Positions 1 through 64,000 of a DNA stretch of 64,000 nt are shown here, piece after piece. The position numbers were made by a program, and so were the translations under genes. Position 1 is the first letter of the stretch. The number at the start of each line of letters is the position of its first letter. Under the pieces are notes generated by a model. That model did not search any database. It saw only the letters and a list, made by a program, of their open reading frames with translations, and was not told the DNA's origin. Source of the stretch: Nocardioides sp. ChNu-153 (GTDB taxonomy: Bacteria; Actinomycetota; Actinomycetes; Propionibacteriales; Nocardioidaceae); assembly GCF_030466625.1 (NCBI RefSeq), contig NZ_JADEVT010000001.1, forward strand, positions 682,001-746,000. Direction: 5' to 3'.

Positions 1-1
1 C

Positions 2-844
2 CTGGTCGTGGTGTCCCTGGCGCGGGCCGGCACGCCCATCGGCATCCTGCTGCGGCGCTGGGCCGCGCGGCAGGGCTGGGACTGGCCCCACCACGCCGTC
101 AGCATCGTGCGGGACCGGGGGATCGACCTCACGGCGCTGCGCTGGCTGGTGGACCGCTACGACCCGCAGCGCCTGCTGGTCGTCGACGGCTGGACCGGCA
201 AGGGCGCGATCGCGCGCGAGCTGGCCGCGGCCGTCGCGAGCGCCAACGAGCAGCTGCGCCTGGGCGGGCGGGGCGTGCCCGCGGACCTCGCGGTGCTCGC
301 CGACCCGGGGGAGTGCGTCGAGCTCTTCGGCACCCGCGACGACTTCCTCATCCCCTCGGCCTGCCTCAACAGCACGGTGTCGGGGCTCGTCTCCCGCACG
401 GTGCTCAACGCCGACCTCATCGGGCCGCACGACTTCCACGGCGCGAAGTTCTACGCGGAGCTGGCCGACGAGGACGTGTCGGGCGACTACCTCGACGCCG
501 TCACCGCGGCCTTCGACGCCGTCGAGGCCGACGCCCGCCGGGAGGCCGAGCGGCTCCGCGCGAGCGACCGCACGCCGACGTGGTCGGGCTGGGTCGCGGC
601 CGAGAAGCTCCAGGCCGAGCACGGGCTGCCGAGCGTCAACCTCGTCAAGCCCGGGGTGGGCGAGACCACCCGCGTGCTGCTGCGCCGGGTGCCCTGGCGG
701 GTGGTGGTGCGGCCCGGCCGCGACGCCGACCTGCGGCACGTGCGCCTGCTCGCCGCGGAGCGCGGCGTGCCCGTCGTGGAGGTGGACGACCTGCCCTACA
801 GCTGCGTCGGCATCATCCGACCGACCGAGCAGGACGGCTCGTGA
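2..844 (+). CDS. StiP-like PRTase/PELOTA-domain protein (5' partial)
   Basis: The reading frame is open at the window edge, so the true start lies upstream; about 280 codons are visible. The main part matches the phosphoribosyltransferase-like domain (PRTase_1, also called cysteine protease StiP family) found in TerD/tellurite-type gene clusters. A PRPP-loop-like segment VDGWTGKGA lies around visible residues 59-67. The last 60 or so residues (GVGETTRVLLRR to the end) look like the PELOTA_1 RNA-binding domain usually fused to it. The stop overlaps the start of the following HAD gene by 4 bases (GTGA), so the two are translationally coupled. Family proposals link such clusters to synthesis of a nucleoside-like metabolite in stress; this is not shown by the sequence. 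The rest of the cluster would be to the left. Confidence 0.8.
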   Translation: MVVVSLARAGTPIGILLRRWAARQGWDWPHHAVSIVRDRGIDLTALRWLVDRYDPQRLLVVDGWTGKGAIARELAAAVASANEQLRLGGRGVPADLAVLADPGECVELFGTRDDFLIPSACLNSTVSGLVSRTVLNADLIGPHDFHGAKFYAELADEDVSGDYLDAVTAAFDAVEADARREAERLRASDRTPTWSGWVAAEKLQAEHGLPSVNLVKPGVGETTRVLLRRVPWRVVVRPGRDADLRHVRLLAAERGVPVVEVDDLPYSCVGIIRPTEQDGS

Positions 845-1686
845 GCGGCCGGGGCCTCCTGGTCGCCTCCGACCTGGACCGCACCCTCATCTACTCGGCC
901 GCCGCGATGCAGCTCGGCGAGGCCGTCGCGGAGCCCGTCTGCGTCGAGGTGTACGACGGGCGGCCGACCAGCTTCATGGACCCCGCGGCCCTCGACGCGC
1001 TCGGCGCGCTCTCCGAGCGCACCCCGTTCGTGCCGGTGACCACGCGCACCCGGGAGCAGTTCGGCCGCATCGTCCTGCCGGGCGTGCGCTCGACCCACGC
1101 CGTCACGACGAACGGCGCCGTCATCCTCGACGGCGGGACGCCGTGTCCCGAGTGGGCGGCCGAGGTGCGCCGGCGCACGGCGGGGGGCGCGTCGTACCTC
1201 GACGCCACCCGCGCCCTGCGGCCCGTCTGGGAGCGCCCGTGGGTGCGCAAGGTCCGCGACGCGGAGGAGCAGTTCGTCTACGCCGTGGTCGAGCCGGCGC
1301 TGACGCCCGCGGAGTGGTACGACGAGCTCGCCGCCGCCACGACCGCCCTCGGCTGGGTGCTGTCGGTGCAGGGGCGCAAGGCGTACGTCATCCCGCCCGG
1401 GCTGACCAAGGAGGCCGCGGTCGCCGAGGTCGCCCGGCGTACCGGCGCCGACGCGGTCGCGGCCGCCGGGGACTCGTGGCTGGACGCCGGGATGCTCGCG
1501 GCGGCCGATTACGCGGTGCGCCCGGCGCACGGCGAACTGCACGCGCAGGACTGGTCGACGCCGGGCCTGCGGGTGACGACCGCGGCCGGCGGACGGGCGG
1601 CCGCGGAGATCGTCGCCGCGTTCGACGGATGGGAGCGCGAGGGCGCGTCGGGGTGGTCTACGGTGTCGTCCGACCCCCTCCCCTGA
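841..1686 (+). CDS. HAD-superfamily hydrolase of the PRTase/PELOTA cluster
   Basis: 281 residues from a GTG start that overlaps the preceding stop. HAD motif I is DLDRT (Asp11, Asp13) and motif IV is GDSWLD near residue 210, so the nucleophile, acid/base Asp and Mg-binding acids are all present. Between them is a cap with an invariant-looking segment around the Lys at residue 180 (RKAYVIP). It resembles the sucrose-phosphatase-like HADs that sit beside PRTase/PELOTA proteins in TerD-type operons. A phosphatase acting on a phosphorylated sugar or nucleotide intermediate made by its neighbour is the natural inference; the substrate is unknown. Ends 17 bases before the FHA-ABC gene. Confidence 0.85.
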   Translation: MSGRGLLVASDLDRTLIYSAAAMQLGEAVAEPVCVEVYDGRPTSFMDPAALDALGALSERTPFVPVTTRTREQFGRIVLPGVRSTHAVTTNGAVILDGGTPCPEWAAEVRRRTAGGASYLDATRALRPVWERPWVRKVRDAEEQFVYAVVEPALTPAEWYDELAAATTALGWVLSVQGRKAYVIPPGLTKEAAVAEVARRTGADAVAAAGDSWLDAGMLAAADYAVRPAHGELHAQDWSTPGLRVTTAAGGRAAAEIVAAFDGWEREGASGWSTVSSDPLP

Positions 1687-1703
1687 CGACGGAGACCGAT
1701 CAC

Positions 1704-4274
1704 GTGGTGCCTCCCGGACCTGCGGGTCCCTCCCTCCGCGTCGGCATCGGCGGTGAGTCCCGCGACTTCGCCCCCCAGACGACCGTGACGATCGGCCGCG
1801 ACCAGGCCTGCACCCTCGTGCTCGCGCACGGCGACGTGTCGCGGCGCCATGCCGAGCTGCGCCACGAGCGCGGGTCGTGGTGGGTCGTGGACCTGGGCAG
1901 CACCAACGGCACCCTCGTCGACGGCCAGCGGGTCGGCGAGCTCGCGCTCGCCCCCGGCCGGTCCGTCGACGTGCTCGTCGGTGGCACCCGCGGGGTGCCG
2001 CTGCGCGTGCAGGTCGGGGCCGGACCGGCCGCGCCGGCCGCACCCCCGCCGTACGCCGCCCCCGGCCGCCCGCCCCAGCAGGCACCCCAGCAGGCACCGC
2101 AGCAGACGCCGCGCGGGGCCCGGCCGCCCGCGCACCAGCCGCCGCCGTTCCAGCCCCACCAGCCGCCGGCCGACGACCGCACGATGGCCGCAGGCGCCCC
2201 CGCGGCGTTCGCGGGCGGCGCGGGCGGTCCCGGGCACGGTCCAAGGCACGGCGGTGCCGCGGCCCGCACGGCGCCGCCCGGCCAGTTCGCGCACGGGCAA
2301 CCCCTGCTGCGCGGCCCGGTGGTCGCGGGGCGCACGTTCACGATCGGGCGCGCGCAGGGCTGCGACGTCGTGCTCGACGACCCGCTCGTCTCGCGGCGTC
2401 ACGCCGCGATCGAGCTCGGCCGGGCAGCCGTGCTGCGCGACCTGGGCAGCTTCAACGGCACGTACGTCAACGGGTCGCGGCTCCAGGGCGGCGTCGGGCT
2501 CTCGCCGGGCGACGAGGTCATCGTCGGCAACCAGACGTTCACGTGGACCGGTGGCCAGCTGCTGGCCCGCAACACGCGCTCCGACCTCACGCTCGTCGTC
2601 GAGGGCCTCACCACCGTGGTCAAGGGCGGCCGGCGGCTGCTCGACGGCGTCTCGCTCGAGCTCGGCCCGGCGTCGCTGACCGCGGTCATCGGACCGTCGG
2701 GCTCCGGCAAGTCGACGATGCTCGGGGCGCTGACCGGCACCCGGCCCGCGACGTACGGCAACGTCATCTGGCAGGGGCACGACCTCTACGCGCACTACGA
2801 CCAGCTGCGCCACCAGATCGGTCTGGTGCCGCAGCAGGACATCCAGCACCCGCAGCTCACGGTGCGCCAGGGCCTGTCGTACGCCGCGCGCCTGCGCCTG
2901 CCGCCCGACACCGGCTCGGCCGAGCGCGCCCAGCGCGTCGAGCAGGTGGTCGGCCAGATGCAGCTCGGCCGCCAGGTCGACAACCGCATCGGCACCCAGC
3001 TGTCCGGCGGGCAGAAGAAGCGGGTCTCGATCGCGACCGAGCTGCTCACCGCCCCGCCGCTGCTCTTCCTCGACGAGCCCACCTCGGGCCTCGACCCGGG
3101 TCTCGACCGCGACGTCATGCACCTGCTGCGCGGGCTGGCCGACGAGGGTCGCGTGGTCGTCGTCGTCACCCACTCGGTGCTGGCGCTCGACGTGTGCGAC
3201 AAGGTCGTCGTGATGGCGCCCGGGGGCCGCATCGCCTACGCGGGCCCGCCCGACGAGGTGCTGGCGCACTTCGGCTGCAGCGACTACCCCGAGGTCTTCG
3301 ACCTGCTCGACGAGCCCGACCTGTGGCGGCGGATCCCGCCGCCGCCCGGTGGCCGCGCGGCGACGGGCGCCCTGCCGGTCGTGGCGAACGCCGCGCTGCC
3401 CTCGCCGCCGCGCCAGTCCTTCGCCCGCCAGTTCGGCACGCTGGTGCGCCGCACCCTGTCGGTGATCGCGTCCGACAAGATGCTGCTCGCCCTGCTGCTG
3501 CTCACCCCGCCCGCCATCGGCGGCCTCAGCCGGCTGGCGCAGGGCGGTGACGGGTTCGCGCTGGCCCGCACCGCCGACGACAACGGCCTGCTGCGCCCGG
3601 GGGAGGTGGTGCAGCGCCTGACGGTCTTCATCGTGGCCGCCGCCCTCATCGGCGCGGTCATGACGGTGTGGGCGCTGGTCAACGAGCGGGCGGTCTTCCG
3701 GCGCGAGTACGCCGTCGGCCTCTCGCCCGGGGTGTACCTCACGAGCAAGGTCGCCGTCTTCGGCGTGCTGTGCTTCCTGCAGGGGGTGGTGGTCACCTTC
3801 GTCGGCACGGTCGGGCTGCCCGGTCCGGACGACGGGGGCGTGGTCGGCCTGGGCTGGTTCGAGGTGGCGATCGCGGTGGGGCTGGTGTGCACGGCGGTGG
3901 CCGTGCTGTGCCTGGCCATCAGCGCGCTGCTGACCAGCTCGGAGCAGGGGATGCCGGCGCTCATCGGCGTCGTCATGACGCAGCTGGTGTTCTCGGGCGC
4001 CATCATCTCCGTCGCCGGGCGGGCCGTGCTCGAGCAGCTGGCCTGGCTGGCGCCGGCCCGGTGGGGGTACGCCGCGTCCGCCGCGACCGTCGACCTGAAC
4101 CGGTCGAAGGAGGGCGCCGACGGTGCGCTGCTCGAGGGGGAGGAGCGCGACGTGCTCTACACCCCCGACGTCGACCAGTGGGTGCTCAACCTGTTCGTGC
4201 TCGTGCTGCTGACGCTGGCGTTCGTGGTGCTGGGCTACCTCACCGTGCGCCGCAGCGCCCGCGCGCCGGAGTGA
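1704..4274 (+). CDS. double-FHA ABC transporter, ATPase and permease fused
   Basis: 856 residues. The GTG at 1704 follows GGAG nine bases upstream; the next codon is also GTG. Order of domains: FHA1 (GR 31-32, SRRH 46-49, STNG 66-69), a Pro/Gln/Ala linker (about 110-205), FHA2 (TIGR near 215, SRRH, SFNGT), ABC ATPase (Walker A GPSGSGKS near 330, signature LSGGQKKR near 432, Walker B LLFLDEP), then about six membrane helices (about 570-850) of the ABC-2 type. The architecture is that of mycobacterial Rv1747, an exporter whose FHA domains bind phosphothreonines made by Ser/Thr kinases. A receptor kinase lies about 50 kb away in this window but nothing ties the two. Exported substrate unknown; cell-envelope lipid or glycan is the usual guess. 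Confidence 0.92.
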   Translation: MVPPGPAGPSLRVGIGGESRDFAPQTTVTIGRDQACTLVLAHGDVSRRHAELRHERGSWWVVDLGSTNGTLVDGQRVGELALAPGRSVDVLVGGTRGVPLRVQVGAGPAAPAAPPPYAAPGRPPQQAPQQAPQQTPRGARPPAHQPPPFQPHQPPADDRTMAAGAPAAFAGGAGGPGHGPRHGGAAARTAPPGQFAHGQPLLRGPVVAGRTFTIGRAQGCDVVLDDPLVSRRHAAIELGRAAVLRDLGSFNGTYVNGSRLQGGVGLSPGDEVIVGNQTFTWTGGQLLARNTRSDLTLVVEGLTTVVKGGRRLLDGVSLELGPASLTAVIGPSGSGKSTMLGALTGTRPATYGNVIWQGHDLYAHYDQLRHQIGLVPQQDIQHPQLTVRQGLSYAARLRLPPDTGSAERAQRVEQVVGQMQLGRQVDNRIGTQLSGGQKKRVSIATELLTAPPLLFLDEPTSGLDPGLDRDVMHLLRGLADEGRVVVVVTHSVLALDVCDKVVVMAPGGRIAYAGPPDEVLAHFGCSDYPEVFDLLDEPDLWRRIPPPPGGRAATGALPVVANAALPSPPRQSFARQFGTLVRRTLSVIASDKMLLALLLLTPPAIGGLSRLAQGGDGFALARTADDNGLLRPGEVVQRLTVFIVAAALIGAVMTVWALVNERAVFRREYAVGLSPGVYLTSKVAVFGVLCFLQGVVVTFVGTVGLPGPDDGGVVGLGWFEVAIAVGLVCTAVAVLCLAISALLTSSEQGMPALIGVVMTQLVFSGAIISVAGRAVLEQLAWLAPARWGYAASAATVDLNRSKEGADGALLEGEERDVLYTPDVDQWVLNLFVLVLLTLAFVVLGYLTVRRSARAPE

Positions 4275-4318
4275 GCGGCGTCGTACCGCGGAGGTCGCCC
4301 GGGCGCGCGCGGGCAACG

Positions 4319-4344
4319 GGAACGTATCGGGATCGGCGAGCGTT
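4319..4344 (+). promoter_or_regulatory. ECF sigma (SigR/SigH-type) promoter of the YccA gene
   Basis: GGAAC (4319-4323), 18 bases, GTT (4342-4344). This fits the thiol-oxidative/envelope-stress ECF consensus GGAAN-N18-GTT known from Streptomyces SigR and mycobacterial SigH/SigE. Expected transcript start about 4351, giving a 50-base leader with a good AGGAGG before the ATG at 4400. Confidence 0.6.
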
Positions 4345-4399
4345 GAAGGAGTACGAGCCCGTAGCATGACGGGCCCGCACCTCAGGAGGAGTGAGTCCC

Positions 4400-5266
4400 A
4401 TGCAGAGCAACAACCCGGTGTTCAGGCGTTCGGCCGAGTTCAACGGGTCGCGCGCCAACGGCACCCCGACGTATGCCGGCGGCGTCGGCTACGGCCAGCC
4501 CCAGGGCCAGCCCTACGGCTACGGTGACCCGGCGTCGTGGGACATGTCCCGTGCCACCGCGCCTGCCCCCGCCTCGGGCCGGATGACGATCGACACCGTC
4601 GTGCAGAAGACGGCGTTCTCGGTCGGCACCGTGATCCTCGCGGCGATGGCGACGTGGATCCTGACGCCCGACATCACGACGACCAACACCGACGCGATGG
4701 GCGCGCTCGGTGCGCTCGCCGGCCTCGGCGCCCTCGCGGCGTTCGGCCTCTCGATGGTCAACTCGTTCAAGCGGCTCGTGAGCCCCGCGCTCGTCATGGC
4801 GTTCGCCGTGGCCGAGGGTGTCGCGCTCGGCGCGCTGAGCAAGATGTTCAACGGCATGTTCGGCGGCGGTGTCGTCATGGGCGCCGTCATCGGCACGTTC
4901 GCGGCCTTCGCGGGCACGCTGGCGGCCTACAAGGTGCTGAACATCCGCGTCGGCGACAAGTTCCGCATCTTCGTCGTCGCCGCCATGTTCGGCATGGTCG
5001 GCCTCGGCCTGATGGAGCTCGTGCTCGGCCTGTTCGGCGCCCAGATCGGCCTGTTCGGCTTCGGGGGCCTCGGCACGGTGATGGCGATCGTCGGTCTCGT
5101 GCTCGGTGTCTTCATGCTGATCCTCGACTTCGACTTCGTGGAGCAGGGCATCGCCGCCGGGCTCGACGAGCGCGAGTCGTGGCGCGCCGCGTTCGCGATG
5201 ACGGTCAGCCTGGTCTGGATCTACACCAACCTGCTGCGCCTGCTGGCGATCTTCAGCCAGGACTGA
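4400..5266 (+). CDS. Bax inhibitor-1/YccA family membrane protein
   Basis: 288 residues; ATG 4400 is preceded by AGGAGG ten bases upstream, which favours it over the in-frame GTG at 4391. A soluble Gly/Tyr-rich N-terminus (about 60 residues) is followed by seven hydrophobic helices, the Bax inhibitor-like layout. The conserved acidic residues of the last helices are seen in DFDFVEQGI near residue 250. Members are integral membrane proteins thought to conduct or sense cations (pH-dependent Ca leak in the bacterial homologue BsYetJ). Stands alone, with an ECF-type promoter upstream and a strong hairpin downstream, so a single-gene stress-induced transcript is likely. Confidence 0.92.
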   Translation: MQSNNPVFRRSAEFNGSRANGTPTYAGGVGYGQPQGQPYGYGDPASWDMSRATAPAPASGRMTIDTVVQKTAFSVGTVILAAMATWILTPDITTTNTDAMGALGALAGLGALAAFGLSMVNSFKRLVSPALVMAFAVAEGVALGALSKMFNGMFGGGVVMGAVIGTFAAFAGTLAAYKVLNIRVGDKFRIFVVAAMFGMVGLGLMELVLGLFGAQIGLFGFGGLGTVMAIVGLVLGVFMLILDFDFVEQGIAAGLDERESWRAAFAMTVSLVWIYTNLLRLLAIFSQD

Positions 5267-5302
5267 CCGGCACCGGTAGCACCCGCAGCACCGCTCGACG
5301 CG

Positions 5303-5336
5303 AACGGCGCCGTCCCCCTCGGGGGGCGGCGCCGTT
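5303..5336. terminator. bidirectional hairpin terminator between convergent genes
   Basis: Arms of 16 bases beginning AACGGCGCCG on the left and ending CGGCGCCGTT on the right, one G-T mismatch, with a loop of about four bases. It lies between the YccA gene and the convergent SGNH hydrolase. No long T-run follows, which is usual in very GC-rich actinomycetes. The rest of the gap up to 5487 shows only a GTGCCAGCGCCAC motif like the one at 37237. Confidence 0.75.
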
Positions 5337-5487
5337 CCGTGTTCCCGGGTCGCATCTCCCGGGTCGCGCCGGCCCGGGTGCGCCGCCCGGCGTACCCCCC
5401 CGGCGTCTGGTGCGGTGCCAGCGCCACTGGTGCGGGCGCAGACCGCGTCTCCAGTAGCTCGGACACCGCGTTACACCGGGGCGGGCG

Positions 5488-6639
5488 TCAGGAGCCGGTG
5501 GCGGTCGTCCCGCTGTCGCCGAGGCCCCCGCCGGCGCCACCAGCACCGGCCTCACCAGCACCGGCCTCACCAGGAGCGGCCGCACCGCCACCGCCCTCGA
5601 CGGCGGTGAGGTGCGGAGCGGCGGGCGGCGCGTGGTCCTCGGCCGACTCGGGGCCGACGGTGTCGGTGCCCGGGCGGCGGCGGCGGTGGCGCAGCTCGAC
5701 CCAGCGCCCGCGGACGCCGCGGCGGTTGCCCGCCACCTCGGTGCCGCCGAGCTCGGTGCCCGGCGTGCGCACGGCCTCGATGGCGGCCTGGGCGATGGGC
5801 AGCACCCGCTCGCCGCGGAACGCCTCGGGCAGCCGCTCGTCCTCGGGCAGCTGGCCCAGGGCGGCGAGCATCGAGGGCAGCAGGGACGCCGCCATCTGCT
5901 CGTAGCCGTGGGCCGAGGGGTGGAACTGGTCGGGCCCGAAGAGCAGCGCCGGGGCCGCCTCGAACTCGGGACCGAGCACGGAGCCGAGCGACACGGTGCG
6001 GCCGTCCTCCTCGACGACCGCGATCGTCTGGCCCGCCGCGAGGCGGCGCGACCAGGAGCGCGCGATCTGCTTGAGCGGCGGCGGGACGGGCTTGACGGTG
6101 CCCAGGTCCGGGCACGTGCCCACGACGACCTCGCACCCGGCGGCACGGAAGCGCCGTACCGCCTCGGCGAGGTGCTGCACCGACTCCGACGGCTTCACGG
6201 TGTGCGTCACGTCGTTGCCGCCCACGACGATGACGGCCACGTCGGGCTCGACGGGCAGGGCGCGGTCCACCTGGGGCGCGAGGTCGCTCGACAGGGCGCC
6301 GACGACGGCCAGCGTGCGCAGGTAGACCCGCCGGTCGGCGTGCACGGCGAGGCCCGAGGCCAGCAGGGCGCCGGGGGTCTGCTCGACGCTCTCGACGCCG
6401 TAGCCGGCGGCGAGGGAGTCACCGAGGATCACGACCTTGTAGGCGGGCCCGGGGCGGCCGCGGCCGTACCAGCCGGTGGAGTCCGGGGGCGGGTCCTCCC
6501 GGGGGTCGCCGATCGTCCTCCGCGCCACGGTCGCCTCGAAGCGGAGGAGCCCGTAGAGCCCCGCACCGACGACGGAGAGCCCTCCTCCGCCGTAGGCAGC
6601 GGCGGCCGCGAGCTTCCTGGCTGCTGCTGCTCTTCCCAC
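5488..6639 (-). CDS. SGNH/GDSL hydrolase, membrane-anchored or secreted
   Basis: 383 residues from GTG. An N-terminal hydrophobic stretch (about residues 10-33) looks like an uncleaved anchor or signal. SGNH block I is GDSLAAGYG with nucleophile Ser75; block III is GGND; the catalytic Asp/His pair is DQFHPSAHGY near residue 247. The family hydrolyses ester bonds of lipids, acylated sugars or envelope polymers, here probably outside the membrane. The last 80 residues are low-complexity Ala/Gly/Pro. The start has no Shine-Dalgarno but has TAGAGT six bases upstream, implying a leaderless transcript divergent from cbs. Confidence 0.9.
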   Translation of the reverse strand: MGRAAAARKLAAAAAYGGGGLSVVGAGLYGLLRFEATVARRTIGDPREDPPPDSTGWYGRGRPGPAYKVVILGDSLAAGYGVESVEQTPGALLASGLAVHADRRVYLRTLAVVGALSSDLAPQVDRALPVEPDVAVIVVGGNDVTHTVKPSESVQHLAEAVRRFRAAGCEVVVGTCPDLGTVKPVPPPLKQIARSWSRRLAAGQTIAVVEEDGRTVSLGSVLGPEFEAAPALLFGPDQFHPSAHGYEQMAASLLPSMLAALGQLPEDERLPEAFRGERVLPIAQAAIEAVRTPGTELGGTEVAGNRRGVRGRWVELRHRRRRPGTDTVGPESAEDHAPPAAPHLTAVEGGGGAAAPGEAGAGEAGAGGAGGGLGDSGTTATGS

Positions 6640-6645
6640 CCCGAC

Positions 6646-6682
6646 ACTCTACGGACCGCCGCGCCGCGCCGGGGGCTAGATT
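6646..6682. promoter_or_regulatory. divergent leaderless promoters, SGNH hydrolase and cbs
   Basis: Minus strand: TAGAGT (6646-6651) then six bases to the GTG ending at 6639. Plus strand: TAGATT (6677-6682) then six bases to the ATG at 6689. Both place the transcript start on or beside the first base of the start codon. The -10 boxes point apart, 25 bp between them. Confidence 0.6.
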
Positions 6683-6688
6683 GCCCCC

Positions 6689-8083
6689 ATGCAGTTCGTC
6701 ACCTCCTTGCTCGAGCTCATCGGCGACACCCCGCTGGTGCAGCTCTCCCGCGTCCTCGACCGGCCCGCCGCCACCCCCGGCTCCGGCCCGCTCGTGCTGG
6801 CCAAGGTCGAGTACCTCAACCCGGGCGGCTCGGTGAAGGACCGCATCGCGACGCGCATGATCGACGCGGCCGAGGCCTCCGGCGAGCTGCAGCCGGGCGG
6901 CACGATCGTCGAGCCCACCTCGGGCAACACCGGCGTGGGCCTCGCGATGGTCGCGCAGCAGCGGGGCTACCGCTGCGTGTTCGTCTGCCCCGACAAGGTC
7001 AGCGAGGACAAGCGCAACGTGCTCCGCGCGTACGGCGCCGAGGTCGTCGTCTGCCCGACCGCCGTGGCGCCGGAGCACCCCGACTCCTACTACAACGTCT
7101 CCGACCGCCTCGCCTCCGAGCCGGGCGCGTGGAAGCCGAACCAGTACGCCAACGTCCACAACCCGCGCTCGCACTACGAGACCACCGGCCCGGAGATCTG
7201 GGCGCAGACCGAGGGCCGCATCACCCACTTCGTGGCGGGCGTCGGCACCGGCGGCACCATCTCCGGCACCGGGCGCTACCTCAAGGAGCGCAACCCGGAC
7301 GTGCAGGTCATCGGGGCCGACCCGGCCGGCTCGGTCTACTCCGGCGGCACCGGCCGGCCCTACCTCGTCGAGGGCGTGGGCGAGGACTTCTGGCCCGACA
7401 CCTACGACCGCGAGATCGCGGACCGCATCATCGAGGTCTCCGACGCCGACTCGTTCGCCTTCACCCGCCGGCTCGCCCGCGAGGAGGCGATGCTCGTCGG
7501 CGGCTCCTCCGGCATGGCCGCCTTCGCCGCCGTCCAGCTCGCGCACGAGCTCGAGGGCACGCCGGAGGGGAAGGACGCCGTCATCGTCGTGCTCCTGCCC
7601 GACTCGGGGCGCGGCTACCTGACGAAGGTGTTCAACGACGCGTGGCTGGGGCAGTACGGCTTCCTGGCCGCCGCGTCCGACCGCACGGTCGGCGAGGTGC
7701 TGCGCGCCAAGAGCGGCTCGCTGCCCGACCTCGTGCACACCCACCCGGCGGAGACGATCGCCGAGGCGGTCCACATCCTGCAGGAGTACGGCGTGTCCCA
7801 GATGCCCGTGGTCCGCGCCGAGCCCCCGGTGGTCGCGGCCGAGGTCGCGGGCTCGGTCTCCGAGCGCGACCTGCTCGACGCCCTCTTCACCGGCTCGGCC
7901 CGCCTCACCGACCAGGTCGAGGACCACATGTCGCCGGCCCTGCCGACCATCGGTGCCTCGGCGTCCGCGGCGGACGCGGTCGAGGCGCTCGGCTCCGCCG
8001 ACGCCCTGCTCGTCCACGAGGACGGCAAGCCCGTCGGCGTCGTGACGCGGCAGGACCTGCTCGCCCACCTGGCCCGCGGATGA
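6689..8083 (+). CDS. cbs: cystathionine beta-synthase
   Basis: 464 residues, full length for bacterial CBS. The fold-type II PLP domain carries the Schiff-base Lys50 in GGSVKDR and the phosphate/substrate loop TSGNTG near residue 78; GTGGT loop near 190. The C-terminal 120 residues form a CBS-domain pair. It condenses homocysteine with serine (or an activated serine) to cystathionine in the forward transsulfuration branch. O-acetylserine sulfhydrylase homologues share the N-terminal domain, but the CBS pair and the presence of metB at 22.7 kb in the window favour cystathionine beta-synthase. The LuxR gene starts inside its stop codon (ATGA). Confidence 0.95.
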   Translation: MQFVTSLLELIGDTPLVQLSRVLDRPAATPGSGPLVLAKVEYLNPGGSVKDRIATRMIDAAEASGELQPGGTIVEPTSGNTGVGLAMVAQQRGYRCVFVCPDKVSEDKRNVLRAYGAEVVVCPTAVAPEHPDSYYNVSDRLASEPGAWKPNQYANVHNPRSHYETTGPEIWAQTEGRITHFVAGVGTGGTISGTGRYLKERNPDVQVIGADPAGSVYSGGTGRPYLVEGVGEDFWPDTYDREIADRIIEVSDADSFAFTRRLAREEAMLVGGSSGMAAFAAVQLAHELEGTPEGKDAVIVVLLPDSGRGYLTKVFNDAWLGQYGFLAAASDRTVGEVLRAKSGSLPDLVHTHPAETIAEAVHILQEYGVSQMPVVRAEPPVVAAEVAGSVSERDLLDALFTGSARLTDQVEDHMSPALPTIGASASAADAVEALGSADALLVHEDGKPVGVVTRQDLLAHLARG

Positions 8084-8733
8084 GCCGAGGCCCCGGACCG
8101 CTGCGCCTCGCCCTCGTCAACGACTACGAGGTCGTGGTGGCGGGGCTCGTGCGCCTGCTCGAGCCGTACGACGCGCAGGTGCGCATCGTGGAGGCGGCGG
8201 CCGGCGAGCGCGTCGGCGCGGACGCCGACGTGGTCCTGTTCGACACGTTCGCGCAGCCGTGGGGCGGGGTCCGCCTCGAGGACGTCGCCGAGCCCGGCAC
8301 CCCCGTCGTCGCCTACACGTGGGACGACCGCGACGAGGTGCGCGCGGAGGCGCTGACCTGGGGCGCGGTGGCCTGCGTGCCGAAGTCGGTCGGCGCCGAG
8401 GAGCTCGTCGACCTGCTCGAGCGGGTGCGTGCCGGCGCGGTGCCGGGCGTCGTGCCGGCCGGGACGGCGTCGCGCCCGCTGCGGGCCCGCGGCTGGCCCG
8501 GGATGGAGCACGGGCTGACCGAGCGGGAGTCGGAGGTGCTGGCCCTGCTCGCGGCCGGGCGCAGCAACACCGAGATCGCCGCGGCCCTCCACCTCAGCAT
8601 CAACTCCGTCAAGACCTACCTGCGCCACGCCTACCGCAAGGCGGGCGTGAACCGGCGCAGCCAGGCGGTGCTCTGGGCGCTCGACCACGGGTTCGGACCC
8701 GCGGTCGCCCGCAGCCGCACGGCCGGCTCGTGA
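8080..8733 (+). CDS. LuxR/NarL-type response regulator (orphan)
   Basis: 217 residues; ATG overlaps the cbs stop. The receiver domain (about 1-120) keeps the phosphoacceptor Asp55 (VVLFDTF) and the Lys of VPKSV, but its first acidic pair is Asn-Asp (VND) instead of Asp-Asp. The C-terminal LuxR helix-turn-helix starts with LTERESEVLALLAAGRSN near residue 150. No histidine kinase is nearby, so its input is unknown; co-translation with cbs could mean it responds to, or controls, sulfur amino acid metabolism, but that is inference. Confidence 0.9.
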   Translation: MSRGPGPLRLALVNDYEVVVAGLVRLLEPYDAQVRIVEAAAGERVGADADVVLFDTFAQPWGGVRLEDVAEPGTPVVAYTWDDRDEVRAEALTWGAVACVPKSVGAEELVDLLERVRAGAVPGVVPAGTASRPLRARGWPGMEHGLTERESEVLALLAAGRSNTEIAAALHLSINSVKTYLRHAYRKAGVNRRSQAVLWALDHGFGPAVARSRTAGS

Positions 8734-9515
8734 TCGCGGGGATCGACACCGAGGTCCTGCTCCTCCTGCTGCTCGCCGGGCTCGTCGCCGGCTACGTCGA
8801 CGCGGTCGTGGGCGGCGGCGGGCTGGTGCAGCTGCCGAGCCTGCTGCTGGCGCTGCCGACGGCGTCGCCGGTCGAGGTGCTGGCGACCAACAAGCTGGCG
8901 TCGGCGCTCGGCGTGACGGTGAGCGCCACGACGTACTTCCGGCGGGTGCGGCCCGAGGTCGGCACGTTCGGCCCCCTCATGCTGACGGCGTTCGCGGGCT
9001 CGCTGGGCGGCGCGGGGGTGGCCTCGCTCATCCCGCGTGCGGCCTTCGAGCCGATCATCCTCGTGGTGCTGCTGGGGGTCGGCGCCTACGTGCTGCTGCG
9101 CCCCGACCTGGGCACGGTCACCGAGCTGCGCCTCGACCGGCGTGCCCACGTCGTGGCGGCGGCCCTCACCGGGCTCGTCGTCGGGTTCTACGACGGCGCG
9201 CTGGGGCCCGGCACGGGGTCGTTCTTCGTGCTGGCGCTGGTGGGCCTGCTCGGCTACGACTTCCTCAGCGCCTCCGCCAACGCCCGTCTCGCGAACTGGG
9301 CCACCAACGTCGCGGCGCTCGCCGTCTTCGTGCCCCAGGGTGCGGTGCTGTGGGGCACCGGGCTGGTCGTCGGGGTGGCGAACGTGCTCGGCAGCTACCT
9401 CGGTGCCCGCACCGCGGTGAGCCGGGGGTCGGGCTTCGTGCGCGTCTTCTTCGTGCTCGTCGTGGGCGGGTTCGCCGTGCGCATCGGGGGCGAGCTGCTC
9501 GGCCTCTGGGGCTGA
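8730..9515 (+). CDS. TauE/SafE (TSUP) family permease
   Basis: 261 residues, GTG overlapping the preceding stop. About eight hydrophobic helices in two repeated halves; the hallmark GGGGLVQLPSLLLA after helix 1 and the matching GPGTGSFFVLALV in the second half are typical of the sulfite/organosulfonate exporter family. Sulfur-compound export would fit the cbs operon it closes, but many family members have other or unknown substrates. Third gene of cbs-regulator-permease. Confidence 0.92.
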   Translation: MIAGIDTEVLLLLLLAGLVAGYVDAVVGGGGLVQLPSLLLALPTASPVEVLATNKLASALGVTVSATTYFRRVRPEVGTFGPLMLTAFAGSLGGAGVASLIPRAAFEPIILVVLLGVGAYVLLRPDLGTVTELRLDRRAHVVAAALTGLVVGFYDGALGPGTGSFFVLALVGLLGYDFLSASANARLANWATNVAALAVFVPQGAVLWGTGLVVGVANVLGSYLGARTAVSRGSGFVRVFFVLVVGGFAVRIGGELLGLWG

Positions 9516-9544
9516 GGCGGGAGTCGGGGCGAGGGACGGCCCGC

Positions 9545-9550
9545 TAGATT
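9545..9550 (+). promoter_or_regulatory. leaderless -10, YihY gene
   Basis: TAGATT followed by six bases and then the GTG at 9557; no Shine-Dalgarno in between. Identical hexamer and spacing to cbs. Confidence 0.55.
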
Positions 9551-9556
9551 CTCCCG

Positions 9557-10606
9557 GTGGCCATCGCCGGGGGTATCGACCGCTTCCAGCGGCGCTTCCC
9601 GCCGTTGTCGGTGCCCATCGCCGTCATCTACAAGTACGGCGACGACCAGGGCGCCTACCTGGCCGCCATCATCTCGTTCTACGCGTTCCTCGGGATCTTC
9701 CCGCTGCTGCTGCTCGCCACGTCGATCCTCGGGTTCGTGCTGCAGGGCCAGCCCGACCTGCGCGAGGACGTGCTGAACTCCGCCCTCAGCAACTTCCCGA
9801 TCATCGGCGACCAGCTCGGCCGGCCCGAGGGCGTGCAGGGCTCGGTGACCGCGATCGTCGTCGGCTCGGTCGCCGCCCTCTACGGCTCGATGGGCCTCGG
9901 CCTGGCGCTGCAGAACGCGATGCACATCGCGTGGGCGGTGCCGCGCAACAGCCGCCCCAACCCGTTCCTCCTGCGGTTCAAGAGCCTGCTGCTGCTCCTC
10001 GTGGGCGGCCTGTCGGTGCTCGCCGTGACGTCGGTGTCGGTGATCGGCAACAACACCGAGCTGCTCGGGGCGTTCGGCCTGCTGGGGCGCGCGCTCATCA
10101 GCCTCGCCACGATCCTGGCGACCGGCGTCGTGCTGAGCGTGCTCTTCCGCCTCTCCGCGGCCCGCAGCCACAGCCTGTGGGCGGCCCTGCCGGGCGGTCT
10201 CCTCGCCGCCGCGACCTGGCACCTCCTGCAGTACGCCGGATCCGCCTACGTCACCCACGTGCTGGGACGCACGTCGTCGATGAACCAGACCTTCGGCCTG
10301 GTGCTCGGCCTCATGGGCCTCATCTACGTCGCCTCGATCGTGGTGGTGCTGGCCATCGAGGTGAACGTCGTGCTGGCGCGCAGGCTCTACCCGCGCGCGC
10401 TGCTCACCCCGTTCACCGACGCGGTGGACCTGACCGATGCCGACAAGCGGGCCTACACGGCGTACGCCCGCGCGCAGCGCCACAAGGGCTTCGAGACCGT
10501 GACGGTCAGCTTCGAGAAGGTCGACCCCGGCACTCCCGAGGACGCGGTCGGCGACGACACCCGCAGCACGAGGGACATCGAGGGCGCCGGCCGGTCCGAC
10601 GCGTGA
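9557..10606 (+). CDS. YihY/virulence factor BrkB family membrane protein
   Basis: 349 residues, GTG start. Six predicted membrane helices: the first near residues 30-50 (AAIISFYAFLGIFPLLLLA), the family signature QN(A)M near 118, and paired C-terminal helices around 190-285. The hydrophilic tail after 300 is charged and disordered-looking. Older names tie this family to RNase BN, now considered wrong; the function is unsettled. Gene is alone on its promoter, seven bases before yigZ-like gene, so probably bicistronic with it. Confidence 0.93.
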   Translation: MAIAGGIDRFQRRFPPLSVPIAVIYKYGDDQGAYLAAIISFYAFLGIFPLLLLATSILGFVLQGQPDLREDVLNSALSNFPIIGDQLGRPEGVQGSVTAIVVGSVAALYGSMGLGLALQNAMHIAWAVPRNSRPNPFLLRFKSLLLLLVGGLSVLAVTSVSVIGNNTELLGAFGLLGRALISLATILATGVVLSVLFRLSAARSHSLWAALPGGLLAAATWHLLQYAGSAYVTHVLGRTSSMNQTFGLVLGLMGLIYVASIVVVLAIEVNVVLARRLYPRALLTPFTDAVDLTDADKRAYTAYARAQRHKGFETVTVSFEKVDPGTPEDAVGDDTRSTRDIEGAGRSDA

Positions 10607-10613
10607 GGGCGGG

Positions 10614-11297
10614 GTGAGCACGTCGTACCTCGTGCCCGCCGGGGACGGCGAGGCAGTGCTCGAGGTGCGCCGCTCCCGCTTCCTCGCCACCGTGCGGCGC
10701 ACGGCGAGCGAGGACGAGGCGCGCGCCGTCGTCGACGGGCTGCGCCGGCGCCACCCCGACGCGCGCCACCACTGCTCGGCCCTCGCCCTGGGCCCGTGGG
10801 GCGCGAGCGGGTCGGTGCAGCGGGCCTCCGACGACGGCGAGCCGGCGGGCACGGCGGGGGCGCCGGTGCTGGACGTGCTGCGCGGCCGGGAGGTCGGTGA
10901 CGTCACGCTCGTCGTCTCGCGCTGGTTCGGCGGGGTGCTGCTCGGGGCCGGCGGCCTCGTGCGGGCGTACGGCGACGCGGCCCGGGCCGGCGTCGAGGCG
11001 GCCGGGCTGCGCCGGCGCTCGCGGCTGGTCGAGCTGGAGCTGGCCGTCGACCACGGCGCGGCCGGCCGCCTCGAGAGCGACCTGCGCTCGCGCGGGGTCG
11101 CCGTGCTCGACGCGGGGTACGGCGCGGGTGTCGTGCTGCGCGTCGGCGTGCCCGACGACGAGGTCGCGACCCTGGAGCGCCTGGTCGGGGAGTCGAGCGC
11201 CGGCGCGGTGCGGCCGGTCGTGGTGGGGGAGTCGTGGGTGGACGGGCCGGTCGAGCGCGCCGCGGGTCAGCCGGCCTCGACGTCCCCGTCCACGTAG
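10614..11297 (+). CDS. YigZ/IMPACT family protein
   Basis: 227 residues. The UPF0029 (IMPACT) domain occupies about residues 10-125, with the typical EVRRSRFLATV start, HHCSALALG and GEPAGTAGAPVL-D segments; a DUF1949 ferredoxin-like domain follows (about 140-205). Bacterial homologues are implicated in translation/ribosome-linked functions by structural likeness only. Starts seven bases after the YihY stop. Its last 31 bases overlap the end of the convergent YchJ gene. Confidence 0.92.
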   Translation: MSTSYLVPAGDGEAVLEVRRSRFLATVRRTASEDEARAVVDGLRRRHPDARHHCSALALGPWGASGSVQRASDDGEPAGTAGAPVLDVLRGREVGDVTLVVSRWFGGVLLGAGGLVRAYGDAARAGVEAAGLRRRSRLVELELAVDHGAAGRLESDLRSRGVAVLDAGYGAGVVLRVGVPDDEVATLERLVGESSAGAVRPVVVGESWVDGPVERAAGQPASTSPST

Positions 11298-11668
11298 ACC
11301 CAGCGCCCCGCCCGTCGGGTGAACCGGCTGCGCTCGCGCAGCACCCCGGCGCCGCCCGGTCCGGCGTGGTGGGCGGCGAACGCGACGACGCCGTCGGTGT
11401 CGTCGGCCCCGCCGGCCACCGCCTCGAGCACCTCGAGCCCGGTCCACGTCGTCGCCGGGTCCGGCGTCACGTCGTCGGGCCGCGTGCGGGGGTGCCAGCT
11501 GCGGAAGAGGTGGTCGGCGCCCTCGCGCCCGCCGATCACGTGCGCGGTGTAGCGCGAGCGCATCAGCTCCTCGGCCGTCGTCGCGACGGCGGCGCCGCGT
11601 AGCAGCCGGCCGCAGCAGGCGTCGTACGTCGCGGGCAGGCCGCACGGGCAGGGGCGGGCGAGGTCCAC
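11267..11668 (-). CDS. YchJ family protein with SEC-C zinc motif
   Basis: 133 residues. The N-terminal CPCGLPATYDACCG is the SEC-C-type zinc knuckle (Cys-x-Cys...Cys-Cys); the remainder is the NTF2-like YchJ middle domain, with RSRYTAHVIG and FRSWHPRT conserved segments. Function unknown; SEC-C knuckles elsewhere bind SecB or ribosome components. GTG start with TAGCGT six bases upstream (11675-11680). Convergent with yigZ and overlapping it by 31 bases. Confidence 0.9.
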   Translation of the reverse strand: MDLARPCPCGLPATYDACCGRLLRGAAVATTAEELMRSRYTAHVIGGREGADHLFRSWHPRTRPDDVTPDPATTWTGLEVLEAVAGGADDTDGVVAFAAHHAGPGGAGVLRERSRFTRRAGRWVYVDGDVEAG

Positions 11669-11674
11669 GCGGCG

Positions 11675-11680
11675 ACGCTA
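11675..11680 (-). promoter_or_regulatory. leaderless -10, YchJ gene
   Basis: TAGCGT on the minus strand, six bases before the GTG start ending at 11668. Confidence 0.5.
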
Positions 11681-11742
11681 GCTGGTCCGCGGGTGGTGCC
11701 GCTCACCTGCGGCGACTGGTCCCGTCGGGAACCCGGGAATAA

Positions 11743-11775
11743 GGTTGCCCGGGCTAATGGTTGCGATCTGCAACC
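11743..11775. promoter_or_regulatory. candidate operator of the MFS exporter gene
   Basis: A perfect inverted repeat GGTTGC-GATCT-GCAACC (11759-11775), with a further half-site GGTTGC 16 bp upstream (11743-11748). TAAGGT (11740-11745) and TAATGG (11755-11760) nearby could serve as -10. MarR/TetR-type regulators bind such sites in front of drug exporters, but no regulator gene adjoins, so the binder is unknown. Confidence 0.45.
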
Positions 11776-11812
11776 GTCCTGTGGTGGGTGGTCGACGGAC
11801 GAGAGGGCTGGC

Positions 11813-13339
11813 GTGGCGGACGAGACGAGCGTGACCGGGGGACCCGTGGTCGAGGGGACGCAGGACCGTCCGGCCGGGGGACGCCGGGTCCGCGGGCACT
11901 GGGCCGTGACCTTCGCCGTGCTGGCCGTCGCGGTGTCGGCCTTCACGCTCCTGCAGTCGATGGTGGTGCCGGTGCTCGGCCTCATCGCCGTGGAGATGGA
12001 GACGGACACGTCGACCGCGACGTGGGTGCTGACGGCGTACCTGCTGTCGGCCTCGATCTTCACCCCGCTGCTGGGCCGCATCGGCGACGTGGTGGGCAAG
12101 CAGAAGATGCTCGTCGTCACGATGGGCGCGCTCACCGCCGGCTCGGTGCTGGCCGCGCTGGCGACCGACATCCACGTGCTGATCCTCGCCCGGGTGCTGC
12201 AGGGCGCGGGCGGTGGCGTGCTGCCGCTGTCGTTCGGCATCATCCGCGACGAGTTCCCCGGGCGCAGCCGGGCCACGGCCCTCAGCGTCATCGCCTCGCT
12301 GGCCTCCGTCGGGTTCGGCGTCGGCATCGTCGTCGCGGGCCCGATCGTCGACGCGTTCGGCTACCACTGGCTCTTCTGGCTGCCGGGGATCGCCACGGCG
12401 ATCGCCGCGCTGGCCACCGCCCTGCTCGTGCCCGAGTCGCCGGTGCAGGAGCGCACCCGGCTGCCGCTGGGCCCCGCCGTGCTGCTCGCCGGGTGGCTGG
12501 TGCCGCTCCTGCTGGCGGTCAGCCGGGGCAACGAGTGGGGCTGGGGCTCGCCGCTCGTCGTCGGCCTGCTCGTCGCCGCGGTCGTGCTCGTCGTGACGTG
12601 GGTCGTCGTGGAGAGCCGGGTGCGGGTGCCGATGGTCGACATGGTGATGATGCGCCGGCGCGGGGTGTGGACGACGAACCTCGTGGGCGCCTTCGTCGGG
12701 TTCGGCATGTTCTCCAGCTTCGGCTTCCTCCCGCAGTTCCTGCAGACCCCCGACGGCGCGGGCTACGGGTTCGGCGCCAGCATCACCGAGTCGGGCCGCA
12801 TCCTGCTTCCCTCGGCCGTGATGAGCTTCCTGGTCGGCTTCGTGACGGCGTACCTGGTGCGCCGGGTGGGCGCCCGCGTGGTCATCGTGACGGGCACGCT
12901 GCTGTCGGCCGCCGCGTTCGGATCGATCGCGGTGTGGCACGACGAGGTGTGGCAGATCGTCGCCGCCATGACCGTGCAGGGCCTCGGGAGCGGCCTGGTG
13001 TTCGCCTCGATCGCCGGCGTGGTCATCGCCTCCGTGCCCGCGCACCAGACCGGCGTCGCGTCCGGCATGAACGCCAACATCCGCACGATCGGCGGCTCGA
13101 TCGGCTCCGCCGTGATGGCCGGCATCGTGACCGCGCACGTCGGTGCCGGCGGCCTGCCGACGGTCGACGGCTACGTCATCGGCTTCGCGCTGCTGGCCGG
13201 CGGCATGCTCCTGGCCGCCCTCGCCGCGTGCGCGATCCCGGACCAGCGCACCCCCGGTGAGCGTCGCCGTACCGCCCCCGTCGTGGCCTCGCAGCCCGCC
13301 TCCCCGGTGCTTGCGCCCGGGTCTAGCGTGGGGGCGTGA
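11813..13339 (+). CDS. MFS transporter, drug-exporter (DHA2-like)
   Basis: 508 residues. GTG 11813 is preceded by GAGAGGG at Shine-Dalgarno distance, and upstream in-frame codons would run through the operator. About 14 hydrophobic helices; the MFS motif A appears as GRIGDVVGKQKM after helix 2, and motif C-like glycines follow (GVGFGVGIVVAGP near 170). Likely a proton-driven multidrug or metabolite exporter. The end of the gene carries the -10 of the next gene, whose GTG overlaps this stop. Confidence 0.92.
   Translation: MADETSVTGGPVVEGTQDRPAGGRRVRGHWAVTFAVLAVAVSAFTLLQSMVVPVLGLIAVEMETDTSTATWVLTAYLLSASIFTPLLGRIGDVVGKQKMLVVTMGALTAGSVLAALATDIHVLILARVLQGAGGGVLPLSFGIIRDEFPGRSRATALSVIASLASVGFGVGIVVAGPIVDAFGYHWLFWLPGIATAIAALATALLVPESPVQERTRLPLGPAVLLAGWLVPLLLAVSRGNEWGWGSPLVVGLLVAAVVLVVTWVVVESRVRVPMVDMVMMRRRGVWTTNLVGAFVGFGMFSSFGFLPQFLQTPDGAGYGFGASITESGRILLPSAVMSFLVGFVTAYLVRRVGARVVIVTGTLLSAAAFGSIAVWHDEVWQIVAAMTVQGLGSGLVFASIAGVVIASVPAHQTGVASGMNANIRTIGGSIGSAVMAGIVTAHVGAGGLPTVDGYVIGFALLAGGMLLAALAACAIPDQRTPGERRRTAPVVASQPASPVLAPGSSVGA
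13324..13329 (+). promoter_or_regulatory. leaderless -10, AAA/vWA pair
   Basis: TAGCGT inside the last codons of the MFS gene, six bases before the GTG at 13336. It would let the AAA/vWA pair be transcribed apart from the exporter. Confidence 0.5.
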
Positions 13340-14757
13340 CCCCACCCCCCACCCCGCCGCCGACCGCGGCGACCCTCGGCGAGCTCCGCGCGACCGGCTA
13401 CGCGCCGCGCACGGTCAAGGCCGAGATCAGGGACAACCTGCTGGCCCGCCTCGCCGCCGGCGAGGACCCCTGGCCCGGGCTGCACGGCCTGCAGGACACC
13501 GTGCTGCCGCAGCTCGAGCGGGCGCTCATCGCCGGCCACGACGTGGTGCTGCTGGGCGAGCGCGGCCAGGGCAAGACCCGGCTCCTGCGCACCCTCGTCG
13601 GCCTGCTCGACGAGTGGCAGCCCGTCATCGCCGGCTCCGAGCTGGGGGAGGACCCCCTCGAGCCCGTCACGCCCGCGTCGCGCCGCCTGGCCGCCGAGCT
13701 GGGGGACGCGCTGCCGGTCGCGTGGCGCCACCGCAGCGAGCGGTACGCCGAGAAGCTGGCGACACCGGACACGTCGGTGGCGGACCTCATCGGCGACGTC
13801 GACCCGATGAAGGTCGCCGAGGGCCGCCTGCTGGGCGACCCCGAGACCATCCACTTCGGCCTGGTGCCGCGCAGCCACCGCGGCATCGTCGCGATCAACG
13901 AGCTGCCCGACCTCGCCGAGCGCATCCAGGTCGCGATGCTCAACGTGATGGAGGAGCGCGACGTGCAGGTGCGCGGCTACGTCGTGCGCCTCGACCTCGA
14001 CGTGCTCGTCGTCGCGTCCGCCAACCCGGAGGACTACACGAACCGTGGTCGCATCATCACGCCGCTGAAGGACCGCTTCGGCGCGGAGATCCGCACGCAC
14101 TACCCGACCGAGCTCGACGACGAGGTCGCGGTGATCCGTCAGGAGGCCGACCTCGTCGCCGACGTGCCGGCCCACCTGCTCGAGATCCTTGCCCGCTTCA
14201 CGCGCGCGCTGCGCGGCTCGTCGTCGGTGGACCAGCGCTCGGGCGTCTCCGCGCGCTTCGCGATCGCCGGTGCCGAGACCATCGCGGCGGCCGCGCTGCA
14301 CCGCGCCACCCGGCGCGGCGAGGACGAGGCCGTGGCTCGCGTCGTCGACCTGGAGACCGCCGTCGACGTGCTCGGCGGCAAGGTCGAGTTCGAGTCGGGC
14401 GAGGAGGGGCGCGAGCGGGCGGTGCTCGACCACCTCCTGCGCACCGCGACCGCCGAGGCCGTGCGCCGGTACCTGCGCGGCGTCGACCTCGCCGCCCTCG
14501 TCGACGCGTTGGAGGCGGGCGCCTCCATCACGACGGGCGAGCAGGTCACTGCGGGCGAGCTGCTCGACGGGCTGCCCCCGCTGCCGCCGAGCGGCGCGGG
14601 CGAGTCGGACCTGTACGACGTGCTCGCCGAGCGCCTCGGCGCCACCACACCGGGCCAGCGCGCGAGCGCCATCGAGCTCGCCCTGGAGGGCCTGTTCCTC
14701 GCGCGCAAGGTCGGCAAGGAGCAGGACACCGGGCGCACGACGTACGGGGTGGAGTAG
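13336..14757 (+). CDS. MoxR/Mg-chelatase-like AAA ATPase
   Basis: 473 residues. Walker A GERGQGKT at 74-81; the Walker B region reads GIVAINELPDL, with Asn in place of the usual Asp before Glu, as is common in this ChlI/sigma-54-like branch; sensor-1 Asn in VVASANPEDYTNRGRI near 230. The partner vWA gene begins two bases after this stop. Such pairs form ATPase rings that work with a vWA protein to assemble or insert cofactors in metalloenzyme or membrane complexes; the client is not evident here. Confidence 0.9.
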   Translation: MTPPPTPPPTAATLGELRATGYAPRTVKAEIRDNLLARLAAGEDPWPGLHGLQDTVLPQLERALIAGHDVVLLGERGQGKTRLLRTLVGLLDEWQPVIAGSELGEDPLEPVTPASRRLAAELGDALPVAWRHRSERYAEKLATPDTSVADLIGDVDPMKVAEGRLLGDPETIHFGLVPRSHRGIVAINELPDLAERIQVAMLNVMEERDVQVRGYVVRLDLDVLVVASANPEDYTNRGRIITPLKDRFGAEIRTHYPTELDDEVAVIRQEADLVADVPAHLLEILARFTRALRGSSSVDQRSGVSARFAIAGAETIAAAALHRATRRGEDEAVARVVDLETAVDVLGGKVEFESGEEGRERAVLDHLLRTATAEAVRRYLRGVDLAALVDALEAGASITTGEQVTAGELLDGLPPLPPSGAGESDLYDVLAERLGATTPGQRASAIELALEGLFLARKVGKEQDTGRTTYGVE

Positions 14758-14759
14758 CC

Positions 14760-16820
14760 GTGGCCACGCGGGGCTCGCGCTACCAGCGGTACGCCGGCGG
14801 GGACCCGCTGGCGCCGCCCGTCGACCTCGCCGAGGCGCTCGACGCCATCGGCGAGGACGTGATGGCCGGCTACTCGCCGGAGCGCGCGATGCGCGAGCTC
14901 CTGCGCCGCGGCACCCGCGACCAGCAGGGCCTCGACGACCTGATGCGGCGCGTGGCGGAGAAGCGGCGCGAGCTGCTCGCCCGCCACGACCTCGACGGCA
15001 CGCTGCGCGAGGTCACCGAGCTGCTCGAGCGGGCGGTGCTCGCCGAGCGCGGGCAGCTCGCGCGCGACGTGACGATGGACGACGCCGACCGCACCCTGCG
15101 CGAGATGCAGCTGGAGAACCTGTCGCCGTCGACGGCGGCGGCGGTCAGCGAGCTCGCCTCCTACGACTGGGCGTCCAGCGAGGCCCGCGAGACCTACGAG
15201 CAGATCAAGGACCTGCTGGGCCGCGAGCTGCTCGACCAGCGCTTCGCCGGCATGAAGCAGGCCCTCGAGGGCGCCAGCGACGCCGACCGCGCCGCGATCG
15301 CGGCGATGCTCACCGACCTCAACGCCCTGCTGGAGAAGCACGCCCGCGGCGAGGACACCGAGCAGGACTTTCGCGACTTCATGGCGGAGCACGGCGCGTA
15401 CTTCCCGGAGGATCCCCAGAGCGTCGAGGAGCTGGTCGACGCGATGGCCCAGCGCGCCGCGGCGGCGCAGCGGATGCTGAACTCGATGACGCCCGAGCAG
15501 CGCGCCGAGCTGATGGAGCTCTCCGCGCAGGCCTTCGGGTCGCCCGCGCTGCTCGACGAGCTCTCCCGGCTCGACGCCAACCTCCAGGGCCTGCGCCCGG
15601 GCGAGGACTGGGGCGGGTCGGAGCAGTTCGGCGGCTCCGAGGGGCTCGGGCTCGGCGACGGCACCGGGGCGCTGCAGGACCTGGCGGAGCTCGACGCGCT
15701 GGCCGAGCAGCTGGCGCAGTCCCACCCCGGCGCGCGGCTCGACGACGTCGACCTCGACGCGCTGGCCCGCCAGGTCGGCGACGACGCCGCCGTGGACGCG
15801 CGCACGCTGGCCGAGCTCGAGCGGGCGCTGCGCTCGTCGGGCTACCTCCAGCGCGGGTCCGACGGGCAGCTGCGCCTGTCGCCGCAGGCGATGCGCCAGC
15901 TCGGCAAGGCGCTGCTGCGCGACGTCTCCCAGCGGCTCTCGGGCCGGCAGGGTGCGCGCGAGATGCGCTCCGGCGGCGGCTCGGCCGACGCGACGGGCGG
16001 CACCCGCGAGTGGGCGTTCGGCGACACCGAGCCCTGGGACCTGCCGCGCACGGTGCTCAACGCCGTACGCCGCGAGGTCGCCGCCGGTGGGCGGCCCGCG
16101 GGGGCGCGCGGGGTGCGGCTGGAGATCGGCGACGTCGAGGTGACCGAGTCGGAGCAGCGCACCCAGGCGGCGGTGGCGCTGCTGGTGGACACGTCGTTCT
16201 CGATGGCGATGGACGGCCGGTGGGTGCCGATGAAGCGCACCGCGCTGGCCCTGCACCAGCTGATCTCGACGCGGTTCCGGGGCGACCGGCTGGAGCTCAT
16301 CGGCTTCGGCCGGCACGCGGAGACCCTGCAGATCGAGCAGCTCACCGGCCTCGACGCGATGTGGCAGAAGGGCACGAACCTGCACCACGGGCTCCTGCTC
16401 GCGCAGCGCCACTTCCGCCGCCACCCCGGCATGCAGCCGGTGCTCCTCGTCGTCACCGACGGCGAGCCGACCGCCCACCTCGAGCGCGGTGGCGACGTGT
16501 TCTTCGACTACCCGCCCCACCCGCTGACGCTGGCGCGGACCGTGGCGGAGCTCGACAGCGTGGTGCGGCTCGGCACGCAGACGACGTTCTTCCGGCTGGG
16601 CGAGGACCCGGGCCTGGCCCGCTTCCTCGACTCCCTGGCGCGCCGCGCCGGCGGCCGGGTCGTCGCGCCCGAGCTCGACGACCTCGGTGCCGCCGTCGTC
16701 GGCTCCTACCTGGGGGACCGCTCGGGCCGCTCGCCGTACGGCGGGGGCGGCGGGGGCGGGTACGACGGCGGGTTCGGCGACCTCGGGGGCTGGGGCGGCC
16801 GGGGGTCCTGGGCGGGCTGA
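14760..16820 (+). CDS. vWA-domain protein partner of the AAA ATPase
   Basis: 686 residues from GTG. A long charged helical N-terminal half (Arg/Glu/Ala-rich, about 1-400) is followed by a C-terminal vWA domain (about 480-650) with a complete MIDAS: DTSFS (Asp-x-Ser-x-Ser), and VVTDGEPTAH. The tail is Gly-rich (GGGGGGGYDGGFGDLGG). Resembles the CoxE/YehP-like partners of MoxR ATPases. Membrane segments are absent, so it acts in the cytoplasm. Followed by 100 bp with short direct repeats (GCTGACGCG) and no gene. Confidence 0.9.
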   Translation: MATRGSRYQRYAGGDPLAPPVDLAEALDAIGEDVMAGYSPERAMRELLRRGTRDQQGLDDLMRRVAEKRRELLARHDLDGTLREVTELLERAVLAERGQLARDVTMDDADRTLREMQLENLSPSTAAAVSELASYDWASSEARETYEQIKDLLGRELLDQRFAGMKQALEGASDADRAAIAAMLTDLNALLEKHARGEDTEQDFRDFMAEHGAYFPEDPQSVEELVDAMAQRAAAAQRMLNSMTPEQRAELMELSAQAFGSPALLDELSRLDANLQGLRPGEDWGGSEQFGGSEGLGLGDGTGALQDLAELDALAEQLAQSHPGARLDDVDLDALARQVGDDAAVDARTLAELERALRSSGYLQRGSDGQLRLSPQAMRQLGKALLRDVSQRLSGRQGAREMRSGGGSADATGGTREWAFGDTEPWDLPRTVLNAVRREVAAGGRPAGARGVRLEIGDVEVTESEQRTQAAVALLVDTSFSMAMDGRWVPMKRTALALHQLISTRFRGDRLELIGFGRHAETLQIEQLTGLDAMWQKGTNLHHGLLLAQRHFRRHPGMQPVLLVVTDGEPTAHLERGGDVFFDYPPHPLTLARTVAELDSVVRLGTQTTFFRLGEDPGLARFLDSLARRAGGRVVAPELDDLGAAVVGSYLGDRSGRSPYGGGGGGGYDGGFGDLGGWGGRGSWAG

Positions 16821-16921
16821 CGCGGCTGACGCGGCTGGCCGGAGACGCCTGGCCGGAAGTCGACGGAGGCTGACGGTCGGAGCCCTCGTGGCGTCGCGCT
16901 CGAGCCGCGACGATCGGCGTC

Positions 16922-17536
16922 GTGATGATCGGGATCCTGGTGTTCGACGACGTCGAGGTGCTCGACGCGTGCGGGCCGTACGAGGTGTTCACGACCGCGG
17001 CGCGGGTCGCCGCACGACGCGGGGACGTCCGCGAGGAGGCCCCACCCTTCGAGGTGCTGCTGGTCGCCGCGGACGCGTCGCGGCCCGTGCGGGCGCGCGC
17101 GGGGCTGCGGCTCGGGGTGGACGTGGCGCTGGCCGACGCGCCCGCGCTCGACCTGCTGCTCGTGCCGGGCGGCGTCACCGACGCCGTGGAGGCGGACGCC
17201 GAGGTCGTCGCCTGGGTGCGGGAGCGGGCAGCGGCGACACCCCTCGTCGCGTCGGTCTGCACCGGCGCGTTCGTGCTGGCCGAAGCCGGGGTCCTCGTGG
17301 ACCAGACCGTGACGACGCACTGGGAGGACGTGCCCGACCTCCGCCGCCGCTGGCCCGCCCTCGACGTGGTCGAGGACCGGCGCTGGGTCCGCGACGGGGA
17401 CGTCCTCACCTCCGCGGGCATCTCCGCCGGCATCGACCTCGCGCTCCACCTCGTCGAGGTGCTGGCCGGACGCGCGCTCGCCGAGGCCACCGCGCGGCAG
17501 ATGGACTACGCGTGGCAGGAGACCGCGGCCGGCTGA
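16922..17536 (+). CDS. DJ-1/PfpI family protein
   Basis: 204 residues from GTG (ATG at 16925 is an equal alternative). The glutamine-amidotransferase-like fold is complete: IGILVFDDVEVLDACGPYEVF at the start (given here in part), the nucleophile elbow SVCTGAFVLAEAG with Cys near residue 117, and TTHWED with the His. This branch resembles the N-terminal half of GlxA-type AraC regulators and stand-alone isonitrile hydratase-like proteins; no AraC domain follows. Enzymatic role unproven. GACGAT seven bases before the GTG is only a weak -10. Confidence 0.9.
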   Translation: MMIGILVFDDVEVLDACGPYEVFTTAARVAARRGDVREEAPPFEVLLVAADASRPVRARAGLRLGVDVALADAPALDLLLVPGGVTDAVEADAEVVAWVRERAAATPLVASVCTGAFVLAEAGVLVDQTVTTHWEDVPDLRRRWPALDVVEDRRWVRDGDVLTSAGISAGIDLALHLVEVLAGRALAEATARQMDYAWQETAAG

Positions 17537-17546
17537 GCGCGGCGTG

Positions 17547-17843
17547 TCAGGGGAGTGGTGACGACCGGGCGGGAGCGTCGGGGCGCGAGCGCCGCCCCGA
17601 CCGCCGGGCCCGCCCCGGCTGCCCCGGATGGGCGGGCGCGCGGCGGGCGACGAGTCGGTCGAGCACGCCGTACAGCGTCATGGCCCCGCAGCCGACGGCG
17701 ACCAGCAGCGCCACGCCGGCGACGGTGTCGGAGGCGCCGCGCAGCGCCACCGCCGCGACGACGGCCAGGGCGGTCGCGAGCGTCCACCGGGTCACGGTGC
17801 GCCGGGTCCACGGCGGGTGGCCGAGCTGGCGGGAGAACAGCAC
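17547..17843 (-). CDS. small two-helix membrane protein, unknown
   Basis: 98 residues from GTG. Two hydrophobic helices (about 20-40 and 42-62) are followed by an Arg/Pro-rich cytoplasmic tail. I do not recognise a family. The start is supported by TATCCT exactly six bases upstream, the leaderless spacing seen elsewhere. Divergent from the S9 peptidase gene, 37 bp apart; convergent with the DJ-1 gene (10 bp). Confidence 0.6.
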   Translation of the reverse strand: MLFSRQLGHPPWTRRTVTRWTLATALAVVAAVALRGASDTVAGVALLVAVGCGAMTLYGVLDRLVARRAPAHPGQPGRARRSGRRSRPDAPARSSPLP

Positions 17844-17849
17844 GCGCCG

Positions 17850-17874
17850 AGGATAGGCGGGCGCCCCGTAGGGT
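17850..17874. promoter_or_regulatory. overlapping divergent leaderless promoters
   Basis: Minus: TATCCT (17850-17855), six bases to GTG ending 17843. Plus: TAGGGT (17869-17874), six bases to GTG 17881. Only 13 bp separate the two hexamers, so each polymerase would cover the other's -10 and the promoters should exclude each other. Confidence 0.55.
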
Positions 17875-17880
17875 CGGCCC

Positions 17881-20001
17881 GTGACGACGCCGACCGCCGA
17901 CCACGACCCGTTCCTCTGGCTCGAGGAGGTCACCGGCGACGACGCGCTGGCCTGGGTGGCCGAGCGCAACGCCGGCGCCGAGGCCACGCTGGGCGCCCTG
18001 CCCGGCTTCACCGCGACCCGCGACGCCGTGCTCGGTGTGCTCGACGCCGACGACCGCATCCCGCTCGTCGGCAAGGCGGGGGACTGGTACTACAACGTCT
18101 GGCGCGACGCCGCCCACGAGCGGGGGCTGTGGCGCCGCACGACGCTCGCGTCGTACCGCACCGACACCCCGGAGTGGGACGTCCTGCTCGACCTCGACGC
18201 GCTCGGCGAGGCCGAGGACGAGAAGTGGGTCTGGCACGGTGCCCAGGTGCTGCGCGTCGGCCCCCTGGCCCACCGCCGCGCACTCGTCACGCTGTCGCGC
18301 GGCGGCTCCGACGCCGACACCACCCGCGAGCTCGACCTCGACACCCGCACGTTCATCGCGCCCGAGGACGGCGGCTTCGTGCGGCCCGAGGGCAAGGGCG
18401 GCGTCGCGTGGGTCGACGCCGACACCCTCCTCGTCGCCACCGACACGGGCCCCGGCTCGCTCACCACCTCCGGCTACCCGCGGATCGCCCGCCGCTGGCG
18501 ACGCGGCACCCCGCTCGCCGACGCGCCCGTCGTGCACGAGGGCGCGGTCGACGACATGGCGGTGGGCGTCGGGTACGACGCGACGCCCGGCCACGAGCGC
18601 GCGTTCGTGCACCGGATGATGGGGTTCTACACCTCCGAGACCCACCTGCTGGGCGACGACGACACCCTGGTGCGCATCGACGTCCCCGACTCCGCCGAGC
18701 CCGCCGTGTGGCGCGAGCACCTCCTCGTCCACCTGCGCGAGGAGTGGACACCGGCGGCGGGCGGGCCGACGTACCCCAGCGGGTCCCTGCTGGTCGCCGA
18801 CCTCGACGCCTGGCTGGGGGGCGAGCGGGACCTGGTCGCGCTCTTCACCCCGACCGCCACGCGCTCCCTGGCCGGCTGGACCCGCACCCGCCACCGCCTC
18901 GTGCTCGTGCAGCTGGAGGACGTCGTGCACCGCGTCGAGGTGCTGACCCCGCCGACCGCACCGGGCGAGGCCTGGGAGCGCCACGACCTGGCGGGGCTCC
19001 CGCCGTACTCCTCCGTGGGCGTGCGCGCGGTCGACGCGACCGACGACGGCCCCGACGGCGACCTCGCGTGGCTCGACGTGAGCGGCTACCTGACGCCTCC
19101 CACCCTCGCGCTCGTCGACCTCGGCGCGAGCGGGGCGCCGGGGGAGCCCACCCCGCTCAAGGCGAGCCCGGCGCGCTTCGACGCCTCGACCCACACCGTC
19201 ACGCAGCGCTTCGCCACCTCCGACGACGGCACGCGGATCCCCTACTTCGTCGTCGCCCCGCACGCCGCGCTCGCCGGCGACGCGCCCGTCCCGACGGTCC
19301 TGTACGGCTACGGCGGGTTCGAGGTCTCGCTGACGCCCGGCTACTCCGGCGGGGTCGGGCGGGCGTGGCTGGCCCGCGGCGGCGCGTACGTCGTGGCGAA
19401 CATCCGCGGCGGCGGCGAGTACGGCCCCGCGTGGCACCAGGCGGCGCTGCGCGAGAACCGCCACCGCGCCTACGAGGACTTCGCAGCGGTGGCGCGCGAC
19501 CTCGTCGCCACCGGGCTCACCACCCGCGACCGGCTCGGCATCATGGGCGGCTCGAACGGCGGGCTGCTGGTCGGCAACGTGCTGGTGCGCTACCCCGACC
19601 TGGTCGCCGCCGTCGTCTGCACCGTGCCGCTGCTCGACATGCTGCGCTACCCGCACCTGCTGGCCGGCGCCTCCTGGATGGCCGAGTACGGCGACCCCGA
19701 CGACCCGGCGGACCGCCCGTTCGTCGAGCAGATCTCCGCCTACCACCGGGTGGCGGAGGGCACGACGTACCCGGCCGTGCTGCTCACCACCTCGACCCGC
19801 GACGACCGGGTGCACCCGGGCCACGCCCGCAAGACGGCGGCGCGGCTGGAGGAGGTGGGCGCGGACGTCACCTACTGGGAGAACGTCGAGGGCGGCCACG
19901 GCGGCGCGTCGACCAACGCGCAGGCGGCCACGAAGGCGGCGCTGGAGTGGGAGTTCCTGGCCGACCGGCTCGGTCTCGCGGGGGCACCCGAGCGCGGCTG
20001 A
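17881..20001 (+). CDS. S9A family prolyl oligopeptidase-like peptidase
   Basis: 706 residues, family length. N-terminal start DPFLWLEEV is typical, a seven-bladed beta-propeller fills about 70-420, and the alpha/beta-hydrolase domain follows. The nucleophile is Ser558 in GGSNGG; the acid and His are in TSTRDDRV and EGGHGG near 640 and 675. No signal peptide, so it is cytoplasmic. It should cleave short peptides after Pro or basic residues. Monocistronic: divergent promoter upstream, convergent gene downstream. Confidence 0.93.
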   Translation: MTTPTADHDPFLWLEEVTGDDALAWVAERNAGAEATLGALPGFTATRDAVLGVLDADDRIPLVGKAGDWYYNVWRDAAHERGLWRRTTLASYRTDTPEWDVLLDLDALGEAEDEKWVWHGAQVLRVGPLAHRRALVTLSRGGSDADTTRELDLDTRTFIAPEDGGFVRPEGKGGVAWVDADTLLVATDTGPGSLTTSGYPRIARRWRRGTPLADAPVVHEGAVDDMAVGVGYDATPGHERAFVHRMMGFYTSETHLLGDDDTLVRIDVPDSAEPAVWREHLLVHLREEWTPAAGGPTYPSGSLLVADLDAWLGGERDLVALFTPTATRSLAGWTRTRHRLVLVQLEDVVHRVEVLTPPTAPGEAWERHDLAGLPPYSSVGVRAVDATDDGPDGDLAWLDVSGYLTPPTLALVDLGASGAPGEPTPLKASPARFDASTHTVTQRFATSDDGTRIPYFVVAPHAALAGDAPVPTVLYGYGGFEVSLTPGYSGGVGRAWLARGGAYVVANIRGGGEYGPAWHQAALRENRHRAYEDFAAVARDLVATGLTTRDRLGIMGGSNGGLLVGNVLVRYPDLVAAVVCTVPLLDMLRYPHLLAGASWMAEYGDPDDPADRPFVEQISAYHRVAEGTTYPAVLLTTSTRDDRVHPGHARKTAARLEEVGADVTYWENVEGGHGGASTNAQAATKAALEWEFLADRLGLAGAPERG

Positions 20002-20031
20002 GGGCCGGGCGTGCTCGGGCGCGGGCGGACC

Positions 20032-20436
20032 TCAGGTGAGCTCGCGCAGCTCCGAGAGGCTGGTGCGGGTGGCCGCGCGCCACGCCTCGAGCTCGTCCTC
20101 GCCCGCCTCGGCCCACAGCTCGTGCAGCTCGGAGGCCTCGGTGCCGGCGAGCGCCCGCTCGCCCTGCCGCACCAGCCAGGCGAGCCGCTCGGGGGTCAGG
20201 AGGGCCGCGAAGGCCGTGAGGTCGAGGTCGGCGACCTCCTCCGACGGGTCGTGGGCCTCGAGCGCGACGAGGGCCAGCTCGACGAGCGCGACGGCGAACT
20301 CGCCGCCGTCGGCGTCGAGGTAGTCACCGTCGAACGCCCACTCGATGGCGTCGAAGGAGAACGTCCCGTCCTCGATCTCCCCGAGGAGGTCCGCCGCTCC
20401 GTCGTTGTCGAAGGGGCCCAGCCCCCAGGTGCCCAT
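20032..20436 (-). CDS. DUF4259 domain protein
   Basis: 134 residues. The start MGTWGLGPFDNDGAADLL is the hallmark of DUF4259, an acidic all-helical cytoplasmic family of unknown function. CAGAGT lies seven bases before the ATG on the minus strand (20444-20449), a CANNNT variant of the leaderless -10. Convergent with the S9 peptidase (30 bp apart). Confidence 0.9.
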   Translation of the reverse strand: MGTWGLGPFDNDGAADLLGEIEDGTFSFDAIEWAFDGDYLDADGGEFAVALVELALVALEAHDPSEEVADLDLTAFAALLTPERLAWLVRQGERALAGTEASELHELWAEAGEDELEAWRAATRTSLSELRELT

Positions 20437-20483
20437 GCGCGGAACTCTGGCACACGGCCGCCGTCCGGGTCACGCCCCGCGGT

Positions 20484-21953
20484 TCACACCTGCGGGTCGG
20501 GCCCGGCGCCGGGTTCCGCGAACCCCGGCAGCGACTCCTCGAGGATGCGGCGGAACGGCGCCTGCGCCTCGAGCTGGCACAGCACGCCGACGGCGGCGAG
20601 CCACGTGCGGTGGATGAGCAGGTACGACGGGGGCAGGTTGAGGCGCAGCCCCACCGCCGCGACGGGGTCGCGGGGGTCGCTCAGCCGCTCGTACTGCTCG
20701 CGCAGCCACTCCCGCGTGAAGCGGTAGTCGTCGACCATCGTCGGCTCCACGAACGGGGCGAGGAAGGTCAGCAGCAGGTCGGGGTCGACGCGGACCTTGT
20801 CGCGGATGAACCCCTCGGCGCGCAGGCCGGCCTCGAGCCCGTCGCGGTCGGAGCGGCCGGCTACGCGCAGCAGCCGCCCCATCGCCTCCGGCATGCCGCC
20901 CTCGGGCAGCCGCGCGACCGCGCCGAAGTCGAGCACGCCCAGGCGCCCGGGGGCGCCGTCGGCGGTGGGCAGCACCCGGAAGTTGCCCGGGTGCGGGTCG
21001 GCGTGGAGCAGGCCCGTGCGCCGCGGGCCGTCGAAGAGGAAGCGGGCGAACAGCTGGCCGTAGTGGTCCCGCTCCTCGGGGGTGCCGTCGGCGATCGTCC
21101 CGGCGATGGAGCCGGGGCTGTCGAGCCACTCGGTGACGAGCACCTTCTCGGTGTGGGCGACGACGTCGGGCACGACGTACTCGTCGTCGTCGCGGTACGC
21201 CGCCGCGAACGCCGCCTGCGCCTCCGCCTCCAGGCGGTAGTCGAGCTCCTCGGCCATCCGGTCCTGCAGCTCGGTGACGAGGGCGCGCACGTCGATGCCC
21301 GGCAGGAGCGGGGCGAGGGTCCGCGCCAGGCGGGAGAGCTGGCGCAGGTCGGAGGCGATGGCCTCCCCGGCACCCGGGTACTGCACCTTGACGGCGACCT
21401 CGCGCTCGGTGGCGGGGTCGTCGGGGTCGTCGCGCCAGCGACCGCGGTGCACCTGGCCGATGGACGCCGCGGCGGTGGGCCCGCCGTCGAACCACACGAG
21501 GTGGCGTCGCCACGCGATGCCCGCGGCGCCCAGCTCGGCGTCGAGCACCTCCCGCACCTGGTGGGTGGGCATCGGCGGGGCCGCGTCCTGCAGCCGCGTG
21601 AGCTCGGTGCGGTAGGCCGCCATCGACTCCTCCGGCAGCGCCGCCTCGAGCACGGACAGCATCTGGCCGAACTTCAGCGCCCCGCCCTTGAGCTGGCCCA
21701 GCGTGCGGAACACCTGCTCCGCGGTGCGCTGCTGGATCTCCGCGGTCACGAGCTCGGCGGGGCGACCACCGATGCGCTTGCCCAGGCCCACGGCGCTGCG
21801 GCCGGCGTACCCCAGCGGCAGCGCCGCGAGCCGGGCCGTGCGTGCGGCGGTGCGGCGCGGGAGGCCCCGGCGCCCGTCGCGCTGGACGGGGTCGGGGCTC
21901 TCGGGACGCTCGCCCCGGTCGCGGGGCTCGGGGGGCTGGCTCACGTCGTCCAT
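20484..21953 (-). CDS. AarF/UbiB (ABC1) atypical kinase
   Basis: 489 residues. Carries the UbiB/ADCK hallmarks: the KxGQ motif as LKFGQMLS near residue 95, the Ala-rich nucleotide loop AAASIGQVH near 162, the Lys of VAVKVQYPG near 188, the catalytic segment LLHADPHPGNF near 320 and the metal-binding VLDFGAV near 345. A disordered Arg/Pro-rich N-terminus of about 40 residues precedes. UbiB proteins support isoprenoid-quinone metabolism; in menaquinone-making actinomycetes the role is not defined. Ends 37 bases after msrA begins its own transcription unit, which lies upstream on the same strand. Confidence 0.93.
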   Translation of the reverse strand: MDDVSQPPEPRDRGERPESPDPVQRDGRRGLPRRTAARTARLAALPLGYAGRSAVGLGKRIGGRPAELVTAEIQQRTAEQVFRTLGQLKGGALKFGQMLSVLEAALPEESMAAYRTELTRLQDAAPPMPTHQVREVLDAELGAAGIAWRRHLVWFDGGPTAAASIGQVHRGRWRDDPDDPATEREVAVKVQYPGAGEAIASDLRQLSRLARTLAPLLPGIDVRALVTELQDRMAEELDYRLEAEAQAAFAAAYRDDDEYVVPDVVAHTEKVLVTEWLDSPGSIAGTIADGTPEERDHYGQLFARFLFDGPRRTGLLHADPHPGNFRVLPTADGAPGRLGVLDFGAVARLPEGGMPEAMGRLLRVAGRSDRDGLEAGLRAEGFIRDKVRVDPDLLLTFLAPFVEPTMVDDYRFTREWLREQYERLSDPRDPVAAVGLRLNLPPSYLLIHRTWLAAVGVLCQLEAQAPFRRILEESLPGFAEPGAGPDPQV

Positions 21954-21989
21954 CGTCCCCCACGACCGGTCACGGGCCCGGGACCCGCG

Positions 21990-22634
21990 TCAGGCCGTCG
22001 CCGGGAACCGCACGCCGGTGTTGGCGTGGCAGCGGTAGCCGAACGGGTTCTTCGCCAGGTACTGCTGGTGGGCGGGCTCGGCGTAGTAGTACTCCGCGGC
22101 GGGCGCGATCTCGGTGGTCACGTCGCCGAGGCGCTGGCGGCGCAGCTCCGCGGCGTACACCTCGGTCAGCTCGCGCGCGGTGGCCTCCTGCTCGGGGGTG
22201 GTGAAGTAGATCGCCGAGCGGTACTGCGTGCCCACGTCGTTGCCCTGCCGCATGCCCTGCGTCGGGTCGTGGACCTCGAAGAACGCCTTCACCAGGTCGG
22301 CGTAGGAGATCCGGGCGGGGTCGAACACGATCCGGACGGCCTCGGTGTGGCCGGTGCGGCCGGAGCAGACCTCCTCGTACGACGGGTGCGGCGTGTGCCC
22401 ACCGGCGTACCCGACCGACGTGGAGAAGACGCCGTCCTTGCCCCAGTAGACCTCCTCGGCGCCCCAGAAGCAGCCGAGGCCGAAGATCGCGACCTCGAGA
22501 CCGTCGGGGACGTCGTCGGTGACGACCGGGGTGCCCAGCACGACGTGCTCGCCGAGGGTGAACCAGGGCTCGCTGCGCCCCTTCAGCGCCTCGTCGGCGG
22601 TGGGCAGGGTGCTCTTGCTGCGGGATCCGAACAC
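21990..22634 (-). CDS. msrA: peptide-methionine (S)-S-oxide reductase MsrA
   Basis: 214 residues. I choose GTG ending at 22634 (product begins MFGSRSK): GGAGG lies five bases before it, and related actinobacterial MsrA proteins start with MFG; a longer TTG start at 22646 would swallow that site. Catalytic Cys55 in GCFWG; conserved GYAGG and HTEAV, GNDVGTQYRS segments follow. Reduces S-epimers of methionine sulfoxide, using thioredoxin or mycoredoxin-type partners. A SigR-like promoter precedes it. Confidence 0.95.
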   Translation of the reverse strand: MFGSRSKSTLPTADEALKGRSEPWFTLGEHVVLGTPVVTDDVPDGLEVAIFGLGCFWGAEEVYWGKDGVFSTSVGYAGGHTPHPSYEEVCSGRTGHTEAVRIVFDPARISYADLVKAFFEVHDPTQGMRQGNDVGTQYRSAIYFTTPEQEATARELTEVYAAELRRQRLGDVTTEIAPAAEYYYAEPAHQQYLAKNPFGYRCHANTGVRFPATA

Positions 22635-22676
22635 GGGGTCCTCCAAGTGGTCTCGACGTCGTCGTCCATGGTGCCC

Positions 22677-22702
22677 AACACCGCGCGGGCCCCGAGCCTT
22701 CC
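22677..22702 (-). promoter_or_regulatory. ECF (SigR/SigH-type) promoter of msrA
   Basis: On the minus strand: GGAAG (22702-22698), 18 bases, GTT (22679-22677). One mismatch from the SigR consensus GGAAT-N18-GTT. Predicted start near 22670, leaving a short leader that includes the GGAGG before the GTG. msrA is a known member of SigR/SigH regulons in actinomycetes. Confidence 0.55.
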
Positions 22703-22710
22703 CGCCCGCG

Positions 22711-22716
22711 TAGGCT
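22711..22716 (+). promoter_or_regulatory. leaderless -10, metB
   Basis: TAGGCT, seven bases before the GTG at 22724. It lies within 10 bp of the -35 element of the divergent msrA promoter, so the two could compete. Confidence 0.5.
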
Positions 22717-22723
22717 CGCCGGG

Positions 22724-23917
22724 GTGAGCAGCGAGCAGACCCCGCAGGGGCACGGCCAGCAGGGCAAGCACGGCTTCGAGACGCGCGCGATCCACGCGGG
22801 CTACGAGCCCGACCCGACGACGGGGGCGGTCATCCCGCCGATCTACGCCACGTCGACCTACAAGCAGGACGGCGTCGGCGGCATGCGGGGCGGCTACGAG
22901 TACAGCCGCTCGGGCAACCCGACGCGCACCGCGCTCGAGGCGAACATCGCGGCGCTGGAGGAGGGCGAGCGCGGCTTCGCGTTCGCCTCCGGCCTCGCCG
23001 CGGAGGACACCCTCATCCGGGCGCTCACCCGCCCCGGGGACCACGTCGTCATCCCCGACGACGCGTACGGCGGCACCTACCGCCTCGTCGACAAGGTCGC
23101 CCGGCCGTGGGGCCTCGAGCACACCCCGGCGCCCGTCGCGGACGTCGACGCCGTGCGCGCCGCGATCCGTCCCGGCACCACGAAGCTCGTGTGGGTCGAG
23201 ACGCCCACCAACCCGCTGCTGACCATCGGCGACATCGAGGCCCTCGCGGGCGTCGCCCACGACGCGGGCGCGCTGCTCGTCGTCGACAACACCTTCGCCT
23301 CGTCCTACCTGCAGCAGCCGCTGACGCTGGGCGCCGACGTCGTGGTGCACTCGACGACGAAGTACGCCGGCGGCCACTCCGACGTGGTCGGCGGCGCGCT
23401 CGTCGTGCGCGACCTCGAGGTCGCCGAGCAGCTCGCCTTCTTCCAGAACTCCATCGGCGGCGTCGCCGGGCCGTTCGACTCCTGGCTGGTGCTGCGCGGC
23501 CTGCGCACCCTCGCGCTGCGCATGGAGCGGCACTGCGACAACGCCGAGCTCGTCGCGGCCCACCTCGACGCCCACCCGGCGGTCGAGCAGGTCATCTACC
23601 CGGGCCTGGAGTCGCACCCCGGCCACGCGGTCGCCGCGCGGCAGATGCGCCGCTTCGGCGGGATCGTGTCGTTCCGCCTGAAGGCCGGCGAGCAGGCGGC
23701 GCTGGACCTGTGCGCCGCGACCGAGCTGTTCACCCTCGGGGAGTCGCTGGGCGGGGTGGAGTCGCTGATCGAGCACCCGGGCCGCATGACGCACGCCTCG
23801 GTCGCCGGCACGGACCTCGAGGTGCCGGGGGACCTCGTGCGGCTCAGCGTCGGCATCGAGACCGGCGCCGACCTCGTCGCCGACCTCGACGAGGCCCTGG
23901 CCCGCACCACCCGGTGA
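22724..23917 (+). CDS. metB: cystathionine gamma-synthase
   Basis: 397 residues, the family length. Fold-type I Cys/Met-metabolism PLP enzyme: the Schiff-base Lys is near residue 213 in [19 protein letters not shown] near 66 and the C-terminal SVGIET with [11 protein letters not shown] are diagnostic. It joins an activated homoserine to cysteine giving cystathionine; gamma-lyase activity cannot be excluded from sequence. With cbs in the same window it indicates two-way transsulfuration. The next gene starts ten bases on. Confidence 0.95.
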
Positions 23918-23927
23918 GGCCGCGTCC

Positions 23928-25322
23928 GTGAGGCTCGCGGTCTGCGCCGACCTGGGCTCGACCTGGACCAAGGCGCTGCTCGTCGGACTCGAGGGTCCCG
24001 ACACGGGGCGGGTGCTGGCCACGGCCGCGCACCCGACCACGCTTCCCGGGCCGACCGGCCCCGAGGCCGACCTCCTCGACGGGTACGACGCCTGCCTCGC
24101 CGCCCTGCTCGCCGCACGTCCCGACGCCCGCGTCGCGCTGGGCGAGGGACGGCTCGAGCAGCACGCGTGCTCGTCGGCCGGGGGAGGGCTGCGGATCGCG
24201 GTCGTCGGCAACGAGGCGCTGGTGACGGCCGAGACCGGGCGCCGCGTGGCCCTGTCCAGCGGCGGCCGGGTCGTCGCGGTGCACGCGCTGGCCGACGCAC
24301 CGGGCCTTGCGGGCGGGCCCGACGTCGCGCCCGCGCTCGCGGCGCGGCCCGACGTCGTGCTGCTCGTCGGCGGCACCGACGGCGGCAACCCCGAGCCGCT
24401 GGTCGCCGGGGCCACGGCGCTCGTCGCGGGCGGCTGGCGGGGCCCCGTCGTCGTGGCCGGGGACGTCGCCGCACAGCCCGCCGCCGCCGCGGTGCTGGCC
24501 GCGGCCGGCGTGCCGCTGCGCACCGCCGCCAACGTGGTGCCGCGCATCGGCGAGCTGGCCCCGGCGGGGGCACGCGCCGCCGTGCGCGAGCTGTTCCTGG
24601 CCCACGTCATCGGGGGCAAGGAGCTGTCGCGCCGGCCGGGTCTGGGCGAGCTGCTGCGCGGCGCCACCCCCGACGTCGTGCTGTCCGGCGTGGAGGTGCT
24701 GGCCGCCGTGCACGGCGACGTCGTCGTGGTCGACGTCGGCGGCGCGACCACCGACGTCTACTCCGTCGTCGAGCCCGACCCCGAGGCCGCCGGGCGCGAC
24801 GTCGTCGCCACCACCCGCGCGACCCGCACGGTCGAGGCCGACCTGGGCGTGCGGTGGTCCGCCGCCGGGGTCGTCGAGGCCGCCGGGCTGGACGACCCCG
24901 CGCTCGAGGCGGCGGCAGCCCGCCGTACCGCCGAGCCGGGGCTCGTCGCCACCACCCCCCAGGAGCGGGCCGAGGACCTCGCCCTGGCCCGCGCCGCGGT
25001 CGTCACGGCCGCCCGTCGGCACGCCGGGCGGGCCCGGGCCGCCGAGCCGGGCCCGCGGGGCGGCACCGACCTGCGCGCCGTCGACCTGCTCGTCGGCTCC
25101 GGCGGGGTGCTCCGCCACGCCCCCGCGGACGCCGCGGCCGGCCTGCTGGCCGCGGCCACTGCGGCGGGTACGGCGGACCCCACCGCCTGGCGGCTGCCGC
25201 GGGCGCCGCGCGTCGCGGTCGACACGGCGTACGTGCTGGCTGCCGCCGGGCTGCTGGCCGCCGACCACCCGGCCGCGGCGCGCGCGCTGGTCACCGCCCT
25301 GACCGGGGGTGCCGCTCGGTAA
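23928..25322 (+). CDS. glutamate mutase L (MutL/GlmL) ASKHA-fold protein, orphan
   Basis: 464 residues from GTG. N-terminal [11 protein letters not shown] is the ASKHA phosphate-1 motif; [12 protein letters not shown] near 270 is the second phosphate loop; the central [11 protein letters not shown] and the C-terminal [12 protein letters not shown] segments match the GlmL family. GlmL is thought to be a chaperone/reactivase of B12-dependent glutamate mutase (GlmS/GlmE), yet no mutase subunit gene is in this window. Either the client is elsewhere or the protein serves another B12 mutase. Its TAA stop is also part of the next gene's -10. Confidence 0.88.
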
Positions 25323-25325
25323 CGT
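25320..25325 (+). promoter_or_regulatory. leaderless -10 overlapping a stop codon
   Basis: TAACGT six bases before GTG 25332. Its first three bases are the TAA stop of the upstream gene. Confidence 0.5.
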
Positions 25326-25331
25326 GGCGCC

Positions 25332-26753
25332 GTGGACGCGGACAGGAAGGGGCCCGAGGGCTCGGGCCCGGGGGACGACCCCGTCGAGACGGGGGAGCTC
25401 CGCCGGCGCCTCGCGACGCTCGTGGCGCGCCGCGGCCGCGACGCCGACGACGGCACGGACGAGGACCGCGAGGAGGAGCGGGAGCGTGACCGCCTCGTCC
25501 AGCAGGTCGTGACGCAGTGGGCCATCGCCCGCGCCGAGCGCCGCCCCGTCGGCGCCGAGCCCCTCCCGATCCAGGGCGGCCGGTCGAACCTGGCCCGGGC
25601 GCAGGTGCCGTGGGGCCTCGACCTCGCGGCGGCGTGGGCGTGGCGCTTCCTCGTCATCGTCGCCGCCGGCGCCGTCCTGGTCTGGGCGTTCTGGCACGTC
25701 CGGGTGGTCACGCTGCCGCTGCTCATCGCCCTGCTCATCACGGCGCTCGGCAACCCGGTGGTGCGCCTCGGTCGCCGGCTGCGGGTGCCGCCCGCGCTGT
25801 CGGCCGCCGTCGTCGTCGTCGGCGGCATCGGCTTCGTCGCGCTGCTCCTCACCTTCGTGAGCCAGCAGGTGGTGGACGGCATGTCCGACCTGGCGGACCA
25901 GGTGGTCGTCGGCCTCGACGAGGTCCGCACCTGGCTGAAGGACGGCCCGCTCAACGCGAGCGACTCGCAGATCGACGGCTACATCCAGGAGGCGCAGGGC
26001 TACATCACGGAGGCCGGGCAGGACCAGCAGCTCGTGCGCCAGGTGACCGAGGTGGGCACGACGCTGACCCACATCTTCGCCGGCTTCTTCATCGTGCTCT
26101 TCGCGTCGTTCTTCTTCCTCGCCGACGGTGCCCGCATCTGGTCGTGGTGCGTGCGCCTCGCCCCCAAGGCGGCCCGTGAGCAGATCGACGGCTCGGGTCG
26201 GGTGGCCTGGGTGTCGCTGACGCAGTTCATGCGCGCCACCGTCATCGTCGCGCTCGCCGACGCCATCGGCATCATGATCGTCGCGGCCGTGCTCGACGTC
26301 CCGCTCGTGGCGGCGATCGGCGTCCTCGTCTTCATCGGCGCCTTCGTTCCGATGATCGGCGCCACCGTCGCGGGCTCGGTGGCCGTGCTCGTCGCGCTCG
26401 TCGCCCAGGGGCCGCTCACCGCCCTGCTCATGCTCGGCGGCGTCATCCTGGTCCAGCAGATCGAGGGCCACATCCTGCAGCCGTTCCTCATGGGCCGGTT
26501 CGTGTCCGTGCACCCGCTGGGCGTCATCATCGCGATCGGCGTCGGTGTGCTCGTCGCCGGCATCGCGGGCGCCCTCATCGCCGTGCCCCTGGCCGCCGCG
26601 GTCAACGCCGTCGTGCTCCACCTGGCCGACGAGACGGCCGCACCACCCCCCGCCGACGAGCGCGACATGGGGGAGGACCTGGCGGAGGACCCGGGCAACG
26701 TCGGCGACTTCGAGGCCGTGGGCGGGCACCCCGACGACGAGCCGGACCGGTGA
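25332..26753 (+). CDS. AI-2E family transporter (PerM/YdiK type)
   Basis: 473 residues from GTG. A charged N-terminus of about 100 residues precedes about eight hydrophobic helices; the PF01594 signature is seen in the paired helices around 120-180 (LITALGNPVVRLGRRL), a periplasmic helical segment about 180-245, and the C-terminal FIGAFVPMIGATVAG with VQQIEGHILQP. Some members export autoinducer-2 or act as Na/H antiporters; the substrate here is unknown. The threonine ammonia-lyase gene starts within its stop (GTGA). Confidence 0.92.
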   Translation: MDADRKGPEGSGPGDDPVETGELRRRLATLVARRGRDADDGTDEDREEERERDRLVQQVVTQWAIARAERRPVGAEPLPIQGGRSNLARAQVPWGLDLAAAWAWRFLVIVAAGAVLVWAFWHVRVVTLPLLIALLITALGNPVVRLGRRLRVPPALSAAVVVVGGIGFVALLLTFVSQQVVDGMSDLADQVVVGLDEVRTWLKDGPLNASDSQIDGYIQEAQGYITEAGQDQQLVRQVTEVGTTLTHIFAGFFIVLFASFFFLADGARIWSWCVRLAPKAAREQIDGSGRVAWVSLTQFMRATVIVALADAIGIMIVAAVLDVPLVAAIGVLVFIGAFVPMIGATVAGSVAVLVALVAQGPLTALLMLGGVILVQQIEGHILQPFLMGRFVSVHPLGVIIAIGVGVLVAGIAGALIAVPLAAAVNAVVLHLADETAAPPPADERDMGEDLAEDPGNVGDFEAVGGHPDDEPDR

Positions 26754-27967
26754 GCGACGTCCCGGGGGTCACCCTCGAGGACGTGCGCCGCGCCCACGAC
26801 GTGCTGTCCTCGGTGGTCACGCGCACGCCGATGGAGGCGTCGCGCTGGCTCGCGGGGGCCGCCGGCGGTCCGGTGTGGCTCAAGGCGGAGAACCTGCAGC
26901 GCACCGGGTCGTTCAAGATCCGCGGCGCCTACCTGCGGATGGCCCGGCTCAGCGCCGAGGAGCGCGCGGCCGGGGTCGTGGCGGCGTCGGCCGGCAACCA
27001 CGCCCAGGGCGTCGCTCTGGCCGCCCAGCTGCTGGGCATCCACGCCCGGGTCTACATGCCGGAGGGGGCGCCGATCCCCAAGGAGAAGGCCACCCGGGGG
27101 TACGGCGCGGAGGTCGTCTTCGCGGGCCGCTACGTCGACGACGCACTCGTCGCCGCGCGCGAGCACGCCGAGCGCACGGGCGCGGTGCTCATCCACCCCT
27201 TCGACCACCCGGACATCGTGGCGGGACAGGGCACCGGCGGCCTCGAGGTGCTCGAGCAGCTGCCGGAGGCGGCGAGCATCCTCGTCCCGACCGGCGGGGG
27301 CGGCCTGCTGGCCGGCATCGCGGTCGCGGTGAAGGCGCACCGCCCCGACGTGCGCGTCGTGGGGGTGCAGGCCGAGACGGCCGCCGCGTTCCCGGGTTCG
27401 CTGAGCGCGGGCGCGCCCACGGCGGTGGCGGAGATGGCGACGATGGCCGACGGCATCGCGGTCGGCTGCCCCGGCCAGGTGCCGTTCGCGGTCGTGCGCA
27501 CGCAGGTCGACGAGGTGCTCACGGTCTCCGAGGAGGGGATCTCGCGGGCGCTGGTGGGGCTGATGGAGCGCGCCAAGCTGGTGGTCGAGCCGGCGGGTGC
27601 GGTCGCGGTGGCCGCGCTGCTGGAGCACCCGGGGGCGTTCCCGACGCCGGCCGTGGCCGTGCTGTCGGGCGGCAACATCGACCCGCTGCTCACCGGGCGG
27701 ATGATCCGCCACGGCATGGCGGCCGCGGGGCGGTACCTGTTCCTGCGCGTCACCGTCGTCGACAGCCCGGGCGGCCTGGCGCAGCTGCTCGCCGAGCTGG
27801 CCGACGCCGGCGCCAACGTGCTCGACGTGGCCCACGAGCGCATCTCCCCGACGCTGCACGTCGACGAGGTCCAGGTGCGCATCCAGGTCGAGACGCGCGG
27901 GCCCGTGCACGCCGAGGCCCTGCTCGCCAGGTTGCGCGAGCAGGGCCGTCGGGTGGTGGTGGGCTGA
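26750..27967 (+). CDS. ilvA: threonine ammonia-lyase, short form with one ACT domain
   Basis: 405 residues from GTG. Fold-type II PLP lyase: Schiff-base Lys in TGSFKIRGA near residue 54, SAGNHAQG near 83, and the PTGGGGLLAG phosphate loop near 183. A single C-terminal ACT-like domain (about 325-405, VVDSPGGLAQLLAEL) marks the approximately 400-residue form, between catabolic TdcB and the two-ACT biosynthetic enzyme. It deaminates threonine to 2-oxobutyrate, feeding isoleucine synthesis and linking to the methionine genes nearby. Convergent with greA. Confidence 0.93.
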   Translation: MSDVPGVTLEDVRRAHDVLSSVVTRTPMEASRWLAGAAGGPVWLKAENLQRTGSFKIRGAYLRMARLSAEERAAGVVAASAGNHAQGVALAAQLLGIHARVYMPEGAPIPKEKATRGYGAEVVFAGRYVDDALVAAREHAERTGAVLIHPFDHPDIVAGQGTGGLEVLEQLPEAASILVPTGGGGLLAGIAVAVKAHRPDVRVVGVQAETAAAFPGSLSAGAPTAVAEMATMADGIAVGCPGQVPFAVVRTQVDEVLTVSEEGISRALVGLMERAKLVVEPAGAVAVAALLEHPGAFPTPAVAVLSGGNIDPLLTGRMIRHGMAAAGRYLFLRVTVVDSPGGLAQLLAELADAGANVLDVAHERISPTLHVDEVQVRIQVETRGPVHAEALLARLREQGRRVVVG

Positions 27968-27984
27968 GCGACCCGACGGGTCGC
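27968..27984. terminator. short hairpin between ilvA and greA
   Basis: GCGACCC-GAC-GGGTCGC, seven-base stem, three-base loop, immediately after the ilvA stop and before the greA stop. Weak and without a T-run, but correctly placed for convergent genes. Confidence 0.4.
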
Positions 27985-27995
27985 CAGCCGTCGGA

Positions 27996-28499
27996 TCAGC
28001 CCTGGAAGGGCACGGCCTCGAGGATCTCGACGCTGAGCTTGCGGCCGTTGGGCGCCTCGTAGCTGACCGTGTCGCCGCGCTTCGCGCCGATGATCGCGGA
28101 GCCGAGCGGGGACTGCGGGGAGTAGACCTTCAGTCCCTCGGGCTCGATCTCGCGGGCACCCAGGAGGAACTCCTCGGCCTCGTCGTCGTCGTCGCCGACG
28201 AACTTGTAGGTCACCTTCATGCCGGGCTCCACGATGCCGTCGTCGGCCGGCGTCTCGCCGACCTCGGCCTTGCCGAGCATGTCCTCGAGCTGGCGGATGC
28301 GCCCCTCGAGCTTGCCCTGCTCCTCGCGGGCGGCGTGGTAGCCGCCGTTCTCCTTCAGGTCGCCCTCGTCGCGGGCGGCGGAGATGCGCTCGACGATCTC
28401 CTGGCGCCCGGGGCCCTTCAGGTGCTCCAGCTCCGCCACCAGCTTCGCGTGGGCCTCGGCGGTCAGCCAGATGACATCGGTGTCGCTGGACTGCGTCAT
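27996..28499 (-). CDS. greA: transcription elongation factor GreA
   Basis: 167 residues. N-terminal coiled-coil finger (about 12-85) with [19 protein letters not shown], whose tip acids bind the polymerase active site; C-terminal FKBP-like domain with [14 protein letters not shown] near 130. Stimulates transcript cleavage by backtracked RNA polymerase. AGGAGAGG precedes the ATG. The neighbouring DUF4307 and mca genes form a conserved actinobacterial neighbourhood. Confidence 0.96.
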
Positions 28500-28622
28500 G
28501 TACCTCTCCTAGCAGCACGGCCGGGGCGGCGTTGACGCCATCCCGGCCGATGCTCGGTGTGCGAAGCCCCGCCGGGTCCGGTCGACACGTCGTCGTCCGC
28601 GGCGGGGCAGATCAGAACTTCC

Positions 28623-28628
28623 AGTGTA
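28623..28628 (-). promoter_or_regulatory. candidate greA promoter -10
   Basis: TACACT on the minus strand with a poor -35 (CTGGCG) 17 bases upstream. It would give a leader of about 115 bases ahead of greA's Shine-Dalgarno. This 174-bp gap holds nothing else I can name. Confidence 0.35.
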
Positions 28629-28673
28629 GCCAGGCGGCAGCGAAGCGCCAGTCGCGTGCGCCGCGAGGATCCC

Positions 28674-29105
28674 TCAGGAGGGGCGCTGCTGCGAGTCGGT
28701 CGTGCACCCGACGAGCTCGACGGAGGTGGCGCGGCGCAGGGTGCGGAACTCCCGCTCCACCACGCCGCCGTCCGCGCCGCCGGCGTCGGTGGGCACGCGC
28801 ACGACGAGGTCGCCCACCGCGTTGTGGTCGGCGGACAGGGCCCGCGCCCGGCAGGTCGCGACCTCGTCGCCGTCGAGGGCGACGTCGAAGGTCACCCGCA
28901 CGGTGTCGTCGTCGACGACCTCCCAGCTCACGAGCTGCGAGGAGACCGACGGCGTGCCGTGGAACCACGCGAGGTAGACCAGCCAGCTGCCCCCGACGAG
29001 ACCGCCGACGACGCACACCGCGACCAGCACGCGGGTGGCCCACGGACGGGGCCGGCCGTAGCGGCTCGCGAGGTCGGGGGCGGCGGTGCGGGACGAGGCG
29101 GTCAC
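28674..29105 (-). CDS. DUF4307 membrane protein
   Basis: 143 residues. One membrane helix (about 25-45, [21 protein letters not shown]) followed by an extracytoplasmic beta-rich domain with two Cys (TCRARA and VGCTT). DUF4307 proteins sit between mca and greA across actinobacteria; function unknown. The GTG start chosen has GGAGGG immediately before it, too close to be a good ribosome site, so the exact start is uncertain. Confidence 0.85.
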
Positions 29106-29133
29106 CCCTCCATGGTGACATCGGGGGCCCGCC

Positions 29134-29139
29134 TAGGAT
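29134..29139 (+). promoter_or_regulatory. leaderless -10, mca
   Basis: TAGGAT, seven bases before ATG 29147, no Shine-Dalgarno. Confidence 0.5.
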
Positions 29140-29146
29140 TCTCCGC

Positions 29147-30034
29147 ATGCCCGACAGCTCCGGCCTGCGCCTCCTGCACGTGCACGCCCACCCCGACGAC
29201 GAGTCGAGCAAGGGGGCCGCGTCGACGGCCCGGTACGTCGCGGAGGGCGCGGAGGTGCACGTCGTGACCTGCACGGGCGGCGAGCGCGGGTCCGTGCTCA
29301 ACCCGCGCATGGACCGCCCCGACGTCTGGGAGAACATGTCGGAGATCCGGCGCGCGGAGATGGACGCCGCCCGCGAGATCCTCGGCATCACCCAGCACTG
29401 GCTCGGCTTCGTCGACTCCGGCTGGCCCGAGGGCGACCCGAAGCCCCCGCTCCCCGAGGGCTGCTTCGGGCTGGCGCCGCTCGAGGAGGCCGTCGAGCGC
29501 CTCGTGCGGATCCTGCGCACCGTGCGCCCGCACGTGGTCACGACGTACGACGAGCGGGGCGGCTACCCGCACCCCGACCACGTGCGCTGCCACGAGGTCT
29601 CCGTCGCCGCCTTCGAGGCGGCGGGCGACCCCGAGCGCTTCCCCGACGCGGGCGAGCCGTGGCAGCCGGCGAAGCTCTACTACCACCACACGTTCAACCG
29701 CCCCCGCACCCAGGCGCTGCACGACGCGATGCTCGCGCGGGGGCTGGAGTCGCCGTACGCCGAGCGGCTGGCCGACTGGAAGCCCGAGCCCGACTGGGAC
29801 GCGCGCATCACGACGCGCGTGCCGTGCGGGGAGTACTTCGGGGTCCGCGACCAGGCGCTGCTGGCCCACGCCACCCAGATCGACCCCGACGGCGCGTGGT
29901 TCGCCGTGCCGCTCGACCTGGCCCAGGAGGTCTGGCCGACGGAGGACTACGAGCTCGTCACCTCCCACGTGCCCACGACGACGCCGGAGGACGACCTCTT
30001 CGCCGGTCTGCGGGACGGCGCCGCCAGCGCCTGA
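29147..30034 (+). CDS. mca: mycothiol S-conjugate amidase Mca
   Basis: 295 residues, the family length. PIG-L/LmbE deacetylase fold with zinc-binding AHPDDE (residues 14-19) and HPDH near 142; [11 protein letters not shown] and [12 protein letters not shown] are typical of Mca. It cleaves mycothiol S-conjugates to a mercapturic acid and GlcN-Ins, removing electrophiles and drugs; MshB is the close paralogue, but the DUF4307-greA neighbourhood fits Mca. The stop lies within a 14-bp tandem repeat. Confidence 0.93.
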
Positions 30035-30081
30035 CCGTCGGCGCCTGACCGTCAGCGCCTGACCGTCAGCGCCTGAGCGCC
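30026..30081. repeat. 14-bp tandem repeat carrying stops for both convergent genes
   Basis: Three copies of AGCGCCTGACCGTC (30026, 30040 with one change, 30054) and a partial fourth (30068). Each copy contains TGA on the plus strand, and the junctions contain TGA on the minus strand. The mca stop (30032-30034) and the phosphopantetheinyl transferase stop (30066-30068, minus) both fall in it. Because 14 is not a multiple of three, the plus-strand stops fall in all three frames. Confidence 0.85.
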
Positions 30082-30665
30082 ACCGCGGCCACGGCCGCGC
30101 CGGGTGCCCCGGCCAGTGCCCCGGTCAGTACGACGGGCACGTCCGCGACGTGCGCGCGGGGGGTGCGGGCGTCGTACGTGGCGAAGTCGTCGATGTGCAG
30201 CAGGCCCGCCTTGGCGGCTGCCTCCTTGCGGGTCCACCAGGCGAGGAAGAGGGCTGAGCGGCCGGAGGGGTCGGCGGCGGTCAGGGCCGCCTGCTCGCCC
30301 GGGGTCAGCGCCACCGGGGGTACGTCGAGGGGCCGCACCGGCTCGACGTCGACCCCGCAGGGCGCGTCGGCGACCACCGCGGCCACCCACCCGCCCGCGT
30401 GGGCGAGGCTCACGTGCAGCTCGGGCTCGCCGGGCACCGACGGGCGGCCGTGGTCGGTCGACCCGCACGTGGGGCAGTGGTGGGCCAGGGGAGGGGCGGG
30501 CCGGCCCGTGGTCTCCGCGACGAGGCGGCGGGCCAGGGCGTGGGCGAGGGCCCGGTCCCGCTCGTGCGGTCGCGCCGCGTCGGCGCCGGCACCGTCGGGG
30601 GCGCGGGCGACGACGACCGTCCCGCGCAGGCCGGGCAGCGCGGGGAGCAGGGCGCCGAGGTCCAC
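30066..30665 (-). CDS. 4'-phosphopantetheinyl transferase superfamily protein
   Basis: 199 residues from the GTG ending 30665, chosen because it has CAGACT six bases upstream and begins at the conserved part; the frame is open further upstream. Motifs: CPTCGSTDHGRP near 78, GVDVEPVRP (Mg-binding Asp/Glu) near 120 and WTRKEAAAKA near 157. This is the Sfp/PPTase layout that moves phosphopantetheine from CoA to a carrier-protein serine. No carrier protein or synthase is adjacent. Ends in the 14-bp repeat, convergent with mca. Confidence 0.88.
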   Translation of the reverse strand: MDLGALLPALPGLRGTVVVARAPDGAGADAARPHERDRALAHALARRLVAETTGRPAPPLAHHCPTCGSTDHGRPSVPGEPELHVSLAHAGGWVAAVVADAPCGVDVEPVRPLDVPPVALTPGEQAALTAADPSGRSALFLAWWTRKEAAAKAGLLHIDDFATYDARTPRAHVADVPVVLTGALAGAPGAAVAAVALRR

Positions 30666-30671
30666 CCGCGC

Positions 30672-30701
30672 AGTCTGCCGTGCGGCCCCCTGGGGCATCA
30701 T
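30672..30701. promoter_or_regulatory. divergent leaderless -10 pair (CANNNT type)
   Basis: Minus: CAGACT (30672-30677), six bases to GTG ending 30665. Plus: CATCAT (30696-30701), six bases to GTG 30708. Both lack the first T of TANNNT, so support rests mainly on the spacing. Confidence 0.4.
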
Positions 30702-30707
30702 GGGCAG

Positions 30708-30986
30708 GTGGCTCCGCTCCTGACCGACCTCGTCCTCCTCGCGTCGCACCTCCCCGGCGTCGTCGCGCCGATCCTGCAGGCGGCCGAGACGCCGAAGCCG
30801 GAGGACGTCAAGGCGGGCTGGACGGGGGCCGCGGTGCTGGCCGGCCTCATCGTCGCCGTGGTGCTGCTGCTCGTCAGCATGAGCCGTCACGTGCGCAAGG
30901 TCCGTCGCAACCAGGACGAGGAGGCCCTCGACGCGGAGCTCGACGCCGAGCGCGCCGCCCGGGGCGAGGCCGACCCGGCGCAGTGA
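30708..30986 (+). CDS. small single-helix membrane protein, unknown
   Basis: 92 residues from GTG. A mildly hydrophobic N-terminus, one clear membrane helix (about 44-64, AVLAGLIVAVVLLLVSM) and a basic-then-acidic cytoplasmic tail (RHVRKVRRNQDEEALDAELD). I recognise no family. Divergent from the PPTase gene, convergent with the acyl-CoA dehydrogenase. Confidence 0.7.
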   Translation: MAPLLTDLVLLASHLPGVVAPILQAAETPKPEDVKAGWTGAAVLAGLIVAVVLLLVSMSRHVRKVRRNQDEEALDAELDAERAARGEADPAQ

Positions 30987-31014
30987 CGCGCCGGGCCCGC
31001 CCGGGTCCCGACGC

Positions 31015-32181
31015 TCAGCCCTTGAGCAGCTGCCGCGCCATGACGACGCGCTGCACCTGGTTGGTGCCCTCGTAGATCTGGGTGATCTTGGCGTCGCGCA
31101 TCATCCGCTCGACGGGGAAGTCGGTGGTGTAGCCGTAGCCGCCGAGCAGCTGCACGGCGTCGGTCGTCACCTTCATCGCCACGTCGGAGGCGAAGCACTT
31201 GGCGGCCGCGCCGAAGAACGACAGGTCGGCGTCGTCGCGCTCCGACTTCGCGGCGGCGACGTAGACCATCTGGCGCGCGGCCTCCACCTGCATGCCCATG
31301 TCGGCGAGCATGAACTGGATGCCCTGGAAGTCGGCGATGCGCTTGCCGAACTGCTGGCGCTCCTTGACGTAGCCGAGCGCGAAGTCGAGCGCGCCCTGGG
31401 CGACGCCGACGGCCTGGGCGCCGATGGTGACGCGGGTGTGGTCGAGGGTGCGCAGCGCGAGCTGCAGGCCCGTGCCGGGCTCGCCGATGATGCGGTCGCC
31501 GGGGATGCGGACCCGGTCGAGGAGCAGCTCGCGGGTGGGGGAGCCCTTGATGCCGAGCTTGTTCTCCTTGGCGCCGAACGTGAAGCCCGGGTCGGACTTC
31601 TCGACGACGAACGCGCTGATGCCCTTGCCCCGCGGGGCGTCGGGGTCGGTCACCGCGAGCACGGTGTAGAACTCCGAGACGCCAGCGTTGGTGATCCACG
31701 ACTTCTGCCCGTCGAGCACCCAGTCGTCGCCGTCGCGCACCGCGCGCGTGCGCATCGAGGCGGTGTCGGAGCCGGCGTCGCGCTCGGAGAGGCCGTAGGA
31801 GAAGTTGCCCTCGCCGCGCGCCAGCGGTGCCAGGTACTTCTGCTTCAGCTCCTCGGAGCCGCCGAGCTGCACCGGGAGGGAGCCCAGCTTGTTGACGGCG
31901 GGGATGAGCGAGGACGAGACGCAGGCGCGCGCGACCTCCTCGATGACGATGCACGTGGCGAGCGCGTCCGCGCCGACCCCGTCGTACTCCTCGGGCACGT
32001 GGGGCGCGTGGAAGTCGGAGGCCACGAGGGCGTCGTGCGCCTCCTGGGGGTAGCGGGCCTCGGCGTCGACGGCTGCCGCGTGGGGCGCGATCTTCGCGTC
32101 GACGACGTCGCGGACCGCGGCGCGCAGCTCCTCGTGGTCGTCGCTGGTGCGGAACAGGTCGAAGTCGGTGGACGTGCCCAT
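31015..32181 (-). CDS. acyl-CoA dehydrogenase
   Basis: 388 residues. Complete ACAD fold: FAD/substrate segments YGLSERDAGSD near 130 and WITNAG near 165, and the C-terminal catalytic base in QIYEGTNQVQR near 370, which is the SCAD/butyryl type position. Oxidises short or medium acyl-CoA to the enoyl-CoA, passing electrons to ETF. AGGAAG precedes the ATG. Lies 42 bases downstream of the 3-hydroxyacyl-CoA dehydrogenase gene in the same operon. Confidence 0.95.
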   Translation of the reverse strand: MGTSTDFDLFRTSDDHEELRAAVRDVVDAKIAPHAAAVDAEARYPQEAHDALVASDFHAPHVPEEYDGVGADALATCIVIEEVARACVSSSLIPAVNKLGSLPVQLGGSEELKQKYLAPLARGEGNFSYGLSERDAGSDTASMRTRAVRDGDDWVLDGQKSWITNAGVSEFYTVLAVTDPDAPRGKGISAFVVEKSDPGFTFGAKENKLGIKGSPTRELLLDRVRIPGDRIIGEPGTGLQLALRTLDHTRVTIGAQAVGVAQGALDFALGYVKERQQFGKRIADFQGIQFMLADMGMQVEAARQMVYVAAAKSERDDADLSFFGAAAKCFASDVAMKVTTDAVQLLGGYGYTTDFPVERMMRDAKITQIYEGTNQVQRVVMARQLLKG

Positions 32182-32223
32182 GGGTGCTTCCTGTCGGGGG
32201 TGCGGGTGGTGGGTGCGGGAGGG

Positions 32224-33087
32224 TCAGGAGGAGTAGGTGTAGAAGCCGCGGCCGGTCTTGCGGCCGAGCAGGCCGGCCTCGACCATGCGGGCGAGCAGCG
32301 GCGGCGGGGCGTAGAGCTGCTCCTTGAACTCCTCGTAGAGCGACTCCGCGACGGCCTTGGTGGTGTCGAGGCCGATGAGGTCGGCGAGCGCGAGGGGGCC
32401 CTGCGGGTGCGCGGCGCCGAGCACGAGGCCGCGGTCGATGTCCTCCGCGGTCGCGAAGCCGGACTCGAACATCCGGATGGCCGAGAGGATGAACGGGATG
32501 AGGAGCGCGTTGACGACGAAGCCGGCGCGGTCCTGGCAGTCGATCGGCTCCTTGCCCATCGACTCGGCGAACGTGCGCGCCCGGGCGGTGGTCTCCGCGT
32601 CGGTCATGAGGCTGGGCACCAGCTCGACGAGCTTGAGCACCGGCACGGGGTTGAAGAAGTGGATGCCGAGCACGTGGCTGGGCCGGCTCGTGACGACCGC
32701 CAGCTTCATGATCGGGATCGACGAGGTGTTGGAGGCCAGGATCGCGTCGGGGGAGGTGACCACCCGGTCGAGCTCGCGGAACAGCGCGGTCTTGGCGGCC
32801 TCGTCCTCGACGATCGCCTCGACGACCAGGTCGCGGTCGGCGAGCTCCTCGATCTCGGTGACCACGCGGATGCGGGCGAGCACGGCGTCGGCCGACTCGA
32901 TCTTGCCCTTGGTCTCGGCGCGGCGCAGCGACGCCTCGAGGCGCCCCCGGCCCGCGTCGGCGCGCTCGGTGCTCGACTCGACGACCACGACGTCGTACCC
33001 GGACCGTGCCGCCACCTCGGCGATGCCGGCCCCCATCAGGCCGCAGCCGACGACGCCGACGCGCTCGATGTGCTCCCCGTTCCCCAC
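32224..33087 (-). CDS. 3-hydroxybutyryl-CoA dehydrogenase
   Basis: 287 residues. GTG 33087 follows GGAGG by five bases; upstream frame is not conserved-looking. NAD-binding GVVGCGLMGAG (residues 10-20), SNTSSIPI near 115 and catalytic His in GIHFFNPVPVLKLVE near 138; C-terminal dimerisation domain with KTGRGFY. Oxidises L-3-hydroxyacyl-CoA, for butyrate/beta-oxidation or polyhydroxybutyrate turnover. First gene of the operon, with a palindrome before it and a divergent TetR gene. Confidence 0.95.
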   Translation of the reverse strand: MGNGEHIERVGVVGCGLMGAGIAEVAARSGYDVVVVESSTERADAGRGRLEASLRRAETKGKIESADAVLARIRVVTEIEELADRDLVVEAIVEDEAAKTALFRELDRVVTSPDAILASNTSSIPIMKLAVVTSRPSHVLGIHFFNPVPVLKLVELVPSLMTDAETTARARTFAESMGKEPIDCQDRAGFVVNALLIPFILSAIRMFESGFATAEDIDRGLVLGAAHPQGPLALADLIGLDTTKAVAESLYEEFKEQLYAPPPLLARMVEAGLLGRKTGRGFYTYSS

Positions 33088-33103
33088 GGTGTCCTCCCTC
33101 GTT

Positions 33104-33118
33104 CGGTACCCAGTACCG
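33104..33118. promoter_or_regulatory. probable TetR operator between fatty-acid operon and its regulator
   Basis: Perfect palindrome CGGTAC-CCA-GTACCG, 17 bp ahead of the dehydrogenase GTG and 75 bp ahead of the TetR gene. It overlaps TACGGT (33115-33120, minus), a plausible -10 of the operon. A lone half-site GTACCG recurs at 33162-33167. Confidence 0.6.
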
Positions 33119-33179
33119 TAGCGCGGAACGGCGTGCTGCCCCGCTGAGCCGCCGATCCGTCGTACCGAGACGCGATGCC

Positions 33180-33185
33180 TAGGAT
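33180..33185 (+). promoter_or_regulatory. leaderless -10, TetR gene
   Basis: TAGGAT, eight bases before ATG 33194. Confidence 0.45.
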
Positions 33186-33193
33186 GGTCCACC

Positions 33194-33886
33194 ATGCCCA
33201 CCCCCGCGGGGCGCCCGTCCGCGCCCACGACCGTCCGCGAGCGCCTCCAGCAGGCGGCCTTCGCGCTCTTCGACGAGCAGGGGTACGACGGCACGACGGT
33301 CGACGCGATCGCCGAGCGCGCCGGTGTCGGGCGCACGACCTTCTTCCGGGCGTTCCGCTCGAAGGAGGACGTGATCTTCCCGCACCACGACGAGCTGCTC
33401 GAGCAGGTGCAGGCCCGTCTCGACGCCGCCTCGTCGCGCCACAGCCTGCTCGCCGTCTCCGAGGCCACCCGGCTCGTGCTGCGCCACTACCTCGCCGAGG
33501 GCGAGCTGGCGCGGCGCCGCTACGAGCTGACGCGCAGCGTGCCGAGCCTGCGGGAGCGCGAGATCGCCGGGATGCAGCAGTACCTGCGGGTCTTCCGCGA
33601 GTACATCCGCACCTGGATGGACGACGAGCTGCGGGCCGAGCTGATGGCCGGCAGCATCGTCACCGCTCACAACGTCGTCCTGCGTCGCTGGCTGCGGGGC
33701 CAGAGCGAGGACGCGCACGCCGACTTCGACGCCGCGATCGCGCAGGTCCTCGACCTGTTCGCCGACCGCGGCGAGCGCGACGGTCGCTCGGGCGCCACGG
33801 TCGTCGTCGTCCCCGGGTACGACGACCCCTCCGCCGTCGCCGCGGCCGTCGAGCAGGCGCTGCGCGAGCAGGCGCCCCGCGGCTGA
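33194..33886 (+). CDS. TetR family regulator of the acyl-CoA operon
   Basis: 230 residues. N-terminal TetR helix-turn-helix at about 18-62 (TTVDAIAERAGVGRTTFF then RAFRSKEDVI). The C-terminal ligand domain is not one I can assign. Transcribed away from the two acyl-CoA genes across a 106-bp gap that holds a perfect palindrome, so it probably represses them and perhaps itself in response to an acyl-CoA. Ends four bases before the convergent DUF4349 gene's stop. Confidence 0.9.
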   Translation: MPTPAGRPSAPTTVRERLQQAAFALFDEQGYDGTTVDAIAERAGVGRTTFFRAFRSKEDVIFPHHDELLEQVQARLDAASSRHSLLAVSEATRLVLRHYLAEGELARRRYELTRSVPSLREREIAGMQQYLRVFREYIRTWMDDELRAELMAGSIVTAHNVVLRRWLRGQSEDAHADFDAAIAQVLDLFADRGERDGRSGATVVVVPGYDDPSAVAAAVEQALREQAPRG

Positions 33887-33890
33887 GGCC

Positions 33891-34901
33891 TCAGGCCGCC
33901 GCGACCCCGCCCCGCGATCGGCGGGCGAGGCGCCGCAGGAGCAGCAGCAGCGGCGTACCGACGAGCAGGGCGAGCACCGCCCACGGCAGCAGGACGCCCG
34001 CGACCGTCGCGACGCCGCTGCCGAACTCGGCCAGCGCGGCCCAGCCGTCGCGCAGGCCGCCGACGAAGCCGCCCGTCGCCTCGTCGGTGTCGTCGGCGCC
34101 GTCGGTGTCGTCGGCCGGGCGCTGCACCTGGACGGTGATGGTCGACCAGCTGGTGGCGTCCTGCAGGTAGGCGAGCTGGGAGGCCAGGCTGTCGAGGTCG
34201 GCCTGCCGGCGGGTGAGCTCGCCCTCGATGCTGACGACCTCGCCGAGGTCGTCGGCCTCGGCGAGCAGCGCCTCGACGCGCGCCAGGCTCTCGCGCTGCG
34301 CCCGCACGCGGGCCTCGGTGTCCACCACCTGGGTGGTGACGTCCTCCAGGCCCCGGCTGCTGGAGGACGTGGGCGCGAGGTCCTCGACCGCGGTCATCGT
34401 CGCGTCGAAGGTGGCGCTCGGCACCCGCAGCACGAGGCGGCTCGCGACGGTCGTGCCGTCGTCGTCGGCCGTCGTCTCCTCGCTCGAGAGGCGGCCGCCG
34501 ACCTCGTCGGCCAGGCGCTGGACCGCCCGGCGCGTCTCACCGACGTCCTCGGCGAGCAGCTCGACGGTGCCCGTCGCGATGATCGCGGGCGGCTGGGCCG
34601 CGGCGGCGGCCGGGGCCGCCCCGCCCGACGACCCCGACGACCCCGACGACCCCGACGAGCGGTCGGTGGCGGCGTCTCCCGCCGTGGCGTCCTGCTCGGT
34701 GGCGGCCTCGGGCGCGAGCACGTCCAGGTCGGCGCCGGCGGGGGCGTCCTCCGGGGCGGCCGGCCCGGGGGCGGAGGCCTCCTGGGGGATGCCGGAGCTG
34801 CCGGAGCTCTCGGCGCTCTCGTTGCCGGCGCCGCACGCGGCGAGGGCGAGGGTCGTGACGAGGGCCAGCGTGGTGGCCCGGAGGAGCAGGAGTCGGTTCA
34901 T
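33891..34901 (-). CDS. DUF4349 lipoprotein
   Basis: 336 residues. Signal peptide with lipobox LALAAC (Cys at about 23), then a Ser/Gly/Ala-rich linker. DUF4349 fills about 105-325, with a central coiled coil ([20 protein letters not shown] onward) and a C-terminal membrane helix (about 300-322) ending in an Arg-rich tail. So it is tethered at both ends, lipid outside and helix through the membrane. Function unknown. No leaderless -10 is evident. Confidence 0.9.
34627..34653. repeat. 9-bp coding microsatellite in DUF4349 linker
   Basis: Three exact copies of GACGACCCC plus degenerate flanks. On the minus strand they encode the (Gly-Ser-Ser)n linker. Copy number may vary between strains. Confidence 0.7.
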
Positions 34902-34945
34902 GGCGGTCCGACGGCGCGACGCCCCGATCGGTTCCGTCCCCGTGG

Positions 34946-34951
34946 CAGGGT
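34946..34951 (+). promoter_or_regulatory. leaderless -10 (CANNNT), hemG-hemQ
   Basis: CAGGGT, six bases before ATG 34958. A similar CAGAAT (36408-36413) lies seven bases before the hemQ ATG and could act as an internal promoter. Confidence 0.35.
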
Positions 34952-34957
34952 GGGCGC

Positions 34958-36424
34958 ATGGCGCGGGTCGTGGTGGTGGGAGCCGGGGTCGCCGGGCTCG
35001 TGGCGGCGTGGTCGCTCGCGCGGTCGGGGCACGCGGTGACGGTGCTCGAGGCGGACGACGTGGTCGGCGGCAAGCTGCGCACGGCCCGGGTCGCCGGGGT
35101 GTCCGTCGACGTCGGCGCCGAGGCGATGCTCAACCGCCGGCCCGAGGGCGTGGCGCTCGCGGGCGCGCTCGGCCTGCCCGTGACGCACCCGGCGCTGGTG
35201 TCGTCGCGCGTCTGGACCAGCGGCGCCCTGCGCCCCCTGCCCCGCAGCCTCATGGGCGTGCCGCTCGACCTCCCGGGTCTGGAGGCGTCGGGGGTGCTGT
35301 CGGACGAGGGGCTGGCGCGGGTGCGCGCCGAGGTCGACCTGCCCGCGGAGGCGGTCGAGACGGGGGAGGACATCACCGTCGGCGACCTCGTCGACCGCCG
35401 GCTGGGGCCCGAGGTCACCGACCGGCTCGTCGAGCCGCTCCTCGGCGGGGTGTACGCCGGCGACGCGCGCCGCATCTCCGCCCGCGCCGCCGTGCCCCAG
35501 CTGGTCGCGCTGGCCGGCCGTGGCTCGCTGCTCGAGCAGGCCGCCGGGCTGCCCACGACGTACGACGCGCCCGTCTTCGCCGGCATCACCGGCGGGATGG
35601 GACGCCTGCCCCTCGCGCTCGCCGCGGCGGTGCGGGACGCCGGGGGAGTGGTCCGGGAGGGGACCCCCGTGCGCGGGCTCCGCCGTACCGAGCCGGAGGG
35701 GACGACCGGGCGCGCCCCCACCGTGCTGCTCGACGAGGAGGACGTGGAGGCCGACGCCGTCGTGCTCGCCGTGCCCGCGCCCGTCGCCGCGGTGCTGCTG
35801 CGCGACGTGGCGCCGCGGGCGGCCACCGATCTCGAGGCCGTAGCGACGGCGTCCGTCGCGGTGCTCACCTTCGCGTTCCGCGCGGCCGACCTGCCGCCGC
35901 TCGACGCGTCGGGCTTCCTCGTGCCGCCCGTGGAGGGGCGGCGCATCAAGGCCTCCACCTTCTCCTCCGACAAGTGGGCCTGGGTCGCGGACGCCGGACG
36001 CGGCGCCGGGCCCGCGGGCGAGGACCTCCGGTTCCTGCGCACCTCGGTGGGCCGGGCCGGCGACGACGAGGCCGCCCGGCCCGACGCCGACCTCGTGGCC
36101 GACTCGCTCGCCGAGCTCGAGGCCGCCCTGGGCGTCAGCGCGGCGCCGGTCGCCCGCCACGTGCAGCGCTGGCCGGACGGCCTGCCGCAGTACGGTCTCG
36201 GCCACCTCGACCGGGTACGGCGGGTGCGCGCCGCCGTCGCCGCCGTCCCCGGCCTGGCGGTCGCGGGTGCGACGTACGACGGCGTCGGCATCCCCGCCGT
36301 CGTGGCGTCGGCGCACGCGGCCGTGGCGGCGCTCGACCTCGGCGCCGTCGCCGCGCCCCGGTCCGCTCCCGAGCCCGACCCGCGGTCGGGCGCGCGCAGC
36401 GGCGGAGCAGAATGGGGCCCATGA
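34958..36424 (+). CDS. hemG: coproporphyrinogen III / protoporphyrinogen oxidase
   Basis: 488 residues. FAD-binding [17 protein letters not shown] at residues 8-24 with the distal Glu of [14 protein letters not shown], and the C-terminal [19 protein letters not shown] motif. In Gram-positives this HemY-type enzyme (also named CgoX) makes coproporphyrin III in the coproporphyrin-dependent route, consistent with the hemQ gene that overlaps its stop (ATGA). Soluble or peripheral, oxygen-dependent. Confidence 0.93.
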
Positions 36425-37185
36425 GCGCCGAGACGGAGACGACGGGCACCACGAGCACCACCGGGAACGACCCGCAGGAGCACCTGAAGACCAACGCGGC
36501 CAAGCTGCGCGAGATCAACGACACGGTGCGCTACACCATGTGGTCCGTGTTCCGCCTCGAGCACCTGCTGGGCTCCGACGCGAAGCGCAGCAAGGAGGCG
36601 AAGGAGGTCGAGCGCCTCTTCGACGCGCTCGCGAAGGACGGCGTCGTCGTCCGCGGCGTGTACGACGTGTCCGGGCTGCGCGCCGACGCCGACCTCATGG
36701 TCTGGTGGCACGCGGAGGACTCGGTGGCCCTGCAGGCCGCGTACAACCGCTTCCGCAGCACCGCCTTCGGGCGACGCCTCGCGCCCGTGTGGTCGCAGAT
36801 GGCGCTGCACCGGCCGGCGGAGTTCAACCGCAGCCACGTGCCCGCGTTCCTCGCCGACGAGACGGTCAAGGCGCACGTGTGCGTCTACCCGTTCGTGCGG
36901 TCCTACGAGTGGTACCTCCTGCCCGACGAGGAGCGGCGCGCGCTGCTCGTCGAGCACGGCAAGATGGCGCGCCCCTACCCCGACGTGCGCGCCAACACCG
37001 TCAGCTCGTTCGCGCTGGGCGACTACGAGTGGATGCTGGCGTTCGAGGCCGACGACCTCGGCCGCATCGTCGACCTCATGCGCGAGCTGCGCGCCTCCGG
37101 CGCCCGCCGCCACGTGCGCGAGGAGACGCCGTTCTACACCGGTGCGCTGACCCCCGTGCGGGAGCTCGTCGAGCGCCTGCCCTGA
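36421..37185 (+). CDS. hemQ: coproheme decarboxylase HemQ (ChdC)
   Basis: 254 residues. Chlorite-dismutase-like fold. The first 25 residues are Thr-rich and disordered; then [17 protein letters not shown], the conserved [15 protein letters not shown] segment near residue 180, and [11 protein letters not shown]. It decarboxylates coproheme to heme b with hydrogen peroxide, the last step of the route begun by the upstream hemG. Catalytic Tyr is likely in the [12 protein letters not shown] segment. Followed by two strong hairpins. Confidence 0.94.
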
Positions 37186-37193
37186 GCCCGGGG

Positions 37194-37230
37194 CGCCGGG
37201 CGCGCGGGCGCGCGGGACCCGCGCCCGGCG
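37194..37230 (+). terminator. hairpin terminator after hemQ
   Basis: Arms CGCCGGGCGCG (37194-37204) and CGCGCCCGGCG (37220-37230), 11-base stem, inner GC-rich loop. Confidence 0.6.
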
Positions 37231-37238
37231 TTCGTGGT

Positions 37239-37267
37239 GCCAGCGCCACGGAATGTCTGGCGCTGGC
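37239..37267. repeat. 10-bp inverted repeat, possible dispersed element
   Basis: GCCAGCGCCA and TGGCGCTGGC with a nine-base loop. A similar GTGCCAGCGCCAC string occurs at 5415-5427 in another intergenic gap, so it may belong to a dispersed hairpin family instead of being a hemQ terminator. Confidence 0.5.
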
Positions 37268-37295
37268 CCCACGCAACCTGCGATCGCGGGTCGAG

Positions 37296-37363
37296 CGGTG
37301 GTCGAGGTGGCCGCGCTAGCCGCCGGTGGTTGAGGTGGCCGCCCCGGCGGCCCTCGAAACCAC
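37296..37363. repeat. left flank repeats of the 13E12 element (two copies)
   Basis: A full 40-bp unit at 37324-37363 preceded by a truncated unit at 37296-37323. The layout is CGGTGGTTGAGGTGG, a GC-rich centre, then CCCTCGAAACCAC. The full unit is the inverted match of the copies on the far side of the HNH gene (39047-39202). Nothing else is seen between hemQ's hairpins and the gene end at 37425. Confidence 0.75.
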
Positions 37364-37424
37364 ACCTGGACATGCCGGTGGCCCCGCCAGGTCCTGCTGG
37401 GGTGGCGGGGTCGGCGCTAGCGGG

Positions 37425-38930
37425 TTAGTTCAGAGGTGTGGTGCCGGTCGAGTCGACGGCGTATCGAAGCCCGTGCGGGCTGGTCCAGAGGTAGGTGCCG
37501 AGGGGGTCGCGGTGGTAATGCCATCGGCGATCGGGCGGATCTGCGCTGGTCGGACTGAAGTCCGGTGGGCTCGCCCCTGACAGCGACGGATGGGTCTTGG
37601 CCCTGTGCTCGCCTCGGCAGAGCGGCGCGAGATTAGTCGTGGATGTCTGGCCGGCGCCGGGTGCTGCTTCCCACCGGTAGGGCTCGGTGTGGTCGAGGTC
37701 GAGCCCTCGTGCAGCTCTGCCGCAGTAAGGGAAGGCGCAGGTGGGCCGGTCGAGGCGCACTCGTTCGGCGATCCGGTCGGGGACCTCGTACGCGTCGACC
37801 GCCACATGCCCGCTGAGGTCGATCACCGGCTTCAAGACCACTTTCGTGCCGGGCGTGCGGCACCAGTCGCGGACCTGGTCGGCCGTGACGAGGCTGCCGG
37901 TGTTCTCGAGGCGGGCGAGGTCGATGCCCGTGGTCCCGGTCGCGGCGTCGATGCCGGGTCCGTCACCGGGTCGGTGTGAGGCGATGGCGGCGTCGGAGAG
38001 GTGGACGTAGAGCACGACCTGACGGGCGGGTGCCCGGGTCGAGCCGGCCGCCTGCCCAGCGTCTGCCTCCGCACCGTAGAGGTCGAGTGCGGTCTGGCGT
38101 CGTGCGAGCTCGCCGAGGGCCATGGAGCGGCGTACGTCGAGGTCCGCGTCGCAACCGGCGGCGGCGAGGTCGGCAGCCACTCGTTGGACGGCGTTGTTCA
38201 GGTCGAGGGCGTCGGCGAGGTCGAGGGTGCCGTGGACGGGCACCACACCGGTCCACGGCGACGCCGCGTCGACGGGAGAGGTCTCGACCGTGAAGTAACG
38301 GCCGGCGTCCGCATCCGCCCGGTCGAGCTCGGCGTTCTCGGGGTCGAACCGCACCACCGCTTCGGCGACGAGGCGCTCGACGGTCGGCATGGTGGCGCGA
38401 TGGGCGACGGGGGCGAGGTTCCGGTCCACGAAGTCAGCCGCCTCGGCGGTCAGCGTGCGGGTCAGGGCCGCGATCTTCCGTGCCCGCCACACCGGCAGTG
38501 CCTGCTTCTGCGTGGCCGGGTCGGCGCCGGCGTGGACCCGGGCCCACAGCCGCGGGAGGCGGTGACGCAGCTCGATCGCGTCACCGACCAACGGCCGGCC
38601 GGACGCGACGGAGCGGCCGAGCGCCGCGGAGATCTCGTACAGGCAGAACTCGGAGACCAGGGGTGCGCCGGGTCCGCCGAGCTCGAGGAACCGGTCACCG
38701 CCCGGCACTGAGCTGGGGTCGTCGTGCCAGAGCCCGAGGGGACCGATGGGGTCGCCCACGACGGCGCCGGCCTTGCCGTCGGTGTGGGCGTCGGCCCAGT
38801 CGGCGACCGCGACGAACGCCGCTACCTCCGCCGCACGCTGGGTCGCTGCAGCGGCTCGGGCGGTAGCGAGCAGCGCCGGCGTGTCGATGGCGGGTGGGGC
38901 CTCGACGACTGCGGTGCTCGGGTGGTTCAT
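37425..38930 (-). CDS. DUF222 / 13E12 repeat family HNH endonuclease
   Basis: 501 residues from ATG 38930; TAGCGT seven bases upstream supports it. DUF222 fills most of the N-terminal 330 residues; the C-terminal HNH zinc finger reads CAFPYC, LDLDHTEPYRW, NLAPLCRGEHRAKTH, so the usual His-His pair before RxKTH is Glu-His here. C-terminal WTSPHGLRYAVD is typical. In mycobacteria this family is carried by REP13E12 repetitive elements. Codon use looks slightly less extreme in GC than in neighbours. Flanked on both sides by inverted 40-bp repeats, so probably a mobile or once mobile unit. Confidence 0.92.
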   Translation of the reverse strand: MNHPSTAVVEAPPAIDTPALLATARAAAATQRAAEVAAFVAVADWADAHTDGKAGAVVGDPIGPLGLWHDDPSSVPGGDRFLELGGPGAPLVSEFCLYEISAALGRSVASGRPLVGDAIELRHRLPRLWARVHAGADPATQKQALPVWRARKIAALTRTLTAEAADFVDRNLAPVAHRATMPTVERLVAEAVVRFDPENAELDRADADAGRYFTVETSPVDAASPWTGVVPVHGTLDLADALDLNNAVQRVAADLAAAGCDADLDVRRSMALGELARRQTALDLYGAEADAGQAAGSTRAPARQVVLYVHLSDAAIASHRPGDGPGIDAATGTTGIDLARLENTGSLVTADQVRDWCRTPGTKVVLKPVIDLSGHVAVDAYEVPDRIAERVRLDRPTCAFPYCGRAARGLDLDHTEPYRWEAAPGAGQTSTTNLAPLCRGEHRAKTHPSLSGASPPDFSPTSADPPDRRWHYHRDPLGTYLWTSPHGLRYAVDSTGTTPLN

Positions 38931-38937
38931 ACGGACA

Positions 38938-38943
38938 ACGCTA
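38938..38943 (-). promoter_or_regulatory. leaderless -10, 13E12 HNH gene
   Basis: TAGCGT on the minus strand, seven bases before the ATG. Confidence 0.5.
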
Positions 38944-39046
38944 GGGGTGGCCACCGACAGTTCCGGGTCCGCGAACGGGGGTTGGGGAAAGAAGTTCTGA
39001 GTCTTTCTCGCCGGGTCCCGGCCGACCTCGCTGTGTCTGCCCGGGC

Positions 39047-39202
39047 GTGGTTTCGAGGGGCGCTGGCGCGCCCACCTCAACCACCGGAGCGCAGACCGCC
39101 GACCTCGTGCGGGCGTGGTTTCGAGGGCCGCTGGCGCGCCCACCTCGACCAGCGCTGGCGCGCCCACCTCGACCACCGCTGACGCGCCCACCTCAACCAC
39201 CG
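39047..39202. repeat. right flank repeats of the 13E12 element (four copies)
   Basis: A full 40-bp unit (39047-39086), a near-full unit (39115-39151) and two truncated units (39152-39178, 39179-39202), all beginning or centred on GAGGG-CGCTGGCGCGCC-CACCTC. Orientation is opposite to the left flank. Together with the stretch to 39287 this is the only gene-free region over 300 bp; the part 38944-39046 shows nothing beyond a locally AT-richer segment (38981-39010). Confidence 0.8.
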
Positions 39203-39275
39203 ACCGGGCGCGGCGGACCCGCGCCGTACCGTCCACCATGTGACCACGCGGGCGACCGCGTCGGGGCGCCTCTGC

Positions 39276-39281
39276 TACGAA
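39276..39281 (+). promoter_or_regulatory. extended -10 of the Cys-leader operon
   Basis: TGC-TACGAA-T: an extended -10, six bases before the leader-peptide ATG 39288. It makes the leader peptide leaderless. Confidence 0.5.
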
Positions 39282-39287
39282 TGACCC

Positions 39288-39398
39288 ATGTCCTCCCACG
39301 GTCTCGCGGTCGCGACGCACGACGCCGTCTGGCGTCTGCACGTCGACCTCCGCCTGACCGCCAGCGCCCTGTGTCGCTGCCGTCGCTGCTCGCTCTGA
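39288..39398 (+). CDS. Cys-rich leader peptide (cysteine attenuator)
   Basis: 36 codons, too short for a usual gene call: begins MSSHGLAVATHD and ends ALCRCRRCSL-stop. Three Cys codons (TGT, TGC, TGC) lie within the last eight. Leaderless start; stops 106 bases before a cysteine dioxygenase gene. Cys-ending leaderless small ORFs are known in mycobacteria as cysteine-responsive attenuators (Ms5788A/Ms4533A-type families). Here stalling on scarce Cys-tRNA, or free passage when cysteine is plentiful, would set expression of cysteine breakdown genes. The sign of control cannot be read from sequence. Confidence 0.75.
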   Translation: MSSHGLAVATHDAVWRLHVDLRLTASALCRCRRCSL

Positions 39399-39411
39399 GA
39401 CCGACCACCAC

Positions 39412-39485
39412 GCCCGCACCGCGGGCCGTCGCCGCGCCAGCGCGCGGCTGAGCACCCGGCACGACCGAGGCCCGGACCACCGGGC
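39412..39485 (+). promoter_or_regulatory. leader hairpins between Cys peptide and cysteine dioxygenase
   Basis: Two perfect stem-loops: GCCCGC-ACC-GCGGGC (39412-39426), starting 13 bases after the leader stop, and GCCCGG-ACCA-CCGGGC (39470-39485), just before the AGGA (39494-39497) of the next gene. GCCGCGCCAGCGCGCGG between them can also fold. The two GCCCG arms could swap partners, giving an attenuator or ribosome-site switch. Confidence 0.5.
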
Positions 39486-39504
39486 GACACCCCAGGACGC
39501 CACC

Positions 39505-40005
39505 ATGACGCTGCAGAACATCCGCCGTACCGACGGACCGGCCCGCGAGACCCCGGCCGGGCTCGCGGTGCTGCCCCTCCTCCAGACGCTCCGCGAGATC
39601 GCCGCGGACCCCGACCTCCACGAGCTGGTCGACCTCACCCACCCCGACCGGCAGTCGCTCGAGCTGCACGCGACGCCCGAGCTGCAGGTGTGGCTGCTGA
39701 CGTGGCCACCCGGGTTCTCGACGGGCTGGCACGACCACGCCGGCTCGCGCGGCGCCTACGCCACCCTGCGGGGTCGGCTGACCGAGCACACGTGGGAGCT
39801 CGGCACCCCCTCGGCCTGGCACGTCGGGCGCGGCGAGGCCCGCGCGTACGCCGGCGGTCACGTGCACACGGTGCGCAACGAGACGGGTACGACGGCACTG
39901 TCGGTCCACGCGTACGCGCCGAAGCTGACCGCGATGACGCGCTACGAGGAGCGCGGCGGGCGCCTGTCCGTGGTCGGCGTCGAGCAGGCGGGGGTGCAGC
40001 TGTGA
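39505..40005 (+). CDS. cysteine dioxygenase
   Basis: 166 residues, bacterial type I CDO. Cupin iron ligands His76 and His78 (WHDHAG) and His121 (HVHTV); the second-sphere SVHAYAP holds His135 and Tyr137. The Cys that crosslinks to the Tyr in animals is Gly here (SRGAY), as in other bacterial enzymes. Oxidises cysteine to cysteine sulfinate with O2. AGGA seven bases before ATG. Controlled by the Cys leader upstream; its stop overlaps the next start (GTGA). Confidence 0.93.
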   Translation: MTLQNIRRTDGPARETPAGLAVLPLLQTLREIAADPDLHELVDLTHPDRQSLELHATPELQVWLLTWPPGFSTGWHDHAGSRGAYATLRGRLTEHTWELGTPSAWHVGRGEARAYAGGHVHTVRNETGTTALSVHAYAPKLTAMTRYEERGGRLSVVGVEQAGVQL

Positions 40006-40505
40006 GCGCCCCGGCCATCGAGACCTGGTACGCGACTGCCGCGACCTCCGCGACCACCCGCACCACCACGCCCCGCACGCCGGCGGCGCCGGCCGGCCCC
40101 CGCTTCGAGGAGGTCTGGTTCGACGGTGTCGACGACATGCTGGCGGAGGCGCGGGCCCGGCTGCACCGCCTGAGCCCGCGGGCGGCGTACCAGTCCGTGC
40201 TGTGGCGCCGGGCGCTGATCGTCGACATCCGTCCCGAGCGGACCCGCCGCGAGCAGGGCGAGGTCGACCCGCGCCTGCGTCCGGTCGTCGTCGAGCGGGT
40301 CGACCTGGAGTGGCTGCTCGACCCGCGCAGCCCGCAGCGCCTGCCGGAGGCGGACTACGACCTCGCGGTGGTGGTGCTGGACGCCCACGGCACGACCTCG
40401 TCGCTGGCGGCCGAGTCGCTGCAGCGCCTGGGCCTCCACGACGCCACCGACGTGGTCGGCGGCTTCGCGGCCTGGCGGGGTCAGGGGATGCCGACCGTCT
40501 CCTGA
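40002..40505 (+). CDS. rhodanese-fold protein lacking the catalytic Cys
   Basis: 167 residues from GTG. Rhodanese landmarks are present: LIVDIRPE near 72, the P-loop-like LDAHGTTSSLAAESLQRLG near 126-144, and VVGGFAAWRGQG near the end. The active-site loop normally begins with the persulfide Cys; here the position is Asp127, and the whole protein contains no cysteine. Co-translated with cysteine dioxygenase, as in many actinomycetes. It may bind a sulfur metabolite or the dioxygenase instead of transferring sulfur. Last 25 bases overlap the convergent acyltransferase gene. Confidence 0.85.
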   Translation: MSAPAIETWYATAATSATTRTTTPRTPAAPAGPRFEEVWFDGVDDMLAEARARLHRLSPRAAYQSVLWRRALIVDIRPERTRREQGEVDPRLRPVVVERVDLEWLLDPRSPQRLPEADYDLAVVVLDAHGTTSSLAAESLQRLGLHDATDVVGGFAAWRGQGMPTVS

Positions 40506-41551
40506 CGGCTGATCGAGCGCTGGGCCCGGCGGGCGAGGATCTTGTCCTTGACCGCCAGGCTCGGCTTCTCGACGACGTGCCACGAGACGTAGGCGAGCGC
40601 CGCGGTCACGAGGGCAACGACGACGAAGTTCACCGCGAGCCGCGTCGTGCCGAACCACAGCACGAAGAGCTGCTGCACGGGGAACGCCCACAGGTACATC
40701 CCGTAGGACAGGTCGCCGAAGCGGGCGGCGCGCCGGAAGTACGGCGTGCTGCCCATCCCGACGACGAGCACGACGTAGGGCAACGTCAGCCAGGCGTACC
40801 AGTGCAGCTGGTCCGGACGCACCTGCTGCACCAGCACGTGCGCCGCGAGCAGCGCGACGGCGACGTCGGCGCGCAGGAAGCCCCGGCCCCACCGCTCGAC
40901 CGCGAGGCGGATGAGCGAGCCCGCCATGAACAGCACGGCGAACCGGGCGAACTGCTCCGGCGCGAAGCCCCACACGCGGTCGAAGGTGCCGTTGGGCTGG
41001 TAGGCGACCCAGCACAGCCCGAGCACCACGACGAGCAGGGCGGCGAGGCGGAAGCGGTGGTCGCGCAGCACCAGCAGCGGCACCAGCAGGTAGCAGACGA
41101 ACTCCATGGGCAGCGTCCACAGCGACCCGTTGATCGACGCCGGGTAGGGCAGGTCGTCTGTCACGCCGGGCAGCACGTTCTGGTGGTAGAGCGCGATGTT
41201 GCGGAAGTAGTCCCAGGTCAGCGGGTCCGAGAAGTACGAGCGGGCGCCCACCGACGAGGCCAGCGGTCCCAGCACGAGCGCGGTCACCGCCACGAGCACC
41301 GCGAGGGCGGGGAAGATGCGCAGGCACCGCGCGGCGAAGTAGGCGACCAGGTCGCGCTTCGACGCCCAGCTCGCTGCGATCAGGTAGCCCGAGATCGAGA
41401 AGAAGATGACGACGCCGAGCGTCTCGAGGGAGAACCCGCCGAACTTCGGCGTCTCCTCGGCGCGCCCGACGAGCACGAACCCGTGCCCGACGAGCACCAT
41501 GAGGGCGCCGACGAGGCGCAGCCCGTCGAGGTTGTTGGTGCGGTGATCCAC
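40481..41551 (-). CDS. acyltransferase 3 family membrane protein
   Basis: 356 residues. About ten membrane helices; the first contains the conserved His (LVGHGFVL), followed by the Arg-rich RCLRIFPAL loop and, late, FGDLSYGMYLWAFPVQQ and HVVEKPSL, all typical of PF01757 O-acyltransferases that acetylate envelope sugars. GTG start with TAGGGT seven bases upstream. The AlgX/AlgJ-like lipoprotein about 0.5 kb away could be a functional partner in exopolysaccharide acetylation. Confidence 0.92.
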   Translation of the reverse strand: MDHRTNNLDGLRLVGALMVLVGHGFVLVGRAEETPKFGGFSLETLGVVIFFSISGYLIAASWASKRDLVAYFAARCLRIFPALAVLVAVTALVLGPLASSVGARSYFSDPLTWDYFRNIALYHQNVLPGVTDDLPYPASINGSLWTLPMEFVCYLLVPLLVLRDHRFRLAALLVVVLGLCWVAYQPNGTFDRVWGFAPEQFARFAVLFMAGSLIRLAVERWGRGFLRADVAVALLAAHVLVQQVRPDQLHWYAWLTLPYVVLVVGMGSTPYFRRAARFGDLSYGMYLWAFPVQQLFVLWFGTTRLAVNFVVVALVTAALAYVSWHVVEKPSLAVKDKILARRAQRSISRQETVGIP

Positions 41552-41558
41552 CCGCGGA

Positions 41559-41564
41559 ACCCTA
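41559..41564 (-). promoter_or_regulatory. leaderless -10, acyltransferase gene
   Basis: TAGGGT on the minus strand, seven bases before the GTG. Confidence 0.5.
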
Positions 41565-41587
41565 CGGGGTCGCGGGCGGGTCCCCGC

Positions 41588-41992
41588 TCAGGCCTCCGGG
41601 CGCGGCTCGAGCGTCAGCGAGATCGAGTTGATGCAGTAGCGGTCGCCGGTCGGCGTGCCGTACCCGTCGGGGAACACGTGCCCCAGGTGCGAGCCGCACG
41701 ACGCGCAGCGGACCTCGACGCGCTTCATGCCGTGGGAGTTGTCCTCGATGTACTCGATCGTGTCGCTGATCGGCTGGTAGAACGACGGCCAGCCGCAGCC
41801 CGAGTGGAACTTGGTGTCGGACTCGAACAGCTTCGCCGAGCACGCCTTGCAGCGGTAGACGCCGGTCGTCTCGGTGTCGGTGTACTCACCCGTGAACGCG
41901 CGCTCCGTGCCGGCCTGGCGGAGCACCGCGTACTCGGCGGGGGACAGCTCGGACCGCCACTGCTCGTCGGTCTTCTCCACGTCGTAGGCCAT
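41588..41992 (-). CDS. msrB: peptide-methionine (R)-S-oxide reductase MsrB
   Basis: 134 residues. The two CxxC zinc motifs (YRCKACSAKL and VRCASCGSHLGH) and the catalytic Cys in RYCINSISL are all present, with GCGWPSFYQP. Reduces R-epimers of methionine sulfoxide, complementing msrA at 22 kb. ATG with TATCGT seven bases upstream, hence leaderless; unlike msrA no SigR-type promoter is visible. Confidence 0.96.
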   Translation of the reverse strand: MAYDVEKTDEQWRSELSPAEYAVLRQAGTERAFTGEYTDTETTGVYRCKACSAKLFESDTKFHSGCGWPSFYQPISDTIEYIEDNSHGMKRVEVRCASCGSHLGHVFPDGYGTPTGDRYCINSISLTLEPRPEA

Positions 41993-41999
41993 GGGGTCA

Positions 42000-42021
42000 A
42001 CGATACGGACCGGCCTACGAT
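42000..42021. promoter_or_regulatory. divergent promoters, msrB and AlgX-like lipoprotein
   Basis: Minus: TATCGT (42000-42005), seven bases from the msrB ATG. Plus: TACGAT (42016-42021), giving a leader of about 28 bases with GGAGG before the GTG at 42056. Confidence 0.45.
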
Positions 42022-42055
42022 CGACCCAGCTCGTTCGCCCAGGGAGGACACGCCC

Positions 42056-43165
42056 GTGCGCCAGTGCCGCCGTACCGTCGCGGGTGCCGCGCTGCTCCTC
42101 GCCCTCGCGGGGTGCTCCGGGACCTCCGACGAGGCGGGTCCCGCGGACGACCCGGCGAGCAGCACGACCAACAGAACCAATACGACCGGCACGCCCGGTA
42201 CGCCGCCCGAGGCCGCCGACGACCCTGCCGCCGCCGACCCGTGGGGGCCGGAGCGCCGCGCCGCGTCCGAGGCGGCGTTCACCGAGGCCGTCGCGGCGGC
42301 GGGCACGTCGTACGTCGTGGGGGAGGACGGCTTCCACTTCTTCGGCGACGACCGCAACCTGAACCTCTCCCAGGCGCTCGGCCGGGTGCGCCTCGACGCG
42401 GCCGGGGCGCAGGAGTGGGCGACCTACCTCACCGACCTGCAGGCGCGGGCCGAGGCCGGGGGCGCCGTGTTCCGCGCCGTCGTCGCCCCCGCGAAGTGGG
42501 ACGTGCACCGCGACCGGCTGCCCGCCTGGGCGCGGGAGCTGTCGGGGGAGACCTCGGCGCAGGTGCTGCGCCGCCTCCACCCCGACCTGCCGCTCGTCGA
42601 CGTGCGCGCGGTGCTGCGCGACGCGCCGTACCCGACCTACGACCCGCTCGACAGCCACTGGACCCCGTACGGCGGGTGGCTGGCGTGGGCGGCCGTGGTC
42701 GCCGACCTGGAGGCGGCGGGCGTCGAGGGCCTCGCGCTGCCCGAGATGGTCGACGTCGCCACCGTGCCCTCGAACAACGAGCTCGCGGACCTCGGCGTGC
42801 CCGACGCGCCGCCGGTGCGGACCGTGCCGGTGTTCGACGGCCCGCAGCCGCCGTCCGAGGTGACCGGTCCCGACGGGGCGCTGCCGGCGAGCGCGGGCGG
42901 GGTCGTGGCGCTCGGGGCCATGCCCGCCGAGACGCGCACCCCGGGCGCGCTCGGCACCGCCGAGGTGCTGCTGCTGCGCGACTCGATGCTCACCCTCGTG
43001 TCGCCGGCGATCGTGCGCACCAGCCCCCGCACGCTGCAGCACTCCCACGGCATCGCGGGCACCGGGCCCGTCCCCGACGTCGGCGCGCTGGTCGCCCGGG
43101 AGAGCCCCGACGTGGTGTTGCTCGTGCTCGCCGAGCGCTACCTCGGCGCGGGCCCGCCCGGCTGA
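42056..43165 (+). CDS. AlgX/AlgJ-like SGNH lipoprotein
   Basis: 369 residues from GTG with GGAGG eight bases upstream. Signal peptide and lipobox LALAGC (Cys near 20), then a Thr/Pro/Ala linker. The body resembles AlgX/AlgJ-type SGNH domains: catalytic Asp-His in DSHWTPYGGWLAW near 200 and the Ser block LLLRDSML near 310. Such proteins acetylate exopolysaccharides outside the membrane. The acyltransferase 3 gene on the other side of msrB could supply acetyl groups; this is inference. The last 28 bases overlap the convergent cyclase gene. Confidence 0.8.
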   Translation: MRQCRRTVAGAALLLALAGCSGTSDEAGPADDPASSTTNRTNTTGTPGTPPEAADDPAAADPWGPERRAASEAAFTEAVAAAGTSYVVGEDGFHFFGDDRNLNLSQALGRVRLDAAGAQEWATYLTDLQARAEAGGAVFRAVVAPAKWDVHRDRLPAWARELSGETSAQVLRRLHPDLPLVDVRAVLRDAPYPTYDPLDSHWTPYGGWLAWAAVVADLEAAGVEGLALPEMVDVATVPSNNELADLGVPDAPPVRTVPVFDGPQPPSEVTGPDGALPASAGGVVALGAMPAETRTPGALGTAEVLLLRDSMLTLVSPAIVRTSPRTLQHSHGIAGTGPVPDVGALVARESPDVVLLVLAERYLGAGPPG

Positions 43166-44052
43166 CCCGCCTCGAGGGCGGCCGGGTCCGCCGGCCCGTC
43201 CACCTCGTCCGGCTCGTCGCCACCGGGCGCGGGCGCGGGAGTCCGGAGGCGGTGCACGACGTGGACCCCCTCGATGCCGCGCAGCTCGACCTCGCGCGCC
43301 CCGTCGACGTCGATCAGGGAGCGGTCGGTCACCGCGTCCGCGACGGCCGCGCTCACCAGCACCTCGCCGCCCGCGGCGAGCGCCGCGACGCGCGCGGCGT
43401 ACGCCACGTGGAGGCCGAAGAGGTCGTTGCCGCGGTGGAGCACCGAGCCGCGGTGGATGCCCATCCGCACCCGCACGCGGGGCTCGCGGCGCCACCCCGC
43501 CAGCCGGGCCTGCACCTCGAGCGCCGCCGCGACGGCGTCGTCGGCTGGGCCGAAGGCCACCATGAACCCGTCGCCCTGCGTCTTCACGACCTGCCCGTGG
43601 TGGGTCTCGACCGCCCGGCGCACGACCCGGTCGTGGCGGGCCAGCAGCCGCACCCAGGCGCGGTCGCCCAGCCGGTCGTTGAGGCTCGTCGACCCCTCGA
43701 TGTCGGAGAACAGGATCGTCACGCGCCCGTCGCCCGTCGCGAGCCGCACGAGGTCGGGCCGCTCGACCTGTGCCCAGCCCGCCAGCTCCTCGATCGAGGA
43801 GCGCAGGGCCCCGCCGACGCCGCGGTCGCGCACCAGCTCGACGGTCTCCCACACCGCCTTCACGGCCTCCCGGGGGCGGGGCAGCCGGCGCCGCGACCCC
43901 GGCCGACCCTCGGCGGCGTGCAGGGCGGCGAGGTCGGCGGCCAGGTCGGCCGCGCGGCGGCGTGCGGTGAGCCAGAGGACGCCGAAGGTCGTCGCGAGGG
44001 CGACGGTCGCCACCTGGACGACGACGAGCAGCACGATCGACCAGGTCGGCAC
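43138..44052 (-). CDS. class III adenylate/guanylate cyclase, membrane-anchored
   Basis: 304 residues. One N-terminal membrane helix (about 6-28), a helical linker, then a cyclase homology domain. Metal Asp117 (FSDIEGS) and Asp161 with Lys157 (KTQGDGF) suit ATP. In the transition-state segment HVAYAARVA Arg221 is kept, but the usual Asn four residues before it is Ala217. So activity may be low or altered. GTG start with CAGCAT six bases upstream. Divergent from the LigD-polymerase gene by only 28 bp. Confidence 0.88.
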   Translation of the reverse strand: MPTWSIVLLVVVQVATVALATTFGVLWLTARRRAADLAADLAALHAAEGRPGSRRRLPRPREAVKAVWETVELVRDRGVGGALRSSIEELAGWAQVERPDLVRLATGDGRVTILFSDIEGSTSLNDRLGDRAWVRLLARHDRVVRRAVETHHGQVVKTQGDGFMVAFGPADDAVAAALEVQARLAGWRREPRVRVRMGIHRGSVLHRGNDLFGLHVAYAARVAALAAGGEVLVSAAVADAVTDRSLIDVDGAREVELRGIEGVHVVHRLRTPAPAPGGDEPDEVDGPADPAALEAGQPGGPAPR

Positions 44053-44058
44053 GAGCGC

Positions 44059-44074
44059 ATGCTGCCACTACGTT
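44059..44074. promoter_or_regulatory. back-to-back leaderless promoters, cyclase and LigD polymerase
   Basis: Minus: CAGCAT (44059-44064), six bases to GTG ending 44052. Plus: TACGTT (44069-44074), six bases to ATG 44081. Four bases separate the hexamers. Confidence 0.5.
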
Positions 44075-44080
44075 GGGGCC

Positions 44081-45163
44081 ATGGCGAGCAAGGCGGCGGC
44101 GGCCGAGGTCATCGCGGGCGACCGCGCGGTGCGGGTCTCGAGCCCCGACCGCGTCATCTACCCCGCGACCGAGCGCACCCCGGACATCACGAAGCTGCAG
44201 GTGGCGCAGTACGTCGCGGACGTGTCCGACGGCCTCGTGCGCGCCCTGCGCGAGCGGCCCACCGCGCTGGAGCGCTGGCCCCGCGGCGTGCTCCCGGGCA
44301 TCGAGCTGTCGACCGGCCGGCCGGGCGAGAAGGCCGACGCGTTCTACCAGAAGCGCGTGCCGACGGGGGCTCCGCCGTACCTGGAGTCGGTAGAGATCAC
44401 CTTCCCCTCGGGCCGCACGGCCCGCGAGATCTGCGTGACCGAGCCGGCCGTCGCCGTGTGGGCGGCGCAGATGGGCACGATCACCTTCCACCCCTGGCCC
44501 GTGCGCCGCGCCGACGTCGACCGCCCCGACGAGCTGCGCATCGACCTCGACCCGCAACCCGGTACGACGTTCCGCGACGCCGCGCGCGTCGCCGGCGTGG
44601 CCCGCGAGCTCCTCGCCGAGCACGGCGTCACGGGCTGGTGCAAGACCTCGGGCAACCGCGGGGTGCACGTCTACGTGCGCATCGAGCCACGCTGGGAGTT
44701 CACTGACGTGCGCCACGCGGCCATCGGGTTCGCCCGCGAGCTGGAGCGCCGCGACGACCAGGTGACGACGGCGTGGTGGAAGGAGGAGCGCGGGGAGCGG
44801 ATCTTCGTCGACTACAACCAGAACTGCCGCGACCGCACGATCGCGTCGGCGTACTCCCTGCGGGCCCGCCCCGGTGCCCCCGTCTCGACGCCCCTGACCT
44901 GGGACGAGCTGGCCGCGCTGGAGGACCCGCGCGCGCTCAACCTGCTCACCGTGCCGGAGCGGCTCGCCGACGGCGACCCGTGGGAGCGGATGGACGACGA
45001 GGCCCACTCGATCGAGCCGTTCCTCGCGATGTTCGCCGAGCAGGGGTCCGTCGAGCTGCCCTACCCGCCCGACCACCCCAAGATGCCCGGCGAGCCGCCG
45101 CGCGTGCAGCCGAGCAAGAAGGTCGCCGACCACTGGGACGCGGCCGGCAACCGGGTGGAGTGA
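44081..45163 (+). CDS. LigD-type polymerase/primase domain, stand-alone
   Basis: 360 residues. The archaeo-eukaryotic primase-like NHEJ polymerase fold: catalytic IDLDPQPG (Asp155, Asp157), KTSGNRGVHVY near 193, and the third Asp in IFVDYNQNCRDRTIASAYS near 243. No ligase or nuclease domain is fused. Such PolDom proteins fill gaps and add ribonucleotides at DNA ends, working with Ku and a ligase. A LigC-type ligase lies 0.6 kb away on the other strand; Ku is not in the window. Confidence 0.92.
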   Translation: MASKAAAAEVIAGDRAVRVSSPDRVIYPATERTPDITKLQVAQYVADVSDGLVRALRERPTALERWPRGVLPGIELSTGRPGEKADAFYQKRVPTGAPPYLESVEITFPSGRTAREICVTEPAVAVWAAQMGTITFHPWPVRRADVDRPDELRIDLDPQPGTTFRDAARVAGVARELLAEHGVTGWCKTSGNRGVHVYVRIEPRWEFTDVRHAAIGFARELERRDDQVTTAWWKEERGERIFVDYNQNCRDRTIASAYSLRARPGAPVSTPLTWDELAALEDPRALNLLTVPERLADGDPWERMDDEAHSIEPFLAMFAEQGSVELPYPPDHPKMPGEPPRVQPSKKVADHWDAAGNRVE

Positions 45164-45196
45164 CCCGTCCGGCGCCGGCCCGGCGGCCGCCGGGCC

Positions 45197-45733
45197 TCAG
45201 ACGCCGGTGATGCCCTCGCCGTGGCCGTCGGCCTGCTCGGCGAACGTCTCCTGCTCGAGCAGGTGCAGCACCGGTACGTCGAGGTGGCGCCGCGCCCGGG
45301 AGGTCCAGTCGACGCCGAAGAACTCCGCCACCACGTGGGGGCTGGTCAGCACGATGACCTCGGCCGCGTCGACGGCGGCGACGGTGGCGCGCAGCGCGTC
45401 GATGGGGTGGTCGTCGACGACGGCGCCCTGGGCGGTGGCGCCGTCGGCGCGCAGCAGCGCCAGCGTGCGCGCGAGGCCCTCGTGCGCCTCGACCTCGCTC
45501 TGGTCGTGCAGCTCGTCGAGGTCGATGCTCGCCAGCGCGTAGCTGGGGGAGCCCACGACGTCGCCGGAGCCCAGCGTGCCCACCGCGGTCGCGACGCGCT
45601 CGGCGGCGTCGTCGACGGGGAGGAGCACGTCGTACACCACCTCGTCGCCCAGCTCGAGGTGGAGCGACGTCACCTGACGGGCGTCGAGCTCCGTCAGGGG
45701 CTGCTCGACGAGCAGGACGACGTGGTAGGTCAT
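45197..45733 (-). CDS. uncharacterised protein, co-translated with LigC-type ligase
   Basis: 178 residues. Starts MTYHVVLLVEQPLTELDARQ; acidic alpha/beta protein with no membrane segment. The C-terminal half (VIVLTSPHVVAEFFGVDW, then VPVLHLLEQE) hints at a universal-stress-like or Rossmann fold, but I cannot assign a family. Its ATG overlaps the ligase stop (ATGA), so the two are made together. A role in end joining is guilt by association only. Confidence 0.75.
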   Translation of the reverse strand: MTYHVVLLVEQPLTELDARQVTSLHLELGDEVVYDVLLPVDDAAERVATAVGTLGSGDVVGSPSYALASIDLDELHDQSEVEAHEGLARTLALLRADGATAQGAVVDDHPIDALRATVAAVDAAEVIVLTSPHVVAEFFGVDWTSRARRHLDVPVLHLLEQETFAEQADGHGEGITGV

Positions 45734-46908
45734 GGCGTCTCCTCGGTGGTGCGGTCGGTCGGGGCTGCGGTGTCGGACGGGGTCAGGACGGTGGTGAGGT
45801 CGTAGCCGACCGGCTCGTCGAGCTGGTCGTACCCGCAGGACGACGGGTCGCGGTCCGGCCGCCACCGCTTGAACTGCGCGGTGTGGCGGAAGCGGCGGCC
45901 CTCCATGTGGTCGTAGCCGACCTCGAGCACCCGCTCGGGCCGCAGCGGGGTGAAGGACAGGTCCTTGCCCGCGCTCCAGCGCGACTGCGTGCCGGGCACG
46001 CGGTCGGGGTTCGCGACGGCCCACTCCTCCCACGCGCCCCAGGGGTGCTCCTCGACCGGGCAGACCAGCGGCGCCAGCTCCTCGATCAGCTCGGCGCGGC
46101 GGGCGGCGGTGAACGAGGCGGAGACCCCCACGTGCTGCAGCGTGCCGTCCGCGTCGTGCAGGCCCAGCAGCAGCGAGCCGAGCAGGGGGCGCTCGGGGGT
46201 CGAGGTCTTGTGCTCCCGGTAGCCCGCGACCACCACGTCCGCGGTGCGCGCGTGCTTGATCTTCAGCATGGTGCGGCCGTTCTCCGTGTACGGCGCGTCG
46301 AGGGGCTTGGCGACGACCCCGTCGAGCCCGGCGCCCTCGAACTGCTCGAACCAGGCGGCGGCCTCGGCGGCGTCCGTCGTGGTGCGCACGAGGTGGCAGC
46401 CGGTCAGCCCGTCGTCGTGCACCCGGCCGGCGAGGTGGGCCAGCGCCTCGGCGAGGGCCGCGCGGCGCTCGGCGAACGGCCGGTCGACGTACGACGTGTC
46501 GCCCAGCGCGAGGAGGTCGAAGGCCACGAACCCGGCCGGGACGGTCTCGGACAGCATCCGCACCCGCGAGGCCGCCGGGTGGATGCGCTCCTGCAGCACC
46601 TCGAACTGCAGGCGCGGCACTCCGTCCTCCCCGGGGGCGGACACGAACAGCTCGCCGTCGAGGACGCAGCGCTCCGGCAGCTGCTCGAGGACGGCGGCCA
46701 CGACCTCGGGGAAGTAGCGCGTCAGGGGCTTGGTGTTGCGCGACGTCAGCTCGACCTCGTCGCCGTCGCGGAACACCAGGCAGCGGAAGCCGTCCCACTT
46801 GGGCTCGAACGACAGCCCGCCGCGGCCGGCCCAGGTGGCCGGGTCCGGCACCTGCGCGACCGACTTGGCCAGCATCGGCCGCACGGGCGGCATCACGGGC
46901 AGGTCCAC
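45730..46908 (-). CDS. ATP-dependent DNA ligase (LigC type)
   Basis: 392 residues from GTG, TAGGGT six bases upstream. Nucleotidyltransferase domain with adenylated Lys37 in EPKWDGFR, DGELFV near 95, and motif V as LKIKHART near 230; OB-fold domain follows with FKRWRPDRDP near the end. Short actinobacterial LigC enzymes act as backup NHEJ or base-excision ligases. Divergent from tRNA-Gln/glmU; downstream gene overlaps by four bases. Confidence 0.94.
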   Translation of the reverse strand: MDLPVMPPVRPMLAKSVAQVPDPATWAGRGGLSFEPKWDGFRCLVFRDGDEVELTSRNTKPLTRYFPEVVAAVLEQLPERCVLDGELFVSAPGEDGVPRLQFEVLQERIHPAASRVRMLSETVPAGFVAFDLLALGDTSYVDRPFAERRAALAEALAHLAGRVHDDGLTGCHLVRTTTDAAEAAAWFEQFEGAGLDGVVAKPLDAPYTENGRTMLKIKHARTADVVVAGYREHKTSTPERPLLGSLLLGLHDADGTLQHVGVSASFTAARRAELIEELAPLVCPVEEHPWGAWEEWAVANPDRVPGTQSRWSAGKDLSFTPLRPERVLEVGYDHMEGRRFRHTAQFKRWRPDRDPSSCGYDQLDEPVGYDLTTVLTPSDTAAPTDRTTEETP

Positions 46909-46914
46909 GGGGCG

Positions 46915-46920
46915 ACCCTA
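46915..46920 (-). promoter_or_regulatory. leaderless -10, ligase gene
   Basis: TAGGGT on the minus strand, six bases before the GTG. Confidence 0.55.
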
Positions 46921-46960
46921 TCCATGCGGCGCCACGAGCGCGGGGCGGGCGCGCCGCCGG

Positions 46961-47000
46961 GTCGCACAGGGTCGCACGGGGTCGCACCGGGTCGCATAGG
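46961..47000. repeat. four 10-bp tandem repeats between ligase and tRNA-Gln
   Basis: GTCGCACAGG, GTCGCACGGG, GTCGCACCGG, GTCGCATAGG: unit GTCGCA-Y-N-GG, one helical turn each. The last copy supplies most of the -10 TAGGGT (46997-47002) that would drive the tRNA. Confidence 0.8.
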
Positions 47001-47002
47001 GT
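46997..47002 (+). promoter_or_regulatory. -10 of tRNA-Gln
   Basis: TAGGGT, 37 bases before the mature tRNA 5' end, formed by the last 10-bp repeat and the next two bases. No good -35 is seen. Confidence 0.4.
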
Positions 47003-47039
47003 GGGGCACTGCCCGCGACGTCCGGCGACGCGCGCGCAT

Positions 47040-47118
47040 TCCCCGGTTGGTCTGCCGGCAGGGCCCGCCTGACTTTGAATCAGGACAAGCGACGTAGGTT
47101 CGACTCCTACCCGGGGAG
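47040..47118 (+). tRNA. tRNA-Gln (anticodon TTG)
   Basis: Acceptor TCCCCGG (47040-47046) pairs with CCGGGGA (47111-47117), discriminator G. Anticodon stem CCTGA/TCAGG (47068-47072, 47080-47084), loop CTTTGAA with TTG at 47075-47077. T-arm GTAGG-TTCGACT-CCTAC (47094-47110). D-stem GGTC/GGCC with GG in the loop. CCA is not encoded. The region between anticodon and T stems (47085-47093) is nine bases, longer than the usual five. Position just before glmU is conserved in actinobacteria. Confidence 0.9.
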
Positions 47119-47128
47119 CCTCTCCCCG
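47112..47128 (+). terminator. hairpin overlapping the tRNA 3' end
   Basis: CGGGGAG-CCT-CTCCCCG, perfect seven-base stem whose left arm is the tRNA acceptor strand. It could terminate tRNA transcripts ahead of glmU, in competition with acceptor pairing. Confidence 0.5.
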
Positions 47129-47155
47129 CGGGCGCCACGCGCCCCGAGGCCCGAC

Positions 47156-47161
47156 TAGGGT
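47156..47161 (+). promoter_or_regulatory. leaderless -10, glmU
   Basis: TAGGGT, eight bases before ATG 47170. Confidence 0.5.
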
Positions 47162-47169
47162 GGGGCCGC

Positions 47170-48621
47170 ATGAGCGCGATCACCGTCATCGTCCTGGCCG
47201 CCGGCGGCGGCACGCGCATGAGGTCGAAGACCATGAAGGTCCTCCACCGCGTGGGCGGGCGCAGCATGGTGGGCCACGTCCTGGCGGCAGCGCAGTCCGT
47301 CGCCCCCGACCGGGTGGTCACGGTCGTGGGCCACCAGCGCGAGCAGGTGGGCGCGCACGTGCTCGAGCTGGCGCCGGGATCGGTGCTGGCGGTGCAAGAG
47401 ACCCAGGAGGGCACCGGCCACGCGGTCCGCGTGGCCGTCGAGGCCCTCGGCGGCCAGGTCGACGGCACCGTCGTCGTGCTGACGGCCGACACGCCCCTGC
47501 TGCGCGGCGACAGCCTCGCCGCGTTCCTCGCCGACCACGAGGCCGCCGAGCGCGCGGTCAGCATCCTGTCGGGCGAGGTGGCCGACCCGTTCGGCTACGG
47601 CCGGATCGTGCGCGACGAGGACGGCGACGTCCTCGCCATCGTCGAGCAGAAGGACGCCGACGCCGACCAGCGCGAGATCCGCGAGATCAACTCCGGCATC
47701 CTCGCCTTCGACGGCGCGTTCCTCACCGAGGCCCTGGGCCGGATCGGCAACGACAACGCCAAGGGCGAGTACTACCTGACCGACGCGGTGGGCCTGGCCC
47801 GCGAGTCGGGCCTGACCGTCGGCGCCTACTGCCTGGAGGACGTGCGGCAGACCGAGGGCGCCAACGACCGCTCCCAGCTCGCGCGCCTGGGCAAGGAGAT
47901 GAACCGCCGCATCCTCGAGCACTGGATGACCGAGGTGGGGGTCACGATCATGGACCCCGACACCACCTGGATCGAGGACGACGTGGTGCTCGCCCGCGAC
48001 GTCACGATCCTGCCGGGCACGCAGCTGCTCGGGGCGACGGTGGTCGCCGAGGACGCCGTCATCGGGCCCGACACCACGCTGGAGGACTGCGAGGTCGGCG
48101 CCGGCGCCCGCGTCGTGCGCACCCACGGCCAGCTCGCCGTCGTCGGCGACGGGGCCCAGGTCGGCCCCTACGCCTACCTGCGCCCGGGCACGCGCACCGG
48201 CACCGGCTCGAAGGTCGGCACGTTCGTCGAGACCAAGAACGCGGTGCTGGCCGACGGCGCGAAGGTGCCCCACCTGTCGTACGTCGGCGACGCCGAGGTC
48301 GGCGAGGGCAGCAACGTGGGCGCGGGCACCGTCTTCGCCAACTACGACGGCGTCGCGAAGCACCGCACGACGATCGGCCGCCACGCCCGCACCGGGTCGA
48401 ACAACACCTTCGTGGCGCCCGTCACGATCGGCGACGGCGCGGGCACCGGCGCCGGCACGGTCGTGCGCGAGGACGTCCCGCCCGGCGCCCTGGCCGTCTC
48501 GGCCGGCCCGCAGCGCAACCTCGAGGGCTGGGCGGCCCGGCGCCGTCCGGGCACGGCGCAGGCCCGGGCGGCCGAGGCGGCGGGCGGGGAGGCGGGCGCG
48601 GAGGAGCGTCCCCACCCCTGA
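47170..48621 (+). CDS. glmU: bifunctional UDP-GlcNAc pyrophosphorylase / GlcN-1-P acetyltransferase
   Basis: 483 residues, full length. N-terminal uridylyltransferase with LAAGGGTRMRSKTMKVLH (residues 9-26), QEGTGHAV and GEYYLTD; C-terminal left-handed beta-helix with RPGTRTGTGSKVG, FVETKNA, NYDGVAKHRT. It makes UDP-GlcNAc for peptidoglycan and mycothiol. The Ala/Arg/Glu tail of about 30 residues is disordered. Followed by prs after 84 bp. Confidence 0.97.
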   Translation: MSAITVIVLAAGGGTRMRSKTMKVLHRVGGRSMVGHVLAAAQSVAPDRVVTVVGHQREQVGAHVLELAPGSVLAVQETQEGTGHAVRVAVEALGGQVDGTVVVLTADTPLLRGDSLAAFLADHEAAERAVSILSGEVADPFGYGRIVRDEDGDVLAIVEQKDADADQREIREINSGILAFDGAFLTEALGRIGNDNAKGEYYLTDAVGLARESGLTVGAYCLEDVRQTEGANDRSQLARLGKEMNRRILEHWMTEVGVTIMDPDTTWIEDDVVLARDVTILPGTQLLGATVVAEDAVIGPDTTLEDCEVGAGARVVRTHGQLAVVGDGAQVGPYAYLRPGTRTGTGSKVGTFVETKNAVLADGAKVPHLSYVGDAEVGEGSNVGAGTVFANYDGVAKHRTTIGRHARTGSNNTFVAPVTIGDGAGTGAGTVVREDVPPGALAVSAGPQRNLEGWAARRRPGTAQARAAEAAGGEAGAEERPHP

Positions 48622-48622
48622 G

Positions 48623-48651
48623 TTGGCGCCACCCCCGCGGTAGGCGAGAAT
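48623..48651 (+). promoter_or_regulatory. candidate prs promoter
   Basis: TTGGCG (48623-48628), 17 bases, GAGAAT (48646-48651). Start near 48658, with AGGAG (48691-48695) ten bases before the GTG. Confidence 0.4.
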
Positions 48652-48705
48652 CGGCGGGGCCGACCGACCCCGGCCTCCCCCGAGCCCGACAGGAGCGCAT
48701 CCGGC

Positions 48706-49689
48706 GTGAGCGGAATGAAGCTGACCACCGAGAAGAACCTCATGGTCTTCAGCGGACGGGCGCACCCCGAGCTCGCCGAGGAGGTCGCCGAGCTCGTCGG
48801 CACCGGCCTCGTGCCCTCCTCGATGTACGACTTCGCCAACTCGGAGAAGTACGTGCGCTACGAGGAGTCGGTGCGCGGCTGCGACGCCTTCGTGATCCAG
48901 AGCCACACGGCGCCGATCAACGAGTGGATCATGGAGCACCTGATCATGGTCGACGCGCTCAAGCGCGCCTCGGCCAAGCGCATCACGGTGGTCATGCCGT
49001 TCTACGGCTACAGCCGCCAGGACAAGAAGCACCGCGGCCGCGAGCCCATCTCCGCCCGTCTGGTCGCCGACCTGTTCAAGACGGCCGGCGCCGACCGCCT
49101 CATCTCGGTCGACCTGCACGCCGACCAGATCCAGGGCTACTTCGACGGCCCCGTCGACCACCTCATGGCGCTGCCCATCCTGGCCGACTACGTCCGCGGC
49201 AAGTACGGCGCGGACGCCGACCTAGCAGTCGTCTCGCCCGACGCGGGGCGCATCAAGGTGGCCGAGCGCTGGTCGGCCCGTCTCGGGGGCGTGCCGCTCA
49301 CGTTCATCCACAAGACGCGGCGCACCGACCGGCCGAACGAGACCGTCGCCAACCGCGTGGTCGGCGAGGTCGAGGGACGCATGTGCGTGCTGGTCGACGA
49401 CATGATCGACACCGGCGGCACGATCGTGAAGGCCGCCGAGGCCCTCCTGGAGCAGGGCGCCAAGGGCGTCATCATCGCCGCCACCCACGGCATCCTGTCC
49501 GACCCGGCCGTGGACCGGCTCAAGAACAGCCCGGCCACCGAGGTCATCCTCACGAACACGCTCCCGCTGGCCGCCGACAAGCACTTCGACAAGCTGACGG
49601 TGCTGTCCATCGCGCCGCTGCTGGCGCGCGCCATCCGGGCCGTCTTCGAGGACGGCTCCGTGACGTCGATGTTCGACGGGCACGCCTGA
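48706..49689 (+). CDS. prs: ribose-phosphate pyrophosphokinase
   Basis: 327 residues from GTG. Class I PRPP synthase: flexible loop and ATP-binding YGYSRQDKKHRGREPI near 100, metal-binding DLHADQIQG near 133, PRPP loop VLVDDMIDTGGTI near 225. Makes PRPP for nucleotides, His and Trp; the glmU-prs order is standard in actinobacteria. Confidence 0.97.
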   Translation: MSGMKLTTEKNLMVFSGRAHPELAEEVAELVGTGLVPSSMYDFANSEKYVRYEESVRGCDAFVIQSHTAPINEWIMEHLIMVDALKRASAKRITVVMPFYGYSRQDKKHRGREPISARLVADLFKTAGADRLISVDLHADQIQGYFDGPVDHLMALPILADYVRGKYGADADLAVVSPDAGRIKVAERWSARLGGVPLTFIHKTRRTDRPNETVANRVVGEVEGRMCVLVDDMIDTGGTIVKAAEALLEQGAKGVIIAATHGILSDPAVDRLKNSPATEVILTNTLPLAADKHFDKLTVLSIAPLLARAIRAVFEDGSVTSMFDGHA

Positions 49690-49709
49690 GCCACGCATCC
49701 GGGGAAAAG

Positions 49710-49727
49710 CCGACGCGGGGTCGTCGG
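49710..49727 (+). terminator. hairpin after prs
   Basis: CCGACG-CGGGGT-CGTCGG, six-base stem, 20 bases after the prs stop. TACGCT (49735-49740) just beyond may be the -10 of the next operon. Confidence 0.45.
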
Positions 49728-49807
49728 GGCGGCCTACGCTGCCTCGACCGTCACCCTGCCAACGGCCCCGGGCGCGCGCCGGAGCCGACGCTCCTCGAGG
49801 AACGCCC

Positions 49808-52663
49808 ATGTCACCGTCTGGTCGACCGACCGCCCCGGCAGGCGGCCGCACCCCCCGTCGTACCGCCCGTCGCACCCCTCGCCGTAACGCCCGTCGCACG
49901 GCGCTGCTCGGCGTGCTCGCGACGCTGACCGCCGGCCTGGTCTCCGCGCCGCAGGTGGCGCTCGCCGCGCCCGAGAGCGTGCTGCGCGTCGTCGACGTGC
50001 GGCTCGGCGGTGACGGTGCCACGACGGCCGTGACGACGACGACCGTGCGCGACGCGGACGGCGACCTCAGCACCGACGAGGAGACCCTCGACCCGGCGGA
50101 CGCGACGCTGCCGGTGCGCGTGCTCACCTCGTGGCGCAGCGAGGACGGGGCGGGCACCGACCTCGCCGACCTCGCCGGGTACGACGGACGCGTCACCGTC
50201 GACGTGACGGTGCAGAACACCACGGTGCGGCCCGTGCCCGTCCGCTACGACAGCGGGGGCGAGGCGTTCGAGGAGCACGCGCTCGTCGGCAGCCCGCTGA
50301 CGGTCGTCGCCGGCACGGAGCTGCCCGGCGCGACGCGGGTCGTCACCTCGACGCTGGCCGACGACCCGGCGGCCACCAACGGGGTGCTGGGACGCACGAG
50401 CGACGGCACGCCGGTGGTGCAGTGGGCCGCGCTGCTGGCCCCGCCCCGCCTCGCGTCGACGGCGACGTTCCGCCTCGTCCTCGACGTCGACGACTTCGAG
50501 CCGCCGGTCCTCGACCTCAGCGTCCAGCCCGGGCTCGTCACCGACACCTCGCTCGACGGTCTCCTGCGCTCCGCGTTCGCGGACGGGCCGGGCAGCAACC
50601 GCCGGGTGCAGGACGAGACCATCGCCACGATCGAGGCCGTCAACACGGTGCTCCGCGATGCCGGCGCCTCCCTCGACGCCATCCGCGCGAACCTGCAGGC
50701 CACCTCGACCGGCTTCGGTCGCCAGGCGCTCACCGAGCTGGGCGCCGGCCAGGAGGAGGTGCCCGCCCGCATCGCCGGCGTGGTCGCCGACCTCGAGGCG
50801 CTGTCGAACTCCGGGGGCACCGGGGCGCTGGACCGCACCATCGACCGTGCCGCCGAGCAGGGCGAGCGGGGGCTGGTCGAGGCGCTCGGCAGCATCCGCG
50901 TCCTGCTCGGCACCGCGGGCGCGACCCTCCCCGCGCCCGGCCCCGGTGCCGGGACGGGCTGCGCCGTCGCCACCCGCCCCCCGAGCGGCACGGACCTGCT
51001 GAGCCTCTTCCGCGGCGTCGAGTCGCAGTTCGAGGCCTTCGCCGGCTCGACCGGCGCCTGCCGCGCCGCCATCGCGGCCTCGCTCGAGCGCTCGGTCGGC
51101 ACCGCCGCCGAGCTCGAGGCGCTGGCGACCGCACCGGACGCCACCGCCGCGTGCGGCACCTCGCGGTCGCTGGTCTGCGTCCTGGGCATCGCCCGCGGCG
51201 AGGTCGCCCGGGGCGCGGGCGAGCTGGTCGCGGCGGGCGCGGCGCTCGCGGCCGAGGTGAACCCGGCGGAGGAGACCGGCCGGGTGGTCGCCGGCATCGC
51301 CGGGCTGCGCACCGCCACCGCCCGGGTGGGTACGGCGCTCGCCGCGCTCTCGACGGCGGACGCGGCCACCACGGCGGCGGCCCTCGAGGACGTGCTCGCC
51401 GCCGCCCGCCTGCTCGTCGACGACCTGACGGCGCTGCAGGTCCTCCTGCAGTCGTCCGGCGACCTGGCCCGCGGGCTCGACGAGGTCGGGACGATCGCCA
51501 CCACGCAGGCCGCGCTGCTCGACGGCGGCCTCGTGGCCGCGCTGGACGAGCTCGTGCGCACGGCCTGCCGCGCCCCGGAGCCCGACGCCAGCCCGGACCT
51601 GGTCGCCTTCCTCCAGGACGTGCTCGGCGCGCTGCCGGCCTGCGCGACGACGGGGGCGGAGCCCGACGTGACCGCACAGCTCACCGGCGTGGCCGCGGCG
51701 TGGGACGAGGTGGCCGCGCTCGTGGGTGCGGGCGGCACCCTGCCCGCCGCCCTCGCCGACCTCAACACCTCCGTCGGCGGGCTGCTGGACACCGCGACGG
51801 ACGTCGTGGGCGCCCTCGAGCAGGCCACGGCCCTGCCCGGCCAGCTCGCCGCGCTGGGCGACGCCATCTGCACCACGGCCGCGCGGGCCCGCGAGCTCGG
51901 TGAGGTGCCCCCGACCACGCAGCCCTGCCCCGCCCCCGAGCCCGGCGCCCCCACCGCGATCGACGTGCTCGCGGCCGCCTGGGACGGTCTCGCCGCCCGC
52001 AACGCCGACCTCGGCGACCGCGTGGGCGCGGCTTTCGGCGCCGCGCGGACGACGTACCTCGACGCCGCCCGGGGCGACCTCGGCGCCGGCATGGCCGCTG
52101 CGGTCGGGGCCCAGCAGAGCGCGACGGACGACCTGGGCACCTTCCTCGGCGGTTTCGAGGCCGAGCTCGAGTCGGCCGGCGACCGGGCGTTCGCGGAGGG
52201 CAGCGACCGGGTCGAGGGCGTCGACGAGGCCGCCGCCGCGGCGCTCGGCTCCAGCCGGACCACCCTCACCGGCGACCTCGCCCGGGCGCGCGGCGCCCTG
52301 GCCGACCAGATCGGCGTCAACCAGGTCGCCCTGACGGGCACGAGCGCCGCCCTGTCGGAGCGGCTGCGCGCCACCGTCGCGGCGCTGGGCAGCCGCGAGG
52401 GCCGGGGGAGCGGCATCCTCGGCGCCCTGGCCTCGAACGCGCGGCAGGCCGACCGGGAGAACGGCAACCTCGTCGAGGCCGGCGGCACGACCAGCGCCTT
52501 CGCGGCCCTGCGCCGCCTCGACCTGCGCGACGCGAACCGGCAGCGGGCGCAGTCCGAGCTCGCCGCCCGGATGCAGGAGGAGCTGAGCCGCGCTGACGCC
52601 GACGCCGGCGCGGACGCCGACGTCCTCACCGTCTACGCGCTGCACCTCGGCGGTGCCGGGTGA
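49808..52663 (+). CDS. large secreted helical protein, unknown, first gene of kinase operon
   Basis: 951 residues; GAGGAA before the ATG. N-terminus is very Arg-rich (RRTARRTPRRNARRT) then hydrophobic (31-54), a signal peptide cleaved near residue 54. Residues about 60-240 are beta-rich, Thr/Val-rich and look like an Ig-like domain; the remaining 700 are Ala/Leu/Glu/Asp-rich long helices with repeated short segments such as LLQSSGDLARGLDE, reminiscent of extracytoplasmic coiled-coil rods. About eight cysteines. No membrane helix at the end, no known family. GTG of the next gene overlaps the stop. Confidence 0.8.
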   Translation: MSPSGRPTAPAGGRTPRRTARRTPRRNARRTALLGVLATLTAGLVSAPQVALAAPESVLRVVDVRLGGDGATTAVTTTTVRDADGDLSTDEETLDPADATLPVRVLTSWRSEDGAGTDLADLAGYDGRVTVDVTVQNTTVRPVPVRYDSGGEAFEEHALVGSPLTVVAGTELPGATRVVTSTLADDPAATNGVLGRTSDGTPVVQWAALLAPPRLASTATFRLVLDVDDFEPPVLDLSVQPGLVTDTSLDGLLRSAFADGPGSNRRVQDETIATIEAVNTVLRDAGASLDAIRANLQATSTGFGRQALTELGAGQEEVPARIAGVVADLEALSNSGGTGALDRTIDRAAEQGERGLVEALGSIRVLLGTAGATLPAPGPGAGTGCAVATRPPSGTDLLSLFRGVESQFEAFAGSTGACRAAIAASLERSVGTAAELEALATAPDATAACGTSRSLVCVLGIARGEVARGAGELVAAGAALAAEVNPAEETGRVVAGIAGLRTATARVGTALAALSTADAATTAAALEDVLAAARLLVDDLTALQVLLQSSGDLARGLDEVGTIATTQAALLDGGLVAALDELVRTACRAPEPDASPDLVAFLQDVLGALPACATTGAEPDVTAQLTGVAAAWDEVAALVGAGGTLPAALADLNTSVGGLLDTATDVVGALEQATALPGQLAALGDAICTTAARARELGEVPPTTQPCPAPEPGAPTAIDVLAAAWDGLAARNADLGDRVGAAFGAARTTYLDAARGDLGAGMAAAVGAQQSATDDLGTFLGGFEAELESAGDRAFAEGSDRVEGVDEAAAAALGSSRTTLTGDLARARGALADQIGVNQVALTGTSAALSERLRATVAALGSREGRGSGILGALASNARQADRENGNLVEAGGTTSAFAALRRLDLRDANRQRAQSELAARMQEELSRADADAGADADVLTVYALHLGGAG

Positions 52664-53964
52664 CGCGCCCGCCACGCCGCGCCACGGTGCCCGGGCTCCC
52701 GGGGCTCGCGGGCCTGGCCCTCGTCTGCGCCCTCGGCCTGACGGCCTGCACCGACGACGGTGCGGGGGAGGAGGAGCGGCCCGACGCCGCTCCGGGGCGT
52801 GCCCCCGCCCCCGTCGCGCTCGACGTCGCCGACCTCGACGGCCCGGTGCGCGTCGGGGTGCTCGTGAGCACGGCCGGGGCGCCGGGCGAGGGCTCGGACC
52901 TGGCCCTGCCGGCCCACGGCGCGATCGTCGCGGAGCGCCGTCTCGACGCCGGCGGGGCCGACGTGGAGCTCGTCGTCGCGGACGACCGGGGCGACGCCGA
53001 CGAGGCCCGGCGGGCCGTGGCGGAGCTCGCGGAGGCCGGGGTCGTGGGGGTCGTCGCAGCCACGACGGGGACGCACCTCGCGGCGGCGCTCGACGACGCG
53101 GCCGCGCTCGACGTACCGGTCCTGCTGCCGTACGCCGAGGACGCCGCGGGTCTGTCGGCCGGCGCCTGGTCGACCGCACCGTCGGCGTCGGCCGTCGACG
53201 CGGGCGTGGCCGCCGCGTTGCGGTCGGCGGGCAGCACCGCCCCGCTCGTCGTCGCCGGAGCCGGGGCCCGCACGCCCACGGTGCCGGGGGCGCGCACCGT
53301 CACGCTGGGTACGGCGGGCACCGGCGCCGCCGTCGACGCCGTCGAGCAGGCGGTGGCGGACGGGGCCGACGCGGTGGTCGTCGCCGCTCCCGCACAGGCG
53401 CAGGGCGAGGTCGTCGCGGGCGTCCAGGCCGTCGACGACCTCCCGCTCGTGCTCACGCCGCACGCGCTGCGCCCCGCCTTCACGACCGCGCTGACGGACG
53501 CCGGCGGCGCGACCAACGGGGACCTCCGCACGGTGGGGCCCGACGCGGGCGACACCACGACCCTGGCCGCGGGGGAGGAGGGGGACCGCGCGGCGGCGTA
53601 CTTCGCCGCGCTGCGCCAGGCTGCCGACGACCCCGACCAGCAGGACCTCCTCGGCACCGGCCCCTTCGCCGCTCGGGCCGGTGACGCCGACCTGGCCAGC
53701 CACGACGCGGTCGTCGCGCTGGTGCGGGCCGCCGAGGAGGCGGGCAGCACCGCGGCGGGCGACGTCGTCGCCGCCCTCGACGGCCTGGCCCTCGACGGCG
53801 GTTCGGGACTGGCCGGCCCGCCGCTGGTCTTCGACGACGCGGAGGCCCTCGACGACGCCGACGTCCACGTGCTCGTGGGCACGACCCAGGACCCCGGCGT
53901 GCGGCCGCGGCCCGTCGACCCGGCGGTCCGCCTGGCGTGGTTCGCCGTGCCGGTGGACGGGTGA
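52660..53964 (+). CDS. periplasmic-binding-protein-like lipoprotein
   Basis: 434 residues from GTG. Lipobox LGLTAC with Cys30. From about residue 60 (VRVGVLVSTAGAPGEG) it follows the type I binding fold of branched-chain amino acid receptors (PF13458-like): VVGVVAATTG, VPVLLPYAED, ADAVVVAAPAQ. No ABC permease or ATPase is adjacent; it sits between a secreted protein and a receptor kinase, so a sensory rather than transport role is plausible. Acidic overall. Overlaps both neighbours by four bases. Confidence 0.85.
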   Translation: MTRPPRRATVPGLPGLAGLALVCALGLTACTDDGAGEEERPDAAPGRAPAPVALDVADLDGPVRVGVLVSTAGAPGEGSDLALPAHGAIVAERRLDAGGADVELVVADDRGDADEARRAVAELAEAGVVGVVAATTGTHLAAALDDAAALDVPVLLPYAEDAAGLSAGAWSTAPSASAVDAGVAAALRSAGSTAPLVVAGAGARTPTVPGARTVTLGTAGTGAAVDAVEQAVADGADAVVVAAPAQAQGEVVAGVQAVDDLPLVLTPHALRPAFTTALTDAGGATNGDLRTVGPDAGDTTTLAAGEEGDRAAAYFAALRQAADDPDQQDLLGTGPFAARAGDADLASHDAVVALVRAAEEAGSTAAGDVVAALDGLALDGGSGLAGPPLVFDDAEALDDADVHVLVGTTQDPGVRPRPVDPAVRLAWFAVPVDG

Positions 53965-55955
53965 GCGTGGCCGACGAGCAGGACCCCGAGGCGGTCCCCC
54001 GGGCCCTCGGCAGCCGCTACGAGCTGGTGGAGCGGCTCGGCGGGGGCGCGATGGGCCAGGTCTGGAGCGCGGTCGACCGCACCACCGGCGAGGCCGTCGC
54101 CGCGAAGCTGCTGCACGAGACCTACGCGCACGACACCGACATCGTCGGCCGGTTCATCCAGGAGCGCGCCATCCTGATGAACCTGCGCCACCCGGGCATC
54201 GTGCGGGTGCGCGACCTCGTCGTCGAGGGCTCGCAGCTCGCCATCGTCATGGACCTGGTGGCCGGGGGCGACCTGCGCAGCCACCTGCGCACCGCCGGCA
54301 CCCTCGCGCCCCGGGCCGCGGTCGCCGTGACCTGTGCGGTGCTCGACGCCCTCGCCGCGGCCCACGCCGCCGGCTTCCTGCACCGCGACGTGAAGCCCGA
54401 CAACGTGCTCCTCGTCGGCGGGCAGCCCGGGGACGGCTCGGGCGTGCGCCTGTCGGACTTCGGCATCGCGCGGCTCGCGCAGGACTCGACGGTGCAGGCG
54501 ACGGGTCTCGTCGGCACCCCCGGCTACATGCCGCCCGAGCTGTTCCAGCACGGCCGGTTCAGCACGGCCTCCGACGTCTACGCGACCGGCATCCTGCTCT
54601 ACGAGCTGCTCGGCGGGCGCACGCCGTTCGCGGGCAAGGGCACCGTCCACACCATCGGCAACCGCCACGTGACCGTCGAGCCCCCGCCGCTGCCGGTGCA
54701 CCCCCTGCTGTGGAGCGTGCTCGCGGTGATGCTGGCCAAGGACCCCGCCACGCGCCTCCCGGCCGGGGCGACCGCCCGCGCCCTGCGCGACCTGCCGGAC
54801 GAGGCCCTCGACGGCGACCCGCTGCCGCGCCAGCCCGACCCCGAGACGTGGCACACCGCCGAGCGGACCGTCGTGCGCTCCCACCCCGCGCTGCCCGGCG
54901 CGCCCGCCCCCGGGGCCGCGGCCGTCGCGGCGGCCGCCGCCAGCGCGCCGCCCGGCCACACCGTCGACGTGCCCTTCGTGCCGTCGGGGGCCGTGGGCGC
55001 CGGCGGGCCCGACCCCGTTCCGGTCGCCCCGGAGACCCCGGAGACCCCGGCGCGGCGGGAGCCGCGACGTCGCGCCGTGGTCGCCGTGGTCGCCGCGGTG
55101 CTCGTGCTCCTCGCCGCGGTGCTCGCGGGCTCGTGGTGGGCGGGCCGCGACGACACCGGGGGTGGCGATGTGGACGCCGCCACGCGCGCGACGGCCCCCG
55201 AGCAGGAGGCCGAGCTGGACCCGGTGGCCTCGCCGAGCGGTCTCGTCGTCGCCCGCGCCGCGTCGTACGACCCCGGCGGGTCGACGGTGGAGGTCGAGCT
55301 GAGCCTGACGAAGCCGGCGGCGGCCGAGCCCACGGTCCTCGTCTTCCTGCCCGGCCCCGCCGACGACCCGGCGGACTGCCCGACCGACGTGGCCTGGGAC
55401 GTGCCCGCGGCCCCGGTGGACCCGTACACGACGGCGGTGGAGCAACCGTGCGGCTGGAGCCTCGGCCCGCTGCCGGCCGGTACGACGACGCTGCGGGCCG
55501 CGGCCGTCGTCGGGGTCGACCTGGGGGTCGAGGAGGGCGCGCTGGAGGCGTGGGAGTCCGACGCCGCCGACCTCCTGACGACCGCCGTCGCCGACACCGC
55601 CAACCGCACGACCGCGTTCCCCGCCCAGCGCGTGCGCAGCCTCCGGATCGAGGTCACGCCACCCCGCATCGACGTCGACGGGACCGCGTCCACGCTCCTG
55701 TTCGCGACCTGGGCGCAGGGAGAGGTGGGCTCCGACCCGGTCCACGACAGCGGGGCCCGGGTGGCGAGCGGCGTCGTGCGGGAGCTCGCGGGCGACGGGC
55801 TGCGCTTCGCGACGGGGTGCGACGCCGTCGCCGTGAGCGTCGACGGCGACGTCCGCGGCTACTTCCCGACGACCGGCCCCTGCGAGGTGGTCGCCGAGGT
55901 GGGTGGCTTCGTGCTCGAGCCGGCCGCGGTGGCCGTCGTCACCCCCAGCACCTGA
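53961..55955 (+). CDS. receptor Ser/Thr protein kinase
   Basis: 664 residues; GTG 53961 overlaps the previous stop. Kinase domain about 20-285: LGGGAMGQVW, Lys49, HRDVKPDN (141-148), DFG (166-168), GTPGYMPPE. Then a Pro/Ala/Val linker, one membrane helix (about 370-392) and an extracellular domain of about 265 residues with four cysteines and no PASTA repeats, which I cannot assign. By family logic it phosphorylates cytoplasmic targets when the outer domain meets a ligand. Its operon mates, a secreted protein and a binding-protein-like lipoprotein, are candidates for that ligand or co-receptor. Confidence 0.92.
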   Translation: MSVADEQDPEAVPRALGSRYELVERLGGGAMGQVWSAVDRTTGEAVAAKLLHETYAHDTDIVGRFIQERAILMNLRHPGIVRVRDLVVEGSQLAIVMDLVAGGDLRSHLRTAGTLAPRAAVAVTCAVLDALAAAHAAGFLHRDVKPDNVLLVGGQPGDGSGVRLSDFGIARLAQDSTVQATGLVGTPGYMPPELFQHGRFSTASDVYATGILLYELLGGRTPFAGKGTVHTIGNRHVTVEPPPLPVHPLLWSVLAVMLAKDPATRLPAGATARALRDLPDEALDGDPLPRQPDPETWHTAERTVVRSHPALPGAPAPGAAAVAAAAASAPPGHTVDVPFVPSGAVGAGGPDPVPVAPETPETPARREPRRRAVVAVVAAVLVLLAAVLAGSWWAGRDDTGGGDVDAATRATAPEQEAELDPVASPSGLVVARAASYDPGGSTVEVELSLTKPAAAEPTVLVFLPGPADDPADCPTDVAWDVPAAPVDPYTTAVEQPCGWSLGPLPAGTTTLRAAAVVGVDLGVEEGALEAWESDAADLLTTAVADTANRTTAFPAQRVRSLRIEVTPPRIDVDGTASTLLFATWAQGEVGSDPVHDSGARVASGVVRELAGDGLRFATGCDAVAVSVDGDVRGYFPTTGPCEVVAEVGGFVLEPAAVAVVTPST

Positions 55956-55976
55956 CCCGACCGGGCACCACCCGAT

Positions 55977-56153
55977 TTGTCCGGTCCCTCCGGCGGCGGC
56001 TAGGGTGCTGCGGTTGCCTCGGCGAGGGAGCCTCCGGGTTCCGTGATCGACAGGGCCGGTCGGACTCCCGTGTCCGCCGCGCTGTCGCGCCGCGGCGCCC
56101 GACCTGACGAGCGGCCTCCCGTGCCGCCGTACCCGCACCACGAGGAGTCCCAC
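55977..56153 (+). promoter_or_regulatory. rplY promoter and structured leader
   Basis: TTGTCC (55977-55982), 18 bases, TAGGGT (56001-56006); start near 56013. The leader of about 140 bases contains CGGAC-TCCCGT-GTCCG (56061-56076) and a GC-rich GCGCCGCGGCGCC segment, and ends with GAGGAG before the ATG. Long for this genome; possibly a ribosomal-protein autoregulatory leader. Confidence 0.45.
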
Positions 56154-56831
56154 ATGTCCAGCGAGAAGATCACCTCCGAGCGTCGCACCGAGTTCGGCAA
56201 GGGTGCGGCCCGCCGCATCCGCCGCGCCGACAAGATCCCCGCCGTCGTCTACGGCCACGGCATGGAGCCGCTGCACCTGACGCTGCCCGGCCACGACACG
56301 ATGCTCGCGCTCAAGCACGGTGGCGCCAACGCGCTGCTCGAGCTCGACGTCGAGGGCGAGGCGCAGCTGGCGCTGACCAAGCACGTGCAGGTCGACCCGA
56401 TCCGCCGCGTCATCGAGCACGTCGACTTCGTCGCCGTCGTCAAGGGCGAGAAGGTCACGGTCGACGTGCCCGTCGTCGTCGTGGGCGAGGCCGCCTCGGA
56501 GACCCTGGTCGTCACCGAGAACGCGACCGTCCAGGTCGAGGTCGCCGCCACCGACATCCCCGAGCAGGTCGAGGTGTCCGTCGAGGGCGCCGAGGCCGGC
56601 ACGCAGGTCACCGCGGCCGACCTGGCCCTGCCGGGCGGCGCGACGCTGCTGACCGAGGGCGACGTCCTCGTCGTCAACGTCACCGCCGCCGCCACCGCCG
56701 AGCAGGTCGAGGCCGAGCTGGCCGAGGCCGAGGCCGACGCGGGCATCGAGAAGGACGAGCCGGAGGCCGCCGAGGGCGACGCCGCCGACGCCGGCGACGC
56801 CGAGCAGGGCGAGGCCACCGACTCCGAGTGA
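56154..56831 (+). CDS. rplY: 50S ribosomal protein L25/general stress protein Ctc
   Basis: 225 residues. N-terminal L25 domain (about 5-95) with [26 protein letters not shown] and QVDPIRR; C-terminal CTC/TL5 beta domain (about 100-190); the last 35 residues are Glu/Asp/Ala-rich. Binds 5S rRNA on the large subunit. Directly upstream of pth, the usual actinobacterial order. Confidence 0.96.
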
Positions 56832-56884
56832 GTCCGGGCCCGGCGCGAGCCGGGCCCCCGAGCAGAGAGGGCCGGGGTTCCCCC

Positions 56885-57493
56885 ATGTCCGAGACCGAGA
56901 ACGCGCCCGGGGGCGTGTGGCTCGCCGTCGGGCTGGGGAACCCCGGCCCGTCGTACGCCGGCAACCGGCACAACATCGGTTACCTGGTGGTCGAGGAGCT
57001 GGCCGCGCGCTGGGGCAGTCCGTTCCGCTCCCACAAGACCGGGCGGGCCGACGTGGTCGAGGGCCGTGTCGGCGCACCGGGCACGCCCGGGCCCCGGCTG
57101 GTGCTGGCGCGACCGCGCAGCTACATGAACGAGGTGGGGGGCCCGGTCAAGGCGCTCGCCACCTTCTACAAGGTGCCGCCCGAGCGCATCGTCGCCGTCC
57201 ACGACGAGCTCGACATCGCCTTCGGCACCCTGCGCGTGAAGAAGGGCGGCGGGGACAACGGCCACAACGGCCTGCGCTCGATGCGCTCGTCGTTGGGCAC
57301 CGGCGACTTCCACCGGGTGCGAGCCGGGATCGGCCGGCCCCCGGGGCGCCAGGACGTCGCGGACTTCGTGCTGTCGGACTACTCGCGCACCGAGCGCAAG
57401 GAGCTCCCGCTGCAGGTGGGCGACGCCGCCGACGCGATCGAGTGCCTCGTCACCGAGGGCCTCGAGCGCACCCAGCAGCGCTTCAACTCCTGA
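56885..57493 (+). CDS. pth: peptidyl-tRNA hydrolase
   Basis: 202 residues from ATG 56885; a GTG at 56828 overlapping the L25 stop is in frame but would add an unconserved Gly/Pro/Arg extension. Catalytic His29 in YAGNRHNIG, Asp in [10 protein letters not shown] near 104, and [13 protein letters not shown]. Releases tRNA from drop-off peptidyl-tRNA. Likely co-transcribed with rplY. Confidence 0.94.
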
Positions 57494-57553
57494 GCCCGCC
57501 GGGCTGGGACGAAGGTCCCGGTTCGGGCCCGCTCGTGTGGGAGTGCGACGCGC

Positions 57554-57585
57554 GTCACTTCCGAGTGACTTGCAGTGCCCCTGCA
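57554..57585. promoter_or_regulatory. twin inverted repeats upstream of the GAF-like gene
   Basis: GTCACT-TCCG-AGTGAC (57554-57569) and, one base later, TGCAG-TGCCC-CTGCA (57571-57585). Region is AT-richer than its surroundings. TTGCAG (57570-57575) could be a -35. Candidate operator sites. Confidence 0.4.
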
Positions 57586-57685
57586 TCGTTGGCATCGCGA
57601 AGGTGCAGTCACAGCCCCGGTCCTCGGGCGTCCAGTGTGCGTGGCAGCGCGGGGGAGAGCCGTATCCGGAGGGCGTGGGCAAGTC

Positions 57686-58552
57686 GTGGAGAGTTCTGCA
57701 CTGGACGAGGTCGAGCGGTGGCGCGAGCTGGTGGAGCACACCATCCGCGCGGCCATCTCGCTCGACGCGGTGACCGTCGCCCGGTACGACGACACCGTCG
57801 AGCTTCCCCTGGCGGGAGGCGCGACGCCGTCCTCGTCCCTGCGCAGCACCACGACGGGGCCGCCGGAGGACGACGGCGTGATCGCCGTGCGCCGCGAGTG
57901 CGCGGACGGCACCGGCATCGTCCTGCACCTCGTGCGCTCGACGGGCTCGTTCGACGCCGAGGAGCGCCGCCTGGCCCGGCGGGTGGTCGACGCCCTCGAG
58001 CAGCTGGTGCGCGGGACGGTCGGCCAGCTCCCGGACGAGCTGGCGCCCGGCGACGTGGCCGACGCGCTCGAGCGCACCCTCCACGACCTCGACGACCTGG
58101 TGGACGCGCCCGTGGTGGACCGGCTCACGGCCGTCGCCTGCCGCTTCGCCCAGCGCCTCGACGTCGCGGGCTGGTGGATCGGGCGGGCCGGGAGCACGGA
58201 GCTGTGGCGGGCGGCGAGCGCCGTACGACGCGACGGCCCCGACGGCGAGCGGCTCGCCGCCGTGCTGGCCGCGCCCTCCCGGCAGGTCACCGACGAGCAG
58301 ACGGCCGCCGTGCTCGAGGGTGGCTCGTTCGTCGCCTGGTCGGGCGACGGGTCGGCCGCCGCCCGGGCCATGGAGGTGTGGGGCGGCGGGGTCACGCGCG
58401 TGGCCGCCGGCGGCTACGACCTCGACGCGCGCCGCTGGATGCTGTGCATGGTCGGCGACGTCACGACCCCGGACCTGCGCCAGGCCCAGGCCGCCGTCTC
58501 CGCGGCGGTGCAGGTGGCGCTGGGCTTCCCCCGGGCGCCGCGGCTCTCGTGA
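57686..58552 (+). CDS. uncharacterised GAF-like cytoplasmic protein
   Basis: 288 residues from GTG 57686. No signal or membrane segment. Two alpha/beta repeats, about 10-130 and 150-285, each with a helix pair followed by strands (VARYDDTVELPL; GWWIGRAGSTELW) suggest tandem GAF-like sensor modules, without an output domain. Acidic. I do not recognise a specific family. Convergent with the TetR gene 42 bp downstream; a CCAGG-CCG-CCTGG hairpin (58572-58584) lies between. Confidence 0.65.
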   Translation: MESSALDEVERWRELVEHTIRAAISLDAVTVARYDDTVELPLAGGATPSSSLRSTTTGPPEDDGVIAVRRECADGTGIVLHLVRSTGSFDAEERRLARRVVDALEQLVRGTVGQLPDELAPGDVADALERTLHDLDDLVDAPVVDRLTAVACRFAQRLDVAGWWIGRAGSTELWRAASAVRRDGPDGERLAAVLAAPSRQVTDEQTAAVLEGGSFVAWSGDGSAAARAMEVWGGGVTRVAAGGYDLDARRWMLCMVGDVTTPDLRQAQAAVSAAVQVALGFPRAPRLS

Positions 58553-58594
58553 GGTCGGACGGTGGGGACAGCCAGGCCGCCTGGGGAGCGGGGG

Positions 58595-59344
58595 TCAGCG
58601 GTAGTGGGTGCCCAGGACGGTGCGCACGTGGTGCTCGAACGCCTCCGCGACGTCACCCATGATGAGCCCGGCGTGGCCGAACAGCTCGAGGCAGACGAAG
58701 CCGTGGATCGACGCCCACACCTGCGTGAGCCGCACGACGGCCTCGGGACACACCCCGTCGGGGCCCAGCGCCTGGGCCACCTCGAGGATCTCCGGCTGCA
58801 CCACGGGTAGCGGGGTCGCCATCGTGCCGAGCGCCACGTGCCCGGCGGCGACGTCCTCGAGCATGATCACGAGGGGGACGCGGTAGAAGCCCAGGAGGTG
58901 CTCGCGCCAGGTCGGTGACCCGGCACCGCTCACGTTGCCGTGGCGGAAGATCAGGGCGAACTCGGCCGGGTGGCGCAGGCACCAGGCGCGGTAGGCGTGG
59001 GCCATGTCCACGGCCCGTTGCAGGGGGGCGCGGTCCGGGACCGCCGCCGCCTCGCCGAGTGCGGCGGCCACGGAGTCGAACGCGTCGAGCGCGAGGGCCT
59101 CCATCAGGTCGTGGCGCGACTCGAAGTACCGGTAGATCGCCGAGGGGGTCATTCCCACCTCGCGCGCGACGGCCCGCAGCGACAGGTCGCTGCCCTCCTG
59201 GGCGGGGGCGAGGAGCTCCCGGGCGGCGGCCTTGATCTCGTCCGTCGTGGCCAGCCGGGCGCGGTCGCGGCGCGACGGGGCCCGCTCCGGTCCCGTGGAC
59301 GCGGACGTCTCGGGCTGCGCGCCCCTGTCCGGTGTCTCCGTCAT
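58595..59344 (-). CDS. TetR family regulator with WHG-type C-terminal domain
   Basis: 249 residues from ATG 59344, with GGGAG nine bases upstream; an ATG three codons earlier touches that site and is less likely. Helix-turn-helix about 35-82 (LSLRAVAREVGMTPSAIYRYF). C-terminal domain with HPAEFALIFRHG, IHGFVCLELFGHAG is the WHG (TetR_C_33) type. Divergent from an exopolysaccharide operon across a region with two copies of a palindromic site, so it probably represses itself and that operon. Confidence 0.92.
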   Translation of the reverse strand: MTETPDRGAQPETSASTGPERAPSRRDRARLATTDEIKAAARELLAPAQEGSDLSLRAVAREVGMTPSAIYRYFESRHDLMEALALDAFDSVAAALGEAAAVPDRAPLQRAVDMAHAYRAWCLRHPAEFALIFRHGNVSGAGSPTWREHLLGFYRVPLVIMLEDVAAGHVALGTMATPLPVVQPEILEVAQALGPDGVCPEAVVRLTQVWASIHGFVCLELFGHAGLIMGDVAEAFEHHVRTVLGTHYR

Positions 59345-59385
59345 CGCACCCATCTCCCGAGTGACCTTACTGGCCCGACTGGCTC

Positions 59386-59406
59386 CCGTGCGTCAAAGAC
59401 GCACGG
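59386..59406. promoter_or_regulatory. 9-bp perfect inverted repeat in TetR leader
   Basis: Arm CCGTGCGTC, loop AAA, then its exact complement. It falls between the predicted TetR transcript start (near 59414) and the ATG, so it is either a leader hairpin or an additional operator. Confidence 0.5.
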
Positions 59407-59421
59407 TTGGGCGCGGCTGGC

Positions 59422-59480
59422 AGGTAAAGAACCGTGTTCTCACTTGACAACGCCGTTCACGAAAGCGAACAGTGTTCTCC
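59422..59480. promoter_or_regulatory. divergent TetR/exopolysaccharide promoters with twin operators
   Basis: Two 13-bp direct repeats GAAC-N-GTGTTCTC at 59429-59441 and 59467-59479, each holding the palindrome GAAC-NGT-GTTC. Plus promoter: TTGACA (59444-59449), 18 bases, AACAGT (59468-59473), the -10 inside the right operator. Minus promoter: TTGTCA (59450-59445), 17 bases, TTACCT (59427-59422), with the left operator in its spacer. Confidence 0.65.
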
Positions 59481-59530
59481 AAGCAGGTCTAGTCCACCCC
59501 GGATCAGGGGTCGAGGTCAAGGAGGCGCCG

Positions 59531-61018
59531 GTGTCGGGCGTGGTGCGAGAGGTGTCGGGCGGTGAGCGTGGTCACGCCACGGTGCAGCCCGTCGTCGGGG
59601 AGCCCGGCCCGGTCGGCACGACCCCCCGCCCCGTCGCGGCGGTCCGCTCCGTCGCCCCCGCCCCGGCCCCGGCTCCGGCTCCTGCCGCCCCGGCTCCCGC
59701 CGCCGTCGCGGCCCCGGCCGGACGCCGCTCCCGGGTCGTCCTCGCGCTGGGCGAGGCGGTCCTCCCGGTCGCCGTGCCGGCCGGGGGAACGCTGGCCGGC
59801 CCCCTGTCACTGCCCGCGGCGGGCCTCGTCGCCGGTGCCTGGTGGGCGGCGCGGCTGCTGCTGGCCGGCTCCCGCCCGGCCCACTGTGCCGTGACGGGCG
59901 CGGACCTCCCGGGCCTGGCCCGGGTCGCGCTGCTCGCGGCCGGCCTGCTCGCGCTCGGGGTCACCGCGGGTCTCCTCGTGGCCCCCGTCGGGCTGCTCGT
60001 GCTGGTCGTGGTGCTCGTCGCCGTCCTGCTCGCCGTCGTGCGGGCCGCGCTCGCGGCCGGGCGCCGCGAGCCCCGGGTCGTGCTGCTGGTCCCGTCCGGC
60101 CGCCGGGCCACCCCCGACCCCGCGGGCCTCGCGGCCCCGGTGGCCCCCGTGGCCACGGTCGGCGTCGACCTCGAGACCGGCGACGCCCCGGCGCTGGCCC
60201 GCACGGTCGTCGACCACCGCGCCGACCTCGTGCTCCTGGCCCCGGGCGCCGGGCTCGCCCCCCGCGCGGTGCGCGCCGTCACCTGGCAGCTGCAGCCGAC
60301 CGGCGTGCCGCTCGGGTTCGCCGCACCTGCCGTCGCCCCCCGCCGCCTGGCCGTCGGCCGTCTCGGCGGCCCCACGGGAGGCACCGTGCTCACGCTCGCC
60401 CCGCCGCGGCACGGCACGGTGGGGCGGGTCACCAAGTCGCTCGCAGACCGCACGCTGGCCGCGGTGGCGCTGGTGCTCCTGTCACCGCTCCTGGGGCTCC
60501 TGGCGCTCGCCGTGCGGCTCGACAGCAGCGGCCCGGCCCTCTTCCACCAGGTGCGGGTCGGGCGCGACGGCCGCCCGTTCGTCCTGCACAAGCTGCGCAC
60601 CATGAGGGCCGACGCCGAGCGCCTGCGCTCCGCGGTGACCCACCTCAACGAGTCCGACGCCGTGCTCTTCAAGATCCGGGCCGACCCGCGGGTCACCCGG
60701 TTCGGCCGCTTCCTGCGGCGCTCCTCGCTCGACGAGCTGCCGCAGCTGTGGAACGTCGTGCGGGGCGACATGTCCCTCGTCGGTCCGCGCCCCGCCCTGC
60801 CGGCGGAGGTCGCGGCGTACGACGAGACCTCCCGCCGCCGCCTCGCCGTGAAGCCCGGGCTCACCGGGCTGTGGCAGGTCAGCGGCCGCTCCGACCTCCC
60901 CTGGAGGGACGGCGTGGACCTCGACCTGGCCTACGCCGACGACCTGTCCATCGCGGGTGACCTCGTCATCTGCGTCCGCACCGTGTCCGCCGTCCTGCGG
61001 GCGAAGGGAGCCTACTGA
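59531..61018 (+). CDS. exopolysaccharide polyprenyl-phosphate sugar transferase
   Basis: 495 residues; GTG 59531 follows AGGAGG by five bases. An Ala/Pro-rich N-terminus (about 20-60), about four membrane helices (70-155), a short degenerate nucleotide-fold region, then the bacterial sugar transferase domain (about 300-495): membrane helix LAAVALVLLSPLLGLL, KLRTMRADAE, RRSSLDELPQLWNV, GPRPALP, KPGLTGLWQVSGRSD. It loads the first sugar phosphate on undecaprenyl phosphate. First gene of the operon. Confidence 0.9.
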   Translation: MSGVVREVSGGERGHATVQPVVGEPGPVGTTPRPVAAVRSVAPAPAPAPAPAAPAPAAVAAPAGRRSRVVLALGEAVLPVAVPAGGTLAGPLSLPAAGLVAGAWWAARLLLAGSRPAHCAVTGADLPGLARVALLAAGLLALGVTAGLLVAPVGLLVLVVVLVAVLLAVVRAALAAGRREPRVVLLVPSGRRATPDPAGLAAPVAPVATVGVDLETGDAPALARTVVDHRADLVLLAPGAGLAPRAVRAVTWQLQPTGVPLGFAAPAVAPRRLAVGRLGGPTGGTVLTLAPPRHGTVGRVTKSLADRTLAAVALVLLSPLLGLLALAVRLDSSGPALFHQVRVGRDGRPFVLHKLRTMRADAERLRSAVTHLNESDAVLFKIRADPRVTRFGRFLRRSSLDELPQLWNVVRGDMSLVGPRPALPAEVAAYDETSRRRLAVKPGLTGLWQVSGRSDLPWRDGVDLDLAYADDLSIAGDLVICVRTVSAVLRAKGAY

Positions 61019-61494
61019 TGACCGACATCGCCGCCGTGCCGGGGCAGCGCGCGCTGCTCGTGAGCACCCAGGGCGGCCACCTCGCGCAGCTGCTCGCCCT
61101 GCGCCCCTGGTGGGAGCAGCGGGAGCGCACGTGGGTGTGCCCGGACACCCCCGACGTGCGGGACCGCCTCGCGGACGAGCGGGTCGTCACCTCCTACTCG
61201 CCGACCACCCGCAACGTCGGCAACCTGCTGCGCAACCTGGTGCTCGCCTGGCGGGTCCTGCGCCGCGAGCGGCCCGACGTCGTGGTGAGCGCCGGCGCGG
61301 GCGTGGCGGTGCCGTTCTTCGTGCTCGCCTGGGTGCTGCGCATCCCCACCGTGTTCCTCGAGGTCTACGACCGGGTCGACTCGCCGACCATGACGGGACG
61401 CCTGTGCGGCCCCTTCACGTCGCGGCGGATCGTGCAGTGGGACACGCAGCTGGACGTCTACCCGGACGCCGCTCTCGTCGGGCCGCTCCTGTGA
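61018..61494 (+). CDS. Alg14/PssD-like glycosyltransferase subunit
   Basis: 158 residues; ATG overlaps the previous stop (TGATG). STQGGHLAQLLAL at residues 16-28 and PDVVVSAGAGVAVPFF near 90 are Alg14-type; a hydrophobic helix there anchors it to the membrane. It recruits the catalytic Alg13-like subunit encoded next to make a split GT28 transferase. Adds the second sugar of the repeat unit. Confidence 0.88.
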   Translation: MTDIAAVPGQRALLVSTQGGHLAQLLALRPWWEQRERTWVCPDTPDVRDRLADERVVTSYSPTTRNVGNLLRNLVLAWRVLRRERPDVVVSAGAGVAVPFFVLAWVLRIPTVFLEVYDRVDSPTMTGRLCGPFTSRRIVQWDTQLDVYPDAALVGPLL

Positions 61495-62069
61495 CCGCCG
61501 TCGACGCCGGCCGCCCCCTCGTGGTGGCGCTGCTGGGCACCGACCACCACCCGTTCGACCGGCTGGTCGACTGGATGGACACGCTCGCGGGCTCCCTCGA
61601 GGGCCGGGCGCACGTGGTCGTCCAGCACGGTCACAGCGCCGAGCCGCGGGTGGCGGAGGGCCACGCCTTCGTGGACCACGACGACCTGGAGCGCCTCGTT
61701 CGCACCGCCGACGTCGTCGTGTGCCACGGCGGCCCGGGCACGATCATGGACGCCCGCCGTGCCGGGCACGTGCCCGTCTGCGTGCCCCGCGACCCCTCGC
61801 TCGGCGAGCACGTCGACGGCCACCAGCAGCGTTTCGCCGAGGTCGCCGGTGACGCCGGGATGGTGCAGCTGGCGACCGAGCGCGACGGCGTCGACGCGGC
61901 CGTCCTCGACGCGCTCGCCGGCACGGGCCCCCGCGTGGAGCAGGAGGCGGACGACGCCGCCGGCCAGGCCGCCGCGCGCTTCGCCCACCACGTCGACGAG
62001 CTGGTCGGCCACCGTCAGCGCCGAGTCCGCTCGGTGCGCCGCGCCCTGCTCTCGCGGGTGCAGCGATGA
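61491..62069 (+). CDS. Alg13/PssE-like glycosyltransferase subunit
   Basis: 192 residues from GTG overlapping the previous stop. GT28 C-terminal domain: LGTDHHPFDRL near residue 16 and the UDP-sugar site CHGGPGTIMDARRAG near 85, with PRDPSLGEHVDGHQ. Works with the preceding Alg14-like protein. Basic C-terminal tail. Confidence 0.88.
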   Translation: MTAVDAGRPLVVALLGTDHHPFDRLVDWMDTLAGSLEGRAHVVVQHGHSAEPRVAEGHAFVDHDDLERLVRTADVVVCHGGPGTIMDARRAGHVPVCVPRDPSLGEHVDGHQQRFAEVAGDAGMVQLATERDGVDAAVLDALAGTGPRVEQEADDAAGQAAARFAHHVDELVGHRQRRVRSVRRALLSRVQR

Positions 62070-62599
62070 GCGTCCTGCGGCGGGTGGGCGCCGCCGTACG
62101 CCTCGACGCGGGGATCGCCTGGCGCCACCTCGTCCTGGGCGTCGTGGCCGGCTCCGCGCTCGTCCCGCGCCCGCTGCGGTGGCTGGTCTACCGCGCCGCC
62201 GGCCTCGACGTCCGCACCCGCAACGTGTTCAGCGGCGTGACCATCACCGGCAGCGCGCTGAGCGTGGGGGAGCGGACCTTCGTCAACCACGACTGCTACC
62301 TCGACGTGGCGCGGGGTCGCATCGAGATCGGCGCCGACTGCCACCTGGCCCCGCAGGTCATGGTGCTGACGGCCACCCACGGGCGCGACGAGGACGGGCG
62401 CACGTCCCGCGACGCGGAGTACCTGACGACCCGCGTCGGCGACAACGTGTGGCTGGGCGCGCGCGCCACCCTGCTCCCGGGCGCGGTCGTCGAGGACGGC
62501 TGCGTCGTCGCCGCCGGCGCCGTCGTCACCGGCCGCCTCACCAGCGGCGGTGTGTACGCCGGGGTGCCCGCCCGCCGCGTCCGCGAGGTGGCGGCGTGA
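62066..62599 (+). CDS. hexapeptide-repeat acyltransferase
   Basis: 177 residues; ATG overlaps the previous stop (ATGA). Left-handed beta-helix of the WcaF/maltose O-acetyltransferase type: NHDCYLDVARGRIEIGADC, the catalytic His in TATHGRD near 111, and VGDNVWLGARATLLPGAVV. Probably O-acetylates the polysaccharide repeat unit or its precursor. Confidence 0.9.
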   Translation: MSVLRRVGAAVRLDAGIAWRHLVLGVVAGSALVPRPLRWLVYRAAGLDVRTRNVFSGVTITGSALSVGERTFVNHDCYLDVARGRIEIGADCHLAPQVMVLTATHGRDEDGRTSRDAEYLTTRVGDNVWLGARATLLPGAVVEDGCVVAAGAVVTGRLTSGGVYAGVPARRVREVAA

Positions 62600-63954
62600 G
62601 CGCTCCCACCGTCGTGCGGCGCGACCCAGCGCCCCCCTCGACCGCGACCCCCGCCGAGCTGACCTCGGCGGTGCGGCCCGTCGCGCTCCTCCTCCTGGCC
62701 TACCCCCTGTGGTGGGCCCTGGGCGTGCAGGTGCCCGCGTGGGTGGTCGCCGCCGTACCGGTCGTGCTCTGGCTGGCGGTCAACCGCCGCGTGGTGACCC
62801 TCCCGCCGGGCTACGGCGTGCTCCTGCTCTTCCTCGGCTGGGTGCTGGTCTCGGCGCTGATGCTGAGCACGGCGCGCTACGCGGTGTCCTACGGGTTCCG
62901 GCTCGCGCTCTACGCGAGCGTCGTCGCGATGGCGGTCGTCGTGTGGAACGCGCTCGACCGCGGTCTGCCGGGACGCCGCGTGCTGACGTGGCTGGTCGCG
63001 CTGTGGGCGGCGGCGGTGCTGCTCGCCTACCCGGGCATCCTGGTCGACAACCTGCAGTTCACGAGCCCGTTCCAGGCGCTCACCCGGGCCGTCGGCCTCG
63101 ACGACCCGTTCGTGACGTCGCTGACCCACCCCGAGTTCTCGGAGTACGACGGGCTCTACGGCTCACCGCGCCCCAGCCCCCTCTTCGCCTACACCAACGA
63201 CTGGGGCGCCGCCGTCGGCATCGGCTTCCCGGTCGTCGTGCACGCGTTCTGCGTCGCCACCCGCCGCCACGAGCGCGTGCTCCTCGCGGGGCTGCTGGTC
63301 GCGGCGGTGCCGCCGGTGCTCGTGTCGCTGAACCGCGGCTGCTGGGTGACGATCGCCGTCGCCGCGGCGTACGTCGTGGTGCGGCGCGCCGCGACCGGCG
63401 ACCTGCGGGCGCTCGGCGCCGTCGGCGGCACCGTGGCCGGCCTGGCGGCGACGATCTGGCTCGTCGAGCCGGTGCGACGCGTGCTGACGGCCCGGCTGGA
63501 GTACGCCAACACCAGCACCCGCGAGACCCTCTACCAGGCGTCGTGGGACCTCGCGCTGCGCTCGCCCCTCTTCGGCTGGGGCGCGCCGCAGTCCTCGGCC
63601 GGCCTCGCCGACAGCAACGACGTCTCCATCGGCACCCACGGACAGCTGTGGACGATCCTCGTCTCCCAGGGGATCGCCGGCGCCGTGGTGTTCGTGCTGG
63701 CCGTGCTCGCCGTGTGGTGGCACGCCCGGCCGCGCGACGGCCGCTCGGCCGACATCTGGCTGCACGCCACGGGTCCGGCGCTGCTCGTGCAGATCGCCTT
63801 CTACGAGGTGCTGCCCGTGCCGCTCGCCGTGACCCTGCTGGCGCTCGCCCTCACCGGGGTGCGCCGCCTCCACACCACCTCTCCCGCGGCGGGCGCCACC
63901 AGCGCCGCGCCCGTGGCACCCCACCCCAGGAAGGTGACCGCTCACCATGCATGA
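62596..63954 (+). CDS. O-antigen ligase/Wzy-like polymerase
   Basis: 452 residues from GTG overlapping the previous stop. About ten membrane helices, with a large extracytoplasmic loop around 150-200 (HPEFSEYDGLYGSPRPS) and the Wzy_C type RETLYQASWDLALRSPLFGWG near 310. Polymerises or ligates polysaccharide units outside the membrane. Confidence 0.88.
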   Translation: MSAPTVVRRDPAPPSTATPAELTSAVRPVALLLLAYPLWWALGVQVPAWVVAAVPVVLWLAVNRRVVTLPPGYGVLLLFLGWVLVSALMLSTARYAVSYGFRLALYASVVAMAVVVWNALDRGLPGRRVLTWLVALWAAAVLLAYPGILVDNLQFTSPFQALTRAVGLDDPFVTSLTHPEFSEYDGLYGSPRPSPLFAYTNDWGAAVGIGFPVVVHAFCVATRRHERVLLAGLLVAAVPPVLVSLNRGCWVTIAVAAAYVVVRRAATGDLRALGAVGGTVAGLAATIWLVEPVRRVLTARLEYANTSTRETLYQASWDLALRSPLFGWGAPQSSAGLADSNDVSIGTHGQLWTILVSQGIAGAVVFVLAVLAVWWHARPRDGRSADIWLHATGPALLVQIAFYEVLPVPLAVTLLALALTGVRRLHTTSPAAGATSAAPVAPHPRKVTAHHA

Positions 63955-64000
63955 CGAGAAGACGACGGCCCTGGACACGTCTCCGGAGCCCACCGCGACC
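63947..64000 (+). CDS. start of next exopolysaccharide gene (3' partial)
   Basis: ATG 63947 overlaps the end of the Wzy-like gene by eight bases; 18 codons are visible (MHDEKTTALDTS, then PEPTAT), a hydrophilic N-terminus. AGGAAGG lies 12 bases upstream. Too short to identify; a chain-length regulator or flippase would be expected here. Confidence 0.6.
   Translation, partial: MHDEKTTALDTSPEPTAT

Follow-up and report, generated by a model that had tools for sequence, protein, structure and literature searches.

Leaderless short ORFs with poly-Cys ends are said to act as attenuators in mycobacteria, a description credited to Canestrari in 2020. That work is discussed in three further papers (PMC13236596, PMC9031893 and PMC9094748), which describe Cys leaders that act by attenuation in Mycobacterium smegmatis (PMC9031893, PMC13236596) and leader stalling that can unmask a Shine–Dalgarno sequence (SD) (PMC13236596). 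A Cys leader before cysA2 in mycobacteria was reported by Shell (2015; PMC4633059), and Cys leaders of cys operons in Mycobacterium and P. acnes, and of cbs in B. longum, by Seliverstov (2005; PMC1262725).

The locus described here lies in a 64 000 nt stretch of Nocardioides sp. ChNu-153 DNA (the window). It resembles the mycobacterial poly-Cys attenuators in its predicted leaderless-type start, its terminal Cys codons and the sulfur gene downstream, but its target is a thiol dioxygenase together with a degenerate rhodanese, its three Cys codons are spaced (CRCRRC) rather than contiguous, and masking of the SD was not found in the window by fold prediction. With the leaders of Seliverstov (2005), as described in the passages compared, it shares Cys codons near the stop and the lack of a conserved terminator, whereas the target genes given there are others and no dioxygenase is named among them. 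A search of open-licence literature, covering titles and the beginnings of abstracts, returned no Cys leader before a dioxygenase. The leader in the window most likely belongs to the known kind of cysteine leader, with a dioxygenase target that the literature search did not find, and with that target the kind now reaches into several actinobacterial families, Nocardioidaceae and Streptomycetaceae among them. Two observations are new: the constancy of TGT at one Cys codon of the leader motif, and ergothioneine dioxygenases as the closest solved structures to the downstream enzyme.

The leader ORF and its promoter

The leader ORF (39288–39398, forward strand, as are all features given below) consists of 36 codons plus stop (ATG at 39288, stop codon at 39396–39398) and encodes the peptide MSSHGLAVATHDAVWRLHVDLRLTASALCRCRRCSL. 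An extended −10 element, TGCTACGAA (39273–39281), lies six bases 5′ of the ATG, and TGGTAGGAA is found at the matching place in Nocardioides zeae (locus L065) and N. alkalitolerans (L066), so that all three carry a TG-n-TASGAA element 6–7 bases 5′ of the leader start. A strict sigma-70 scan at the leader promoter found nothing. As judged from the sequence, the start in the window is probably leaderless. In 20 of 21 Streptomycetaceae leaders we found TTGAC plus a T-nnnn-T hexamer ending 5–7 nt 5′ of the start codon; these hexamers at promoter spacing, so close to the start, are as expected for leaderless transcripts. Near its end the ORF carries the conserved motif HVDLx7C (39339–39374), which closes with the Cys codon TGT (39372–39374) and is followed by two further Cys codons, both TGC (39378–39380 and 39387–39389), giving three Cys codons within the last eight. 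The initial annotation of this DNA had described a 36-codon ORF with a Cys-rich end six bases past an extended −10, as the sequence confirms; its reading of the ORF as a leaderless-type Cys-codon leader in the mycobacterial style is supported by the Cys ends found before related dioxygenase genes.

Directly upstream of the leader promoter there is a 24-bp tandem repeat, CCGCTGGCGCGCCCACCTCGACCA, with 3.1 copies at 39128–39202 and an extra copy of its core at 39063; the 16-base core has four matches in the window with at most one mismatch, against 0.02 expected. A AAGTCNATYGACTTA-like element, placed by eye between −35 and −10, occurs in the promoters of poly-Cys leaders (L068, L070–L072 and L074–L079, including the fused leader of L079) and is possibly a second control site.

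Conservation of the leader and codon choice

Related dioxygenase loci (the best 80 of 91 candidates) were collected, and in 74 of them the 300 bases upstream were scanned blind. L111, L130, L135 and L137 were left out of the locus counts because the match fell close to the end of a contig or had a different offset (L135 nevertheless shows a leader), and the 74-locus scan also omits L099 and L143. The closest named loci among these best 80 are those of N. zeae (L065, 81%) and N. alkalitolerans (L066, 68%). At 47 of the 74 loci a short ORF had two or more Cys among its final 10 residues, whereas the reverse strand gave 10 of 74 and six dinucleotide shuffles of the same loci gave 7.5 on average (range 5–11); with at least three Cys the count was 20 loci against none on the reverse strand and 0.8 in shuffles. 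No comparable excess was seen at the 74 loci for His, Trp, Met, Tyr, Phe, Gln, Asn or Lys, the largest being Phe with 5 against 1 and 1.2. Conservation of the terminal Cys codons among relatives was the check that the initial annotation had set for its own proposal, and the Cys-ending short ORFs at 47 of 74 related genes bear it out. Because it is conserved, the leader in the window is, on the sequence comparisons, real and beyond chance.

Counted by motif, a Cys leader is present at 50 of 77 loci, the window included; short Cys-bearing ORFs at L092, L096, L105, L108, L110, L118, L138 and L140 are excluded from this count. Thirty-seven loci, again with the window, belong to an HxDx-x7-C class (HVDL, HIDL or HLDL, and in a few cases HLDT or HLDY), while CCRCC-type ends are found in Nocardioides and Pimelobacter. 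The N. zeae leader, VLMLCRCCRRPR, keeps L-C-R-C and has no HxDL motif; leaders of differing sequence have mainly the Cys end in common. The leader of L004 (the same locus as L066) is 62% identical to that of the window. Within the genus the leader is patchy, occurring at four of the 12 same-genus loci L003–L014 (L003, L004, L005 and L006), and no motif leader was found at the more distant family loci L015–L032. Three loci (L005, L073 and L080) have two leaders in tandem. At L005, L073, L080, L084, L089 and L103 the leader frame ends within the dioxygenase gene and at L064 it is continuous with it. L079 is a natural fusion that joins the opening 16 codons of the leader in frame to the dioxygenase and has lost the Cys tract, which supports genuine use of the leader start.

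The motif was also recognized with profile models. An HMM made from 58 leader cores of other genera, with same-genus sequences excluded, scored the window motif RLHVDLxxTASALC at 29.3 bits, against 12.4 bits for the best of 2000 shuffles. A class-wide pattern search of 394 genomes gave 31 places in 29 genomes of 14 genera (window included) and a reversed control pattern gave no match in the genomes listed; a Streptomyces-type motif pattern matched in three of the 394. The NCBIfam model NF042934 (cis_reg_atten, ‘putative leader peptide’) shares the motif HxDLx7C and scored five of nine related leaders above its cut-off of 27 bits (L058, L060, L063, L107 and L112), but the leader in the window is not filed under this model: it gave no match and is not among the six matches in its genome at E up to 1. 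The L066 leader reached 18.6 bits, below the cut-off. Such sub-cut-off matches occur in six of 14 control genomes too, and weak matches therefore need context. A genome-wide poly-Cys pattern was discarded as a leader finder because it was uninformative (104 matches against 157 for the reversed control), and Rfam elements gave no match between 38000 and 42000 at E up to 1.

The Cys that closes the motif is encoded by TGT at 37 of 37 dioxygenase loci, at 31 of 31 places of the class-wide search (14 genera, many downstream gene families) and in all three Streptomyces-type matches, although each pattern allowed TGC; these sets have at least the window and L066 in common and their members are interrelated, so no probability is attached to them. 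Where a Cys stands two codons before the motif Cys it is TGC in 24 of 24 dioxygenase loci, and in one of the three Streptomyces-type matches this earlier Cys is TGT. Poly-Cys leaders mix the two codons (53 TGT, 18 TGC), and the long GC3-rich ORFs of these loci contain 90 TGT against 576 TGC, TGC being about six times commoner. One guess is that UGU serves as a slow wobble codon that sharpens sensing, RNA pairing being the alternative; TGT at the motif Cys amid ORFs that prefer TGC makes the sensing step testable by synonymous changes.

The dioxygenase operon and the genes behind other leaders

The sulfur gene directly downstream of the leader (39505–40005) encodes a CDO_I-family thiol dioxygenase of 166 aa without Cys (PF05995, E 2.6e-15; 56.8 bits against a curated cut-off of 23) and is followed by a gene for a rhodanese-like protein (40002–40505; PF00581, E 4.3e-7), which overlaps its end. 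The rhodanese-like protein contains no Cys, as initially remarked, and has an Asp (VVLDAHGTTSSLAA) in place of the loop Cys seen in many relatives; outside the window, this loss (LC changed to LD, in the loop preceding TSSLAA) was seen at no loci but L065 and L066. The predicted structure of the dioxygenase (mean pLDDT 85.6) is closest among solved structures to the ergothioneine dioxygenase of Thermocatellispora tengchongensis (PDB 8qfl to 8qfr; Z 19.3–20.6, 29–31% identity; top match 8qfo, Z 20.6), followed by the B. subtilis cysteine dioxygenase (Z 17.1, 25%). The T. tengchongensis enzyme is thus the nearest fold, and a common fold does not show the substrate. These nearest structures, together with the proposed sign of control (on at low cysteine), put the name in doubt, and the role suggested by ‘cysteine dioxygenase’, that of a free-cysteine oxidiser, is uncertain on the structural modelling. 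From the proposal of ‘cysteine breakdown’ the CDO_I domain stands and the breakdown role is what becomes uncertain; the likely sign of control hints at an enzyme that serves to gather sulfur and not to dispose of cysteine. A dioxygenase of a type commonly assigned to cysteine disposal would thus fall in a likely cysteine-starvation set, and its real substrate is a testable question. Lack of Cys in the dioxygenase was rejected as a sign of expression during starvation because it is equally common without leaders (22 of 26 loci, against 43 of 50 with a leader). The same genome contains a second CDO_I-type gene (G000:C1:95241-95600, L165), 36% identical to that of the window.

Genes downstream of the leader motif were compared at 30 loci of the class-wide search. 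The first plausible gene was chosen by codon composition and 27 of the 30 were scanned, the remaining three being those of the window and two same-genus dioxygenases. They comprise six ROK regulators, six FMN reductases, four CDO_I proteins, two each of TauD, NMT1-type binding protein, ABC permease and 2-oxoacid:ferredoxin oxidoreductase, and one each of rhodanese, luciferase-like monooxygenase, sulfatase, flavin reductase, periplasmic binding protein and no assignment. At the level of families, 13 of the 30 are typical of organosulfur metabolism (CDO_I, TauD, NMT1, permease, rhodanese, luciferase-like and sulfatase), a further seven are flavin reductases, and 10 are without a plain sulfur role (six ROK, two oxidoreductases, one binding protein and one unassigned). 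Two of the six ROK-led operons were read further and both carry TauD, NMT1 and permease genes next. The sulfonate names at L043 and L060 come from NCBI models that scored below their cut-offs. In genome G491 a leader precedes a permease most similar to SsuC, near which lies an alkanesulfonate-monooxygenase-like gene (scores below NCBI cut-offs), and another leader precedes a dioxygenase about 6 kb away. At L053 and L057 the Cys leader motif stands before 2-oxoacid:ferredoxin oxidoreductase genes, not sulfur-uptake genes.

Two of the six weak NF042934 matches in the genome of the window yielded sister leaders. One, VFTTLLTKRRAVDHCRVRSALCRPT (L163), precedes a DUF4395 gene and a rhodanese gene (a sulfurtransferase pair), and the other, MVTAATHAYLVVRRHVDLMRTRSMMCWPS (L164), a nitrite/sulfite reductase gene (NIR_SIR); in both the motif Cys is TGT. 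They also match the mycobacterial models Ms5788A (37.2 bits) and Ms4527A (21.8 bits), in each case short of the 45-bit cut-off; these are NCBI models of Cys-rich leaders separate from NF042934, and their names presumably refer to M. smegmatis genes.

Spacer RNA and control of the dioxygenase

A spacer of 106 nt separates leader and dioxygenase gene. The two hairpins with GCCCG arms that had been pointed out before the ribosome site of the dioxygenase are all present in the sequence: hairpin 1 (39412–39426) has arms GCCCG (39412) and CGGGC (39422), hairpin 2 (39470–39485) is GCCCGG-acca-CCGGGC (GCCCG at 39470, CGGGC at 39481) with no T run after it, and the SD, AGGA (39494–39497), precedes the ATG at 39505. 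Switching between these hairpins, also part of the initial annotation, was rejected: the 233-nt fold is within the range of shuffles (z = −1.45; 17 of 200 shuffles at least as stable), no terminator-like site was found at 39150–39560, hence no intrinsic terminator between leader and dioxygenase of the kind that defines a classical transcription attenuator, and in a three-way alignment with L065 and L066 the spacer of the window aligns poorly and shows no conserved hairpin arms.

Pairing between the Cys codons and the region of the SD gave a mixed picture. GTGTCGC around the first Cys codon (39371–39377) is complementary to GCGACAC (39484–39490) just 5′ of the SD, but the duplex of Cys region and pre-SD region in the window is no stronger than in shuffles (z −0.26). 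Over the leader loci the mean z for this duplex was −1.98 in 11 mixed loci, −0.77 in 12 Nocardioides poly-Cys loci and −0.20 in 27 Streptomycetaceae-type loci, against +0.07 and +0.18 for control segments; single loci gave −4.83 (L065), −4.28 (L073), −3.51 (L066) and −3.50 (L080). Opening the SD of the window is predicted to cost 2.4 kcal, a value equalled or exceeded by 74 of 100 shuffles. The leader segment raises this cost (at most 5 of 100 shuffles as high) at nine of 50 loci, namely L066, L084, L093, L103, L112, L113, L119, L120 and L143 (each with at most 4 of 100), and at none of the 12 in the Nocardioides poly-Cys group (mean z −0.42). A consensus structure of 16 Streptomycetaceae leaders is weak, with 21 pairs of which only two are changed on both sides and a covariation term of −0.73. 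From duplex energies and opening costs, masking of the SD was rejected as a general rule and accepted for some relatives only; its unmasking by a stalled ribosome is plausible in these models at the level of the family, and in the window fold prediction gives no signal for it.

Cells need their genes for the use of sulfonates, taurine, sulfate esters and sulfite when they run short of cysteine. The explanation we favour, and consider probable, is that the leaderless Cys leader senses cysteine and controls translation of the dioxygenase/rhodanese mRNA such that it is on at low cysteine. The terminal Cys codons of the 36-codon leader would do the sensing: when charged tRNA-Cys is short the ribosome would slow at the TGT and the two TGC codons and keep leader RNA off the region before the dioxygenase SD, so that dioxygenase is made, and when cysteine is plentiful the leader would be finished, the RNA would close and output would fall. 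The operon would then be part of a cysteine-starvation (sulfur-gathering) set to which the sulfurtransferase and sulfite-reductase-type operons in its genome also belong. In favour of this are the Cys-specific excess, the promoter geometry, the sister leaders, the organosulfur genes downstream, the duplex signal in close relatives, the L079 fusion, the mutual exclusion of leader and palindrome (see below) and published precedent. Against it, the SD of the window is not specially masked and masking is limited to nine of 50 loci; the Streptomycetaceae-type group lacks the duplex signal; conservation within the genus is patchy; 10 of 30 downstream genes are without a plain sulfur role; the leader in the window is unmatched by NF042934; and an enzyme that oxidised free cysteine would be wasteful to produce when cysteine is low.

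The initial annotation had suggested the opposite sign, in which ample cysteine would let the ribosome pass quickly through the leader and so switch on the dioxygenase for cysteine disposal. The CDO_I domain agrees with this, and leader frames that run past the dioxygenase start (L005, L073, L080, L084, L089 and L103) could in principle deliver ribosomes to it; at these loci and at L064, ribosomes that read through could block the dioxygenase start, which would again be on at low cysteine. Since the leader motif and the two sister leaders precede sulfur-acquisition genes, on at low cysteine is the simpler reading, and where pairing is predicted it hides the SD as long as no ribosome occupies the leader; from the sequences the ordinary logic is more likely, and we consider the opposite one, which these findings do not support, quite unlikely. 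Rather improbable, too, is transcription attenuation, most likely Rho-dependent, with leader translation deciding whether Rho stops transcription before the dioxygenase. Such a mechanism was proposed for terminator-less Cys leaders by Seliverstov (2005; PMC1262725), and the spacer in the window would accommodate it, but there is no terminator-like site in the window, and the six frame-overlap loci and the continuous frame of L064 leave Rho no spacer.

A nascent-peptide sensor, in which the HxDLx7C peptide causes the stall and UGU is a fixed, slow codon, as opposed to a plain shortage of tRNA-Cys, would explain why the motif and its spacing persist in front of unrelated genes and why the codons are so constant (TGT at 37 of 37 and 31 of 31 motif Cys, TGC at 24 of 24 two codons earlier). 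It fits poorly with the Cys tract of L065, the closest relative, which has no HxDL motif, with the motif-less poly-Cys class, which serves the same operon with TGT and TGC mixed 53 to 18, and with the further leader of three in which the earlier Cys is also TGT, and we think it unlikely. A broader proposal, doubtful as it stands, is that HxDLx7C with UGU as its last Cys codon is a single portable actinobacterial Cys sensor placed ahead of many unrelated sulfur operons, and the dioxygenase operon a starvation-time sulfur scavenger; here the fixed codon and spacing would point to a codon-specific stall assisted by the nascent peptide, beyond tRNA-Cys shortage alone. Lastly, the leader ORF might be translated or conserved for another reason (as a small protein, or because it overlaps a regulator site) and have no role in control. 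Some relatives do without a leader, ten of them with a palindrome instead, but the excess is specific to Cys among the nine residues tested and differing leaders share mainly their Cys end, which makes this very improbable.

The palindrome, of CAATGTAGAGTAA...ACATTG type, lies at the dioxygenase promoter of 10 of the 77 loci, none of which has a leader; leader (50 of 77) and palindrome are never found together and 17 loci have neither. It looks like a putative repressor operator, as if, to judge from these sequences, a DNA-binding regulator had taken over from the leader. It is built around AATGTAGAGTAA...TTACTCNACATTG in the leader-lacking Nocardioides loci L085, L086, L088, L090, L091, L094, L095, L097, L099 and L102.
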